Assembly (NCBI GenBank): GCA_016191325.1
Contig: JACPOV010000008.1
Span: 844,351-908,350, forward strand
Length of the DNA stretch: 64,000 nt
From: Candidatus Dependentiae bacterium
GTDB taxonomy: Bacteria; Babelota; Babeliae; Babelales; JACPOV01
Reading direction: 5' to 3'
Part shown: piece by piece, positions 1 through 64,000 of the stretch
How positions within the stretch are numbered: the first letter of the stretch is position 1
Layout of the letters: each line of letters opens with the position of its first letter
Notes under the pieces: generated by a model
Seen by the model: the letters and a program-made list of their open reading frames with translations, nothing else
What the model was told of the DNA's origin: nothing
Database searches by the model: none
Translations under genes and position numbers: made by a program

Positions 1-9582: not shown

Positions 9583-11088
9583 TTATCTTTTCATCTCATT
9601 CGGAACAGTGCAATTTATCTGTCTTAAAATCCATGGCGCAATATCGGCTAATTCTTTAAGCGAAGAAATATCCAATTTTTCTTTTTCAGAATTTATTGCG
9701 ATAAAATAAACCGGATTTGTCGTATGCGATGTTTGCTCTTGCCCTGTTTGTGGGTCGATCATTTGCTCTGCCTTTCCGTGATCTCCGGTGATACAAAGTA
9801 TGCCATGAGCTTTCTTCACTCCCTGCCATAATTTTTCTAATTGGTCATCGAGGCATTCGATCGCTTTAACCGTTGCATTAAAATCTCCTGAGTGCCCCAC
9901 CATATCAGCATTCGCATAATTTATGAGAAAAAAATCGTACCGATTTTCTTGCAACGCCTCCAAAGCTTTTTTTGTAATTTCAGACGCAGACATGCACGGT
10001 GCATCCGCGTAGCTACGGTAACCGAGCGATGGAACTAATACACGCGTTTCATTTGTTAATGTTTGTTCTTTGAGCCCGTTAAAAAAATAAGTAACGTGTG
10101 CATATTTTTCAGTTTCCGCAAGTGCGAACGTTTTTTTTCCGTTTTCGCTTAATATTTCTTTTAAAGTATTTTTTATTTCGAGCGGTTTAATCAAAAATGG
10201 TGTATCGCTCTGTTTATCATACTGCGTCATCGTTATAAAAAACGAAAGTGGCATGTACGATCGAGAGAAATGAGAAAACGATTGAGCAACAAAAGCTTCT
10301 GTTAGTTGGCGCGCACGATCTGGCCTAAAATTAAAAAATAGTATGCCATCATCAGCTTCGATAATTCGCATCGCTTTAAGCTGGGTTGGCGGTAAAAATT
10401 CGTCAGAGATATTTTCTGCGTAATAATAATCAAGAGCCGCTCGCCATGATTCAAATTGAATCTCTTGAGGCTGGGTTAGCACCTGATATGTTTGCTCAAT
10501 TCTTTCCCAATGCTGATCGCGATCCATTGCATAAAATCTACCATGCAGAGAGCCTATTGTTCCAATACCATTTTCTTTGCACCATACTTCCAATTCATTT
10601 AAAAAATACTCCGCTGATCGTTGCGGTACATCGCGTCCATCAAGAATCGCATGAACAACTACTCGCTCAATATTATTTTCTTTTGCTGCTTTTATGAGCG
10701 CATAAAGATGCCCAATGTCGCTGTGAACTCTGCCATTTGAAACTAATCCAATTACGTGGAGTTTATTTTTTTTATTAATTTTTTTGAATGCATTAATGAG
10801 CACTTTATTTGAAAAAAAGTTACCGCTCTTAATTGCTGTATCAATGCGCACCGCATCACTTTCAATTCGCCTACCAGCGCCAATTGTTAGATGCCCCACT
10901 TCAGAATTACCAATTTGGCCTTGTGCCAAACCAACTGCTTTACCTGACGCAGCAAGCACTGTATGTGGATATTTTTCAAGAACCATTTGAAAAAAAGGTT
11001 TTTTTGCGTGCGCTATCGCATTTCCGGTAGTTTGCGCACTCGAACCAAAGCCATCTAATATCACTAAAACTAACGGTTTTTTTTCCAT
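9583..11088 (-). CDS. gpmI: 2,3-bisphosphoglycerate-independent phosphoglycerate mutase
   Basis: 501 residues, typical of GpmI. Asp12 lies in LDGFG and the phosphorylated catalytic serine is Ser62 in IGNSEVGH. The RFYAMDRD and FNFRPDRARQ substrate segments are present, as is the late metal site GDHGKAEQM with SHTTNP. It interconverts 3- and 2-phosphoglycerate in glycolysis and needs manganese. It is monocistronic, as far as I can see. A decayed fragment of a second copy lies 2 kb away at 7540. Confidence 0.97.
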   Translation of the reverse strand: MEKKPLVLVILDGFGSSAQTTGNAIAHAKKPFFQMVLEKYPHTVLAASGKAVGLAQGQIGNSEVGHLTIGAGRRIESDAVRIDTAIKSGNFFSNKVLINAFKKINKKNKLHVIGLVSNGRVHSDIGHLYALIKAAKENNIERVVVHAILDGRDVPQRSAEYFLNELEVWCKENGIGTIGSLHGRFYAMDRDQHWERIEQTYQVLTQPQEIQFESWRAALDYYYAENISDEFLPPTQLKAMRIIEADDGILFFNFRPDRARQLTEAFVAQSFSHFSRSYMPLSFFITMTQYDKQSDTPFLIKPLEIKNTLKEILSENGKKTFALAETEKYAHVTYFFNGLKEQTLTNETRVLVPSLGYRSYADAPCMSASEITKKALEALQENRYDFFLINYANADMVGHSGDFNATVKAIECLDDQLEKLWQGVKKAHGILCITGDHGKAEQMIDPQTGQEQTSHTTNPVYFIAINSEKEKLDISSLKELADIAPWILRQINCTVPNEMKR

Positions 11089-11243
11089 AGCCAGCTCTCG
11101 TTTCTTTTTTTTATATATGGTACACTCCGCTCAATTGATAGCGTACTCTTCGTCTTAATCTAGTGCCAAGAGGCAGGAGTTTGGAAGCTATTAATTTTTT
11201 TTATTGAAGCATTTTGAAATAATGAATTGTGGAAGGATATACG

Positions 11244-11978
11244 ATGATGCCACTATTGTTTATAGCTTTATCTTTTTTTACCGCCTCTGCGGCAAATAAT
11301 ATTATGGAATTCGATGAACTTGATCGCGATAGCATTTGTATTATTCGCCTTACAGATCGTGCAACGCAAGAAACATGCATTTGCGTTATCGAGCCTGATG
11401 CATTAGCTACAGAAAAAATTACTATTTTGCCGGAGCATTGTTCAAAAAATTGTGTATTGTGGGATTTCTATTCACATCCACAATTTGAAAAATCTCGTAA
11501 TCGCCTAACGCATTGCTCAGATAATGAATCTAATCAGATCATTCTTTCTATAGAATTTTCCAAAAATACAGCCACAGTAGCGGTTTCCCTTGATAATTCT
11601 TTAAAGTTTGAAGATGCGATCATTGTATCACTAGAAGCGATAGCTTCTTTAATTGACGATGCTGTCACATTGGCTATGCAAAGCCAACAAACACCAACAG
11701 GCGGCGATCCTGAAGATCCTGAACCAACAGAAACAGGCACAGGTACGGGGCAAATTCAAGCTCCTTATGCACTCGCTTCAGAATTTGAAGCGTATCCAGA
11801 TGAAATTCCTGCAACGATTAAACGCAGCGGGGCTACTTATACCGATTACGCTCGCCAAGCGTACGCTCTCGCGCTGTATCACTATTATTTATTGACTGAT
11901 TACCTGAATAGTTCTCTTAATAATGTAAAATCTTATTTTTTGCCAAATCGTTCACATGAAAAAAACTGCAACCGATAA
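11244..11978 (+). CDS. Small exported acidic protein of unknown function
   Basis: About 244 residues starting at the ATG at 11244, with GAAGGA six bases upstream; the in-frame GTG at 11229 is less likely. A short signal peptide (PLLFIALSFFTASAA) precedes a soluble region with several cysteines in the first half. A Pro/Glu/Thr/Gly-rich linker follows near residues 145-165, then a C-terminus with many Tyr and Ala. No family recognised. Its 3' end overlaps the start of rsmE by 23 bases. Confidence 0.7.
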   Translation: MMPLLFIALSFFTASAANNIMEFDELDRDSICIIRLTDRATQETCICVIEPDALATEKITILPEHCSKNCVLWDFYSHPQFEKSRNRLTHCSDNESNQIILSIEFSKNTATVAVSLDNSLKFEDAIIVSLEAIASLIDDAVTLAMQSQQTPTGGDPEDPEPTETGTGTGQIQAPYALASEFEAYPDEIPATIKRSGATYTDYARQAYALALYHYYLLTDYLNSSLNNVKSYFLPNRSHEKNCNR

Positions 11979-12720
11979 ACATCTTTTTGCACTTTATTAT
12001 CCTGATGTGCAGCGGCACGCAAAATCGTCATTCATCATTACCGATGAGTTGATGGTTCATCGCATTGTTCGCGTTCTTCGCTTTGAAAAAAACGATCAAT
12101 TTATCTTATTTGGTAACGAATTACATAGCACTGTTATACTTACCGCGATAGATAAGCATTCGATTACTATTCAAGTTTTGGATACGCAAGAGAATATTAA
12201 ACTCACGCCATTAATTACCGTTTTTATTCCGGTCTTAAAACGAGAAGCGCTCGAAGAAGCAGTATACAGTGCCGTGGAATGCGGTGCGAATGAGATTCAG
12301 CTAATGATAACTGAAAAAACTCAACGCGCTTGGGGCGGTGCCAAAGAACAAGAGCGATTAGAAAAAATTATTATTGCCGCATCGGAACAAGCAAAACATT
12401 TTACACTTGCTCGACTTAAAGCACCAAAAGCATTCTTTGAGCTTTTGCAAAATAGTAAAAAAGAACCACTTATTTTTTTTGATTCCCAAGGTGAACACCT
12501 TTCTGAAACAATAAAAACATTGCATGGGCAAAAACATACCCATTTGCATTTATTGTTTGGGCCGGAAGCAGATCTTTCTTTAGCAGAAAAAGAGGCACTC
12601 AAAAAGCATAACGCCCTTTGTACTAAACTTACACCCACCATTTTGCGTGCACCGCAGGCGGTTGCTGTTGGTGTCGGCGCTATTCGTTCTTTTTTAGCGC
12701 AAGATGATAGTGCGCGATAA
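11956..12720 (+). CDS. rsmE: 16S rRNA (uracil(1498)-N(3))-methyltransferase RsmE
   Basis: 254 residues with the RsmE layout: an N-terminal PUA-like region (HRIVRVLRFEKNDQFILF) and a C-terminal SPOUT methyltransferase domain with its trefoil knot. Family signatures are ECGANEIQLM, TEKTQRAW, the GPEADLSLAE version of the GPEGG motif, and ILRAPQAVAVGVGAI. It methylates U1498 in the decoding centre using S-adenosylmethionine. The 3' end overlaps the convergent glycosyltransferase gene by 41 bases. Confidence 0.93.
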   Translation: MKKTATDKHLFALYYPDVQRHAKSSFIITDELMVHRIVRVLRFEKNDQFILFGNELHSTVILTAIDKHSITIQVLDTQENIKLTPLITVFIPVLKREALEEAVYSAVECGANEIQLMITEKTQRAWGGAKEQERLEKIIIAASEQAKHFTLARLKAPKAFFELLQNSKKEPLIFFDSQGEHLSETIKTLHGQKHTHLHLLFGPEADLSLAEKEALKKHNALCTKLTPTILRAPQAVAVGVGAIRSFLAQDDSAR

Positions 12721-13828
12721 GTTGCGCGATGCATTTTTCAGCCCGATAATTCTGCGCTGTTTGTGCAGCACCTTGTGCAAGTTTTTCATGCAGCGTTTTA
12801 TCGAGCGCTAACGTTTCTAATTTGGTTTTCATTTCATCGATGTTTGCAACTAGAAATCCATTGATCATTGATTGTACAATATCGCGCGAGCCGGGGGCAT
12901 CAACCGCAATAACTGGTAACCCATTTGCCATTGCTTCGGCCAATACAAGGCCCTGCGTTTCTGTTTTTGATGCAAATATAAATGCATCTGCCGAGCGATA
13001 TTCATCCAAAAGAATTTCCTGCGCTGGCTTTTCTATAAATCTGACTACGGTCCGATTAAATTTGCAGAATTCGTACGCATATTTTTGCAATTCATTATAT
13101 AAAGATCCATAGCCAATCAATGTTAATTCAAATTTATTGGTATCAAGAAGCCGCATCATATCGAGCAGAAAAAATAAATTTTTCTCAGGCACAAATCTTG
13201 AAACTGTTAATAAGCGGAATCGCTTATTATTTTTTAGATGCTCGTTTGAAAAGAAGTGATCTCTTATTGGAGTCGGAATAACGGTGATCGATTTTTTAAT
13301 GCCAACATCTTCGAGTTGTTTTTTTATTGATGAGCTGGGAGCAATAAGAAGATCGGTACGAGCGCAAAAACGTTGCACTAAATAGGTGATAGTTTTTGTC
13401 GTTACAGGCTGCGGCAGAAGTGGCACATAATGCGCATATTCTTCGTATTGCGTGTGATAGGTGAAAATAAGCGGTATATTATTTTTATCTGCTAATTGTT
13501 GAGCAACATCCCCAAGAAGAAATGGATGATGTACATGGATTATATCGGGGCAAAATTCTGCTATCAGTTTTTTCATATAGGCGTTAATCCTCCAAGGAAC
13601 CGCCATATGATTGCCTTTGTGTAAAAAAGTAATTGCTGATGGAATTCGTATTACATACGGTTCATCAACGCAGGGAACACCAAAATCGAGCGTAATAAGG
13701 CGAACTTCATGGCCGTGCGCCATCAATTCATCGATCAAAATAGTAAGCGCACTCACAACACCGCCGCTATACGGCCTAAAATTATTTGAAACAAAAAGAA
13801 TTTTAAATTTTCTCTGATCTTCGATCAT
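12680..13828 (-). CDS. GT4-family glycosyltransferase
   Basis: 382 residues with the GT-B fold of family 4. The N-terminus has NNFRPYSGGVVSAL and DIIHVHHPFLLGD for acceptor binding. The C-terminal half has LLTVSRFVPEKNLFFLL and the donor-site E-x7-E motif in FASKTETQGLVLAEAMANGLPVIA. It resembles enzymes that add sugars to diacylglycerol or phosphatidylinositol, or in polysaccharide assembly. No other glycan gene is nearby, so the acceptor is unknown. It converges on, and overlaps, rsmE. Confidence 0.88.
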   Translation of the reverse strand: MIEDQRKFKILFVSNNFRPYSGGVVSALTILIDELMAHGHEVRLITLDFGVPCVDEPYVIRIPSAITFLHKGNHMAVPWRINAYMKKLIAEFCPDIIHVHHPFLLGDVAQQLADKNNIPLIFTYHTQYEEYAHYVPLLPQPVTTKTITYLVQRFCARTDLLIAPSSSIKKQLEDVGIKKSITVIPTPIRDHFFSNEHLKNNKRFRLLTVSRFVPEKNLFFLLDMMRLLDTNKFELTLIGYGSLYNELQKYAYEFCKFNRTVVRFIEKPAQEILLDEYRSADAFIFASKTETQGLVLAEAMANGLPVIAVDAPGSRDIVQSMINGFLVANIDEMKTKLETLALDKTLHEKLAQGAAQTAQNYRAEKCIAQLIAHYHLALKKNE

Positions 13829-13941
13829 GCATTATTCCAGTACGGTTATGTACGAACATAATTTTAGTGTATCCAGAATACGTTCTACCGCCAATGGATA
13901 AAAAATTAATAAAAATCAAATCTCTCTTGTAAATCCTGGGG

Positions 13942-13982
13942 TAAAAAAAAAGGGCGAGTGGAGTGTCCCCGCCTCGCCCTTA
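13942..13982 (-). terminator. Rho-independent terminator of the Arg/Gly-rich gene
   Basis: On the minus strand a 9-bp stem (AAGGGCGAG/CTCGCCCTT) with a 14-base loop is followed by a run of nine T. It lies 23 bases past the stop of the gene at 14005. Confidence 0.9.
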
Positions 13983-14004
13983 TGATGGAGTAGAGTGTGT
14001 TCTT

Positions 14005-14982
14005 TTAGTACGCTCTTCCGCTTGTTGTTGCTACCGGTTGATTTATTGTCATTGCTGGTGTACCTCTTTGCGCCGGTTGAGATACATTCATCATGCCTCC
14101 CTTATCCATTTGGCTTGATATATCAGCAGGCATATTTTTTTGTAAACCTGATAAGTGCAATTGTACTTTTGAAATTCTGTCATCAAGTTTATCTATTTGG
14201 CCTTTGAGCGCTTGCGCTTGCGCACTGTTTTTATCAGAAATTGCATCGTATTGAGTATGTAAAGCATCCATACGCTCACCATAATCATTACGAAGTTTTT
14301 TCAGTTGCTCTTGAACCTCATCCCATTTCTTATCTTTAGCTAAATCATCGAAGACCGTCGGCTCCATATCTTTTTCTATTTCAGTATCAACTAAATCGTA
14401 TCCCCAATATGGATAATAATCATTGTACACAACGGTAACCGCTTGCTGAGGAATTGAGTAATCATACCAAAGTGCCAATGCGCCTAAGCCCAAGAGTCCT
14501 GCGCCCCATCCCCATGCCCAAGGAGAGAAGCCCCAACCCCAGCCCCAGCCGCCCCACCAGCCATTACCCCAACCGTGGTTACGCCAACCATGATTTCCGT
14601 GGTGTGCAAATGAACGATTTCCTCGAGCACCGCGGCCAGCACCCCTGCCTCTACCCATTCCGCGCGCGCCACGACCTGTACCTCTACCTGCGGCTCCTCT
14701 GCCCATTCCGCGAGCACCACCGCGACCCATACCTCGAGCACCCGTTCGCGATACTCCGCGACCGCCGCCGGTTCGCGCCATTCCTCGCCCACCACCAGTA
14801 CGGCCCATACCGCCACGACTCATCGATCGTCCGCCGCCACCACGACCCATGCCACCGCCGCGGCCCATTCCGCCACCGCGTCCACCACCACCGCCACGGC
14901 CGCCGCCGCCGCGAGCATCAAGCATATCAACAGCCGTTAAGCTGATGATTGCCGCAAGCATAATCACCAAAATTTTCTTCAT
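14005..14982 (-). CDS. Exported Arg/Gly-rich (RGG-repeat) protein
   Basis: 325 residues. After a signal peptide (ILVIMLAAIISLTAVDM) comes a low-complexity tract of about 100 residues built from GRGG, MGRGG and GRGAR units. A Trp/Gly stretch (residues about 130-155) and a hydrophobic segment follow. The last ~130 residues are charged and helical with coiled-coil character (DEVQEQLKKLRNDYGERMDAL). The tract is strongly GC-rich compared with its surroundings. RGG tracts usually bind nucleic acid or polyanions, so a surface or periplasmic binding role is possible. No family assignment. A good ribosome site (AGGAG) precedes the ATG. Confidence 0.85.
   Translation of the reverse strand: MKKILVIMLAAIISLTAVDMLDARGGGGRGGGGGRGGGMGRGGGMGRGGGGRSMSRGGMGRTGGGRGMARTGGGRGVSRTGARGMGRGGARGMGRGAAGRGTGRGARGMGRGRGAGRGARGNRSFAHHGNHGWRNHGWGNGWWGGWGWGWGFSPWAWGWGAGLLGLGALALWYDYSIPQQAVTVVYNDYYPYWGYDLVDTEIEKDMEPTVFDDLAKDKKWDEVQEQLKKLRNDYGERMDALHTQYDAISDKNSAQAQALKGQIDKLDDRISKVQLHLSGLQKNMPADISSQMDKGGMMNVSQPAQRGTPAMTINQPVATTSGRAY
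14625..14930. repeat. GC-rich RGG-coding microrepeat tract
   Basis: Degenerate CCACC/CGCC/ACGACC-type repeats encode the GRGG units of the gene at 14005. The composition is far richer in G+C than neighbouring genes. Spurious open frames on both strands are by-products of the repeat. Confidence 0.75.
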
Positions 14983-15223
14983 CCTACTCTCCTTTTTGTG
15001 CGCACTTCGCGCATGTACACTTATGATTATTTTACTATTTGCAATTAAAACAACGCAATTAATTTTATCATTTTACTTATTAACCCTATTCTTGCGCATT
15101 TTTTTAAGGTGTGGATGAAAATTTATGTGCATGAGAGAAACAGAAAAAACAAAGATTCTTCTATCGCGAAATCACAGAAAAATGATGTAGTTTAAATTTG
15201 AAAAACAAATGAAGGAGATAAAA

Positions 15224-15853
15224 ATGCATACATTTAAAGCTTTTTTGACAATGGTTCTCATTGCCCAACCGTTACAAGCAAAATTTCTCAATTTCGATAA
15301 CCAAACGACGTGGCAAAAAATTGCATTTGGCGCGGGAACTTTGGGCTATTTAGGGTATATGGGATTTAAATATTATTCTTGTGAAAAAAAAGTTGCAGAA
15401 AATAAACTCTTTATAAAAAAACAAGAGGGCAAAGGTACAGTTCCCGCTCCCGATAAAATTGAAAAAATGTTTGAATCAGGAAAATTAGAGCTATTAGCGA
15501 AAAATCCTAACCCAGAATACAGGTGGAAACCGGAGGTGACTCGAATCCTGGCAGAAAATCGCAAATTTGTCCCAGGCTGTCTCACTCATATAACAAAATC
15601 TGCCCTTCATCCATTTGTTATTGAAAATGTATATATAACATTAAGTGAAAAAGATACCCATCAACCATTAATAAAATCAAATTCTCAAGATGAAGATAGC
15701 GACGCGAGCACTATCGGGGATTACGGCAAAAACCGCGTTTCATTTTACGATTCAAAATTCAAGATCAATGGATGGAAAGCGATAGTTTTAGTCCAAGCAT
15801 CTATTGGATTAGGATTATTGTGCCAACAAACGGTGCGTTTAGTGGGTAAATAA
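15224..15853 (+). CDS. Exported two-helix membrane protein, group A member 1
   Basis: 209 residues from the ATG at 15224, preceded by AAGGAGAT; the ATG at 15209 overlaps that site. A signal peptide (to LQAK) precedes a first hydrophobic helix (IAFGAGTLGYLGYMGF), a charged middle domain of ~125 residues, and a C-terminal helix (AIVLVQASIGLGLLCQQ). It shares this plan with the next three genes. No family recognised. It is probably anchored in the inner membrane with the middle domain on one side. Confidence 0.75.
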   Translation: MHTFKAFLTMVLIAQPLQAKFLNFDNQTTWQKIAFGAGTLGYLGYMGFKYYSCEKKVAENKLFIKKQEGKGTVPAPDKIEKMFESGKLELLAKNPNPEYRWKPEVTRILAENRKFVPGCLTHITKSALHPFVIENVYITLSEKDTHQPLIKSNSQDEDSDASTIGDYGKNRVSFYDSKFKINGWKAIVLVQASIGLGLLCQQTVRLVGK

Positions 15854-15964
15854 AAAAGCAATGCAGCTATTAAGAGGCATCATTTATAAAGCTGCAGCTT
15901 ATTTAAAAATTGTTGGCTGTTGCTATACTGAATCGGCTTTAATAATTTTAATGAGAGATTCTTT

Positions 15965-16435
15965 ATGAAAAATTTAATGCGCATTTCTGCGCTCTTAGTG
16001 GTTTTAGCTTTGCCAATGCACGAATCGATCGCAGAGCAACAATATGGCTTTAGCGCTGATTCTTTCTCGAATGCAAAAAAAATTTCGACTGCCGTTGGCA
16101 TCGTCTTTGGAATTGGATTTACTGCATATCAGCGCCATAGAGCAAATAGATTTATACAAAGTGAAAAAAATAATAAGAAGGTCGATGGATCGCACACACT
16201 TAAAACTATCTACGCAACTCTCGGCAGTATCACCAGCGCCACGAAAGATCATTCATTCTTCCCCTGGCAGGTTCAAACGTCAAAAGTTATTGTATGTAAA
16301 AGTGGCTCGGAAGACGAAACTCACGTACATGTGCCACAATTTGGTCCGTTAGTGGGATCTCTGCCAAAAGCACTCTTTACAGTTGGCGCATTTGCACTAA
16401 TCGGATCGCAAATGCTGCGTTCACCTAGTAAATAG
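15965..16435 (+). CDS. Exported two-helix membrane protein, group A member 2
   Basis: 156 residues: signal peptide (ISALLVVLALPMHESIA), helix 1 (ISTAVGIVFGIGFTAYQ) followed by the basic RHRANR, a soluble middle, and a C-terminal helix (ALFTVGAFALIGSQM). The middle contains a VPQFGPLVGSLP segment comparable to HLPTF in the next gene. Unknown function, and distantly related to its neighbours. Confidence 0.72.
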   Translation: MKNLMRISALLVVLALPMHESIAEQQYGFSADSFSNAKKISTAVGIVFGIGFTAYQRHRANRFIQSEKNNKKVDGSHTLKTIYATLGSITSATKDHSFFPWQVQTSKVIVCKSGSEDETHVHVPQFGPLVGSLPKALFTVGAFALIGSQMLRSPSK

Positions 16436-16455
16436 TTTTTTTGATAGTTTCATTT

Positions 16456-16488
16456 AGGGGATCGCATCAAGGCGGCCCCTTCTTTTTT
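16456..16488 (+). terminator. Probable terminator between group A members 2 and 3
   Basis: AGGGG at 16456 and CCCCT at 16476 form a short stem, extended by a CGC/GCG pairing with an internal mismatch, followed by TTCTTTTTT. The ribosome site of the next gene starts directly after it. Confidence 0.5.
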
Positions 16489-16498
16489 AGGAAACGCT

Positions 16499-17053
16499 AT
16501 GATTAAAGCTTTCAAGTTACCTGCTGTATTAATTATTGCATTCTTTTTGCCATTCCAAAATACTTTCATGCCCCGTCTTAATGCGGTCGATTCAAAGACA
16601 GTAGGTCTCTTTTCAGTCGGCGCAGCAACCGGTTTACTTATTTCACTTTTTCATCGCCATTGGGTGCTTGATAAAGTTGCACAAATTAATCAGATGCACG
16701 GTTCTGGTGAACTTTGCGATTCGACGCTTTGGAGTCCACTATCATTTAATGGAATTGATGATTCGGTGATCGGCCAACCGCTTGCTGCATCGTTAGAACA
16801 AACTTCGCCTGGAGAACAATTTGAATATAAACTAATCAGTAGCAGAATCCATTTGCCCACTTTTACGCTTACACAGCATACGATTACGAACGATTATTTA
16901 GTTAACAAAGAAAAAAATGGTAAAAAATTTGCGATTAAAAATCATACAAGTTTTCACGAGGTTAAATTGGGCAGTAGCTATCCATATTTTGCAGCTACCG
17001 CGCTGCTAACATTGGGGACTGGCTATGCATTCACGCTTTTAAATAAAAAATAA
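16499..17053 (+). CDS. Exported two-helix membrane protein, group A member 3
   Basis: 184 residues: signal peptide (LPAVLIIAFFLPFQNTF), helix 1 (GLFSVGAATGLLISLFH) followed by RHW, a middle domain of ~100 residues with RIHLPTFTLTQHTI, and a C-terminal helix (YFAATALLTLGTGYAF). AGGAAA lies eight bases before the ATG. Same plan as members 1, 2 and 4. The next gene follows after 10 bases. Confidence 0.72.
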   Translation: MIKAFKLPAVLIIAFFLPFQNTFMPRLNAVDSKTVGLFSVGAATGLLISLFHRHWVLDKVAQINQMHGSGELCDSTLWSPLSFNGIDDSVIGQPLAASLEQTSPGEQFEYKLISSRIHLPTFTLTQHTITNDYLVNKEKNGKKFAIKNHTSFHEVKLGSSYPYFAATALLTLGTGYAFTLLNKK

Positions 17054-17063
17054 ATCGAGCACA

Positions 17064-17615
17064 ATGAATTATTCTTCTCGCATCCTAGTATTACTATTAT
17101 TATTTTCTCAAAATGCTATTGATTCGTTTGATCAAAAAAATCTTTATGCTGCAGTTGGAATCGGTGCGATCACTTTAGTAGGAGTGCAATGGTGCTATTT
17201 GCATCAAGCTTCAAAAAAAATAATTCATGAAAAAAGAACCCCTTTTATTTTGGAAAAAGAAGATTCATTAAAAGATTATTTACAACCATATTGCCCGATC
17301 TTTTCAAGCATGATTAAACATCAAATTGAAACACACGAGTTAAATAAAAAAAAGAGTGGCGAAACAATTGAATCAACAATTATCTTCAAAAAATATAAAT
17401 TCCCTTTTTTGTTTTGCATACAAAATAATCTCACTTTTGAGCACACCATTCAAGGTGCCGAAAATCCCTTTTCTGAGAATAAAATCGGTCTAGGAAAGAT
17501 TATAAAGCATACCGCACAAGTAAAACCTGTTTTTTATACTGTTCCATTATTGAGTTTTTTTGCCGGCTGGATGTGCGCACGAATAGTTCAATCACATCCC
17601 AAAACTTCTAAGTAG
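17064..17615 (+). CDS. Exported two-helix membrane protein, group A member 4
   Basis: 183 residues: short signal peptide, helix 1 (LYAAVGIGAITLVGVQW), a basic/acidic middle domain with KFPFLFCIQNNLTFEHTI (cf. HLPTFTLTQHTI in member 3), and a C-terminal helix (TVPLLSFFAGWMCARIV). This is the closest relative of member 3 by layout and spacing, and probably arose by tandem duplication. Unknown function. It converges on the transaldolase-like gene. Confidence 0.7.
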   Translation: MNYSSRILVLLLLFSQNAIDSFDQKNLYAAVGIGAITLVGVQWCYLHQASKKIIHEKRTPFILEKEDSLKDYLQPYCPIFSSMIKHQIETHELNKKKSGETIESTIIFKKYKFPFLFCIQNNLTFEHTIQGAENPFSENKIGLGKIIKHTAQVKPVFYTVPLLSFFAGWMCARIVQSHPKTSK

Positions 17616-17620
17616 CTCAT

Positions 17621-18280
17621 CTATGGAAATCTATCTATATTTAGTTTTTGCCAATCAGCATCAAACAATTGAATGCCGCGATCGGTAAGTAAATGGTTGC
17701 TCGCTTGTTCAAGTACTGCAACAGGCAACGTGGCCGCATCAGATCCGGCAGCAATTGCTTCGTGAAGATGAAGCACTGAACGAAGTGACGCTGCAAGTAA
17801 ACCGGTTTGATAATCATAGCAATCAAGCATTTCGCGAATTTCAAAAAGAAGATCGCTACCTTTTACATCAATATCATCCCATCTGCCGATAAACGGCGAA
17901 ATATACGTAACGCCGAGTTTGCACATAAAAAGTGCTTGCTCCAGAGTGAAAACAAGCGTAACGTTCACACGCAGTCTATCTTCAACTAATTTTTTTATGA
18001 CCGCATAATAATCTTTGTGGCACGGTACTTTCACAAGAATATTTTTGTGCAATTTTGCGATTTGATGGGCTTGTTCATATACTTTTTTCGGTTCTTTTTC
18101 GGTTATTTCCACCGAAATTTCGCCAGCAGGAAGCACTGCACAAATTTCATTCACCGTTTCCTTCGGGTTGCCACCCGCTTTTGATAAATGCGATGGATTA
18201 GTGGTAACGCCATCAATAAGGCCAGTTGTTGCCCATTGGCGAATTAATCCTATATCGGCAGTATCGAGAAATATCTTCAT
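17621..18280 (-). CDS. Transaldolase-like / fructose-6-phosphate aldolase-like enzyme
   Basis: 219 residues from the ATG at 18280, the start of the conserved MKIFLDTADI; upstream in-frame codons lack family similarity. The family landmarks are GVTTNPSHLSKAG, the Schiff-base lysine in NILVKVPC, NVTLVFTLEQAL, YISPFIGRWDD and the phosphate-binding AASLRSVLHLHEA. The short length matches the TalC/FSA subfamily, where some members are true transaldolases of the pentose phosphate pathway. Which reaction it catalyses cannot be decided from the sequence. Confidence 0.88.
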   Translation of the reverse strand: MKIFLDTADIGLIRQWATTGLIDGVTTNPSHLSKAGGNPKETVNEICAVLPAGEISVEITEKEPKKVYEQAHQIAKLHKNILVKVPCHKDYYAVIKKLVEDRLRVNVTLVFTLEQALFMCKLGVTYISPFIGRWDDIDVKGSDLLFEIREMLDCYDYQTGLLAASLRSVLHLHEAIAAGSDAATLPVAVLEQASNHLLTDRGIQLFDADWQKLNIDRFP

Positions 18281-18487
18281 ATACTTTCTTTTCCTATTCA
18301 TAAACCAATTTACCAACAGTATCGCCCCAGATTATTATTGAGGTCAAGATAGCTAGATCTCTTAATTTCCAGCAATCGTGACTGAAAAGTCATGTGTAGG
18401 GATTAAAAATTCTTGCAGAGCTTCAAGTGCCTTGTTTATGGTAACATTTATAGATCATTATTTGTCAAAAAAAAGGAGACAACTTCA

Positions 18488-18697
18488 ATGGCACAATTAC
18501 AATTCAGCAAACTGGATAACACTACGCAAGGTATTATTTTATTTACCCTCGGCGTCGTACTTTTACTCTATACTCTCAATATTTTCACCGCTTGGTTCAA
18601 TGCAATTCTTATCATTTGCGCGTTTGCAATGCTTGTAATCGGCGCAATAAAATTAGAATTACCTGATCGCTTAAAAAAATTATTGAAAAAAAGATAA
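18488..18697 (+). CDS. Small membrane protein of unknown function
   Basis: 69 residues from the ATG at 18488, preceded by AAAGGAG eight bases upstream; longer in-frame starts lack a ribosome site. Two hydrophobic segments (IILFTLGVVLLLYTLNIF and AILIICAFAMLVIGAI) are followed by a lysine-rich tail, giving an inner-membrane hairpin with a cytosolic basic end. Confidence 0.7.
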   Translation: MAQLQFSKLDNTTQGIILFTLGVVLLLYTLNIFTAWFNAILIICAFAMLVIGAIKLELPDRLKKLLKKR

Positions 18698-18803
18698 GCG
18701 ATCACAGCGGCCCTAGTAAACGCTCGCTAGCCAATAGATTTCCTCGTTTTTCAAAAGACCTGCATCATTGGCAAAGTAGAAATAATCGAGACGCTCAACC
18801 AAT

Positions 18804-18840
18804 CTGCTGCTTGTACCTTTCACTTGAGTACAAGCAGCAG
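18804..18840. repeat. Perfect 13-bp inverted repeat between convergent genes
   Basis: CTGCTGCTTGTAC at 18804-18816 and its exact complement at 18828-18840, separated by 11 bases. It lies between the 3' ends of the small membrane protein and the MscS-like gene. Neither side has a T-run, so it is not a canonical terminator. It may act as an mRNA-stabilising 3' hairpin. Confidence 0.7.
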
Positions 18841-18848
18841 GAATTTAA

Positions 18849-21800
18849 TTAATTCGTTTCTTGTTTTGTAATAATAACGCGCGTTGGCACCGCAATTTTA
18901 ATATTGTGCTCTCTAAACAGTTTCGTCAGCCCCAATCGAACATCGCTTGCGATATCCCATTTACGCATAATGTTCACGTCGCTAACAAATCCGCGTACTT
19001 TGAATCTAAAACCGTTCTCATCAAAATCGTTCAAGCGGACTACCGGTCGCGGGCTTTTGAGCACATCCGGATTATTTTCCAAAACCTGCAGAATCAGCGA
19101 TTTAACTTTTACCGGATCGGTATCGAACGGTACCGTAAAATCGATATCATCAAACCCAATGAAATTGCGCGCATAGTTCCAATTATTAATTGGCCTACTT
19201 AAAATCATAGAATTAGGAACAATGATGGTGTAGCTATCGCGTCGGCGTAAAATAATTGAGCGTGGTGTAATTTTTCGCACAACGCCTTCGTAATCGGTAT
19301 CGATCATAATATAATCGCCCACTTGAATTGGACGCTGCACTAAAATAATGAAATACGAAATAAAGTCGCCAATTGGTTCTTTAACAATGTAACCAATCGA
19401 ACCTATTACCACACCGATTGCTAGAAGAAGCGTTCCAAGCCCGCCCCATTGAAAGCCAAAATAAATCGCTATAACAATTATTAGATAGCGCAAAATACTC
19501 GTAACCGTATTTTGCACTCCCAGATCAACGGGCAGTAAATCAAAAATTAATTTGAGTACAAATCTATTAATAAGAAGAGCGAGTATAAAGCCGCCGGCGA
19601 TAAATGAAAGCACCACGAACAATTTAAGCGGCGTGAAATAGATCAGTTGCCCTGTTGTTTTATCAACGCCAGTATCAAAAAGTTGAAAATTAAGCGCTTG
19701 AGAAACATCGTTCCATGAAAATGGAATCATCCAAATGCGCGTCGCAACTACTACTGCAAAACAAAGCGTTACAATAAAAAGCGCAATGACAGAAAGGCCG
19801 TACAGCGTTTTTGCATACGCAAAACGTTCGTGGGTCGATTCATCATCCGCTGCAAAATAAGCAGCAGATAAAAAGCGTCTAATATAAAGATTTGCAATCA
19901 TCACAAGTTTTGCAAGTACAACCGTTCCAATCGCGCCCCATAAAATATAGGAGATCAAATTGCCATAACCACCAACATACGGATCACTGATAATCATGAT
20001 CCCTACGATCGCCGCAAGCAATAAATAATAATACGTATTTATATATTTAGAGATCCAGGCACCAATAGTTCCTTGGCGAGAAATAAATGTTACTACCTCT
20101 TTTCTGCCAATTGCAAAAATCACTAAAATGCGCAAAAAGAGAGAATAGGTTGCCAAAAGAATTGTTGGGAGTTCAGATTTATGGATGGTTGCCGCGATAA
20201 ACGCTTCACGAAATAAAAGTACAACAATCGAAACATACGAAAAGATATAGGCGACCGACGCAAAGCGCGGCTCAAAAGATTTACCAAAGAGCGGATAGTT
20301 TTGCGTGCGATTTAACCCAATAATAAAACGAACTGAACGTGTTGCAACATACAAAAAGAATGGGATAGAAACTAAATAAAAAATCACCTTCAAAAAAAGA
20401 TCGGTAATAAAATCCTGGGAGAATGCGACAAAAAATATCGACCAGATAAAAAGTGGCAGAAAATGCTTTTCTATGCAAAAAAGAATCATCCCAGAAATGC
20501 GTGCTAAATAAAAAACAATTTTATGAATCGGCGTTGCAGCTAAAAGCCACGCGCGAATTATTGCAATCAAACGGCGCAAATAATTATAAAGAAGTACGAG
20601 TAAAAATCCGCAGGCAATGAGCATCAGTACTAAAAGTGGGCGCTGCAATAAATCGGTAAATGAGGCCAAAAACGATTTCCAGCCAACTTTACTCATAGCA
20701 TTTTGTGCCAATTGCTGAACATCTTTGAAAAAAACGTTCAAATCGGGAAAGAAATTAGTTAGCCCGCGCCAAGAAATTGCATATTCGGATCGTTGCCAAA
20801 TACTTTTGGCTTCCAACTCACCTAATACAAAGTTTAGTTCTTTATTTGTTTCATCAAGCGTTGCAATAAGATTTGATTCAACCTCAATCAATCTGCTCGT
20901 ATTTTCAATCTGCTCAGCAATTACTTTTTCCGAATCGGCAAGGCGTTCAATAATAGCGGTATAGCGAGTTGGATACCGCTTAAAAACGAGATCTTGCTCA
21001 TTTTGTACTTCTTGAATAAATGCTTTGAGATTTGCAGCTTCCTTGTTCTGCAGATTCAATAGATTCGTTGTAGCATTTCGCTTATCGCTCAGCAACCCTA
21101 ATTCCCTCTGCGTTTCAGCGCTTTGTTCTTTAAAGCGCTTAACAAAGGCTCCAATCTCGTCGCTTGATTTGAAGCGGCGCTGAGTTACTTGTTGCCACAT
21201 TGAAAGAATAGCGGAACCAATTTCTTGACGCTTAAAATTTGCATCTTCAAGATCGATCTGCGCATGCAAATATTCTATTTTCCTATCAAGAAGCTGAATT
21301 TGCGCGTTTTTGGAACCGATTTCAGTAATCGCGCTATATCCCTCTGGTGTTTTATTCGTAATACTCCAGGAAGCAATATCTCGTTCACTCACCGCATAAC
21401 GACGACTCAGCAAATCAAGTTCTCTTTTTAACCGTTCTCGCTCTGCAGTGAGCGATTTAATTTCTTGATACAGCTTATCTTTTGCTTCAAGTGCATCGGT
21501 TTTGCTTTTTTCAATTTTTTCCCGAGCAGCAATTACTTCCGTATCGGAAACACGAAATGCGCCTTTTATTTTATTAAGGTTCTCTTTTAATATTTTTAAT
21601 TTTTCATTTTCCAGAAAAATTTTTGTATTAATGAGAGAAATTTTGCGCACCATCTCAATAACTTTGAGATCTGCTACCTGCTTTTCATAATTTGCAAAAC
21701 GCTCAGTTAAATCCAGCAGCTCGCCTCGCTGAGCAAAATTAAACTCTTTGAAAAGAGTAACGGTCTTACTGCCGAAATCTTCTTGAGCTCGTTTCTTTTC

Positions 21801-22412
21801 TTGGTATTCTTTTTGCGCAAGCGCCGCTTTCTTTTTGCGATTATCAAGCTCTACGAGCGCATCGGTTTTCTGCGTAGCAAGTTGAGCAACCGCATCTTCC
21901 TGATACACCACTTTTTGATTTGCACTGCGCAGCGCATCAAAATTATAAAATGCACGCGGCTCAATAATTAAAGACTTAAAAGCTGGATCCTTCTTATGCT
22001 CTTCCAGCGCTTTAATATGAGATTCTAGATCGGCCGTAATTTCTTTACGTACAAGCTGCATGTTAAAAAGAGCTTGATGAATTTCATTGAGCGATGAAAT
22101 CTTTTTATTAAAGAAATCGGCATCTCTACCTTGTGCGGTTCGTTGAGCGTTTTTTACCTCTACCAAAGCTCGATCGGTCAGCTCTAGCTGGTTCGCTATT
22201 TTTTTTTGCTGCTCTTGATTTGCAGGCTTCCACTTCTTATCTTCTCCCTTTACATGCTCAAGAAGTTGCTCCTGTTCATCGCGGCCTGCACTGAAAAATT
22301 TTCCAGCCGGCGAATCCAGTAAGCTAGCATTAATTATTGAAACACTCGTCAACATTATCAACAGAGCTCGAATCGCTCCGTCTCGTCCTTTTTGATTATT
22401 CCAAAAGCGCAT
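18849..22412 (-). CDS. Large MscS-family mechanosensitive channel
   Basis: 1187 residues, comparable in size to MscK/YbdG-extended forms. Order: signal peptide, a periplasmic coiled-coil region to about residue 560 (runs such as EKIEKSKTDALEAKDKLYQEIKSL), about ten membrane helices (residues ~600-1000), then the MscS core. The core has the pore helix region GTLLLAIGVVIGSIGYIVKEPIGDFISYF, followed by the β domain FIILVQRPIQVGDYIMI and IIVPNSMILSRPINNW. It should open under membrane tension to release solutes during osmotic downshock. GGAAG precedes the ATG, and it overlaps the end of the RecO-like gene by 17 bases. Confidence 0.92.
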   Translation of the reverse strand: MRFWNNQKGRDGAIRALLIMLTSVSIINASLLDSPAGKFFSAGRDEQEQLLEHVKGEDKKWKPANQEQQKKIANQLELTDRALVEVKNAQRTAQGRDADFFNKKISSLNEIHQALFNMQLVRKEITADLESHIKALEEHKKDPAFKSLIIEPRAFYNFDALRSANQKVVYQEDAVAQLATQKTDALVELDNRKKKAALAQKEYQEKKRAQEDFGSKTVTLFKEFNFAQRGELLDLTERFANYEKQVADLKVIEMVRKISLINTKIFLENEKLKILKENLNKIKGAFRVSDTEVIAAREKIEKSKTDALEAKDKLYQEIKSLTAERERLKRELDLLSRRYAVSERDIASWSITNKTPEGYSAITEIGSKNAQIQLLDRKIEYLHAQIDLEDANFKRQEIGSAILSMWQQVTQRRFKSSDEIGAFVKRFKEQSAETQRELGLLSDKRNATTNLLNLQNKEAANLKAFIQEVQNEQDLVFKRYPTRYTAIIERLADSEKVIAEQIENTSRLIEVESNLIATLDETNKELNFVLGELEAKSIWQRSEYAISWRGLTNFFPDLNVFFKDVQQLAQNAMSKVGWKSFLASFTDLLQRPLLVLMLIACGFLLVLLYNYLRRLIAIIRAWLLAATPIHKIVFYLARISGMILFCIEKHFLPLFIWSIFFVAFSQDFITDLFLKVIFYLVSIPFFLYVATRSVRFIIGLNRTQNYPLFGKSFEPRFASVAYIFSYVSIVVLLFREAFIAATIHKSELPTILLATYSLFLRILVIFAIGRKEVVTFISRQGTIGAWISKYINTYYYLLLAAIVGIMIISDPYVGGYGNLISYILWGAIGTVVLAKLVMIANLYIRRFLSAAYFAADDESTHERFAYAKTLYGLSVIALFIVTLCFAVVVATRIWMIPFSWNDVSQALNFQLFDTGVDKTTGQLIYFTPLKLFVVLSFIAGGFILALLINRFVLKLIFDLLPVDLGVQNTVTSILRYLIIVIAIYFGFQWGGLGTLLLAIGVVIGSIGYIVKEPIGDFISYFIILVQRPIQVGDYIMIDTDYEGVVRKITPRSIILRRRDSYTIIVPNSMILSRPINNWNYARNFIGFDDIDFTVPFDTDPVKVKSLILQVLENNPDVLKSPRPVVRLNDFDENGFRFKVRGFVSDVNIMRKWDIASDVRLGLTKLFREHNIKIAVPTRVIITKQETN

Positions 22413-22989
22413 ATTTACTTCCTATGGCTAAAGTTTTAAAAAGATGTTTCTGAGGATGCAGCGCTACACAATCACGCAACCATTCGGTTAATGCTTGATT
22501 AGTATGGGGATCAAGCATATGGTCTTGGAGTATGATGGGCCCGTTTATCAACTCCTGAATGCGTTCAGTATGCAACATTTCGTCCTCAGGATACATTCCA
22601 ACACTGATAAAAAATCTTAATAAAAATATTTTTTTAAACCAAGAATACGTTATATAATCGGCACCATGCAATAAAAATTCCAGCAAGTAAAAAAGGGATT
22701 CATTACCCGATTCGTGTGGCATGAAGTAATAACAAAGCTCCAGTACGTGATGCAAAAAATAGATTGTTTCGTGAGACATGCACGCAGGAACTGCAACTAA
22801 TTCAATATCTTCCAGTTTGTAAAGAGGGCCGTAAGCTGTTCGATAATAACTTATCAAAAAACCTGGCGCCAAATTCTGCAACCCTTTTGGAGCAGTACCA
22901 TCAAATTTGCCAATTAATCGATCAAAGATAACACACTTGTGCACATTTGGCAGATGCGCCTTAAGGATAATTCCACGGTGCTTTTCCAT
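22396..22989 (-). CDS. Divergent RecO-like DNA repair protein
   Basis: 197 residues. The first ~75 resemble the RecO OB-fold (GIILKAHLPNVHKCVIFDRLIGKF and a following YYRTAYGPLYKLEDIEL strand). The remainder is helical, like the RecO C-terminal domain (YFLHHVLELCYYFMP, FYLLEFLLHGAD, FFISVGMYPED). The four-cysteine zinc site of many RecO proteins is missing. RecO anneals SSB-coated DNA and loads RecA with RecR. The assignment is by shape rather than a diagnostic motif. The only start is the ATG at 22989, with a stop codon immediately upstream. Confidence 0.5.
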   Translation of the reverse strand: MEKHRGIILKAHLPNVHKCVIFDRLIGKFDGTAPKGLQNLAPGFLISYYRTAYGPLYKLEDIELVAVPACMSHETIYFLHHVLELCYYFMPHESGNESLFYLLEFLLHGADYITYSWFKKIFLLRFFISVGMYPEDEMLHTERIQELINGPIILQDHMLDPHTNQALTEWLRDCVALHPQKHLFKTLAIGSKYALLE

Positions 22990-23319
22990 TTATTTGCCTT
23001 ACTTGTAATTGCACGCCTCCTAGTTTATCTAAGGCGTTAATTCATGGCTAGCAAAAAATAGTAAAACTTATCAATCGTCAATTATTTTTAGTTGTAATAT
23101 TATTAAAGATAATCCACATCTTATGGATGATTAAAAAAACAATCAGATTTTTATTAAGAAATATATCATCGCAATTGAGTCGTTTTTAATAGAAGCGCCA
23201 TAATTCAAAATTTTTCATCATACCATTACTACGCAAAAATGATAAAAAAACTCTTTTATAGAATAAATTTTTTTCAGCGTCATCAATTGTCGCTACTGAG
23301 AAAAATTACCAATAAGATT

Positions 23320-23503
23320 GCGCATCCCTCGATACAATTTCTCATTTCATTCGAAATCACTCGGGACGAGCGCCGGTTTAATAGTTCTTCTTTCAATATA
23401 TATGCTTCCAGTCATACCCTGAGAAATTATAAACGAAGGGGAAGCGCCTGCTTAATTGCGCTCGTCCCGAGTGAACGCTTTGCGTTTGTATCGAGGGATG
23501 CGC
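23320..23503. repeat. Dispersed palindromic repeat, copy A
   Basis: An 18-base perfect terminal inverted repeat (GCGCATCCCTCGATACAA at 23320-23337 and its complement at 23486-23503). It encloses a second inverted pair (ACTCGGGACGAGCG and CGCTCGTCCCGAGT). It is related to copies at 29259, 42651 and 53237 through the CCTTCGATACAATTTC core, here CCCTCGATACAATTTC. Confidence 0.85.
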
Positions 23504-23636
23504 AAAAAAGTAACAAACCCGCAGATTAACCACTTTTTATGACACATTCTCGCGTTCCACTATAAAAACAGCCCGCCCAGGACAGTTTTCAAATAGAAAC
23601 TAATTCGGGAAATGATTGCTTTGTAATTATTATTAA

Positions 23637-23667
23637 TTGTAATATTAAATTGTATTATGCCTATAAT
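23637..23667 (+). promoter_or_regulatory. Possible promoter of the six-gene secreted operon
   Basis: TTGTAA at 23637 and TATAAT at 23662 with a 19-base spacer, 32 bases before the first ATG. The region is AT-rich, so other hexamer pairs are possible. Confidence 0.3.
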
Positions 23668-23698
23668 TATAAAGTTTTGATAAAAAAGGGAGATTGAC

Positions 23699-24277
23699 AT
23701 GAAGAAATTTGTCATGTTAATTGTGGCGTTTTTAATAGCGATGCCAATAATGGCAAAAGATATTACGTTAGACGATACCGTAAAGGCGTTCTTTACCGAA
23801 CAATTACCAGCAAAATTTGGCTCACTCGTAAGAGTTAAACCACTCAACTCGGTGGGCGGCATTGGAGAAGTTGCGCGACCTGCTCAGTTTTTCACTCAAG
23901 CTGGCAGCGGCGACATTCGCTATACCGGTCTCAATCCTAACTACAATGAAGTACTTACCTATATAGACAATTTCTTCAGCAAATTAGGATCTGAAGATCA
24001 TGGTATTTATCTGAAAAAATTTGATTATTCAACGCTTCCAGGATGGTCTGGCTTTGATATCAATAAAGCAAATATTTCAGCAAAATTGCTCGATATCTAC
24101 AAAAATCCAACCGCGTATGCGCAATACAAAGTGGCTACGTATGAAAGCCCCGCATACAACATTTATGGAAAACTTGGAGGCTTACGAAAAACTGCGGCTG
24201 AGCAAGATGCACCGTATATTACTCGTAATGTAGAAGTTTATTATATTCCACATGCAATTAATATTAATTATAAGTAG
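23699..24277 (+). CDS. Exported module protein 1 of six
   Basis: 192 residues: signal peptide (VMLIVAFLIAMPIMA) then two copies of the operon's ~60-residue module. Module 1 (about 28-70) has VKAFFTEQL and SLVRVKPLNSVGGIGEVARP. Module 2 (about 82-188) has YIDNFFSKL, an insertion, KVATYESPAYN and the terminal VEVYYIP. The ribosome site GGGAG precedes the ATG. No known family recognised. A periplasmic or secreted location is inferred from the signal peptide. The first gene of the operon ending at 27046. Confidence 0.8.
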   Translation: MKKFVMLIVAFLIAMPIMAKDITLDDTVKAFFTEQLPAKFGSLVRVKPLNSVGGIGEVARPAQFFTQAGSGDIRYTGLNPNYNEVLTYIDNFFSKLGSEDHGIYLKKFDYSTLPGWSGFDINKANISAKLLDIYKNPTAYAQYKVATYESPAYNIYGKLGGLRKTAAEQDAPYITRNVEVYYIPHAININYK

Positions 24278-24285
24278 GAGAAACA

Positions 24286-25002
24286 ATGAAGAAACAATTA
24301 TTAGCACTTGCGCTTTTTGGCGCAATTATTGGTACAGCGTTAGTTGACGCAGCGCCAGCAAAAACAAACGTAATTATTACACGAAACAAGACGTATTTCT
24401 TGAATCGTGCTGATACGTTCTTTAAAGGTCTAAAAGCAGAACATCCAAATACGATCATTATTCATCGCAGCGCGGGAACTGCTCCAGTTCAAAACGTTAT
24501 AGCTACGTATGAAAACCCAAAATATAACGCTAACACAGCTGCAGCCGGTGCTCAATTACAAACAGTTGAAGTTGGCTTTAAACAAGGAAGATCTGCATTG
24601 CCAGGCAGCGATGAACATGAAATATTAGCTCAAATTTCTGATTTCTTTGCGAAACTTAAAAAAGACAACTCAAACTTCGTAAACATACGTAAGTCTGAAG
24701 GAACTCAACAACTAGGCACCGAATTTGCATCGTTCAAAAATCTCGCGATTTCGAAAAAAGGCAAAGCGGGAAGCTCTCTAAATATGGTATCTGTTGAGTA
24801 TGCGCCAAGCGAAAAAGCAAATAACGGTAAGCTCATTGGCTTGATCAAGGCAAAAAGAGCATCTAGACCTACACAAGCATACAAAGGTCCGATAACTGAG
24901 CAAGAATTAGAAGAACTTAACAAAGGCGCAACTAAAGAAGCGCTTGATGCAGATGTAACAAAACGAGAAATAATTAATAACCAACGCTCTGGCAACTTTT
25001 AA
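24286..25002 (+). CDS. Exported module protein 2 of six
   Basis: 238 residues and the clearest example of the module. After the signal peptide (ALALFGAIIGTALVDA), copy 1 runs from RADTFFKGLKAEHPNTIIIH through RSAGTAPVQNVIATYENPKYN to QTVEVGF. Copy 2 runs from QISDFFAKLKKDNSNFVNIR through KSEGTQQLGTEFASF to NMVSVEYAP. A charged ~60-residue C-terminal extension follows. It starts eight bases after the previous stop, with TAGGAG upstream. The function is unknown. Confidence 0.82.
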   Translation: MKKQLLALALFGAIIGTALVDAAPAKTNVIITRNKTYFLNRADTFFKGLKAEHPNTIIIHRSAGTAPVQNVIATYENPKYNANTAAAGAQLQTVEVGFKQGRSALPGSDEHEILAQISDFFAKLKKDNSNFVNIRKSEGTQQLGTEFASFKNLAISKKGKAGSSLNMVSVEYAPSEKANNGKLIGLIKAKRASRPTQAYKGPITEQELEELNKGATKEALDADVTKREIINNQRSGNF

Positions 25003-25028
25003 TAAGTAGCTTGGTTAACTGAAAAATA

Positions 25029-25104
25029 AGGGATTCAAATGCAAGCACTCTAGGACGGGAGGTCATAAACGATAGCCCTTCTGTTTGCAAGCAAGTGAAT
25101 CCCT
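25029..25104 (+). promoter_or_regulatory. Possible structured RNA element between module genes 2 and 3
   Basis: AGGGATTCA at 25029 pairs with TGAATCCCT at 25096. Further partial pairing of TGCAAGCA-type flanks and an alternative AAGGG/CCCTT pairing are possible. It ends about 20 bases before the ATG of gene 3, close to its ribosome site. It could tune translation or mRNA processing within the operon. Confidence 0.4.
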
Positions 25105-25124
25105 CTTTCTCTAGGGGAAATGGT

Positions 25125-25622
25125 ATGAAGAAAATAGCTCTCTTACTTCTAGTGCTTACGCCACTTTCAATGCACGCATTATTTAAACCTGTCGGCATAC
25201 CCGCAGAACAATCTATAGCACAAAAAGTACTCGCAAAAAAAAGAAGCAATTTGATTGCTGCAATAAATAATCTTTTTGCATCAGCGCAAGCTGAATTTCC
25301 CGGCCGCTACTCCCTATCATTTAAAAATACGCAGCAAGGAGAGATCCTCGCGCAAATAGCAACGCCTGAAAGTATGCAAATAGGAACTACTGGCAATCAA
25401 TATAAATTTCAAGAATTAAGCTGGAATGGTGGAGGCCAAATAACAAGAGATGAACTGGCTCGAGCGCAAGTCGCATTTCAAACTATTTGGGGAAAACTTA
25501 AAGAGCTCCAAGATGGCGTTCATTTTAAAATAGTTAAACATGAAGATCCTTCTGCAGAAACTATTGGTTGGTTCATATCGCCCTATCAAAAAAATAAATA
25601 TTATTTGCAATGGAGTAAATAA
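25125..25622 (+). CDS. Exported module protein 3 of six
   Basis: 165 residues from the ATG at 25125 (GGGGA upstream; the GTG at 25095 lies within the preceding hairpin). Signal peptide (IALLLLVLTPLSMHA). Module copy 1 (INNLFASAQAEFPGRYSLSF ... EILAQIATPES) and a degenerate copy 2 (WGKLKELQDGVHFKIVKHEDPSAETIGWFISP). The stop codon overlaps the start of gene 4 by one base. Confidence 0.75.
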   Translation: MKKIALLLLVLTPLSMHALFKPVGIPAEQSIAQKVLAKKRSNLIAAINNLFASAQAEFPGRYSLSFKNTQQGEILAQIATPESMQIGTTGNQYKFQELSWNGGGQITRDELARAQVAFQTIWGKLKELQDGVHFKIVKHEDPSAETIGWFISPYQKNKYYLQWSK

Positions 25623-26149
25623 TGAATACAAAAATACTCCAATTGATAACGATAGTTTTAGTTCTTTCTGGACTCAATATTTCTATAAGCGCAATGGTGG
25701 AACCCCTCATTACGAGAAATGAAGTACTGAAAGAAATTGAGAACACCGTTTCATCGATTCAAAACGTAAAATTGATCAAAACAAAAGATGAATATAACAA
25801 AGCTAAATCGCATTATACGTGGATAGCACAATACGATAAACCGAGCTATAACAACGGTCGACTCAATAAAAATATTAACACCCTTGTGAATAATTCACTG
25901 CCTCAAGTAATTGTCTATGGCAATCCATCAAGCGCCGCACTTACTAAAGAAGTTTACGAAAAATTACAAAAAATAAATGGCGTTCAAATGAGCACCGGAT
26001 CAGTTGTAGATACCCAACCCAAAGACAGCCACTTGGTAGGTAGCGTACTTACTTCTGATGGCAAAACTGCGCGTATCTATTTTGTACCGGTAGCGAAAAA
26101 AACCACAGCACCGATTGGTCAAATTCCCGGCATACCGCCGCGAAAATAA
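25622..26149 (+). CDS. Exported module protein 4 of six
   Basis: 175 residues. Signal peptide to about ISAM. Copy 1 has the signature as IENTVSSIQNVKLIKTKDEY followed by WIAQYDKPSYN. Copy 2 is more diverged (VYEKLQKINGVQMSTGS ... LVGSVLTSDGKTARIYFVPV). The start codon at 25622 overlaps the preceding stop (TAATG), so translation is coupled. Unknown function. Confidence 0.75.
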   Translation: MNTKILQLITIVLVLSGLNISISAMVEPLITRNEVLKEIENTVSSIQNVKLIKTKDEYNKAKSHYTWIAQYDKPSYNNGRLNKNINTLVNNSLPQVIVYGNPSSAALTKEVYEKLQKINGVQMSTGSVVDTQPKDSHLVGSVLTSDGKTARIYFVPVAKKTTAPIGQIPGIPPRK

Positions 26150-26180
26150 AGTTTTAGAGGGGATAAAAAAAGGGGATAGT

Positions 26181-26576
26181 ATGAAGCGCATTGCACTCGT
26201 CACTTTATTCGCGGCCGCATCTTTGCTCGCGATAATATCTTATCGTACTAAACTATCTGCAATGGTGGGTGCCGGCGTTCCACTTCAAGCCGCAGATTCT
26301 GAAGCTGGCCGTGCCCAAGCAGAAGTATTAGATTACAATTTTAGGTACGGGCACGACTTACGCTTATTGCACCGTGCGTATAGATCTTTGCTGCCAAAAT
26401 ACCCTGGCGTTCTCGGGCTTACAACAAGAGGAAATCCTCCTGCCGGCTCAACGGTTCTAGATAAATATAAAAATCCTGGTTATATAAGTACTGCTGGAAG
26501 TTCAGAATATGCGACGATTTATCTTATTAACCAAGAAAGGCCGGTCGGAATACCTGGCCAAGCGCAGGGAAGATGA
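26181..26576 (+). CDS. Exported module protein 5 of six
   Basis: 131 residues from the ATG at 26181, with AGGGGAT upstream; the earlier in-frame start at 26115 overlaps gene 4 and precedes the signal peptide. Signal peptide or anchor (LVTLFAAASLLAIIS). A single module (LHRAYRSLLPKYPGVLGLTTRGNPPAG then LDKYKNPGYIS and ATIYLI). The stop overlaps the next ATG (ATGA). Confidence 0.75.
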   Translation: MKRIALVTLFAAASLLAIISYRTKLSAMVGAGVPLQAADSEAGRAQAEVLDYNFRYGHDLRLLHRAYRSLLPKYPGVLGLTTRGNPPAGSTVLDKYKNPGYISTAGSSEYATIYLINQERPVGIPGQAQGR

Positions 26577-27046
26577 AGAAAATTATTACTTTATTAATAC
26601 TTTGTTCAAGCATTTTAGCGTTGAATGCAAAATACGATACCGATTATTTTAACGATTTCGATACTTTTTTTACAAAACTATCGGAGCATTACCCTGTTTC
26701 AATTTGTAAAAGAAACATACCGCTTGAGCAAGCAGAAAAAGAAAAGGCAACTCGCGGAGAAAAAATCGCGACCTACCACTGGAATATTTATGGCCATGCA
26801 CCTCAAGTTGTTTTAGCAACCGTAACCTTAAATTCTGCAGATGAAGAATCTAGAATGAAAGTACTGAAAAAAATTGATGAACATTTCACTGATGAAGCAA
26901 AGAACGATTCTCATCTCGTATTGCGCCGCAAAACTGGAACGCCCATTGGTGATCCTATTGCTCACTATCAAAATCCTGAATACGTGTCCGCAAACTTACG
27001 TCCAGGAGGACAAGGAAAAATTGTTGAGGTACGTTTAGTTCCTTAA
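26573..27046 (+). CDS. Exported module protein 6 of six
   Basis: 157 residues. Signal peptide (LLILCSSILALNA). Copy 1 (FDTFFTKLSEHYPVSICKRN ... GEKIATYHWNIYG ... ATVTL) and an excellent copy 2 (IDEHFTDEAKNDSHLVLRRKTGTPIGDPIAHYQNPEYVS ... VEVRLVP). The last gene of the operon: a strong terminator follows 26 bases later. Confidence 0.8.
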   Translation: MKKIITLLILCSSILALNAKYDTDYFNDFDTFFTKLSEHYPVSICKRNIPLEQAEKEKATRGEKIATYHWNIYGHAPQVVLATVTLNSADEESRMKVLKKIDEHFTDEAKNDSHLVLRRKTGTPIGDPIAHYQNPEYVSANLRPGGQGKIVEVRLVP

Positions 27047-27071
27047 AAAATTAACCTCCATTTATCTAAGT

Positions 27072-27105
27072 AAAAGAGCACGCTTTTTAAAGCGTGCTCT
27101 TTTTT
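27072..27105 (+). terminator. Rho-independent terminator of the six-gene operon
   Basis: AAAAGAGCACGCTT and its complement form a 14-bp stem around a four-base loop, followed by TTTTTT before GTTTTG. On the minus strand the A-rich side also gives a short T-run, so it may end the convergent M3 peptidase transcript too. Confidence 0.93.
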
Positions 27106-27144
27106 GTTTTGTTTGCATGATTATATTAATTGAGCGGCATCGTA

Positions 27145-29229
27145 TTATAATCCGAGATCTTTAAAGAAGGCGTTGCTGTTCGGTTCTCTGCCGAGGAAAT
27201 CTTTCAGCAAATCATTAGGATCTTCGCTGCCCCCTTTGCCCAAAACTTTATCAACGTATCGTTTCCCAACTTCCCCATTGAGCAATCCACGTTCTTTTAT
27301 GTAATTAAATAAATCGAGCGCAAATACTTTAGACCATAAATAACTGTAATAACTTGCTCCGTATCCAGTTAAATGGCCAAACGAAGCAACAAAATGATCA
27401 TCGGGAGAATATTGCCCATATTTACGCATCTTTTGAAAAAGAGTTTTAGTTAAATTCTCAATATCTGGATGCGCGCCAGAACTAAAAAGTTTCAGCGCAA
27501 GATTTGCTATGTAAATTTGGCGCATCATTGCGGTTCCTGATGCAAAATTCTTTTGCTCAACAAGCGTCTTGATAAGTTCATCTGGCAGTGGTGCGCCAGT
27601 TTTATAATGCTTGCTTAATTGTTTTAAGATAGCAGGATCCCAAAGCCATTCTTCTAGCATTTGAGAAGGCATTTCTACAAAATCGGTTTTTACGTTGGTG
27701 CCAGATGTTGATGGCAATTTAGTTGCGCCTAGAATTGTATGCAACGCGTGCCCAAATTCGTGAAAGAAAGTGCGTACATCATCAAGCTCCAAAAGCGATG
27801 GCTCGGTTGCTGTTGCTTTAGGAAAATTAGAAATTACAAGCGCTAGCGCCGTTTGTCGCCGCCCTTCTGAATTAATAAATCCTGGTATAACGGTCATTTG
27901 GCAAGCATGGCAATATTTATTAAAACGCGGATGAAGATCCAAAAGTAAATATCCCAAGATAGCCCCAGTTTCTTTTGAAGAAACTTCAACGAGCTTAATT
28001 TCAGGATCCCAATAACTGCCTGCGGGCAATTCTTTGAATTCTACTCCCAAAAATGCTCGATAAATATCAAGCAGCCCTTTAATGGTGCTTTCTAACGGAA
28101 AATACTCAGCTATTTCTCGTTGATCAATTTTAAAATGTTTTTTTTCATACATCGTTTGCGCATGAGTGCGATCCCATGCATAAAATTTATTGCTTGGGCT
28201 CAATTTTACCGATTCAGGCAGATCGGTAATAAGTTGTTTAAATTCTTTATCCTCTTTTGCCTGCGCACGCTTGAGAAGATCATCTAAAAATGCTTGCGCG
28301 CGCTCAGGGGTCTGCGCCATTTCGCCATCAATATTGAGAGCTGCGTAATTTGAATAACCAAGAAGCCTTGCAAGTTCATCACGTTTTTCAATTAATTTTT
28401 CCAGAACTTTCATATTTTCTGGATAGGCGCGATTAGCAAACTCTCTCCACAATTTTTCTCGCGTAGCTGCTAGAGTAGAATTTTCCATAATAGGAAAATA
28501 AATAGGATAAGCGGTTGTCAGTTTATAGTTGTTGTCACCTGTTTTTTCAAGTCCTTCAATAAAGCGATCGTCAAGCCCGGCAAGCTCTTCACGCGTTACT
28601 TCGATTGAACGCTCAGAACCATCGATATTTTGGCTGAATGCTAACCCAATCTCGGCAAGCTCTTTATTGAGTTTTTTTACTTGTTCGCGTATTTCTTCCG
28701 GTTTATCAATGCCAGAACGCTTATATTCTTTCATCGATTCATCAAGAACATACTGCTGATCTTTGGTGAGATTTTCCTTTTTCGCATTTCCTTCGTAATA
28801 CGCTTTTACCGCCTTATAAAGTTCCACATTCTGGCTAAGTAAATCTACCGAGAGGTTACTCATTTCTAGTAACTTTTCTCGCGCCGTATCGCGCATTTTA
28901 TCGTCGCTATAGGTAGATTTTATAACGCTTGCAATACGCGCAGGTATTCCAAAAAAATATCCAGCTTGTTCTGATGCATAAATAGTATTCGCCCACGTCC
29001 GTTCGTTATCAGGAATTGCAAGAATTGCTGCAATATCTTTTTTTATCTGCGCCATCGCATTATCCATTAAGTTTCTTAACTCAGATGGAGTTTTGGGAAA
29101 AATATTTGGAATATCTTCAACGGTAAAATTCGGATAATCGATAGCGCGCACATCTGGATGCTTTACAAATAGGTATAAGCCACCTGCAGCAATTGCTACT
29201 AACATCGCACTTAAAATTATTTTCTTCAT
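27145..29229 (-). CDS. M3-family oligopeptidase with N-terminal membrane anchor, copy 1
   Basis: 694 residues. The zinc-binding HExxH is in FFHEFGHALH near residue 489, with the downstream third-ligand glutamate in DFVEMPSQMLEEWLW. The substrate-site YGASYYSYLWSKVFALDLF region fits M3A peptidases (oligopeptidase A / dipeptidyl carboxypeptidase type). An N-terminal hydrophobic segment (residues 3-22) places the enzyme at the membrane, probably facing the periplasm, which is unusual for M3. It cuts short peptides. A close paralogue lies directly upstream at 29432. Confidence 0.92.
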   Translation of the reverse strand: MKKIILSAMLVAIAAGGLYLFVKHPDVRAIDYPNFTVEDIPNIFPKTPSELRNLMDNAMAQIKKDIAAILAIPDNERTWANTIYASEQAGYFFGIPARIASVIKSTYSDDKMRDTAREKLLEMSNLSVDLLSQNVELYKAVKAYYEGNAKKENLTKDQQYVLDESMKEYKRSGIDKPEEIREQVKKLNKELAEIGLAFSQNIDGSERSIEVTREELAGLDDRFIEGLEKTGDNNYKLTTAYPIYFPIMENSTLAATREKLWREFANRAYPENMKVLEKLIEKRDELARLLGYSNYAALNIDGEMAQTPERAQAFLDDLLKRAQAKEDKEFKQLITDLPESVKLSPSNKFYAWDRTHAQTMYEKKHFKIDQREIAEYFPLESTIKGLLDIYRAFLGVEFKELPAGSYWDPEIKLVEVSSKETGAILGYLLLDLHPRFNKYCHACQMTVIPGFINSEGRRQTALALVISNFPKATATEPSLLELDDVRTFFHEFGHALHTILGATKLPSTSGTNVKTDFVEMPSQMLEEWLWDPAILKQLSKHYKTGAPLPDELIKTLVEQKNFASGTAMMRQIYIANLALKLFSSGAHPDIENLTKTLFQKMRKYGQYSPDDHFVASFGHLTGYGASYYSYLWSKVFALDLFNYIKERGLLNGEVGKRYVDKVLGKGGSEDPNDLLKDFLGREPNSNAFFKDLGL

Positions 29230-29258
29230 TATCTATCCTTTATGATTATAAGATGCCG

Positions 29259-29393
29259 CACCCTTCGATACAATTTCTCACTACTCTCGAAATCACTCAG
29301 GGCGAGCGGATCTTGGGCTCGAAAATCTATCCGAACCGCTCGTGGTGAGTGTTTTGCGAATCCTAAGAGCAAAATGTATCGAACCATGGCGGA
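29259..29393. repeat. Dispersed palindromic repeat, copy B
   Basis: The left half is CCTTCGATACAATTTCTCA...CACTCAGGGCGAGCGG. The right half is CCGCTCGTGGTGAGTG...AAAATGTATCGAACC. The right half is a diverged inverted copy of the left, so the element can fold into a long hairpin. It lies between the two M3 peptidase genes. Confidence 0.85.
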
Positions 29394-29431
29394 CACGGTC
29401 GCTCTAGCACCGCTTTAAATTTCTTGAATCA

Positions 29432-31513
29432 TCAAAGCCCAAGGTCTTTAAAAAATGCATCGCTGTTTGGCTCACGGCCAAGAAAATCCCGCAATAATTC
29501 ATTTGGATCTTCGCTGCCGCCTTTGCCGATCACGCATTGAACGTACCGTTTTCCAACTTCAGGATTTAAAAGTCCGCGTTCTTTAATATGATCAAACATA
29601 TCGAGCGCAAAAACTTTAGACCACATATAACCATAATAGCGCGCACCGTAACCAGTTAAATGCCCAAATGCACTGCAAAAGTTATCCTCGCTATCAAACT
29701 CAATATTTTTTCGTATTGATTCTGAAAGCGATTTCATTAATCCCTTAATATTTATGTTCGCGCCCGCTTTATAAAAATGGAGCGAAATATTAGCAAGATA
29801 GATTTGCCGCTGAACATGATGGCCGCTCGCAAAATTTTTCTGTGCAATAAGCGTATCAATGAGTTCATCGGGGAGAGACTCACCCGTTTGATAATGTTTG
29901 CTCAGTTGTTTTAAAATATCTTTATCCCAAAGCCATTCTTCAAGCATTTGAGATGGTAGCTCAACAAAATCTCGTTTCACATTGGTGCCCGCAGTTGAAG
30001 CAAAGTTAGTTGATCCAACTATTTCGTGAATAGCGTGGCCAAACTCATGGAAGAAGGTTTGAACATCTCCATGATCCAATAACGAAGGCTGATCTTTAGA
30101 TGGCTTAGGAAAATTTGCGAGAACAACAGCAAGCGCAGGTTGCTGACCATCATTTTTTTTGAGTGCTGGAACAATCGTTATTTCGCAAGCATGAGAATAC
30201 TTATTGGCTCGTGGATACAAATCTAAAACTAAGTACCCAAGTATTCCGCCGTTTTCTCTTGAAGATACTTGGATAAGCTGTACATCTTTACTCCAAAATC
30301 CTTCAGCAGGCAATTCTTTGAATTCTACGCCCAGGAACGCGCGATAAATATCGAGCAATCCCTTGAGTGTTTCGGCCATTGGAAAATAGTTGGCAATTTC
30401 TCGCTTATCAAGCTTGAAATGTTTTTTCTCAAACGTTGCGAGGCAATGTGCACGATCCCATGGGTAAAATTTCTGGTTACTACTTAGCGTAACTGACGAG
30501 GGCAAATCTGAACACAGCAATTGAAATTCTGCGTGTTCTTTTTGATGCGCACGCTGCACCACATCGTTCAAGAAACGCTCAACGCGTTCCGGCGTTTGCG
30601 CCATTTCATTATCAATATTGTACGCTGCATAATTTTCATAGCCAAGCAGATTGGCAAGTTCATGCCGTTTGCGCATTATTGTTTCAAGTACACCGTTATT
30701 TTTAGGATGCGCACGGTTTACAAATTCACGCCACATTTTTTTTCTTGTTAATGCAACGGTGCAATGATCCATGACAGGAAAATAGATTGGATAATCGACA
30801 GTGAGTTTATAATTACCCTGCTCAGTTTTCTCAAGCCCCTCAATAAACCTCTCATCCAATCCCGCAAGTTCTTCGCGCGAAACTTCAATAAAGCGATTAT
30901 CTTCATTTATATATTTATCAAACTCAAGTTCAAGAGCTGTAAGTTCTTTATTAAGCGTCTTTATCTGATTGCGAATAGCTTCAGATTTATCAAGCCCTGT
31001 TCGCTTAAAACTTTTCATTAATTCGTCAAGAAGATAGCGCTCTTCTTTTGTCAGATTTTCAGATTTGGCAGCACCATCATAATATGCTTTGCAGGCGCGA
31101 TAGAGATCCACATTCTGTTCAAATAAATCCAAAGAAATGTTTGCCATTTCAAGAAGTTGTTTTTGCGACGCTTCACGCATTGCCGCATCGGCGTAGGTCG
31201 ACTTAACCACATACATGATATTCATTGGTATTGAAAAATGATAGCGAGATGCGCGATCAAGCGCTTTGATTGTATTTTCGAAGCTGCGTTCATTTTCGGG
31301 AATTGCCAAAATTGATGCAATTGCTTCGCGCGCATTTTGTATTGCCTGAGCTGCCATCTCATCCAAAGCAACAACTGTTTGCGGAAAAATAGACGGGATA
31401 TCGTCTGCACTAAAACTCGTATAATCAACGGTTTTAGAAAATACACGCTTAGCATAAACAGCGGTTCCAATAATTGCCGCAATACCAACGGCACTCAAAA
31501 CTATTTTATTCAT
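29432..31513 (-). CDS. M3-family oligopeptidase with N-terminal membrane anchor, copy 2
   Basis: 693 residues from the ATG at 31513 (GAGAG upstream; the ATG at 31525 is a weaker alternative). It is similar along its whole length to copy 1, including FFHEFGHAIHE near residue 489, DFVELPSQMLEEWLW and YGARYYGYMWSKVFALDMF. N-terminal anchor (IVLSAVGIAAIIGTAVYA). The catalytic residues are intact in both copies, so both should be active. The divergence between them suggests an old tandem duplication with separate substrate preferences. Confidence 0.92.
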   Translation of the reverse strand: MNKIVLSAVGIAAIIGTAVYAKRVFSKTVDYTSFSADDIPSIFPQTVVALDEMAAQAIQNAREAIASILAIPENERSFENTIKALDRASRYHFSIPMNIMYVVKSTYADAAMREASQKQLLEMANISLDLFEQNVDLYRACKAYYDGAAKSENLTKEERYLLDELMKSFKRTGLDKSEAIRNQIKTLNKELTALELEFDKYINEDNRFIEVSREELAGLDERFIEGLEKTEQGNYKLTVDYPIYFPVMDHCTVALTRKKMWREFVNRAHPKNNGVLETIMRKRHELANLLGYENYAAYNIDNEMAQTPERVERFLNDVVQRAHQKEHAEFQLLCSDLPSSVTLSSNQKFYPWDRAHCLATFEKKHFKLDKREIANYFPMAETLKGLLDIYRAFLGVEFKELPAEGFWSKDVQLIQVSSRENGGILGYLVLDLYPRANKYSHACEITIVPALKKNDGQQPALAVVLANFPKPSKDQPSLLDHGDVQTFFHEFGHAIHEIVGSTNFASTAGTNVKRDFVELPSQMLEEWLWDKDILKQLSKHYQTGESLPDELIDTLIAQKNFASGHHVQRQIYLANISLHFYKAGANINIKGLMKSLSESIRKNIEFDSEDNFCSAFGHLTGYGARYYGYMWSKVFALDMFDHIKERGLLNPEVGKRYVQCVIGKGGSEDPNELLRDFLGREPNSDAFFKDLGL

Positions 31514-31595
31514 AAGCTCTCGCATGTTAAATTAAATCTATAGCAACGATGAATCAGCCTAAAAAAATAATCTATAAATAACAAGAAAGGCTGCT

Positions 31596-31862
31596 ATGAA
31601 AAGGTTATACCTTTTAATCGTTTTGATAACTATACAATCGCATTTAATATATGGGATGGGGAGCAATTCCACTAATCAAAATTCTGAATCGGCAGATCAG
31701 ATTCTCGCTAGATTTGCGCGCCTAAACAATGACGAAAAAAAAGCGATAGCTGCCCAACTAAACAAACTCCCAACCGTACCAGAAATACAAAAAACAGCCC
31801 CAGCATTAATAGCGGAAGCTGAAGAACGAGTAAAAAACAAGAAATCTATAAAGAAGGGATGA
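31596..31862 (+). CDS. Small exported protein of unknown function
   Basis: 88 residues: signal peptide (LYLLIVLITIQSHLIYG), a Ser/Asn linker, then a charged helical domain (ILARFARLNNDEKKAIAAQL) ending in a lysine cluster. It is transcribed divergently from the M3 gene, with AAGAAAGG before the ATG. No family recognised. Confidence 0.65.
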   Translation: MKRLYLLIVLITIQSHLIYGMGSNSTNQNSESADQILARFARLNNDEKKAIAAQLNKLPTVPEIQKTAPALIAEAEERVKNKKSIKKG

Positions 31863-31867
31863 GTAAT

Positions 31868-33862
31868 TTATTTTACTTCTGAAAGTTTAGCTTTTAATTG
31901 AATGTACTCTTCGCGCAATTCAATAGCTTTTTCAAAATCGAATTCTTCAGCAGCTGCTTGCATAAGCGTTTCAAGCTCAACAACGCGCGTTAATAATTCT
32001 TTTTCATTCATTTGTGCAGCGTCTTTTTTCTTTTTGCCTTTAGAGGCTGCCGCGATTGCTGCTTGAATATTGGTGATACTTTTTACCACATCACGCTTAA
32101 CCGTTTTTGGCGTAATATTATGTTCTTTATTATATGCTTCTTGCAAAGTGCGGCGACGTTTTGCTTCATCAAGCGCTCTTTTCATAGATTCGGTAATTTT
32201 ATCTGCATAAAGAACTACTTTTGATTCAGTATTTCGCGCAGCGCGGCCCATTATTTGAATCAATGAACGTTTATCGCGCAAGAAACTTTCAATATCGGCA
32301 TCCATAATCGCGACAAGCGCAACCTCAGGCAAATCGATACCTTCGCGCAAGAGATTCACGCCAACTAAACAATCAAAAATCCCTAAACGAAGTTTTTGCA
32401 GGAGCTCGCTTCGCTGAGGCGTTTTAAGTTCGCTGTGTAGATAACAAACTTTTATTTGTTGTTCTTCTAGATAGGTGGCCAGCTGCTCTGCCAATTTCTT
32501 GGTCATCACCATAACAAGTGAACGAAAGCCATTTTCTTTGGTTTTTTTAATGTTCTCAATTAAATGCTTCATCTGATCTTGGCGTGGATGAATTTCAACT
32601 ACCGGATCAAGTAAACCGGTCGGGCGAATAAGTTGTTCAACTATCGCACTCGAATGCGATAGTTCATAATCACCGGGCGTAGCGGAAACAAAAATCGCAT
32701 CGTTAAAATAGCCCTCAATTTCTTCAAATTTTAGTGGGCGGTTATCAGATGCTGATGGTAAACGGAATCCAAAATCGATAAGCGCTTGTTTTCTTGATTT
32801 GTCGCCAGCATACATGCCGCGCAATTGCGGAATAGCCACATGCGACTCATCAACAATCAGTAAAAAATCTTTTGGAAAGAAATCTAAGAGGCAGTAGGGC
32901 TTTTCACCACGAACACGCCCATCAAAATGGCTCGAATAGTTTTCAATGCCGGAGCAATAGCCAAGTTCTTCAATCATTTCAATATCATGAGAAACGCGTT
33001 GCTTTATTCGCTCTTGATATACCGGATTTTTGATTTTTGGCGCCCATTCATCAAGCTCTGCTTGAATACTGAGAACCGCTGCATCTTTTTTCTCTTGAGT
33101 CGTGACGAAGTGCTTCGCGGGGAAAATAATAGTATTATCCAGTTTCATAAGCACATTATTATTATGCTTATCAACCCACACCATCGATTCAATGGTATCG
33201 CCCCAAAGTTCAATACGTAATTTTTCTTTTTGATAAGGCAGATTAACTTCGATCGTATCGCCATAAACTTGGAAAGTGCCTGAGCTTTTATCCATCTCAT
33301 TGCGTCGGTATTGAATAAACAGCAACTGATGAATAAGATCTTGGCGTTTCATCGTTTGGCCAACTTTAATGGCAAATCCTAAATTACGATAATCTGAAGG
33401 ATTACCAAGAGAATAAATACATGAAACGGACGCAATAACGATCGTATCGTTACGGTTCACAAGCGAAGCTGCCGCCTCTACGCGCAAACGTTCGATTTCA
33501 CTGTTTACCTTCGTCTCTTTGGCAATATAAATATCTTGCGCAGGCAAATACGATTCTGGTTGATAATAATCGTAATAGCTGACAAAATAACAAACTTTAT
33601 TTTCTGGGAAAAAGACCGAAAACTCCTCATAAAGCTGTGCCGCCAACGTTTTATTTGGCGCAAGCACGAGCACCGGCTTATTCTGGTTTGCAATAACGTT
33701 TGCAATAGTAAACGTTTTACCCGAGCCGGTCACCCCAATAAGGGTCGAACGAGCGGGAACGTCACTTTTTTCGCCTTGGCGGGCTGCGATCAACTTCTTA
33801 ATCGCCTCCGGCTGGCTACCAGCGGGCTTGAATGGTGAGTGTAGTTTAAATGGGCTCTTCAT
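31868..33862 (-). CDS. uvrB: UvrABC excision nuclease subunit B
   Basis: 664 residues with all UvrB landmarks: Walker A GVTGSGKT ending at residue 50, the damage-probing β-hairpin region SYYDYYQPESYLP, helicase motifs DESHVAIPQ and GVNLLREGIDLPEV, IQIMGRAARN, and a C-terminal UVR/coiled-coil motif that binds UvrC. It verifies lesions handed over by UvrA in nucleotide excision repair. It stands alone, with the small exported gene convergent on its 3' end. Confidence 0.98.
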   Translation of the reverse strand: MKSPFKLHSPFKPAGSQPEAIKKLIAARQGEKSDVPARSTLIGVTGSGKTFTIANVIANQNKPVLVLAPNKTLAAQLYEEFSVFFPENKVCYFVSYYDYYQPESYLPAQDIYIAKETKVNSEIERLRVEAAASLVNRNDTIVIASVSCIYSLGNPSDYRNLGFAIKVGQTMKRQDLIHQLLFIQYRRNEMDKSSGTFQVYGDTIEVNLPYQKEKLRIELWGDTIESMVWVDKHNNNVLMKLDNTIIFPAKHFVTTQEKKDAAVLSIQAELDEWAPKIKNPVYQERIKQRVSHDIEMIEELGYCSGIENYSSHFDGRVRGEKPYCLLDFFPKDFLLIVDESHVAIPQLRGMYAGDKSRKQALIDFGFRLPSASDNRPLKFEEIEGYFNDAIFVSATPGDYELSHSSAIVEQLIRPTGLLDPVVEIHPRQDQMKHLIENIKKTKENGFRSLVMVMTKKLAEQLATYLEEQQIKVCYLHSELKTPQRSELLQKLRLGIFDCLVGVNLLREGIDLPEVALVAIMDADIESFLRDKRSLIQIMGRAARNTESKVVLYADKITESMKRALDEAKRRRTLQEAYNKEHNITPKTVKRDVVKSITNIQAAIAAASKGKKKKDAAQMNEKELLTRVVELETLMQAAAEEFDFEKAIELREEYIQLKAKLSEVK

Positions 33863-33937
33863 GCTTATAGAATAGCATAATTAGCGACTTTTGAAAATCG
33901 CATGGCAAGCACGAATTATTATAAAAAATGGCAACTA

Positions 33938-34579
33938 TTAGCTTTGTGACGGCGAAGCACTCATTTCGAGTACAAAGTTTTTTAGTGCCTCCTTCATATC
34001 CTCATCCGCATAGTTTTCTGCCTGTTCTTTTACTGCTTTTACAGCAATTTGAAGATCATCCTGGATTTGCTTAATTTTTTCAGCATTTGCGTCAAAATGC
34101 CACATTTTATCTAACTGATTTTTACCGTAAGAACATCCAGCATAAGAAATCGTTCCGAAACTGCCTATCAACCCCATTAATATAGAGAATCCGCGAAGAC
34201 CATCGATCGCACTGAGATTAGTAACCATTGTAATTCCCACAAAGGTTGCGGGGATTCCGGAGATAATCCCAACCGTTGATGCACTTGCACCCTTACACAA
34301 ATAACCCAATCTAGTTTTTTCCTGGGTCTCCTGTGCCTTTTTTTTCATTGCGCGAAAATCATGCATTATTTTGTACAATTTTTCGTTATCTATTTTTGAT
34401 TGCTCATTTAAATGATAATGCTCATGAAGATCATTTTTTATTTTTTCTCTATCATAATTTGAAATTGCATCTTTTATTTGCTCAACTGGCGCACGAGAAA
34501 ATAAATCCATTTTCGCCGCAACTGGCTGTATTAAAAACGACCCAATCAACAATATTTTGATGCTTATATTTTTATGCAT
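33938..34579 (-). CDS. Exported membrane-hairpin protein, group B member
   Basis: 213 residues: signal peptide (ILLIGSFLIQPVAA), a helical segment with IKDAISNYDREKIKNDL, a LYKIMHDFRAMKKKAQETQEKTRLGY helix, two adjacent hydrophobic helices (residues ~100-150), and a charged C-terminal helix. The gene at 34607 shares almost every one of these elements. Unknown function. Confidence 0.75.
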   Translation of the reverse strand: MHKNISIKILLIGSFLIQPVAAKMDLFSRAPVEQIKDAISNYDREKIKNDLHEHYHLNEQSKIDNEKLYKIMHDFRAMKKKAQETQEKTRLGYLCKGASASTVGIISGIPATFVGITMVTNLSAIDGLRGFSILMGLIGSFGTISYAGCSYGKNQLDKMWHFDANAEKIKQIQDDLQIAVKAVKEQAENYADEDMKEALKNFVLEMSASPSQS

Positions 34580-34606
34580 AGTAAAATCCCTAAATAATAT
34601 TTATTT

Positions 34607-35293
34607 TTACTTCGAACTCATTTCTTCTACAAAGCTTTTTAATACTTTTTTTGTATCATCATCGGCAAAACTCTGAGTCCGATCATGAATAATCTTTGCA
34701 ATTTTTTGGATATCTTGTTCAATCGCAGCAAGTTTAGTGCGATTTTCTTCATAATTCCATGCTTTACCCAATTGGCCGGTTGTGTATGCATAGTAAAGGG
34801 CCGGCACGCAAGCCGTTGCGGGTAGAGCTATAACAGCGGCAGCTACTTCTTGCTCATTCTTGAATTGCACTCTTTCCCACATTCTATAGGTATGTTGTGC
34901 AAAAAAAAGAGATACTGCTGCCAGAGTCATGCCAATCGCCGCAGACGCACCCCCCTTTAGAGCGTATTCCATTCGGGTTTTTTCTTTTGTTTCTTTTATT
35001 GCATTTTTTAATGCCTGAAAATCGTGAATTATTTCATAGAGTCTTGATGTATCAATAGTTTTGTGTTCACACTTTTTTAACAACGCAGTGTCCACATCAA
35101 AACTCATAGCATTATTAACAAAATGGAATTGATAGGAATTCTTAAGAACATCTCTAAATTTTTCACTATTATAATCGGACACACTATTTTTTAATCCATC
35201 TAATGGCGTATTAGAAAAGAAAGGATTGGCACCAATTGATTGAGCGCACAGTGCATTGAAGAAAAATAATTTGAGAAGTAATTTTTTTGTCAT
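34607..35293 (-). CDS. Exported membrane-hairpin protein, group B member
   Basis: 228 residues and the closest paralogue of 33938. Shared blocks are LKNSVSDYNSEKFRDVL, LYEIIHDFQALKNAIKETKEKTRMEYALKGGASA, a hairpin of hydrophobic helices, and a C-terminal SFADDDTKKVLKSFVEEMS (cf. YADEDMKEALKNFVLEMS). Signal peptide to about SIGA. A recent tandem duplication is likely. Confidence 0.78.
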   Translation of the reverse strand: MTKKLLLKLFFFNALCAQSIGANPFFSNTPLDGLKNSVSDYNSEKFRDVLKNSYQFHFVNNAMSFDVDTALLKKCEHKTIDTSRLYEIIHDFQALKNAIKETKEKTRMEYALKGGASAAIGMTLAAVSLFFAQHTYRMWERVQFKNEQEVAAAVIALPATACVPALYYAYTTGQLGKAWNYEENRTKLAAIEQDIQKIAKIIHDRTQSFADDDTKKVLKSFVEEMSSK

Positions 35294-35409
35294 GTAAATC
35301 CTCTTAATAGGATAGAAAATATTGTCCCGCCTAGTGAATTAAAAATATGCACTAAATCCAAGAATTAGAGAACTATTTTATACGATTTGCTTTTGACATC
35401 ATAATAAAA

Positions 35410-35432
35410 AAGGGAAGCTCGCGGCTTCCCTT
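35410..35432 (-). terminator. Rho-independent terminator after the gene at 35455
   Basis: AAGGGAAGC and GCTTCCCTT form a 9-bp stem with a five-base loop. On the minus strand it is followed by TTTTTTATT. Confidence 0.9.
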
Positions 35433-35454
35433 AAATTTTCTTGAATAAACGCCA

Positions 35455-36003
35455 CTATCTATGATCAGTTTTTTCTAAATCTTCATTTACAAACCGGATA
35501 AGTACTTTATCCATTTGCTCAAGAGCATTGCAATGGGATTTTTTAAACCAATAGCGATTAAATGCTGAGCATTCTCTCTGCTCATTCATTAAATAATCAC
35601 TCGCTTTGCTCAGATCAGCGCCATCTTCAAGTTTTCGTTCAAATGCATAAACATCATCTTCTTGAATAGCATTATACAATTGATGATTAAGCGCCGCATT
35701 GCGCATCGCAATTGTTAGCCTTTTACCACGCGCATCGTCAGTTTCAGCTTTAACTGCTGGCGCATATTTTGCGAGCCCTGCAATAAATGGATTGCGTTGT
35801 TTAATATATTCACTCATTTTAGAAAAACTCAGCTGGTTATTTTTATTTGCTGCAGCTTTAAATCCTGCAAATGGATTCATAACCGCTTTTTTAAATGACG
35901 CAATAAATGTTGGCGTAAACTTTTTCCATAGTGATTCTTGCGATTGCTCCGCCATCAGCGGCATTGCAATGAACAATGAAAGCATAATTAATTTCTTATT
36001 CAT
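35455..36003 (-). CDS. Exported protein with possible single ankyrin-like repeat
   Basis: 182 residues from the ATG at 36003 (AAGGAA upstream). Signal peptide ending near MPLMA. The middle has LYNAIQEDDVYAFERKLEDGADLSKA, which resembles one ankyrin repeat, followed by a cysteine-containing region. Upstream in-frame codons to 36057 are not part of the signal peptide. Unknown role. Confidence 0.68.
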   Translation of the reverse strand: MNKKLIMLSLFIAMPLMAEQSQESLWKKFTPTFIASFKKAVMNPFAGFKAAANKNNQLSFSKMSEYIKQRNPFIAGLAKYAPAVKAETDDARGKRLTIAMRNAALNHQLYNAIQEDDVYAFERKLEDGADLSKASDYLMNEQRECSAFNRYWFKKSHCNALEQMDKVLIRFVNEDLEKTDHR

Positions 36004-36066
36004 AAAAATTCCTTTTAAAACTTTTTTGTTTGCAGCATGGCTCCTAACTACCATCATAGGTAGAAA

Positions 36067-36999
36067 TTAATCCAGACTATTGAGTCCACGAAGCATTTCG
36101 TAATTATGCTCAGCACCAATTTTACGCTTCTCATAATATTTTCGATGAGTAAAATAATTACCGCTCCACCATAATCCATACAGGCCTCCAGCGGCTGCTC
36201 CAAGCGAAATAATTTTAGCTTCAGGTGATGGATGAGGACTATTTAGAACAGCACACGAAATCAAACCAGTAGCAGCACTTCCAATCGCAGCAGCTGCGTA
36301 ACGACGATTCCACTTACTCAACCCCTCAGATCCTTCTTTCGCTTCAGCTCGATATTCTTCCTTAGCATCTTCTTTCTGGAGCTCTGCTGTGTGTTCTAAA
36401 TCTTTATAAATAAGATCTTTTTCAATTTTTTCTTTGATACCAATATTTTTAGTTTTGGCAAAATGAACAAGTGCCGGATATTTTTTATTGTATAAATCCT
36501 CTTGCATAGCTCGCGCGTTATTACCTCTCTCAATAAGTTGCATCATGTAGTGCTTAACATCCGCCGTATATTGATCTGTATGAAGGATGTGCGTTGATTT
36601 GTTTTCTTGCTCAATTTTCACTGTATTTGAACCACCAAAAAACCAATTAAATAGGACCGACCATCCATTGTGTTTGATCGACTGTGTAACTTCTTCTTTC
36701 ATATAATTCTGGATCACTGGCTTGCTATGTACTTCATTGGGAGCCGCCAAATCATAAGCAATATTATATGCGGTCTTTTGAGAATCACATTCGATAATTG
36801 AATCAATAATTTTCTTCTTGTCTTCGCTCAGAGAATTATACTTTTGAGTTCCCCTATAATCTGAATACTCAGAATTGGGTGCCGGAAAGACAATTACTAT
36901 TTTTTGTTCGTAATCTTTACCGGCATTTGGGGTCTCCATCGCATCGATAGTTATTATTTTAAATAAGACAGAAAAAATCAAAAACAAACGAATATTCAT
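36067..36999 (-). CDS. Exported membrane-hairpin protein, group B, large member
   Basis: 310 residues from the ATG at 36999 (AAAGGTT upstream). Signal peptide (LFLIFSVLFKIITIDA), a ~200-residue charged helical region, then a hydrophobic hairpin near the C-terminus (AAAIGSAATGLISCAVL and IISLGAAAGGLYGLWW) and a basic tail with KYYEKRKIG. It shares the overall plan but little sequence with its neighbours. Confidence 0.72.
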   Translation of the reverse strand: MNIRLFLIFSVLFKIITIDAMETPNAGKDYEQKIVIVFPAPNSEYSDYRGTQKYNSLSEDKKKIIDSIIECDSQKTAYNIAYDLAAPNEVHSKPVIQNYMKEEVTQSIKHNGWSVLFNWFFGGSNTVKIEQENKSTHILHTDQYTADVKHYMMQLIERGNNARAMQEDLYNKKYPALVHFAKTKNIGIKEKIEKDLIYKDLEHTAELQKEDAKEEYRAEAKEGSEGLSKWNRRYAAAAIGSAATGLISCAVLNSPHPSPEAKIISLGAAAGGLYGLWWSGNYFTHRKYYEKRKIGAEHNYEMLRGLNSLD

Positions 37000-37089
37000 T
37001 GTATAACCTTTGTTAATTACTCTATTGATCAAACCATTCTACATTAAGATATCATCTTAATCAAAAGCTCTCGCTCAAGATAATTTCAA

Positions 37090-37764
37090 TTAGTCTAACT
37101 TTTCAGCAGAAATCATTGATGCCGCTACACCACTAGTATGGAGTGCTTGATCAGTTGGCAGCGTTAATTTTTCGGTGTACTTAGTATGTTGCAAAACCTC
37201 ATTGTTTAATTCCTGCGCAGCTTTTTGAGCTGCTTGATAGCATGGCTTCCAGCGCAATACCGGTAATAAATTTCTTCCCATTGCACTGCCAACGCCACCA
37301 ATCGTCGCTAGCACAAGTAACGTTTCAGTTCCTGGAAAGAGCCCATTAAATCCTGCCATCGTACTGCAAACAGCTATTCCACCAAGAAACACTGATGTTT
37401 TCAATGCTCCTCTTAAAAAATCATAAGGATACGAAATAGAAGGACGCGACACTAAAAGTGCTGAATGTGCGAAACTATTGAGGTCGTTTTTAATTTTTTT
37501 GAACTGCACCTGATCAATTTTCTTATCAGGGGTTATTATGCCTAACGTATCAATATTTATTTTGTTACCATCAAACGCATAATTTTTATGCAAAACGTTT
37601 TCAAATTTTTGATCGTTTCCCGCAATAATATGCCATTGCCCTTTGTAACGAGGTGCTTGCGTTGTGACGTTAGTTTTAAAACTACGCGCAAATTGCATAG
37701 CGGTACAAAATTGACCTGTACCAACAAACGCAGCAAGGAGCGCCATTATTATTTTTTTATTCAT
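37090..37764 (-). CDS. Exported membrane-hairpin protein, group B member
   Basis: 224 residues from the ATG at 37764 (GGATGG upstream). Signal peptide ending near FCTA. A soluble N-terminal part has KINIDTLGIITPD. A hydrophobic hairpin follows (TSVFLGGIAVCSTMAGF and TLLVLATIGGVGSAMG), then a helical tail. Unknown function. Confidence 0.72.
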   Translation of the reverse strand: MNKKIIMALLAAFVGTGQFCTAMQFARSFKTNVTTQAPRYKGQWHIIAGNDQKFENVLHKNYAFDGNKINIDTLGIITPDKKIDQVQFKKIKNDLNSFAHSALLVSRPSISYPYDFLRGALKTSVFLGGIAVCSTMAGFNGLFPGTETLLVLATIGGVGSAMGRNLLPVLRWKPCYQAAQKAAQELNNEVLQHTKYTEKLTLPTDQALHTSGVAASMISAEKLD

Positions 37765-37790
37765 AATAACCATCCATTAAATTTGTTTCA

Positions 37791-38465
37791 TTAGAATTCA
37801 TTCAGTAACTCGGCAACTTTATCAGGCACAGCAAGAGAATAGTTTGCATTAATACCATGCACGCATGATTTTAAATTTCTTCCCGCCACATTCATTTGGG
37901 TAATAAAATATCCTAGATTTTTCCGTTGCTTTTCTAAGCGGGAAAAATGCTGCTTAATGGAATGTTGATCACGGCTATAAAGAAGCCATCCATAATCCAT
38001 CAATGCAAATCCGGTTAATAAACACACCGTACCAATACCCAAACTTGAAATTTGTCTATTTAGAAAAAAAGATTGGGCTGATTCAAAAAAGCCCTTGAAT
38101 TGAAATGCGCTAAGCCCTAAACATCCGATTGCTAAGTAACTCTTGGAACCCAGAAGTTTTGGTTTTAAGAGTTCTATTTTAATATCTGCATGCTTTTCTT
38201 GAGCGTACCGTTTTAGGGTAAGAAAATCTTGTGCATATTTCGCTACCTTATCATCATTAAGAGAATCTTTTATGCCATCACATTTAATGAAATTTTCATA
38301 AGGAAATTCCCAATGGCTGGAATTATATATTCCGTAATCTGCTAATGATTCATTAAACGTATCTATATCGTACGAATCAATGGCATTTTTAATGGAATTC
38401 AAATCGGCAGATAATGCCTGAAGTGCAAAATTTATTAAAGCAAAAAAAATCATGAGTTTTTTCAT
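37791..38465 (-). CDS. Exported membrane-hairpin protein, group B member
   Basis: 224 residues from the ATG at 38465, with GGAGG upstream. Signal peptide ending near QALSA. Then LNSIKNAIDSYDIDTFNESL, equivalent to the IKDAISNYDREKIKNDL block of 33938. DFLTLKRYAQEKHADIKIELL matches the DF-ALK helix, and a hydrophobic pair and a C-terminal helix follow. A clear but diverged member of the group. Confidence 0.75.
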   Translation of the reverse strand: MKKLMIFFALINFALQALSADLNSIKNAIDSYDIDTFNESLADYGIYNSSHWEFPYENFIKCDGIKDSLNDDKVAKYAQDFLTLKRYAQEKHADIKIELLKPKLLGSKSYLAIGCLGLSAFQFKGFFESAQSFFLNRQISSLGIGTVCLLTGFALMDYGWLLYSRDQHSIKQHFSRLEKQRKNLGYFITQMNVAGRNLKSCVHGINANYSLAVPDKVAELLNEF

Positions 38466-38577
38466 GATAACCTCCATTCATTTTTACTCTAGCAGAACAT
38501 TAATTATTGTCAATCTGAAAATACCAACACGGGACATATTTTATATCGTCCAGCTTCGATTTCTTATGCGTTCGGTA

Positions 38578-38877
38578 CTATTTTTCCGTTTGTTTGGCGG
38601 ATTTAATAATATCGGGGCATCCCATTTTGTAAAAAGTCGGTACATCAGCGCGGCCAGCTTTTAAGCAAGCGAATACTTTCCCTAATCCCCACAATGTCCC
38701 TTCCAGGTTCGGATTAATCGGCAATGCCTCAGGCCCATAGGAATTTTTAATAATTGTATGAGCATCAGCCACCATCTCAAGCACATCGATATCCGGATCA
38801 TTTGATGTCGGCTTAACTGGGTTGGCATATATCGAGGCTTGTACAAAAAAAGTAATTAACAGCGCTTTTCTTATCAT
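38578..38877 (-). CDS. Small exported protein of unknown function
   Basis: 99 residues. Signal peptide (ALLITFFVQASIYA) then a soluble domain with two cysteines (FACLKAG and KMGCPDI) about 18 residues apart, possibly a disulphide. AAGGAC lies upstream. No membrane hairpin, unlike its neighbours. Confidence 0.65.
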   Translation of the reverse strand: MIRKALLITFFVQASIYANPVKPTSNDPDIDVLEMVADAHTIIKNSYGPEALPINPNLEGTLWGLGKVFACLKAGRADVPTFYKMGCPDIIKSAKQTEK

Positions 38878-38907
38878 TTTCGTCCTTCATTTTTATTTAA
38901 AGAAATC

Positions 38908-39534
38908 TTATAAAGAAGCTATTGCGCGAACATGCAAAATAAAATTCAAATATTCATCATCGCGTGTAGTTTGCGCTTTGAGTTCTTCTTGATCTAGCCA
39001 TTGATTGAGAGAGATAGCTTTTAATTTCCGAGATACAGCGCTTTTATCAGCACCATGATGCAAAAGGCCTTTTACCGCGCTTAAAAACCGGCCATCGAGC
39101 GCCCAATAAAGTGGCGTTGAATAATCTTCAGTTCGATTAACATGGCCGCCAAACTCTATCAGTAGATCTACCATTTCTTCAGAGCGCACATAGTTCATTG
39201 GATCGCCACTACGAGAAACGGCACTTACGCCAAATTCTAAAAGCAAGCGGGCGCTCTCTAATTGATCTATCATGATCGCATGCCGCAAAGCTCGCTTTAA
39301 CACTCCCATATGAATTGGATTATTCTTATCAATAATTTTTTGAAGTATGATTTTGAGTAATTCTGGGCACTGCACAAACGTGAGTACCGGAAAATCGCGG
39401 CTTGTATCGTATGGTTTTTCAAACTCATGCTGTAAATGTTTTTTTAACTGTTCGCACGGAACAGTTCGCCAATAATCGATCTGAGATGCAAACGCAGAAA
39501 TGCTCACCAAGCTTAAAATAATAATTTTCTTCAT
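38908..39534 (-). CDS. Exported ankyrin-repeat protein
   Basis: 208 residues from the ATG at 39534 (AAGGAG upstream). Signal peptide (IIILSLVSISAFA) followed by about three ankyrin-type repeats: LKRALRHAIMIDQLESARLLLEFGV, EEMVDLLIEFGGHVNRTED and TPLYWALDGRFLSAVKGLLHHGADKS. Ankyrin proteins mediate protein binding, and in intracellular bacteria exported ones are often directed at host proteins. No partner can be named. Confidence 0.82.
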   Translation of the reverse strand: MKKIIILSLVSISAFASQIDYWRTVPCEQLKKHLQHEFEKPYDTSRDFPVLTFVQCPELLKIILQKIIDKNNPIHMGVLKRALRHAIMIDQLESARLLLEFGVSAVSRSGDPMNYVRSEEMVDLLIEFGGHVNRTEDYSTPLYWALDGRFLSAVKGLLHHGADKSAVSRKLKAISLNQWLDQEELKAQTTRDDEYLNFILHVRAIASL

Positions 39535-39618
39535 ACTCAACTCCTTCTAAATCTTCTTTTTGCGGGACGCGTGCAATCATAACAAATTTTTAATGGCGAT
39601 AAAAATTTCTTTTTTGCA

Positions 39619-39645
39619 CAAAAAAAGGGGCCATTAAGGCCCCTT
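39619..39645 (-). terminator. Rho-independent terminator after the gene at 39662
   Basis: AAGGGGCC and GGCCCCTT form an 8-bp GC-rich stem around a five-base loop. On the minus strand it is followed by a T-run of seven. It separates this gene from the ankyrin gene. Confidence 0.93.
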
Positions 39646-39661
39646 GATATACGTTGATCTA

Positions 39662-40306
39662 TTAATCTTTTTTTAGAAAATCCTCAAATTCCCAAAGTTC
39701 TTTTTGAACTTCTCTAGGTAATTTGATTCGATGCTCATCGCAGTAATTAGTGAATTGATTTAAAAATATTTTTGAGTTCTCGGCTATTTCATTTTGTGCA
39801 ATTTTCAAATTATCTGCTGGCCCAGCATTTTTTATTAATTGAGCGCCATGTATAATCCCAAGGCCACCGACAGCTGTCGCTATAGCGCCTATTCCGAAAA
39901 GCACATGGCGAAAGCCCCTTGCTTCCTCAGATATTTTATCATTGAACTTCGTCATTCCTATCGGAAGAGTAAGCGCACCATAAGTTATTACTGTAAATAA
40001 AATTCCTGTTGCTACAGATTGCAAGCCAGTTCCAATACCATTCTCTTTATCATAAATGGCATTCTCTATCGCTTCGTTACTGTTTTTTAAATCTCGTATC
40101 ATTGAAACGACAGTGCGTTCATTTTCGGCAAGAATCCGATCGCATAAAAAAAATTTATTAACTGGATCAAAGTGATACTTGTCTTTTAAAACAGATCGAA
40201 TTTTATCTATCTGTCCCTTTTGGATTGCATCGTACATAGTTTCAATAGCATAAATTGAATGCGTACATGCTAAAAATAAAAAAACCAACGCTGTTTGTTT
40301 TATCAT
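39662..40306 (-). CDS. Exported membrane-hairpin protein, group B member
   Basis: 214 residues. Signal peptide (ALVFLFLACTHSIYA). MYDAIQKGQIDKIRSVLKDKYHFDPVN matches the first block of the group. It then has MIRDLKNSNEAIENAI, a hydrophobic hairpin (residues ~100-160) and a C-terminal helix. GAGGAA is upstream of the ATG. It has its own strong terminator. Confidence 0.75.
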   Translation of the reverse strand: MIKQTALVFLFLACTHSIYAIETMYDAIQKGQIDKIRSVLKDKYHFDPVNKFFLCDRILAENERTVVSMIRDLKNSNEAIENAIYDKENGIGTGLQSVATGILFTVITYGALTLPIGMTKFNDKISEEARGFRHVLFGIGAIATAVGGLGIIHGAQLIKNAGPADNLKIAQNEIAENSKIFLNQFTNYCDEHRIKLPREVQKELWEFEDFLKKD

Positions 40307-40342
40307 GATAAATTCCTCAACGTAAAATTAATATTGCTGATG

Positions 40343-40615
40343 TTAATTTGATGGAGCAAGCTTTACGCCCAGAGATTTAATTAACGGTCTTTCTAGGAAA
40401 GGGGGAATCTCTTCCCTTGTTTCAGCTTTCACCATATAAAACTTCTGAACTGTTTGAAGCAATTGGATAATTCTTTGAGGAATAATTCTAATGCCAATCA
40501 GCGAACTATTCGTTTCAGCTTTGACTGGCCCTTCATCATGAGCGGAAGTGAGTTGAAAAGCTGCGAAAGCAATAACAATAAGACCAACGGTCCGCAATTT
40601 TTGCAAAGAAGACAT
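40343..40615 (-). CDS. Small exported protein of unknown function
   Basis: 90 residues. Signal peptide (VGLIVIAFAAFQLTSA), then a short region with IGIRIIPQRIIQLLQTVQKFYMV, which could be an amphipathic helix. No family recognised. It lies between tyrS and the group B array on the same strand. Confidence 0.6.
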   Translation of the reverse strand: MSSLQKLRTVGLIVIAFAAFQLTSAHDEGPVKAETNSSLIGIRIIPQRIIQLLQTVQKFYMVKAETREEIPPFLERPLIKSLGVKLAPSN

Positions 40616-40640
40616 ATGCCGCCCCTAAAATGTATTTTGA

Positions 40641-41843
40641 TTATTGTATTTTGAAAATACGGTGTTTTCCAACTTTAATATTCATTCCAGATTTCCAAGC
40701 AACCTGTGCTTTAAAATCTGTAATTGCTTCATCGTTGATTTTCACTGCCCCTGCTTCAATTAAACGCCTAGCTTCTGATGAAGAAGCGACCGCATTTAAT
40801 GCTTTAAGTAAATCGACGATCCATAATGGATTTGCTAAATCTGCAGCCAATGAAACTGGCGTTGCTTGCGAATAATCTTTTTGCTGAAAAAGTGCTTCGA
40901 ATTGTTCTTGCGCTTTTTTTGCTTCATCAGCAGACCAAAAACGGGAAACAACATCATGCGCCATTTGTTTTTTTAATTCCATTGGATGAGTTGTGCCGCC
41001 GGCAACGCGCTCTTGCCACATGCTTATTGTTGCGACAGGCGTATGAAGAAGAAGCTCCATATAGCGCCACATTAATTTATCGGAAATCGACATTAATTTT
41101 CCGTACGCTTTATCTGCAGGCTCAGTGAGGCCAATATAATTGCCCAGAGATTTAGACATTTTCTGTACGCCATCAAGCCCTTCAAGCAACGGCGTCGTCA
41201 TAATAACTTGTGGCTCTTGGCGATAATGTTCTTGCAGAAAACGGCCCATAAGCAAATTAAATGTTTGGTCGGTACCGCCAAGTTCTACATCAGCTTCTAG
41301 CGCAACGGAATCATAACCTTGCATTAGTGGATAAAGCAATTCATGAAAACCGATCGGCTCATGACTTTTTAAACGATTTGAAAAATCTTCACGCTCGATT
41401 AAACGAGCAAGGGTCGATTTTGCGCAAAGTTTTACAAAATCTTTAATAGAAAGCTCTGCAAGCCATTCAGAGTTAAAGCGAATGATCGTTTTATCAGGAT
41501 CCAAAATTTTTCCTACTTGCGCAAAATAGGTTGCCGTATTATGCGCGATTTCTTCATCAGAAAGTGGTGGCCGTGTTTTTGATTTACCTGTCGGATCGCC
41601 AATACGCGCGGTAAAATCACCAATTAAAAAAATAACTTGGTGCCCAAATTCTTGAAACTGTTTCATTTTTGAAAGCACAACCGCGTGGCCCAAATGAAGA
41701 TCGGGAGCTGTTGGATCGCATCCCAATTTAATTTTAAGCGGAATACCACGCATTAATTTTTTTTTGAGATCTTCCGGTGAAACAATTTGCACTGTTCCCA
41801 TTGCAAGAAGTTCAAATTGATTATCGATCGTCGCCTGCTTCAT
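40641..41843 (-). CDS. tyrS: Tyrosyl-tRNA synthetase
   Basis: 400 residues, class Ic. The HIGH motif is HLGH at residues 50-53, within [14 protein letters not shown], and KMSKS is at residues 228-232. The Tyr-binding region [24 protein letters not shown] is present. A C-terminal S4-like RNA-binding domain ends the protein ([21 protein letters not shown]). The HLGH variant and the length place it in the longer bacterial TyrS subgroup. The M50-like gene lies four bases upstream, so the two are cotranscribed. Confidence 0.97.
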
Positions 41844-41847
41844 ATAA

Positions 41848-42549
41848 TTACGAAGCTCCTAAAAATGATGATATAAAAAAACCAAGATATGAAATTCCGT
41901 TCAAAGCAACCATGCGCAATGAATAGGTAAAAAATATAATAAAAAAGAGAGGGATAATAATACTCATAAGTTCGCCCTCTTTAAATAGATCATTGTCAGG
42001 AAAAAAAGTTACCGCAACAAATCTAAAGCCATCGAGTATTAAACTTAATACCCCCATGATAATACTCAAATAGATCATCACCACAAGCAAAAGTGTTAGC
42101 GCGAGCATCCAAGAAGAATCTGCGCTCACGCACGCTGCAAGAGCATTAAGAGAAAGATAGCCAGAATGGGCCATTTTCATCGCGGTGGTAACAAGTTCGG
42201 TACCGCAGATGCGCACAAGAACAATCAGTGCTGAAAGGGCAACAAAAAAATAGGCGACCGAACGAGACAAGTAGACTACGGCTCGGCGCCATATTGTTGG
42301 CAAGTTATGCGGATTAAGCGGAATGAAACGAACCCAACCAATACCTGCATACATAAAAAAAAGAGCGCCTAGAGGATCAACGTGTACGAATGGATCCCAA
42401 GAATAATAGCCAACTTGAGCAGGTGTATCATCCCCCATTTTATGGGCGGCCCACGCTTGAACATAACCAGAAGTAGTAGTGCTCACAATATAAGCAAACG
42501 CAAACGAAACAAATGCAATAATTGTTTCAGCAGTTTTTAATGAAATCAT
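41848..42549 (-). CDS. M50 (site-2 protease)-like membrane protein lacking catalytic residues
   Basis: 233 residues with about five membrane segments. The N-terminal region aligns to the minimal bacterial M50 family (VHEYAHGWAADKLGD...NPLKHIDPIG...WAKPVPVNPRN) as [14 protein letters not shown]...[10 protein letters not shown]...[11 protein letters not shown]. The HExxH positions are Ser27, Gly28 and Gln31, so both zinc histidines and the catalytic glutamate are gone, although Asp58 of the third site remains. It is probably a non-proteolytic relative. It is cotranscribed with tyrS. Confidence 0.65.
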
Positions 42550-42958
42550 AGTATTGGACTCGATTTATAAAGACTATTTTTCTCCAGTTTAGGAAAAATG
42601 GGTAGATCGGTCAAATTCACAAGTTCAGCAATAAGAACAGCCTAATCTGCGCACCCTTCGACCTGTCCGCCATAGCTTTATGCGACGGCTGGATACACCC
42701 AGGCTTCGCTTACCGCTGTCCATCTCCGCTCATCCTGAGTGAATGCGGTAGCATTTGTATCGAAGGATCAGGGCGAGCGCCGGGGGAATATACCCAGGCC
42801 GCTCGTGGTGAGTGTTTTGCAAATTTTTATGAGCAAAATGTATCGAACCATGCGGACATCCTAATTTCGTAATTTTCAAACAAACGGATTCATACTTTGC
42901 CAAAATTATTGGTTTGGATAAACTACGAACTCGTTCAAGGTAAATTAAAGGAGTTTTA
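42550..42958. other. Intergenic region dominated by palindromic repeats
   Basis: About 400 bases with no credible gene. It holds repeat copy C, and the last ~90 bases probably contain the promoter of the TPR protein, whose ATG at 42959 follows AAAGGAG. Confidence 0.7.
42651..42858. repeat. Dispersed palindromic repeat, copy C (composite)
   Basis: Two adjoining units. The first runs from CACCCTTCG to CATCCTGAGTG...TTTGTATCGAAGGAT. The second runs from CAGGGCGAGCG through CCGCTCGTGGTGAGTGTTTTGC to AAAATGTATCGAACCATGCGG. The second unit's right half is nearly identical to that of copy B. Confidence 0.82.
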
Positions 42959-45268
42959 ATGAAGCAAACGAAAAAAATAGTTCAACAACAAGCAAAGCCG
43001 CAGCTGGTGCACGAGGAATTATTTAAACCTTCAGCCGTAACCCGACTTCAAATAACTCTTTCTCTATTAGCGCTTACCTTTTTCCCTTTTCTTTTTTATT
43101 ACCCATCCCTCCATTATGATTTCCAATTTGACGATATTATTAATATTCAGCGCTATTTTAATATACGACATATGGGCTTTTCTGATCTTTTCTTGGCCTA
43201 CGTTCGCTGGATTAGTGCTTGGATAAATACGCTTCATTATAAGATTGGAAAATTCGATCCGTTCAGTTATCGTCTGTTCAATGTCGCCTCACACACCTTT
43301 ACTGGCATCCTTGTTTTCTTTTTTGTATTTTACGCTCTTTCACTCATTAAACGGCGCACATTTTTCTCTGAAAATAGATTTGCTATTGCATTTTGCACCG
43401 GTGCGCTCTTTGTATTGCACCCTGTTCAAACGCAAACCGTTTCGTACGTTATTCAAGGACAACTTGAAGGACTGGCCACTCTTTTTACGGTTGCGATTTG
43501 CATTACCTTTCTAGCGCTTGCGAATGCAAAAAGATTTTTTGCAAAGGCATTTCTTTTTTTATTCCTTTTAACCCTTGGCCTTTTATCATCTGGGACCAAG
43601 GAAATTGCTATTGTTTCGCCTTTACTAACTCTCCTTTGCGATTGGTTTTTTGTCGCGCAAGGAAATTGGCAATCGTTTAAATCCCGAATTTGGATTCATA
43701 CGTCGCTGATGTTTGTGGTATGGGGAATATATCTTTATTATCTAAAACCAAGTTTTTTTACGAATGCTATCGGATTAAAAATGCAAGCGCGTAACAATAT
43801 TGGCAATATACTTACTCAAAACCAATCCGATCCTATTAAACCACTCCATTTTTTTATTTCACAATTTAAAGTTATCACGCACTATATCGTTATGTTTGTG
43901 TGGCCATTTGATATAAGCGTTGAATACGATTGGAAACTGGTCTCAAGCTTTTTTGCGCCCGATTGTATTCTATTTTTTCTTTTGCTTTCCGGATGCGCCG
44001 TTGCAATTGGCCGCCTGCTTTATCGCGATCGAACATCAATTATTGCGTTTGCAGCTTTGTGGTTTGCGATCGCCATCGCTCCTCGATCATCAATCATTCC
44101 CTCTTCTGAACTGCTCGTTGATTATAAAACCTATCTTGCGTCGTTTGCGGTGCTTTTTTTACTCGCATGCGTACTTGTTAAACTCAATCAACTTATTTTA
44201 GATGCGCTCCAAAAAAAATCGCCAACTTTTTCTCATCCTGCTATCAACTATCTTTTTGCATTGCTCCTCTGCCTTCCATTGGGGTACATGACAACTGAAA
44301 GAAATAAAGTGTGGAGATCAGGAGAAGATTTTTGGACGAATATCATTAAAAATGCTCCTATGAAAGCGCGCGCTTATAATAATTTAGGCGTAGCGATTTC
44401 TGAACAAGGGCGCATGGCAGAGTCTATTCCCCTTTATAAAAAAGCGATCGACATGGATCGCAACTACCCAGATCCTTGGAATAATTTGGCTGTTGCGTAT
44501 TCTGCGACTAATAAAATCGATCTGGCAATCGAGACGATGAAACAGGCGCTTAATATTCACCGCAATTATCCGGAAGGCTATAATAATTTAGCTTCGTTCT
44601 TTATTGCAAAAAAAGATTACGAGAACGCTGAAAAAATGCTCCAAGTTGCATTGCAACTTCGCCCCTATTATGGAAAGGCGTATTTTAATTACGGAAAAAT
44701 GTACATGGATCAAGGTAAATACGATCAAGCGCTCCAATCTTTTAGAGACGCGTGCACCAAAGGTGATCTTGATAACGTAGCAGGGTTCACCGTTCTTGCG
44801 AGCATGGCAATGGCTATGCAAAAATACCAAGACGGAATCCTTGCGTATCAAAAATTACTCGAATTTGATCCAACATCGTACGATCACACGTTTAATTTGG
44901 CATATGCATACACCATGAACCAGCAATATCCTGAAGCAATTCAAATTTATCGTTTCTTAGTAAACAGAAACGTAAACGATGGAAGATCATGGTACAACAT
45001 GGGCGAATGCTATGTTCGCATAAAAGATTTGCAAAGCGCGCTCGATTCATTCCAAATGGCAAAACGTCTTAATTTCCAAATGGCAAACCTGGAGCTGCGC
45101 ATTGCTGCATGCTTACATGACCTAGGAAAACAAGCTGAAGCGCGTGATGTTTTGGTGGCGTATGTACAAAAAGATGGCATTCCCGCCGATTTAAAAAATT
45201 CAGCACACGCCATTTTAGCTGAATTGAATAGAAGGCTAACAGCGCAGCCGCAAGCCGCTAACGCATAA
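42959..45268 (+). CDS. Membrane GT-C glycosyltransferase-like protein with C-terminal TPRs
   Basis: 769 residues. The first ~460 hold about ten membrane helices with an early FQFDDIINI acidic pair and HPVQTQTVSYVIQGQLE, both typical of GT-C protein O-mannosyltransferase-like (TMTC-type) proteins. The last ~300 form seven or more tetratricopeptide repeats (e.g. ARAYNNLGVAISEQGRMAESI, PDPWNNLAVAYSATNKIDLAI). Such proteins may transfer a lipid-linked sugar to exported proteins, with the TPRs binding the acceptor. The reaction here is inferred. Confidence 0.8.
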   Translation: MKQTKKIVQQQAKPQLVHEELFKPSAVTRLQITLSLLALTFFPFLFYYPSLHYDFQFDDIINIQRYFNIRHMGFSDLFLAYVRWISAWINTLHYKIGKFDPFSYRLFNVASHTFTGILVFFFVFYALSLIKRRTFFSENRFAIAFCTGALFVLHPVQTQTVSYVIQGQLEGLATLFTVAICITFLALANAKRFFAKAFLFLFLLTLGLLSSGTKEIAIVSPLLTLLCDWFFVAQGNWQSFKSRIWIHTSLMFVVWGIYLYYLKPSFFTNAIGLKMQARNNIGNILTQNQSDPIKPLHFFISQFKVITHYIVMFVWPFDISVEYDWKLVSSFFAPDCILFFLLLSGCAVAIGRLLYRDRTSIIAFAALWFAIAIAPRSSIIPSSELLVDYKTYLASFAVLFLLACVLVKLNQLILDALQKKSPTFSHPAINYLFALLLCLPLGYMTTERNKVWRSGEDFWTNIIKNAPMKARAYNNLGVAISEQGRMAESIPLYKKAIDMDRNYPDPWNNLAVAYSATNKIDLAIETMKQALNIHRNYPEGYNNLASFFIAKKDYENAEKMLQVALQLRPYYGKAYFNYGKMYMDQGKYDQALQSFRDACTKGDLDNVAGFTVLASMAMAMQKYQDGILAYQKLLEFDPTSYDHTFNLAYAYTMNQQYPEAIQIYRFLVNRNVNDGRSWYNMGECYVRIKDLQSALDSFQMAKRLNFQMANLELRIAACLHDLGKQAEARDVLVAYVQKDGIPADLKNSAHAILAELNRRLTAQPQAANA

Positions 45269-45280
45269 GCATTTGATATT

Positions 45281-45336
45281 AAATCCCCTGTTGATACAAT
45301 AAAATTCTAATATTTTTTTATCAGCGGGGGATTTTT
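45281..45336 (+). terminator. Terminator-like hairpin overlapping the next ribosome site
   Basis: AAATCCCCTGTTGATA at 45281 pairs with TATCAGCGGGGGATTT at 45319, with a small central mismatch, a 22-base loop and a following T-run. It ends the TPR transcript. The right arm contains GGGGG, the only Shine-Dalgarno-like sequence before the ATG at 45340. Confidence 0.7.
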
Positions 45337-45339
45337 ATT

Positions 45340-45696
45340 ATGAAAAAAAATACTTTACTCATCATTCTTCTTAGTTTGCTGAGCTATACAATTTCTGCAG
45401 AGCCAGGAAAGCTGCAACAGTTCTTTTCACATCCGGCAACACCAATAGTTTTTGCTGGCGCTGGAATTTATTCGGTTTCCAGAATTATGAATAATATAAA
45501 TGTCAGAAAAGTGCACAATCAGGCTAACAAAATTGCAAATCCTCCTCAGCCTGGAAGATTATATCACGTTAACCCTTATGACCTTGTTAGATTATTCATT
45601 GCAGGCGATAGCACTGTATGCGGAGTTGCTGGAGCTCTTTGCTTTGGAATTTCAGCTGTAAGTGCATATTTCGCATTAAAATCACGCAATAAATAA
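45340..45696 (+). CDS. Small exported two-helix protein, group C member 1
   Basis: 118 residues: signal peptide (LLIILLSLLSYTISA), FFSHPATPIVFAGAGIYSVSRI as helix 1, a loop rich in Asn and His, and a C-terminal helix (VCGVAGALCFGISAVSAYFAL) ending in a basic tail. The gene directly downstream is a close paralogue sharing F-SHPAT. Unknown function. Confidence 0.75.
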   Translation: MKKNTLLIILLSLLSYTISAEPGKLQQFFSHPATPIVFAGAGIYSVSRIMNNINVRKVHNQANKIANPPQPGRLYHVNPYDLVRLFIAGDSTVCGVAGALCFGISAVSAYFALKSRNK

Positions 45697-45700
45697 TTTT

Positions 45701-46044
45701 ATGATAAAACTACATTCTTTTTGTTTAACTCTTACACTCTTTTTTTCTTTTAATATTGCGTTTTCTGAAAAAGCCCGATTCGGAAAATTCATTTCTCATC
45801 CAGCAACTTATACTGGATCGATCGCCGTTGCTTCAGAATTTGGTGCTCTTTGGTCCCTCACAAACATTAGGGAATCTAGATTCTTTAAAACGAGGAATCT
45901 TGCACGAGTAAATGCAGGCAGCCACGGTAATCCTGTCGACGCACAACTTGCTACAAAAAAAATAGGATTCAATACCATTGTAGGTATTGGCTTTTAGGAT
46001 CTTCCATTTTTTTCAGCTATTTAACGGTGAACCATCTTAAATAG
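45701..46044 (+). pseudogene. Small exported two-helix protein, group C member 2, frameshifted
   Basis: The open frame (45701-45997, 98 residues) has a signal peptide and FISHPATYTGSIAVASEF like member 1, but stops inside the second helix after NTIVGIGF. Shifting by one base near 45990 restores LLGSSIFFSYLTVNHLK and a stop at 46044, which rebuilds the second helix and basic end seen in member 1. One base is missing near a TTTT run: either a recent mutation or a sequencing error. Confidence 0.7.
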
Positions 46045-46145
46045 TATAAAATTCGCCTGCAGTTGACAAAATCCCCACTTTTTTATAAAATTTATAATAG
46101 AAATATAAAATCGAGCAAAAATCACTGTGTACAAAATGGAAAAAA

Positions 46146-46550
46146 ATGAAAAAATTACTTTTTTTAAATTTACTTTTAATCTGCTGCGGTAATAGTTTTG
46201 CTGAATCTGCTGAAAAGCTAAACCCTTCTTTCATGAATGCATTTCTGGATATAAAATTCAATCCCTCAATTATGCAAACAGTTTCAGTATGTTCTTTCTT
46301 TTTTAGTATCTACCAATCACAATTAGCACATATACAACAATCGGAGTACATTCGGCTTTGCAATCTGGAAAGGCGATTAAGCGCAGACAGACCAGATATT
46401 CATTCGCATCCTTTGCATCCAACCTTGGTTAATAATGCAAATATCGGAAAACAAGAAAGAATCCTCGATCACAGATTTCATTCTCGCATGTCGAATGCTT
46501 CTCTTGCTCTTGCAGCGATTACAGGATTCTTAGCATACATAAACAGATAA
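46146..46550 (+). CDS. Small exported two-helix protein, group C member 3
   Basis: 134 residues: signal peptide (LLFLNLLLICCGNSFA), helix 1 (SIMQTVSVCSFFFSIYQ), a His/Arg-rich loop, and a C-terminal helix (SNASLALAAITGFLAYI). Same plan as neighbours, with little sequence identity. It has its own upstream AT-rich spacer. Confidence 0.68.
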   Translation: MKKLLFLNLLLICCGNSFAESAEKLNPSFMNAFLDIKFNPSIMQTVSVCSFFFSIYQSQLAHIQQSEYIRLCNLERRLSADRPDIHSHPLHPTLVNNANIGKQERILDHRFHSRMSNASLALAAITGFLAYINR

Positions 46551-46578
46551 ATTTCCCTCAAATGAAAGTGATTATTAT

Positions 46579-46908
46579 ATGAAAAAAAATATAAAAAAAT
46601 TACTATGCGCAGCTCTTTTTTTGAGTATAAGTTCATCAGCATTACCAGCTGATGGCTGGCAAATACCGTTAATTTCAAAACTGGCTGATTATTCAAAAAC
46701 ACGGTACGCCGCTCTTGCAATTTGCACGATGTGGACAGCAGCTTCACTTGCAAAAACCTACAAATGGTACAGTCCTGATTCAGATGCAAATTTACCCCCA
46801 GAGATCCGCAAAAACGGAATTTTAATTAATGCTGGTATGGCTACAGTATTTGGCGGTGTAGGTTTAGCAATCTACGTTTGGCCTCATTTAAAAGCCTTGT
46901 ATTCTTAA
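46579..46908 (+). CDS. Small exported two-helix protein, group C member 4
   Basis: 109 residues: signal peptide (LLCAALFLSISSSALPA), helix 1 (YAALAICTMWTAASLAK), a short loop with DSDANLPPEIRKN, and a C-terminal helix (GMATVFGGVGLAIYVWP). Unknown function. Confidence 0.68.
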   Translation: MKKNIKKLLCAALFLSISSSALPADGWQIPLISKLADYSKTRYAALAICTMWTAASLAKTYKWYSPDSDANLPPEIRKNGILINAGMATVFGGVGLAIYVWPHLKALYS

Positions 46909-46989
46909 TAATTTTTCAATTCATATTTCGTTTTTTTCTATATAATTCTTTCAGTATTTCGTGTATTTAATTTCACTTGAAAGGATTAT

Positions 46990-47340
46990 ATGCAATTGCT
47001 TAAAAAAATAGCATTCCTCACGTTAATCGTACTTTTTGCCAATCCAACTCAACAGATTATGGCAGTTCAAAAATCTCAGGGGTGGACGCTCAAAAAGGCG
47101 ACCTATTTTGGCGCCAAAATAGCTCTCCTGGGCGCTGCGGGCTACATTACCTATTTTTCAGGCTCTGCTCTGTGGAAACACCTGAAGAATATTGATTTTG
47201 AAGCACATAGAAGAAAAATTTATGAAGAATCGTATGAACATCCATGGATTGCGCTTGGCGTCACCGGCCTCGTTATTTATGGAGGCTATTATCTCTTTAA
47301 TTCATGCCTTGATGATGTAAAATCCCCTACTGATAGCTAA
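46990..47340 (+). CDS. Small exported two-helix protein, group C member 5
   Basis: 116 residues: signal peptide (IAFLTLIVLFANPTQQIMA), helix 1 (YFGAKIALLGAAGYITYF), a charged loop (HRRKIYEESYEHP) and helix 2 (WIALGVTGLVIYGGYYLF). GAAAGGA precedes the ATG. Unknown function. Confidence 0.68.
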   Translation: MQLLKKIAFLTLIVLFANPTQQIMAVQKSQGWTLKKATYFGAKIALLGAAGYITYFSGSALWKHLKNIDFEAHRRKIYEESYEHPWIALGVTGLVIYGGYYLFNSCLDDVKSPTDS

Positions 47341-47434
47341 TTTAAGCTTTTCATGCAGCGACCTATAAAAATTGTCGCGGTTGCTTAATTTTTCAATTGT
47401 GATAAATTAATAATAGCAAATAAATGGAGGTTAT

Positions 47435-47899
47435 ATGTTATTTTTTAAAAGATTTAAATTGCAGTTTTCACTACTAGCACTGTGTTGCGTATCAATGCAA
47501 ACATTGCCAGTAGATTATTTTGATAGCTCTAAAATTGAAACAACCAGCCAAGCAACGGGTGCATTATTAGCATTTGGCGCTACAGCTGCCTGCGCACTTT
47601 ATTGCGGATATTTAGCTAAAAATTCAGGTATCCAACAACAAAGAGAAAATAGCGAATCTGAAGTTACCCAAGAAAGCATACCAGAAGATCGTAGATGGCA
47701 TGAAAGTGCATCGCTCTTTGCTCGTGCTCGAAATTATTTTTTGAGTATAAGAAACAATCGTGGAAATGCAGGTAATCCTCTTCAATCTCAATCTTTCAAT
47801 ATAGCTCCATATTTTTGGGGAACAATCTCAGGGCTTGCCTTAATTCGCAGCGCTGTGCTTGCTCGAGCATTATATGACTATTATAGCAAGACCGCATAA
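47435..47899 (+). CDS. Small exported two-helix protein, group C member 6
   Basis: 154 residues: signal peptide to about QTLPV, helix 1 (TGALLAFGATAACALYCGYL), a longer polar loop with many Asn, Ser and Glu, and a C-terminal helix (GTISGLALIRSAVLAR). TGGAGG lies before the ATG. The next gene starts one base after its stop codon. Confidence 0.7.
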   Translation: MLFFKRFKLQFSLLALCCVSMQTLPVDYFDSSKIETTSQATGALLAFGATAACALYCGYLAKNSGIQQQRENSESEVTQESIPEDRRWHESASLFARARNYFLSIRNNRGNAGNPLQSQSFNIAPYFWGTISGLALIRSAVLARALYDYYSKTA

Positions 47900-47900
47900 T

Positions 47901-48356
47901 ATGAAGCTGTTTTTAAAAATAGTTATGACTTTTCTCGTGATGAGTACTGCAACGCAAACTAACGCGGGTATAACCAAATGGGTTAGAAATCATCCACAAA
48001 CTTCAGCCGCAATATTCACTGGAACGATCCTTTCTTTCTCGCTTGCTTCTGGAAAAATAAAACTACCGCCTTTAGATAAAGCCTTTTCAAACATTTCAAC
48101 TATGTCTGAAGCTTTTAGCGACATCTGTACTAATGCGAAATCTCTAGCTATCTGGAGTTGCTCTTTTTTAAATATGCCAGATGGTGCTCGCAATACTCTT
48201 CAATCAACGAAAGCATTAACGCTTTTCTTATTGAAGGTGTCAATCATCGGCTCAGGAAGCATTGTGTTATTCGCCCCCACATTATTTAGGCTTGCGGATT
48301 ACTTATCTCAACGATCTCAAAATAACTCACATAATCAAGAAGAATTTCAAAGATAG
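47901..48356 (+). CDS. Small exported membrane protein, group C member 7
   Basis: 151 residues from the ATG at 47901; the in-frame ATG at 47859 is inside the previous gene and precedes the signal peptide. Signal peptide (IVMTFLVMSTATQTNA). WVRNHPQTSAAIFTGTILSFSLA recalls the F-SHPAT helix of members 1 and 2. A C-terminal helix follows (LLKVSIIGSGSIVLFAPTLF). Confidence 0.7.
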   Translation: MKLFLKIVMTFLVMSTATQTNAGITKWVRNHPQTSAAIFTGTILSFSLASGKIKLPPLDKAFSNISTMSEAFSDICTNAKSLAIWSCSFLNMPDGARNTLQSTKALTLFLLKVSIIGSGSIVLFAPTLFRLADYLSQRSQNNSHNQEEFQR

Positions 48357-48366
48357 GAAAATAAAA

Positions 48367-48714
48367 ATGAAATTACAAAAATATATTTTACTCACATTGA
48401 TGCTGCTTTTACCAGTAGCTCCAATTCATTCTAAGCCATTATTGAGCATAATCACAAATGGATTCCTTGCTGTTGGCTCAATTAAGTGTGCACAAATCTG
48501 TTTTGAAACTTTCAAAGAAGCTAAAAAAAATAATGATGAACAATACGCTGAGAAATTAAATACACCATATGCAGATAGATCATTAAATTTGCAGCAAGCA
48601 AAAAATGATTATTATTTTAATATCGTGGATGATGAACGGCACATATTTGGTTTATTTTTCGGTGGGATTTTTTCTTTAGCAGCAATAAGTTTTCTTAATG
48701 AAGCTATCCAATAG
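48367..48714 (+). CDS. Small exported two-helix protein, group C member 8
   Basis: 115 residues from the ATG at 48367, ten bases after the previous gene, with TAGGAAA upstream. Signal peptide (ILLTLMLLLPVAPIHS), helix 1 (IITNGFLAVGSIKCAQICF), a charged loop (EAKKNNDEQYAEKLN) and helix 2 (IFGLFFGGIFSLAAISF). Confidence 0.7.
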   Translation: MKLQKYILLTLMLLLPVAPIHSKPLLSIITNGFLAVGSIKCAQICFETFKEAKKNNDEQYAEKLNTPYADRSLNLQQAKNDYYFNIVDDERHIFGLFFGGIFSLAAISFLNEAIQ

Positions 48715-48828
48715 AAACAAATATTAAAAGCTTTCGCATTGTAAGTGGCATCTGCTTAAGCTAGATTGCATATGATGCCGCAAATGATTATTATAAGTGC
48801 AAAAAATAATCAATAAGCAGAGGCAATT

Positions 48829-49167
48829 ATGAAATTAATGCATCAATTAACACTTATACTTTTAGCTATCACCTATTCAGTCGCTAACGCAAATCCACCA
48901 GAAATCAATTGCGTAATCCAGCGACAATCCGATTCGGTTAAACAAATAACTTCGGGAACGATAGGAGTCTTTGGACTAATATTAACTTGCGGCATCTACG
49001 CTACAGCACAAAAGCTCAATCAAAATAATTATCCATGCGCAAGCAAAACTGTTGCATTGATTGGGCACAGTTCAGCTGCTTTATCAGCCATTTTTCTTGC
49101 AGGCGGATTCGCGTATGGTACACCAATAATACGATCTGAAGAGTGCGCTCGCCAGTTTGGCAAGTAA
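48829..49167 (+). CDS. Small exported two-helix protein, group C member 9
   Basis: 112 residues: signal peptide (LTLILLAITYSVANA), helix 1 (SGTIGVFGLILTCGIYATA), the loop QKLNQNNYPCASK, and helix 2 (SAALSAIFLAGGFAYG). It is a clear paralogue of member 10, sharing QNNYP in the loop at the same distance between helices. Confidence 0.74.
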   Translation: MKLMHQLTLILLAITYSVANANPPEINCVIQRQSDSVKQITSGTIGVFGLILTCGIYATAQKLNQNNYPCASKTVALIGHSSAALSAIFLAGGFAYGTPIIRSEECARQFGK

Positions 49168-49282
49168 TCTTTTTTACTAACAAGTTTTTATTTTAGCGAC
49201 CACACCTGGCGAATATAAGTATTATTGGCGGTCTATTTTATCATCCTTAATTTTATTGCCCATCAGGGATTTAAGACGTTTC

Positions 49283-49606
49283 ATGAAATTATTACACACA
49301 ATTCATATATTTGTTTTTTCGTTCCTCATTACGCATTCTTTAACCAGTGCTCAACCAAATGATTTTTCTAAGGAGAATGATCAAAATAATCTGGTAACGG
49401 CTGGCTATGGTGTTGGATCTTGCCTTTTAGTGATGGCGGCTGGAGGTCTTGATACTGCTAAACATTATTTCAGACAAAATAACTATCCGCGATCAGAAAA
49501 ATTATGCGGATACGCAAGCCATGTTTGCCTGGGGACAGGGATATTCCTTTTTTTTGGGACGTTGTATAGAGTAGTTGACCTTCCCGATCAATTGAAAAAA
49601 AACTAA
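49283..49606 (+). CDS. Small exported two-helix protein, group C member 10
   Basis: 107 residues from the ATG at 49283, the start of the signal peptide (LLHTIHIFVFSFLITHSLTSA). Helix 1 (GYGVGSCLLVMAAGGL), the loop HYFRQNNYPRSEKL, and helix 2 (HVCLGTGIFLFFGTLY). Paired with member 9 as a tandem duplication. Confidence 0.74.
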   Translation: MKLLHTIHIFVFSFLITHSLTSAQPNDFSKENDQNNLVTAGYGVGSCLLVMAAGGLDTAKHYFRQNNYPRSEKLCGYASHVCLGTGIFLFFGTLYRVVDLPDQLKKN

Positions 49607-49693
49607 GCCCGACTCTATTTTTGACCACCTTGCATGATTCGTTTAGAATGGGACTATTAAATAGTTTCTCAATTCTTTATCGACGGTTCATTC

Positions 49694-52186
49694 ATGGAAA
49701 AAAAATACGATCATCAGTTATGCGAGCAAAAAGCCCGCAAACTTTGGCTAGAGCACAATACTTATAAAACGGAAAATAATCCGGGCGAACTCTATTCGAT
49801 CGATACCCCCCCGCCAACCGTATCTGGCTCTTTGCATATCGGGCATATTTTTTCTTACACCCAAACGGATGTTATCGCTCGCTATAAGCGCATGAGCGGT
49901 TTTTCCGTATTTTATCCCTTCGGTTTTGATGATAACGGCCTACCAACTGAACGGTATGTAGAAAAAAAACGAGCAATTTCTGCGCATAGCATGAAACGTT
50001 CAGAATTTATTAACGTGTGCCTTGAAGAAACTGCCGGCGTAGAAAAACAGTTTGAAGAGCTTTGGCAGCGCATGGGGCTTTCGGTCGATTGGGATGCATG
50101 CTATTCAACCATTTCGCCCGAAGTGCGCAAAATTTCTCAAGAATCATTTATTTTGCTTTATAAAAAAGGTTTCGTGTACCGCCGTTTTGAGCCCGCGCTT
50201 TATTGCACTAATTGCCGCACCTCAGTTGCGCAAGCGGAACTTGACGATGCAGAGAAGCCATCAATATTCAATAACGTTGCATTCAAAATGGATGGTGGTA
50301 CCGAGCTTATTATTGCAACCACGCGCCCTGAACTTTTAAGTTCCTGCGTTGCATTAATGTATCATCCTGATGATAAACGCTATTCGAAATACCAAGGCAA
50401 AGAAGCGATTGTTCCAATATTTGGCAATCGAGTACCATTTATTGCAGATGAACTCGTAAACCCTGAAAAAGGAACCGGGCTCGTGATGTGCTGCACCTTC
50501 GGCGATAAGACCGATATTCTTTGGTATAAAAAATATAAACTACCATTCAAACAATCGATCGGCCTTGATGGCCGCTGGATTGAATCCACCGGGCAGCTCG
50601 CTGGCCTTAAGGCGCACGCTGCACGCACAAAAATTATTGAGCTTCTCAAAGAATCAAATGAGCTTAAAGAACAAAAACCGATTTCTCATGCAGTAAACGT
50701 TCACGAACGATGCAAGCAAGAGATCGAATATTTGCCCCTCTCGCAATGGTTTTTAAATATTTTGGAACATAAAAACAAATTAATTGCGTTAGCCGACGAT
50801 ATTAATTGGTTTCCCTCTTTCATGAAGCAACGGTATGTAAATTGGGTTGAAAATGTCAGCTGGGATTGGTGCTTATCGCGTCAACGCTTTTTTGGTATCC
50901 CGTTTCCAGTATGGCACTGCGCACCATGCAAAGAAATTCTGCTCGCGGATATTAATCAATTGCCGGTAGATCCACAGGAAATGCACTATAGCGGCGTTTG
51001 CAAAAAATGTGGCAGTTCAGAGATCGTTGGCGATACCGACGTGATGGACACCTGGAACACGTCATCGCTCACGCCCTATATTTGCTATACCGAATTCAAT
51101 AAAAACGCACAAAGTGCATTCACCGATAAAGAAGTTCTCAATTTTATTCCGATGAGCATGCGCCCGCAAGCACACGATATTATTCGTACATGGGCATTTG
51201 ATACGATTATTAAAGTTTGGATGCACCATGATACGATTCCATGGCGCGATATTGTAATTTCAGGCCACGTGCTTTCTGATAGCAAAGAAAAATTATCAAA
51301 ATCAAAAGAAAATGCTAAAACCGATCCTGAACAACTTCTTAAAAACTATCCCGCGGACGTAATTCGTTATTGGACTGCTTCAGGAAGTTTGGGATACGAT
51401 ATGGCGTTTTCTGAAACGCAGCTCAAGATCGGGCAAAAATTAATTACCAAACTTTGGAATGCATTCCTTTTTGTCGCTGAGCACACAAAAGATGTTAAGT
51501 CTGAAAATAATACTGCCCATTTTGGTGCGATTAATGAATGGTTACTTGCACGTGCTTCAGCATGTTTTGCACTTTACAAAAAACATCTTGATCAGCAAGA
51601 ATTTAATTTAGCGCTCGATGCGATTGAACAATTTTTCTGGAAAGATTTCTGCGATAATTATTTAGAATTAGTCAAAGATCAATTATTCAAGCCAGAAAAC
51701 TATAAACCTGAATTGGTTGCTGCTACTAAATGGACTTTATATAACGTCGGCCTTCGTATTTTGCAACTTTATAGCCCTTATTTACCGCACATTTGTGAAT
51801 CGATTTATCAAGAGCTTTATTATTCTGCAAATGGCCTCACAGGAACTCCGAATAAATTTGCTGCATCAATTCACCAAACAAAATTCAGCGATTTCCAGAA
51901 ATCGTACGAATTTGATTTTAGTGTTCATGTTATTAGCACCGTGCTCTCGCTCATAACCGCGGTACGTAAATTAAAAACTGAACATCAACTTTCTCTAAAA
52001 ACCGAATTGCAACAACTTGCTGTGTATAGCCAACAAGAAGAACATCTTGGTTTCTTAAAGCGCGAAGAGCAATTGATCAAAGGAATTACGCACGCGCATA
52101 CAATCAACTATCAGATTGGTTTGCATGAATCAGGATCAAAATTAACGCAAGATGGAGAACAACGCTCGATGATAATTCAGTTATGA
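49694..52186 (+). CDS. valS: Valyl-tRNA synthetase
   Basis: 830 residues, class Ia. The HIGH motif is in PPPTVSGSLHIGHIF near residue 47, followed by YPFGFDDNGLPTERYV. The editing domain starts around TTRPELL. The KMSKS motif is the KLSKS variant near residue 532, followed by DVIRYWTASGSLGYD and an anticodon-binding helical domain. There is no long C-terminal coiled coil. The FDDNGLPTE signature and the short C-terminus resemble the archaeal-type ValS also found in rickettsiae, rather than the E. coli type. Confidence 0.95.
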   Translation: MEKKYDHQLCEQKARKLWLEHNTYKTENNPGELYSIDTPPPTVSGSLHIGHIFSYTQTDVIARYKRMSGFSVFYPFGFDDNGLPTERYVEKKRAISAHSMKRSEFINVCLEETAGVEKQFEELWQRMGLSVDWDACYSTISPEVRKISQESFILLYKKGFVYRRFEPALYCTNCRTSVAQAELDDAEKPSIFNNVAFKMDGGTELIIATTRPELLSSCVALMYHPDDKRYSKYQGKEAIVPIFGNRVPFIADELVNPEKGTGLVMCCTFGDKTDILWYKKYKLPFKQSIGLDGRWIESTGQLAGLKAHAARTKIIELLKESNELKEQKPISHAVNVHERCKQEIEYLPLSQWFLNILEHKNKLIALADDINWFPSFMKQRYVNWVENVSWDWCLSRQRFFGIPFPVWHCAPCKEILLADINQLPVDPQEMHYSGVCKKCGSSEIVGDTDVMDTWNTSSLTPYICYTEFNKNAQSAFTDKEVLNFIPMSMRPQAHDIIRTWAFDTIIKVWMHHDTIPWRDIVISGHVLSDSKEKLSKSKENAKTDPEQLLKNYPADVIRYWTASGSLGYDMAFSETQLKIGQKLITKLWNAFLFVAEHTKDVKSENNTAHFGAINEWLLARASACFALYKKHLDQQEFNLALDAIEQFFWKDFCDNYLELVKDQLFKPENYKPELVAATKWTLYNVGLRILQLYSPYLPHICESIYQELYYSANGLTGTPNKFAASIHQTKFSDFQKSYEFDFSVHVISTVLSLITAVRKLKTEHQLSLKTELQQLAVYSQQEEHLGFLKREEQLIKGITHAHTINYQIGLHESGSKLTQDGEQRSMIIQL

Positions 52187-52274
52187 AGTCCTATTTATAA
52201 GATCAGTATAAATAAAATCCACTTTTGCCAAATGGAGAATATCATGAGACAATATAGATTGAATGGAGATATTT

Positions 52275-52682
52275 ATGCTTAAAAGAATTTTATTTTTTAC
52301 TATATTCTTCCCATTTGGCGCTTATTCAGACGATAGCTTAAAAGCAACAGTTAGCTCTCATGCGATCGAATGTGTAAAAAAATTAGATAATCCAATAACA
52401 TGGTATGGTATCGGTGCTGTCGCTTTTTGGTATAAATACCGACCCTTAAGAGACTCCAAAACTAAAATTGAAAATAAATATATTGAATCTGATTATGCCT
52501 TAGATAATGCCAAGGTATCGAGAGAACCAAAAGCAGATATGCCCAACGCTATAGGTAAACAGCTTTCAGATAAGTACTCCAACTGGGAATTTAAGGATTT
52601 TATAGTAAATTGTATTGCAGGCGCAGCCTTCGTTCGTGGCGTCTACTTGATACATAAATCTCTTCCACAGAATCTACGATAA
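52275..52682 (+). CDS. Small exported protein, likely group C relative
   Basis: 135 residues from the ATG at 52275 (TGGAGAT upstream). Signal peptide (ILFFTIFFPFGAYS), a short hydrophobic segment (TWYGIGAVAFWYKY), a charged loop, and a C-terminal helix (DFIVNCIAGAAFVRGVYLI). The plan matches the array ending at 49606, from which valS separates it. It ends six bases before ybeY. Confidence 0.7.
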   Translation: MLKRILFFTIFFPFGAYSDDSLKATVSSHAIECVKKLDNPITWYGIGAVAFWYKYRPLRDSKTKIENKYIESDYALDNAKVSREPKADMPNAIGKQLSDKYSNWEFKDFIVNCIAGAAFVRGVYLIHKSLPQNLR

Positions 52683-52688
52683 AAACTC

Positions 52689-53144
52689 ATGATCACCATA
52701 AAAAACACTCAACGCACAATTAAATACGACACAAATCTTTTAAAAAAAGATGCTCAAAAGATTCTCGATTTTTTGAAATACGGTGATTTTGATCTGGGCG
52801 TCTGGATTACCACTAATAAAACTATTCACAAATACAATAAAGAATACCGTCAGAAAGATAAACCGACCGACATTCTTTCGTTTTCCTATTATGAAGATAT
52901 AAAACCGGGTGAACGCATTATTCCTCATTGCGATGACGAAAAAAACCTTGGCGATTTGATTATTTCGCTCGAATACGTGCAAAAAGCAGCTCAAGAATTA
53001 GGCGTTTCTCTTGAAGATCGTATGCGTGTGCTCATCGTTCATGGTATTTGCCATTTGCGCGGCTACGATCATGAAAAAGATGAAGATTATGCGATAATGC
53101 ACAAAGAAGAAACGCGGATTTTAAAGCACCTGGCATCTAAATAA
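52689..53144 (+). CDS. ybeY: Endoribonuclease YbeY (rRNA maturation)
   Basis: 151 residues with the YbeY zinc motif HGICHLRGYDH near residue 118 (three histidines) and the conserved upstream TDILSFSYYE and LGDLIISLEYV segments. YbeY trims the 16S rRNA 3' end and contributes to ribosome quality control. Its last bases overlap the editing-domain pseudogene on the other strand. Confidence 0.96.
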   Translation: MITIKNTQRTIKYDTNLLKKDAQKILDFLKYGDFDLGVWITTNKTIHKYNKEYRQKDKPTDILSFSYYEDIKPGERIIPHCDDEKNLGDLIISLEYVQKAAQELGVSLEDRMRVLIVHGICHLRGYDHEKDEDYAIMHKEETRILKHLASK

Positions 53145-53448
53145 GTTCTGAAAAATTTATTATTATTGTTTGATTGCCGCACCGCGCAATAAATTTTTTT
53201 AAATCTTCTGGGCTGATAAGCGTTGTAGCGGTATTGCGCATGGTTCGATACATTTTGCTCATTTACACAATTTCGCAAAACACTCACCACGAGCGGATTA
53301 AATAATTTCGCCTCCCGATCATCCTGAGTGATTTTGAGCAAAGCTCGAAATTGTATCGAAGGAGCACCGTAAATGCAGGTTTATGCTCATAAGTATCGGT
53401 ACTAATCTGCATACGATGCAGGATCTCAAAGAGTTCTTGTTCATTCAT
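53137..53448 (-). pseudogene. Prolyl-tRNA editing (YbaK/ProX family) gene destroyed by a repeat
   Basis: From the ATG at 53448 the minus strand reads MNEQELFEILHRMQ...TYEHKPAFTV, the typical N-terminus of a ProX/YbaK deacylase. This stops where the palindromic repeat begins near 53365. On the far side of the repeat, from 53241, it reads MRNTATTLISPEDLKKFIARCG...TIIINF and stops at 53137, the family's C-terminus (RNxATTxISPxDLxxFL). About 90-100 central residues, including the catalytic lysine region, are gone. These enzymes hydrolyse mischarged Ala- or Cys-tRNAPro. Confidence 0.75.
53237..53365. repeat. Dispersed palindromic repeat, copy D
   Basis: GCATGGTTCGATACATTTTG...AAAACACTCACCACGAGCGG then ATCATCCTGAGTGATTTTGAGC...AAATTGTATCGAAGGAGC. 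This is copy B in reverse orientation. It replaces the middle of the YbaK/ProX gene. Confidence 0.85.
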
Positions 53449-53531
53449 GGTTTTTCCAGAGTAAAAAGATTATTGAACGCGCGAGTCATAGTTTACTATA
53501 ATTAGAAAAAATGGGTGGAAATGGGGGAAAA

Positions 53532-55091
53532 ATGCGTTCTATAATGCTCTTAATGGGATGGTGTTTTTTAACACAATTTTCTTATGCGGCGCTTATTCAA
53601 AAAAAAGAAGAAATCCTTGAAGAATTAACGATTAAATTTGCAAATAACTTTTCTCATACTTATAAAGGCGAGCAACTTAAAAGTATACTCGATCGTTGCA
53701 AATTATTGGCGGATGAATTCCAGAAAGAAAAGAAAGCAGAAAAAGACCTCTCTGCAATCGGTTTTCAAGCCTTTTCTCAATTCCTTTTTAATTTAAACAG
53801 CAACCCAGAAATGTTACGTATTTTATTTGCGCAGAAAACTTCCAATGATCTTAGAATACAGTTACAGATCGCATCAAAACTTGGCGAAGAACAATTGGAA
53901 ACTATTGCATTAGAGACTATCGCTCAAAATTTGACATCAGACCAACATCTAGAATCTTTCTTGAAAACTGGTGAATTACCAGAAAAAGATCTTTCAAAGC
54001 GTAAAGAAAAAATTATGGTTAATAGTATCTTAAGAAAAATTGTTATGCCTAAAATGATTGAATACATAACTATTAATAAAAAAAGTTTGCCATACAAACG
54101 AATAAGCGATGCAACTTATAATAAAAATGGTTCGCAGTTGGCGATAGCAGCGGATAGTAATATCTATATTATTAATCCCGATAACGGTGAACCTCTTCAC
54201 AAACCATTATCTGGGCATAAAGATAGTATAACCATGCTTGCATACAATAAAGAATTCGAACTGGCATCAAGTAGTCTTGATGGGCGAGTCTTGCTGTGGA
54301 ACACATTGAAAGGCCAAAAATATTTTGAATTTGACAACCATAAAGCGTGCGTTAATACCGTTTCATTCGTTCCGAAATCTAATCAACTCATCTCTGGGGA
54401 TCATAAAGGTAAGATATTTGTGTGGTCACCAGGCAAAGATGAAGCCAAAATAGTTAAGGAACATATTGATCCTGGATTTAATGTTAGAGTGGCAAAATGT
54501 AATCCAGATTCGGAAACAATTATTTATGGAAATCTAGAGGGATTAAAAGTAGTACAGCTCATTGATGGCAAACCAATTGTTTTATCAAAAATTGGAACTG
54601 ATATTTCCGACATTCCTAATCTTTGCGCTGCGGCACAAATAATGCTTATGCATTTGCCACTAAACAATCATATTTCATTCAAGAGTAAATGCACCAATGA
54701 GAATCATGCAGATCATCCTCATGAAGAATTCAAGCAAATGATAGTAGTAAAAAAAGATGGAATTATGATCGCAGACAAACGTGAAATCATTCCACCTTTA
54801 TCTATGGAACCGTCTAGAAATCAGATAAGAAAAGTAGAATACCATCCAAATGGAGATCAGTTTATTTCAATTCCTCATGAAGGAGACGAATTAGTTCTCG
54901 TTGACTTAAGTCAAGTTAATATGGTTTATAAAATTAAATTAGGAACGGGAATATCTCAAGCATTGCTCTTAGCCGCAGCGCTCAAAAAGAAACTAGATCC
55001 AAAAACAATGCCGCAGCATTTTGCAACTACTGCGGCACCATTAAAAGCTGTACTCGATTTAATAAAGCAAGAAAATAAAACAGCGCTTTAA
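53532..55091 (+). CDS. Exported WD40-repeat protein
   Basis: 519 residues from the ATG at 53532 (GGGGGAAA upstream; the ATG at 53511 is the alternative). Signal peptide (MLLMGWCFLTQFSYA), an α-helical N-terminal region to about residue 190, then WD40-like β-propeller repeats (ISDATYNKNGSQLAIAADSNIYIIN, MLAYNKEFELASSSLDGRVLLWN, VSFVPKSNQLISGDHKGKIFVWS). A Cys/His-rich insertion CTNENHADHPHEEF could bind metal. Likely a protein-interaction scaffold outside the cytoplasm. Confidence 0.8.
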   Translation: MRSIMLLMGWCFLTQFSYAALIQKKEEILEELTIKFANNFSHTYKGEQLKSILDRCKLLADEFQKEKKAEKDLSAIGFQAFSQFLFNLNSNPEMLRILFAQKTSNDLRIQLQIASKLGEEQLETIALETIAQNLTSDQHLESFLKTGELPEKDLSKRKEKIMVNSILRKIVMPKMIEYITINKKSLPYKRISDATYNKNGSQLAIAADSNIYIINPDNGEPLHKPLSGHKDSITMLAYNKEFELASSSLDGRVLLWNTLKGQKYFEFDNHKACVNTVSFVPKSNQLISGDHKGKIFVWSPGKDEAKIVKEHIDPGFNVRVAKCNPDSETIIYGNLEGLKVVQLIDGKPIVLSKIGTDISDIPNLCAAAQIMLMHLPLNNHISFKSKCTNENHADHPHEEFKQMIVVKKDGIMIADKREIIPPLSMEPSRNQIRKVEYHPNGDQFISIPHEGDELVLVDLSQVNMVYKIKLGTGISQALLLAAALKKKLDPKTMPQHFATTAAPLKAVLDLIKQENKTAL

Positions 55092-55092
55092 A

Positions 55093-55797
55093 TTATTCGT
55101 TCGATTTTAAACATCCTTCAAATGCAAATGATTTGATTGGATTGCGAATTGACGGTTCTTCGCGTGATCGAAGTTCTGCTGGAAGTACCGATAGATCGCC
55201 CGGCTTTCCAATAGCGATCATCATATGAATATCAAAATCATCAGAGATTGAAAGATCTTTTCTAGCGCGCGCGTAATCAAACCCACCCATTCCATGTGCC
55301 ACCAAACCCATTTTTGATGCTTGAAGCGCAATGTTTTGCCATGCAGCGCCAGTATCAAATCCATGCGTCGGGTTAAATTCATGGTTATGAGGGAAATACT
55401 TATAAGACATAACGAGAATAAGTGCAGAAGCATTCGTTGCCCATGATTTATTGAAGTCGACCAACCAGTCAAAGAACGTATTCCATTCTGGTGTACCACG
55501 TTTTGCGTACACAAAACGCCATGGTTGCGCATTGAATGAAGAAGCGGCCCAGCGAGCGGCCTCAAAAAGAGTCATCAGTTCTTCATCACTGATCGCTTTT
55601 CCAGAGAGTGCACGAGGCGACCATCGTTCAATAAAAATTTGTTCCACCGGAAAATCTGTTTTACGGCAATTTATAGCTTGTGCATGGAGCGACTCGCGCC
55701 GATTTTCCATATCTTTTTTCTCTGCAAGTGCTGCTACAACCATCGCACCACAAACTACTACTACCGTATATGAAACAATAACTTTGAACATATGCAT
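55093..55797 (-). CDS. Nitroreductase-family protein with N-terminal membrane anchor
   Basis: 234 residues from the ATG at 55797 (GAGAGA upstream; a GTG at 55824 is possible). A membrane helix (VIVSYTVVVVCGAMVVAALA) precedes a nitroreductase domain. FMN-site landmarks are ERWSPRALSGKAI, ARWAASSFNAQPWRFVYA, TGAAWQNIALQASKMGL and the late GKPGD. The family reduces nitro groups, quinones or flavins with NAD(P)H and works as a dimer. The anchor is not normal for the family. The paralogue at 56284 lacks it. Confidence 0.87.
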   Translation of the reverse strand: MHMFKVIVSYTVVVVCGAMVVAALAEKKDMENRRESLHAQAINCRKTDFPVEQIFIERWSPRALSGKAISDEELMTLFEAARWAASSFNAQPWRFVYAKRGTPEWNTFFDWLVDFNKSWATNASALILVMSYKYFPHNHEFNPTHGFDTGAAWQNIALQASKMGLVAHGMGGFDYARARKDLSISDDFDIHMMIAIGKPGDLSVLPAELRSREEPSIRNPIKSFAFEGCLKSNE

Positions 55798-55912
55798 AAG
55801 ATATCTCTCAATTTTTTTGCCCACAAACTCGTTTGAGTTTAATGGTTAGTATGATTAATTACTTCCCGCGGAAAGTAGGGTACCACAGAAGATTTTAGAG
55901 CACAAGATCGAA

Positions 55913-56284
55913 TCAAGAACTCCAAAAAAGCGCAGCCACTATTGCCCAAGAAACGATTCCAATACCAAAAAATAATAGCAATAAACTATTTTTCTCTTTT
56001 TTTAGCAGTAACTGCCACAGGAACAATTGCGCGCTCATGCAAACCGCTCCCAAAAAAAACCAAAGCCAAAAATTCTGTAAAAACAATGTTGGATAATGAT
56101 CGATTACCATTGTTCCTAATATAATTGCAAAAACACCAACACAGATTGAAAGAATTTCTGCCACTATTAACCAATACAACGATCGATAAAAAGGAAACTC
56201 ATCAAGTGCGATCATTGAAAAACAGTTAATGGTGAGTTGATAAACAATAATAAACCGCGTTAATTGCTGCCACATCGATTGCAT
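55913..56284 (-). CDS. Four-helix membrane protein of unknown function
   Basis: 123 residues with about four hydrophobic segments (e.g. WLIVAEILSICVGVFAIILGTMV, FWLWFFLGAVCMSAQLFLW, LLLLFFGIGIVSWAIVAALF). Its start codon overlaps the stop of the nitroreductase gene by one base (TAATG), implying coupled translation. It could be a membrane partner of the nitroreductases. No family recognised. Confidence 0.72.
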   Translation of the reverse strand: MQSMWQQLTRFIIVYQLTINCFSMIALDEFPFYRSLYWLIVAEILSICVGVFAIILGTMVIDHYPTLFLQNFWLWFFLGAVCMSAQLFLWQLLLKKEKNSLLLLFFGIGIVSWAIVAALFWSS

Positions 56285-56859
56285 TATTTTTCCTTGAACG
56301 TTCCTTCAAATACTATGGATTCGAGTGGATTGCGATCCGATGGAACTTCGTTTTCCTGTAGTTCTTTTGGTAGATCTTCTTTTTTTCCAGGTTTGCCGAT
56401 TGCGCACATCGCTTCTACGGTATAACCATCCGGAATTATAAGTTCTTTTTTTGCACGATCATAATCAAACCCTTCCATTCCATGTACTACCAATCCATCT
56501 TGATATCCCTGCAATGCAAGATTTTCCCAAGCGGAGCCGGTATCAAATGTATGGGTTCTTGAAGGTTTATTATTATAACTAAAATTATTACGTGAAATTA
56601 TAACTACCAATGCAGCTGCATTTTTAGCCCACGATTGATTTGCTGGCACCAAAAGATTAAAAAACTTTTCCCACGAATCGGTATTTTTTTTTGCGTAAAT
56701 AAAACGCCAGGGCTGATTATTAAAAGAAGATGGTGCCCATCGAGCAGCTTCAAAAAGCTGCATGAGTTCTTTATCGGTCAACGGCTCGCCCGACATTGCC
56801 CTAGGAGACCAACGATTAAGAATAATGGGATTAATTGCATAACTTGATTTTCGCACCAT
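56284..56859 (-). CDS. Nitroreductase-family protein, soluble copy
   Basis: 191 residues, starting MVRKSSYAINPIILNRWSPRAMSGEPL. Aligned to the anchored paralogue at 55093: AARWAPSSFNNQPWRFIYA, HTFDTGSAWENLALQGYQDGL, GMEGFDYDRAKKEL, AIGKPGKKEDLP. AGAGGG precedes the ATG. It has the same predicted FMN-dependent reductase activity, without a signal or anchor, so it is cytosolic. Confidence 0.88.
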   Translation of the reverse strand: MVRKSSYAINPIILNRWSPRAMSGEPLTDKELMQLFEAARWAPSSFNNQPWRFIYAKKNTDSWEKFFNLLVPANQSWAKNAAALVVIISRNNFSYNNKPSRTHTFDTGSAWENLALQGYQDGLVVHGMEGFDYDRAKKELIIPDGYTVEAMCAIGKPGKKEDLPKELQENEVPSDRNPLESIVFEGTFKEK

Positions 56860-56987
56860 TTCAACACCCTCTTTTTCTTTTTTTCAATCATAGGCACAGA
56901 TTTTATCAAATCGCTAGATTCTGTTTTTCTGCAAAAACAATTTGTTACGGTTAATAATAAGGATGAAGAAAAAAGAGGTTATCGATA

Positions 56988-57380
56988 ATGCACTACCAAA
57001 TTATTTTTTCTTTAATAATGTCACTCGCATTTTTTCATTATACAACTGCTGAGCAGGCCATTATTGTTACGCACGAGCAAGGAGCTCCTCTGCCAATTAT
57101 CACCGAAAGCGCCGATGCACAAACCGTAACGATGGAAATTGCTCTAGCGCCATCGCCTGCTCACAAAATTCACGTCGTAAATACGAATATAAATACGGCA
57201 GGAATCATACAAGAACTTCCGAACGTTTCTCCCGCACAAACACTCCCTATTGCAAGAACACCAGATTTTATTGATAAATCGATTTTTTTTACCATGCTTG
57301 GCCTTCTAGCGGCTGGAACTTTTACTGGTGCAAAATTTATTGTGGATTACGCTCCAAAATTATTATCAAATCTTCCTTAA
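56988..57380 (+). CDS. Exported protein with C-terminal helix, pair member 1
   Basis: 130 residues: signal peptide (IIFSLIMSLAFFHYTTA), a Pro/Thr/Ala-rich soluble part with KIHVVNTNINTAGI, and a C-terminal membrane helix (IFFTMLGLLAAGTFTGAKFI). The next gene, eight bases on, has a similar TVHIENTNTNLNQISI segment, so the N-terminal halves are related. Unknown function. Confidence 0.7.
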   Translation: MHYQIIFSLIMSLAFFHYTTAEQAIIVTHEQGAPLPIITESADAQTVTMEIALAPSPAHKIHVVNTNINTAGIIQELPNVSPAQTLPIARTPDFIDKSIFFTMLGLLAAGTFTGAKFIVDYAPKLLSNLP

Positions 57381-57388
57381 GGAAAACT

Positions 57389-58297
57389 ATGATGCAATTG
57401 TTATTTTTTGCATGCTCTATTCTCATCAATGCACACTGCCTTGCAGCGGACACTGCGCCTCTTACTGAATCGCAAAAACCAACTACGTCAGTAAAATTTC
57501 CCACGCCGCCACAAACATTTAATTTACATGTAACCACACCGCAACCTACTGTACATATAGAAAATACGAACACAAATCTTAATCAGATTTCAATCCAACA
57601 GCAAATTAGAGAATGGGCCGAGTACGGAAAAAATACACAACATTATGCTAAAGCGCAGCTTCTTGATCTTGGTGAATTTACAAAACTTTATATACAGCAA
57701 AATTATGGAAAATTGTTTTTAGGGTCGATTGCAGCGGTTTATACTTATCTTACCCTTCGGTTGCTCTATTTACACCGCAGCACATCGCAGCAAGATTCGT
57801 GGGCATATTGGAAAAAAAATGAAAACATTGATGAAATCGAAACGATGACACCAACGCAACTTTCTGAAAAACTGGTGCTCGCCATTCAAGAAAAATATCA
57901 ATCTGCGGAAAAAATAGCAGATTTTATTTCTCCTTTTGTAGCATTCGTTAACGAAACTAATAAAGAGATCAGAGATTTAAACTCGTACATTTGGCTTTTA
58001 GATACTCTTAAGCGATTGCATCTCATTGGGCTATTTCCCGGCTATCAAAAAGCAATCGTGCACGCACGCGAGAAGTTAAAACGCATAATGTATTTAAAAA
58101 ATGTTTTTAGCGCATGGATGGCGGAATATAAATTACACCACAGCACCCTTATTCAGCAGCAACCTGCCGGCCGAAATACAGCAAAAAATGAAAATGGGAA
58201 AAAACCTCGCACACGCACATCATTTTTTGAAAGATCTTCTTCGACCGCTCGATTGTCGCTATCTATTCAATCCGCCGAAGCCAACAGTACCAAGTAA
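57389..58297 (+). CDS. Exported protein with one membrane helix and helical domain, pair member 2
   Basis: 302 residues: signal peptide (LLFFACSILINAHCLA), the VHIENTNTNLN segment shared with the preceding gene, a helix-rich linker, a membrane helix near residue 112 (LFLGSIAAVYTYLTLRLL), then a ~150-residue helical domain and a polar tail. AAGGAAA lies upstream. The final 39 bases overlap the end of the convergent MCE gene. Confidence 0.72.
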   Translation: MMQLLFFACSILINAHCLAADTAPLTESQKPTTSVKFPTPPQTFNLHVTTPQPTVHIENTNTNLNQISIQQQIREWAEYGKNTQHYAKAQLLDLGEFTKLYIQQNYGKLFLGSIAAVYTYLTLRLLYLHRSTSQQDSWAYWKKNENIDEIETMTPTQLSEKLVLAIQEKYQSAEKIADFISPFVAFVNETNKEIRDLNSYIWLLDTLKRLHLIGLFPGYQKAIVHAREKLKRIMYLKNVFSAWMAEYKLHHSTLIQQQPAGRNTAKNENGKKPRTRTSFFERSSSTARLSLSIQSAEANSTK

Positions 58298-59848
58298 AAA
58301 TTTAATATCATCATCGCAAAAACGAATACCGCCGCCAAAAAAAGCATTCGCATTTTGACGACTTACAAAATCGTCGGCGCCAAACGTTAAATAAATATTA
58401 CGCATAAAGAAAACTCGATTTAGCCATTTAAGATGCGGGCGAGAATCATTGAGACGATCACGGCCTCTAAAATCGAACGCTTCAAAAGTTGTTACCCAGC
58501 GGAATGTATCGGGGCAGCCAAATGGAATATCAATATCCAAACCGATACCAATGGTGTTTTCAAATATTCCCATGCGGAACGCGACATCTTTAAAAATTTT
58601 ACCAAACTGGAACCCGAATTTATAAATATCAAGTGAGCGATTGGTTGTTTCAATAACACCAATAAGTTCTGGTATTGCTACTTTTTCTGCTAAAAGTTCA
58701 CTTGGCAATAATAGTTTTCCATTTTCATCAAACCATTGTTTGGTGACAATTTGCCGATGCAATTTTCCTTTTTGTGAGCCAACAATCTGCAAAACATAAA
58801 ATTTATCTTCAGTTACATGAAAACGTGCATCAAAATATCCTTTAGCGTCTTCAAAATAAACATGTTCTGCAGGACGGAACATAAATTCGCTGTGCGAATC
58901 GAGCACCACATTGACCGCATCCATTTTATTAAAATAGCTTTTCACTCCTTGAATCGTCACTTTTAAATCGCGATAGGTTTCATCTTCGTTAATTAACTTG
59001 CCAAGAAGCCCTTTGCCCTCATCAAGCTTTCCGGCAACGGAGCTGACATTTTTAAAGCCATCACGCGCTTGAAAAGCTGCATCTTCAAGTGCTTGCGCCG
59101 CAGCTTCAAACCTATCTGCTAAACGAGATACATCCCGATCAATTGTTTGCGATGTGTGCGCTATGCTGCTTTGCAAATCGGGAAATTTATCCCTAAGCCC
59201 ATGAGTGAATTCTCGAAGATCGCCTAAAATACCATTAAGATTTTGTTCGTTACCAATAAGTGTTCTATCAAGAACCTGAGAAATAGATGCAATTCGTTCT
59301 GCAGCTTCTTGGAAATTTCTAAACATACCGCGCAGTTCATCAGAGCTTTGTGTTCCCCCGAAAGTTTCTCTCAGCGAGCGAGTTACTTGCTGAACATCGG
59401 TCGCAATATCACGCATCCGCACTAAAATATCATCAACAGAAACGGGAGATCTGCCTGGCACGCCTAGAATATCTCCCGGAAATAATCTTGCTTGATCAGC
59501 ATCTCCTGGAAAAATATCCAAATATTTAGTGCCCAAGATCCCATCCTGGCGAACAATTGCATGCGCATCGCGATATAAAATAAAATCTTTCTGCACCATA
59601 ATAGTGGCGCATGCTTGAAAATGCGTATTCGCGGCTAATTCTATTTTTTCAATCCATCCAACTTTCACCCCGGCGATTTTTACATCAGCCTTTTTTTCCA
59701 TTCCTGATACATCACTAAAATAGACGATGTACTGATTATATTTAAGACGATCAAAACGAAAAACGCCAAGGAAAAAACTCAAATAAAAAAAAATACCTAG
59801 GGCTGTCAGGATAAAGATCCCAACGATGGTTTCTGCCTTAATCTGCAA
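58259..59848 (-). CDS. MCE-domain (MlaD-like) protein
   Basis: 529 residues: N-terminal membrane helix (TIVGIFILTALGIFFYLSFFLGVF), one MCE domain (about 38-120: VSGMEKKADVKIAGVKVGWIEKIEL ... VRQDGILGTKYLDIFPG), a long helical region rich in heptads (about 140-290), and a C-terminal β-rich domain that may sit in the outer membrane. MCE proteins shuttle lipids between membranes as hexameric rings. No mlaE/F partners are in the window. It follows the pseudopilin genes on the same strand after a 15-base gap, so it may share their transcript. Confidence 0.87.
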   Translation of the reverse strand: MQIKAETIVGIFILTALGIFFYLSFFLGVFRFDRLKYNQYIVYFSDVSGMEKKADVKIAGVKVGWIEKIELAANTHFQACATIMVQKDFILYRDAHAIVRQDGILGTKYLDIFPGDADQARLFPGDILGVPGRSPVSVDDILVRMRDIATDVQQVTRSLRETFGGTQSSDELRGMFRNFQEAAERIASISQVLDRTLIGNEQNLNGILGDLREFTHGLRDKFPDLQSSIAHTSQTIDRDVSRLADRFEAAAQALEDAAFQARDGFKNVSSVAGKLDEGKGLLGKLINEDETYRDLKVTIQGVKSYFNKMDAVNVVLDSHSEFMFRPAEHVYFEDAKGYFDARFHVTEDKFYVLQIVGSQKGKLHRQIVTKQWFDENGKLLLPSELLAEKVAIPELIGVIETTNRSLDIYKFGFQFGKIFKDVAFRMGIFENTIGIGLDIDIPFGCPDTFRWVTTFEAFDFRGRDRLNDSRPHLKWLNRVFFMRNIYLTFGADDFVSRQNANAFFGGGIRFCDDDIKFLLGTVGFGGLNR

Positions 59849-59863
59849 TGCTAACCCTTTATG

Positions 59864-60943
59864 TCAAATCCAGTAGAGCTTGTTGATTGCAAAAGGCACA
59901 GGATTGTCTTCGGCCTTTTTGCGTTTTCCTATAATAGCATAAATTTTTTGTGTTATCGCCCCAATTTTGGCATAACAGAGCACAGAAAACGCATTTGGCT
60001 CGAATTTAGGACTTAGAAGGGGAACAAATTCCTTGGGCAGATTTTTAAATTCTTTACCATAAAGTGGTTGTAAAAATTTATCCCATAATTGATCGAGAGG
60101 CATAATTTGCTTGAAGCTGGCAAGAGGCTCCTTAAGCAATTCGGCACGCTTTTTTTCATTTGCTTGTACGCGGGGAGCATTTAATGCAGCAAGCGCTGCA
60201 TCAGAAAGAAACCATGCTAATAATTGCGGATTGCCGCTCTCTATCGTAAAAAGATCTTTTAGATAAAGAGGCCGTTTTTTATCTAAAAGTTCAGGATCTG
60301 GCGGTTCATAAAAAATCGCATCTTTAAATACCGCAGCAAATTCAGGTATCTCTAACAGTTCAGTTACATCATTAAATTTGCCTTGTCTCTGTTTCATATA
60401 TTTTTCAAACGGCTCAAACAAATCTTTGTCTTTTGTAAACTTTTTTATAGCTGCAAATAATGCTTGTGCATTTTTTTTACCATCTTGTTGGCCAGCAGGT
60501 GCATTTTCATTTTTAAATTTTTTTGTTTCAAAATCGAACCATTCATGCAAATCAAATTTGCCGTTCTCGCACATGATGCAAAACTGCACTGTAGCATCAA
60601 CTCCCTCTTTATCTTTTGTGAGATTAAGAGTTTGCCATTGATTGAGTGGGGGAATTATTGTTTTTACCGCTTCGAGCAATGGATCTTTTTTTTCCTGGCC
60701 AGCAGCTTCCTTTTGTGCAGCAGCTCCGGTCTGAGTATCTAGAAGTGAAAGCTGACTTATCGCCAGTTGTACTGCACCAAGCGCTAACGCCTTCGCCTTT
60801 TCTCTTTGAATCATCGTATGATCAAAAGCTACTTGCACCGATCCGCGATAAGAAAGACGCGAAACAAGCATTAACGCTATCGCGATGATCATGACCGTAA
60901 GAACTAATATGTATCCTGATTGTTGATTCGTGCTTGATTTCAC
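59864..60943 (-). CDS. gspK: Type II secretion minor pseudopilin, GspK-like
   Basis: 359 residues. The prepilin leader MKSSTNQQSG precedes YILVLTVMIIAIALML; as in GspK, the usual Glu5 is absent. The large C-terminal domain matches the GspK size class and position as last of the pseudopilin genes. GspK caps the tip of the pseudopilus with GspI and GspJ. The start overlaps the gspJ stop (ATGA). Sequence similarity outside the N-terminus is not diagnostic to my eye. Confidence 0.75.
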   Translation of the reverse strand: MKSSTNQQSGYILVLTVMIIAIALMLVSRLSYRGSVQVAFDHTMIQREKAKALALGAVQLAISQLSLLDTQTGAAAQKEAAGQEKKDPLLEAVKTIIPPLNQWQTLNLTKDKEGVDATVQFCIMCENGKFDLHEWFDFETKKFKNENAPAGQQDGKKNAQALFAAIKKFTKDKDLFEPFEKYMKQRQGKFNDVTELLEIPEFAAVFKDAIFYEPPDPELLDKKRPLYLKDLFTIESGNPQLLAWFLSDAALAALNAPRVQANEKKRAELLKEPLASFKQIMPLDQLWDKFLQPLYGKEFKNLPKEFVPLLSPKFEPNAFSVLCYAKIGAITQKIYAIIGKRKKAEDNPVPFAINKLYWI

Positions 60944-61734
60944 AATTGCTCTCGCGCAAAAATTTCGTGCATAAATGAATATTTTTTTTCTTCTTCCATT
61001 GCTTCATCCCAAAGTACCATCTCTATTTTAATAAATTGAGGCATCTCAGGTTTTTCATCAGATTTTTTTTCTTTTTCAGGCCATTCTTGCAGCGCACTAT
61101 ACTCTTTTTTTTGATCTTTATTTTCCTGTTTTTTTGGCGCATTGTATTCAGCTTTTATACTTTTAATAAATGAACCAAGGTGATAACCCTTAATTTGTTT
61201 TGCAGCTTTTTCATCATACGCATCAAGCGAAAGATCTGATCCTTCTTGCCGCGTCAAAATAAAACTTCCAGGATGTTCCTTATCTGCCGCCAAGCGATAT
61301 ACCACCCGCACAATTCTCGGCTTTGCAACAATTCCTTTTTCTTTTTCGTAAATTAATAACGGATTGTTGGTAATGAAACTCAATACAGAAAGATTATTAT
61401 CTTTATTTCTTCCTATAAAAACATTTTCAAGAAGTTTCTTTTTTTCTTCTTTTTTAGCTGGTTCTTTTGGAGCAGCCGCATCTTTTTGGCCAGGCAAAGG
61501 AGTGCTTTTTTTCTCTGCAGCAGGTACCGCTTGAAGCGGAATAAATGCTCCGTTCAAATCTTTTTGAAGTTGATTATCAATTATTGCCACACGCACATCC
61601 CGGCTAATAATGCGATCAACAAAATTATTAACGCGATTAATCAGCGAAAAACTACTGAAAAGCACCGTTATTAAAATGCCAGAAAAAAGCATTCCTATAA
61701 CAAGTTCAATAAGCGTGAAGCCAGATTTTTTCAT
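60940..61734 (-). CDS. gspJ: Type II secretion minor pseudopilin, GspJ-like
   Basis: 264 residues with the type IV prepilin N-terminus KKSG|FTLIELVIGMLFSGILI, including the conserved Glu5. The middle is Lys/Glu/Pro-rich (KDAAAPKEPAKKEEKK), an unusual low-complexity insertion. A β-rich region fits GspJ. It overlaps gspI and gspK by four bases each, so the genes are translationally coupled. Confidence 0.78.
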   Translation of the reverse strand: MKKSGFTLIELVIGMLFSGILITVLFSSFSLINRVNNFVDRIISRDVRVAIIDNQLQKDLNGAFIPLQAVPAAEKKSTPLPGQKDAAAPKEPAKKEEKKKLLENVFIGRNKDNNLSVLSFITNNPLLIYEKEKGIVAKPRIVRVVYRLAADKEHPGSFILTRQEGSDLSLDAYDEKAAKQIKGYHLGSFIKSIKAEYNAPKKQENKDQKKEYSALQEWPEKEKKSDEKPEMPQFIKIEMVLWDEAMEEEKKYSFMHEIFAREQL

Positions 61735-62144
61735 GATTTTTTTTGCTCCGGCCTATAGAGAAATGAAACCATTTTTTCTTCTCGCTTGCCGTACCATTCA
61801 TCCCATTGTGCGCGTATCGATTCGATCATAATTGACGGAAATTTTTCAAGCGCTGAGCCTTTTGGGGGTTTTATTAATTCGTAGGTAATAGTTATCGGAG
61901 GAGTTCCTATGGTTTCTTTTGATTTTTTGCTTGCTGGGCCATAAAGCCCTTCTTTCGCTCGATCAAAAACAGATTGCTTCATTCTTTTTTTCATAAGAAT
62001 GATACTTTGCCAACTTGTCGCATAGCTCGTTACGCTATCGGTAATTCTTTGCTGTAGTAAAAAAATCGAGGTGAGCACCGAACCTACAATAAAAAGAGCG
62101 AGCATCACTTCAATGAGTGAAAACCCCGCAAATTCATTTCGCAT
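61731..62144 (-). CDS. gspI: Type II secretion minor pseudopilin, GspI-like
   Basis: 137 residues from the ATG at 62144, giving the leader MRNEFAG before FSLIEVMLALFIVGSV; the longer frame to 62177 overlaps gspH and gives an overlong leader. GspI-type pseudopilins nucleate the tip complex. The start lies four bases after the gspH stop. Confidence 0.78.
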   Translation of the reverse strand: MRNEFAGFSLIEVMLALFIVGSVLTSIFLLQQRITDSVTSYATSWQSIILMKKRMKQSVFDRAKEGLYGPASKKSKETIGTPPITITYELIKPPKGSALEKFPSIMIESIRAQWDEWYGKREEKMVSFLYRPEQKKS

Positions 62145-62148
62145 AGTA

Positions 62149-62709
62149 TTACGGTTTACTAAATGCATCATACTCACTTAGTTGTGCAGTGAACGGATTA
62201 ATAATTAAACTAAATTGCTTAGCTTTTCCTTGTGCGTCCAGATCTTTTAAATCGATCGCATTTATAATCACTTCCTGTACCAATCCTTCAGGAACGATAT
62301 AAAACCAAATCGTTTCAATTTTTATTCCGGGCTGATTAAGCATGTCGCTTCCTTGAATAAAAAATTGCCGTAACTCGATCGTTACAGGAATTTTAAATGG
62401 AGAAGAAACATACGGAATAATTACCGGCTCATAATTTTCTTTGGTGCTTTTTTCTGGAGCGCGCACCACACGTTCAACAAGTATAGTGCGCGCTTTTAGA
62501 TCAATATTAACACGATGCGTTTGCTGCGTTTGCAATGTTTGCAACCAAGCAGAACGAATCAGGCTTTCAAATTTTGCGACAAAATCTTTACGTTCGTATT
62601 CCGCATTGCGAAATCGCAAATTGGGAATAGCGACTAATCCAACAAGTCCCAAAATAAATAAAACTATTAATAGTTCTATAAGCGAAAACCCGCTCTTATT
62701 CCCATGCAC
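62149..62709 (-). CDS. gspH: Type II secretion minor pseudopilin, GspH-like
   Basis: 186 residues starting from a GTG at 62709 (HGNKSG|FSLIELLIVLFILGLVGLVAIPN). The Glu5 and hydrophobic N-terminal helix are standard. FESLIRSAWLQTLQTQQTHRVNI fits the GspH globular domain. It overlaps gspG by 14 bases. Confidence 0.8.
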   Translation of the reverse strand: MHGNKSGFSLIELLIVLFILGLVGLVAIPNLRFRNAEYERKDFVAKFESLIRSAWLQTLQTQQTHRVNIDLKARTILVERVVRAPEKSTKENYEPVIIPYVSSPFKIPVTIELRQFFIQGSDMLNQPGIKIETIWFYIVPEGLVQEVIINAIDLKDLDAQGKAKQFSLIINPFTAQLSEYDAFSKP

Positions 62710-63115
62710 TTATGCGATCCTCAGGAGTGCTATCCTCTGGATTTGAAACGCCATATGAATAGAGCTCATAAGGATGTTTGCTGCCAGATGGAAGTACTTT
62801 ATAATAAAATTCATTATTCCACGCATCTTTAGGAAGTTTATCCATGCGAGCTCTCCAGCCTTTTCCTTCTTCACCTTTTGGACGCTCTACTAAATCGACC
62901 AAACGTGCAGGAAATTTACCATGCTCCATTTGATAGAGATTTACTTCATTCTTAACCACTTGAAGGCTTGCATTCGTGCTTCGTGCGCGAGCAGAATTAA
63001 CAATGCCAAAATATGATGGCACCGCAATCGCCATAACTAAACCGAGAATTAAAAAAGCAACCATGATTTCTATAAGAGAAAATCCTGGAGTTGCTTGCCT
63101 GTTTGCAGTCGTCAT
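62696..63115 (-). CDS. gspG: Type II secretion major pseudopilin GspG
   Basis: 139 residues from the ATG at 63115, preceded by AAAGGG; a coupled start at 63133 would lengthen the leader by six residues. Processing site ATPG|FSLIEIMVAFLILGLVMAIAVPSYFG. The C-terminal domain has the GspG calcium-loop style (LPKDAWNNEFYYKVLPSG...YELYSYG). It forms the body of the pseudopilus that pushes folded proteins through the outer-membrane secretin. Confidence 0.9.
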   Translation of the reverse strand: MTTANRQATPGFSLIEIMVAFLILGLVMAIAVPSYFGIVNSARARSTNASLQVVKNEVNLYQMEHGKFPARLVDLVERPKGEEGKGWRARMDKLPKDAWNNEFYYKVLPSGSKHPYELYSYGVSNPEDSTPEDRISAWE

Positions 63116-63132
63116 AAAAATGCCCTTTCCCA

Positions 63133-64000
63133 TTAAATATTAAATTTCTGTGTGACGCCAAGAATTGGCTGGATAACCGACATAACAATAAATCCAACAG
63201 ATATTGCCATAATTACTAGCATAATCGGTTCAAGAAGAGTTGAAAGGGTATTTGCATACTCTGCCAAATCATCTTCATAATTTTTTGCAATCGTCAGTAG
63301 CATGAAATCAAGTTGCCCGCTTTGCTCGCCGGTATTAATTAAATAAGTAGCAATCGGAGGAAAAATATTTGTTTGTTTTAAGTATTCTGAAATTTTACCT
63401 TGCTTGATAATTTTATCGCGCGCTTCACTTAACGCATCTTTAAGCACTCGATTATCGATTACTTTAACAACAATATCAAGCGAATCGGAGAGATTAACGC
63501 CGCTCTCCAGTAGCATTCCAAGCGTTCTGCTAAATTGCACCACCGCACCCATTTGCGTAAAATAACCAATAATCGGCAATTTCAGTTTAATTGCGTCGAT
63601 AATGCGACCGCCCGAAGCGGTTGATTTAAACCATCGATACGCAAAAATGAGTACAATAATTACGCCAATAATAACGAGATAATAGGAACGGATAGCGGTC
63701 GAAGTCGCAAGAAGAAAGCGGGTTGTTGCTGGAAGAGCTTGATCCTGGCCAAATGCAGAAACTAAGTTTGGTAAAACAAACGTCACCAACGCGCCAACTA
63801 TGCCGACCATCATAACCAACTGAATAAGCGGATATGTAAGTGCGCCTTTAACTTTTTTAATAATAGCTTGGCGGCGTTCCATATATTCAACTAATCGATC
63901 TAAAATAGTCTCCAGCTTACCGCTCGCTTCGCCCGCACGCACGAGCTGAATATAAATATTATCAAATACTTTTGGATATTTTCCCAATCCATCAGCGAGT
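63133..64000 (-). CDS. gspF: Type II secretion inner-membrane protein GspF, N-terminus beyond window
   Basis: The C-terminal ~289 residues of GspF are visible; the frame stays open to the window edge. Landmarks are YIQLVRAGEASGKLETILDRL, ALTYPLIQLVMMVGIVGALVTFVLPNL, FSRTLGMLLESGVNLSDSLDIV, LINTGEQSGQLD and the final membrane helix PIMLVIMAISVGFIVMSVIQP. GspF couples the secretion ATPase GspE to the pseudopilus. Its stop overlaps an upstream candidate gspG start (TAATG). Confidence 0.93.
   Translation of the reverse strand, partial: LADGLGKYPKVFDNIYIQLVRAGEASGKLETILDRLVEYMERRQAIIKKVKGALTYPLIQLVMMVGIVGALVTFVLPNLVSAFGQDQALPATTRFLLATSTAIRSYYLVIIGVIIVLIFAYRWFKSTASGGRIIDAIKLKLPIIGYFTQMGAVVQFSRTLGMLLESGVNLSDSLDIVVKVIDNRVLKDALSEARDKIIKQGKISEYLKQTNIFPPIATYLINTGEQSGQLDFMLLTIAKNYEDDLAEYANTLSTLLEPIMLVIMAISVGFIVMSVIQPILGVTQKFNI

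Follow-up and report, generated by a model that had tools for sequence, protein, structure and literature searches.

A conserved cluster of small exported proteins, most of them sharing one putative helix-and-strand module, in a family of Dependentiae

What keeps six small exported proteins side by side in the genome of an obligately host-dependent bacterium, and do they act together or each on its own? This question is raised by the genes at positions 23,699 to 27,046 of the window, by which we mean the whole stretch of 64,000 nucleotides analyzed here (Candidatus Dependentiae bacterium, assembly GCA_016191325.1, contig JACPOV010000008.1). The Dependentiae are a phylum of protist parasites. 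A first-pass annotation of this DNA had described the genes as an operon built throughout from one undescribed module, and, since neighboring copies seemed to diverge fast, had proposed a secreted family under changing selection, for example in interaction with a host or competitor. In the following paragraphs we focus on the layout of the cluster, the extent of the shared module, its predicted fold, its distribution and its evolutionary history, which together favor a set of binding proteins that probably cooperate over a weapon that changes quickly.

The features of the locus are listed below.

22396 to 22989, reverse strand: left neighbor, a conserved 197-aa gene, recO-like by eye and without a Pfam match; one anchor of the conserved site
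23590 to 23698, forward strand: leader and promoter sequence preceding gene 1, preserved across the four genus members, with an invariant GTAATATTA box, a Shine-Dalgarno sequence and ATTGACATG
23699 to 24277, forward strand: gene 1, 192 aa, exported; an expanded module in the second half, at about residues 84-186
24286 to 25002, forward strand: gene 2, 238 aa, exported; two clear modules and a charged C-terminal tail
25003 to 25124, forward strand: hairpin between genes 2 and 3, arms at 25029-25047 and 25086-25104, apical GGACGGGAGGTC at 25053
25125 to 25622, forward strand: gene 3, 165 aa, exported; no module demonstrated by profile tests
25622 to 26149, forward strand: gene 4, 175 aa, exported; the module is its first half
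26181 to 26576, forward strand: gene 5, 131 aa, exported; a conserved RYGHDxRxLHRAY helix, then one module
26573 to 27046, forward strand: gene 6, 157 aa, exported; two modules, the second being the clear one
27072 to 27103, forward strand: intrinsic terminator, 14-bp, a near-perfect palindrome
27145 to 29229, reverse strand: right neighbor, an M3-family peptidase (Pfam PF01432, E 1e-116); the other anchor of the conserved site

The six genes are co-directional on the forward strand, as first annotated, and all six proteins carry Sec-type N-termini, with a positively charged start followed by a hydrophobic core. These export signals were judged from hydropathy alone, and the same hydropathy analysis showed no second hydrophobic or transmembrane-like segment beyond the signal peptide in any of the six. 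Their mature parts contain almost no cysteine, and the proteins would be delivered to the periplasm or beyond. With the start codons of genes 3 and 5 revised to the ATGs at 25125 and 26181, the coupling by overlaps that had been proposed for the cluster holds at two junctions only, gene 3/gene 4 (1 nt) and gene 5/gene 6 (4 nt), whereas gaps of 8, 122 and 31 nt separate genes 1 and 2, 2 and 3, and 4 and 5, respectively. The terminator said to close the cluster is indeed present and could have a second use for the convergent peptidase gene. The genes may be co-transcribed.

The longest gap, between genes 2 and 3, can be folded into a long hairpin in each of the four species of the genus (z-scores of -2.0, -2.5, -3.2 and -4.8). 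Its apical GGACGGGAGGTC is identical in three of the four species, while the remainder has drifted, and a run of U follows the copy of the metagenome-assembled genome (MAG) UR.bin19, less so in the other species. Covariation comprised one two-sided change and several breaks among three usable sequences, which are too few to be informative. A model of the hairpin matched at this junction alone in three of the four members; no convincing copies were found elsewhere, the other matches having E values of at least 0.002 and being mostly incomplete. The hairpin had no Rfam match at E<=1, and its identification as a known RNA was therefore rejected. These data suggest a conserved structure which may split the operon in two; acting as a partial terminator or a processing site, it would set the output of genes 1 and 2 at a different level from that of genes 3 to 6.

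A module of about 60 residues, in the order helix-strand-strand-strand, recurs in the cluster proteins. The first-pass annotation had counted about eleven copies spread over all six genes, and each of these was tested with leave-family-out HMMs, built from g1b, g2a, g2b and g6b minus the copy's own family and compared with 508 decoy reading frames from the window and related loci, cluster-protein frames excluded (best decoy, 8 bits). In the window proteins, clear scores were obtained for g2a (57 bits, E 1.5e-16), g6b (35 bits, E 9e-10) and g2b (30 bits, E 2.6e-8), and lower ones for g6a (14 bits, E 0.002) and g1b (12 bits, E 0.008), the latter reaching 35 bits (E 5e-10) in the UR.bin19 orthologue. 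Copy g4a was recognized in two orthologues (18-21 bits, E 1e-4 and 2e-5), while its window copy scores nothing, and the module of gene 5 was weak, at 13 bits in the sister-genus orthologue and 3 bits in the window. The remaining copies, g1a in the first half of gene 1, g3a and g3b in gene 3 and g4b in the second half of gene 4, scored at or below the decoys, and g1a, g3b and g4b were also no better than shuffles. About seven of the eleven modules are thus retained, the weak gene 5 copy included.

Profile-profile comparisons of the mature parts, evaluated against column-shuffled controls, linked genes 1 and 2, 1 and 6, 2 and 6, and 4 and 6 at 89-98% probability, the pair of genes 4 and 6 remaining at 89% without signal peptides. 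Gene 5 rose above the shuffled controls with genes 2 and 6, yet only to 14-15%. On the basis of these comparisons, at least genes 1, 2, 4 and 6 appear to be paralogues sharing one module, and gene 5 is probably a further one. Gene 3 was not retained as a module protein: its similarity to gene 4 fell from 87% to 5% once the signal peptide was removed, 4.9% (to gene 4) being its best probability with any other cluster protein. It may be a strongly diverged family member or an unrelated exported protein, and the idea of a module common to all six genes applies to genes 1, 2, 4 and 6 and, weakly, to gene 5.

The helix-then-strands anatomy that had been read by eye agrees with AlphaFold2 models computed from separate alignments, in which gene 2 shows the H-E-E-E order twice (pLDDT 74, pTM 0.73; alignment of nine sequences) and gene 5 shows helices followed by three strands (pLDDT 76, pTM 0.62; alignment of three sequences). 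Foldseek searches with both models (pLDDT 74-76) returned no match at E<=0.001 in the PDB, nor did the gene 2 model among viral models; since the alignments behind the models are shallow, no claim of fold novelty is made. Sequence profiles found nothing or chance-level matches in the PDB (best E 0.88), the six single proteins had no hit above curated cut-offs in Pfam, NCBIfam or PHROGs, and none of the 25 Pfam families listed for 31 family members matches more than one member. The earlier statement that no named family fits was therefore upheld for Pfam, NCBIfam, PHROGs and the PDB, and to our knowledge the module represents a so far unnamed exported domain family.

What such a module might do is suggested by the residues that it keeps. 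Conserved are the hydrophobic core, a glycine and, best of all, the NPxY/F motif, and no conserved catalytic-looking residues were seen across the modules, a pattern which fits binding modules. We envisage that genes 1, 2, 4, 6 and probably 5 would encode one or two helix-plus-three-strand modules each, held by the hydrophobic core and an (A)xYxNPxY turn. Small exported, non-enzymatic alpha+beta domains are also familiar from the cystatin-like/PepSY and the BLIP/BamE (SmpA) types, in which one or more helices precede and pack on 3-5 antiparallel strands and which can occur as tandem copies. The likeness lies in the predicted H-E-E-E order only and is offered as a lead; neither type is among the 25 Pfam families mentioned above or among Foldseek neighbors at E<=0.001. 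A second comparison concerns the beta/gamma-crystallins, as 18 residues around the NPxY turn match beta-B2 crystallin (PDB 2bb2) at a chance-level E of 1.5; the predicted topology of the module, a helix and then three strands, is not that of a Greek key pair. The prominence of NPxY/F also invites the idea of short-linear-motif mimicry, in which the turn would be shown to PTB- or FERM-type adaptor domains of the host. The motif, however, sits at a strand end by the core, its conservation is that expected of a structural turn, some copies (g2b) have lost it, and the integrin-tail peptide found in the PDB is a chance-level match (E 6), which makes mimicry extremely unlikely.

The cluster occupies the same place, between the same neighbors and in the order g1-g2-g3-g4-g5(-g6), in all four genus members examined, each of which has an orthologue of gene 1. 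The number of genes varies (6, 7, 6 and 7): G001 has seven genes, the extra one being of the gene 6 type, UR.bin19 (G003) has an additional gene 1-type gene and lacks gene 6, and the MAG SW_41 (G002) has an additional gene 3-type gene. In the sister genus (G004) two exported genes occupy the site, one of them a relative of gene 5 (profile E 5e-6). In four genomes of two other families (G026, G016, G034 and G025) the site is empty, with the M3 peptidase, the 197-aa gene and an mscS-type gene directly adjacent. On the simplest reading, this adjacency reflects the ancestral gene order, into which the present family acquired the cluster by insertion.

The empty sites also bear on the neighboring peptidases, of which the cluster proteins might be exported regulators or inhibitors. 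An M3 peptidase gene adjoins the cluster site in the sister genus as well as in the four genus members, and a hydrophobic segment at the N-terminus of the window peptidases means that they could share a compartment with the cluster proteins. Nevertheless, the genes flanking the cluster are neighbors without it elsewhere, so that adjacency is ancestral and no evidence of a functional link, and the cluster lies on the strand opposite to the peptidase; a regulatory role of this kind is therefore considered very unlikely.

Beyond the family, the module was detected in G062 (leave-out E 1e-5, and independently E 0.0096 with the full gene 2 profile), and in its genus-mate G063; it is probable in G036, which was itself within the profile in later searches. 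This amounts to seven or eight of 101 Dependentiae genomes. Weak matches in G024, in phage-like surroundings, and G070, in a 1630-aa frame, were judged to be due to chance. When gene 5 was searched across 84,980 species, the only two records found were from Dependentiae, and on this basis the module appears so far to be known from this phylum alone. A phage or plasmid origin was rejected: searches of phages (gene 2), plasmids (gene 5) and viral contigs (both genes) gave no relatives above chance.

The view that adjacent copies diverge rapidly under changing selection, as of a surface or secreted family in an arms race, draws on the varying gene count, down to two in the sister genus, and on the divergence of genes 4 and 6, which share only 59-65% identity between the two closest species (35-41% of residues differ), compared with 83-93% for the flanking genes. 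This view was not supported by closer analysis. Between the window genome and G001, dN/dS for genes 1 to 6 is 0.17, 0.27, 0.14, 0.25, 0.06 (0.057) and 0.23, and among the flanking genes the two peptidases have 0.08 and the 197-aa gene 0.15; the values are rough, dS being near saturation for several genes, and none of the six points to positive selection, which was rejected at the gene level. In a tree of 30 modules, grouping follows the paralogue rather than the species (8 label changes; the mean over 200 shuffles was 20.9, and none was as low), so that most duplications predate the genus and a recent tandem expansion can be rejected. With paralogues older than the genus and an order kept in all four members, an arms race is very unlikely. 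An interaction of the proteins with a host or a competitor, as first proposed, may occur.

Distinct paralogues retained for so long in a fixed order favor non-interchangeable partners over independent effectors, and modules that cluster by paralogue indicate that each position has kept its identity, as expected of such partners. Our best explanation, held tentatively and at a little under even confidence, is that the locus encodes non-enzymatic binding proteins which are exported by Sec, expressed together and stably maintained as a set, and which may be subunits of a single assembly. In this model the paralogues would act together, for example in a heteromeric envelope or secreted structure. 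The absence of gene 6 from one species and the addition of gene 6-, gene 3- or gene 1-type genes in others sit loosely with a fixed complex, and the greater divergence of genes 4 and 6 than of their neighbors counts against an assembly, as does gene 3, for which paralogy with the other genes was not demonstrated. Unlikely as a whole is the most far-reaching version, in which the exported domain family is new and its fold has no counterpart in the PDB, and the paralogues together build a single heteromeric structure, in the envelope or secreted, that is peculiar to one family of host-dependent Dependentiae, its genes having been inserted in an ancestral operon of M3 peptidase, 197-aa gene and mscS.

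Secreted proteins that work independently of one another may also be encoded in a conserved cluster. Each would leave the cell via Sec and then type II secretion or vesicles and bind some protist host component, and the locus would be a small effector island. This would suit exported proteins that lack relatives and belong to intracellular parasites, and in other families the site is taken by exported genes of unrelated kinds, as would be seen at a cargo hot spot; in G007 and G005 they lie beside the 197-aa gene and on the strand opposite to it, as in the window. In Chromulinavorax, 44% of proteins carry export signals and are enriched in ORFans (PMC6561590), and Babela has no detected secretion system other than type II (PMC4378268), so that the cluster proteins may stay in the envelope or leave the cell. 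Fixed order, old paralogues and purifying selection argue against effectors, and neither a eukaryote-like domain nor recent bursts in copy number were seen; independent effectors are considered somewhat unlikely.

Exported ORFan families of Babela massiliensis and Chromulinavorax destructans resemble the cluster in comprising small exported proteins without known relatives in an intracellular lineage that has many such genes, while the window differs by its fixed multi-gene cluster and old paralogue set; the module family is not described in the portions available (PMC6561590; PMC4378268). Lineage-specific exported families are common in Dependentiae genomes, and the cluster alone is thus unsurprising. 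Its value lies in offering, among many unnamed exported proteins of the phylum, a defined and testable unit with a recognizable signature, a core gene and a fixed locus. If the proteins do form one assembly, these parasites of protists would possess a structure, secreted or in the envelope, that is new to the phylum; otherwise, the module family is still fit for curation.

The core gene is gene 5, which would form the conserved center of the proposed assembly. It is the most constrained gene of the cluster, with 97% identity and the lowest dN/dS between the window genome and G001, and its helix R-GHD-R-L-RAY is invariant within the genus. A cysteine pair, in strand 1 and at the start of strand 3, is present in all five gene 5-type modules from other species (G003, G002, G004 and two in G036), and both residues are absent together in the two closest species. 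That the two residues are gained or lost together points to a disulfide in these modules, in keeping with export.

Synonymous divergence was compared across the cluster of six exported-protein genes (g1 to g6) and its left neighbour, a 197-aa gene (window 22396-27046), together with the adjoining M3-family peptidases, taking the closest genus member, G001, as reference. On the left side it is low (0.21-0.41 for the 197-aa gene, g1 and g2); for g3, g4, g6 and the peptidases, on the right, it rises to about 1, with g5 at 0.49. This step may be the trace of interspecies recombination close to the g2/g3 junction. The intercistronic region at this junction (25003-25124) holds a hairpin, present once in each genome and without a match in Rfam, whose apex GGACGGGAGGTC has the same letters in three species.

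The region separating the 197-aa gene from g1 carries further elements, and in other Dependentiae families unrelated exported genes occur beside the 197-aa gene:

23318-23505 (window), upstream of g1: nested perfect inverted repeats, arms of 20 and 17 bp
L099 2390-2950, antisense, orientation as in the window: exported gene
L115 2184-2822, antisense, orientation as in the window: exported gene

The gap beside the 197-aa gene may be a hot spot of exported genes. The inverted repeats, of which G001 retains only remnants, have related GCTCGTCCCGAGTGA-like copies at window 29293 and 42726 and represent a REP/MITE-like element. The box TTGTAATATTA has exactly two copies in the whole window, one at each end of the region that separates the 197-aa gene from g1 (23092-23102 and 23637-23647), and its core GTAATATTA is invariant upstream of g1 in four species; with one mismatch allowed, its count in the window is at chance level.

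Two more runs of small exported ORFs, of no obvious function, lie at 15209-17615 and 45340-49606, the latter with similarity confined to adjacent pairs (e.g., 48829-49167 and 49256-49606, E 8e-7).
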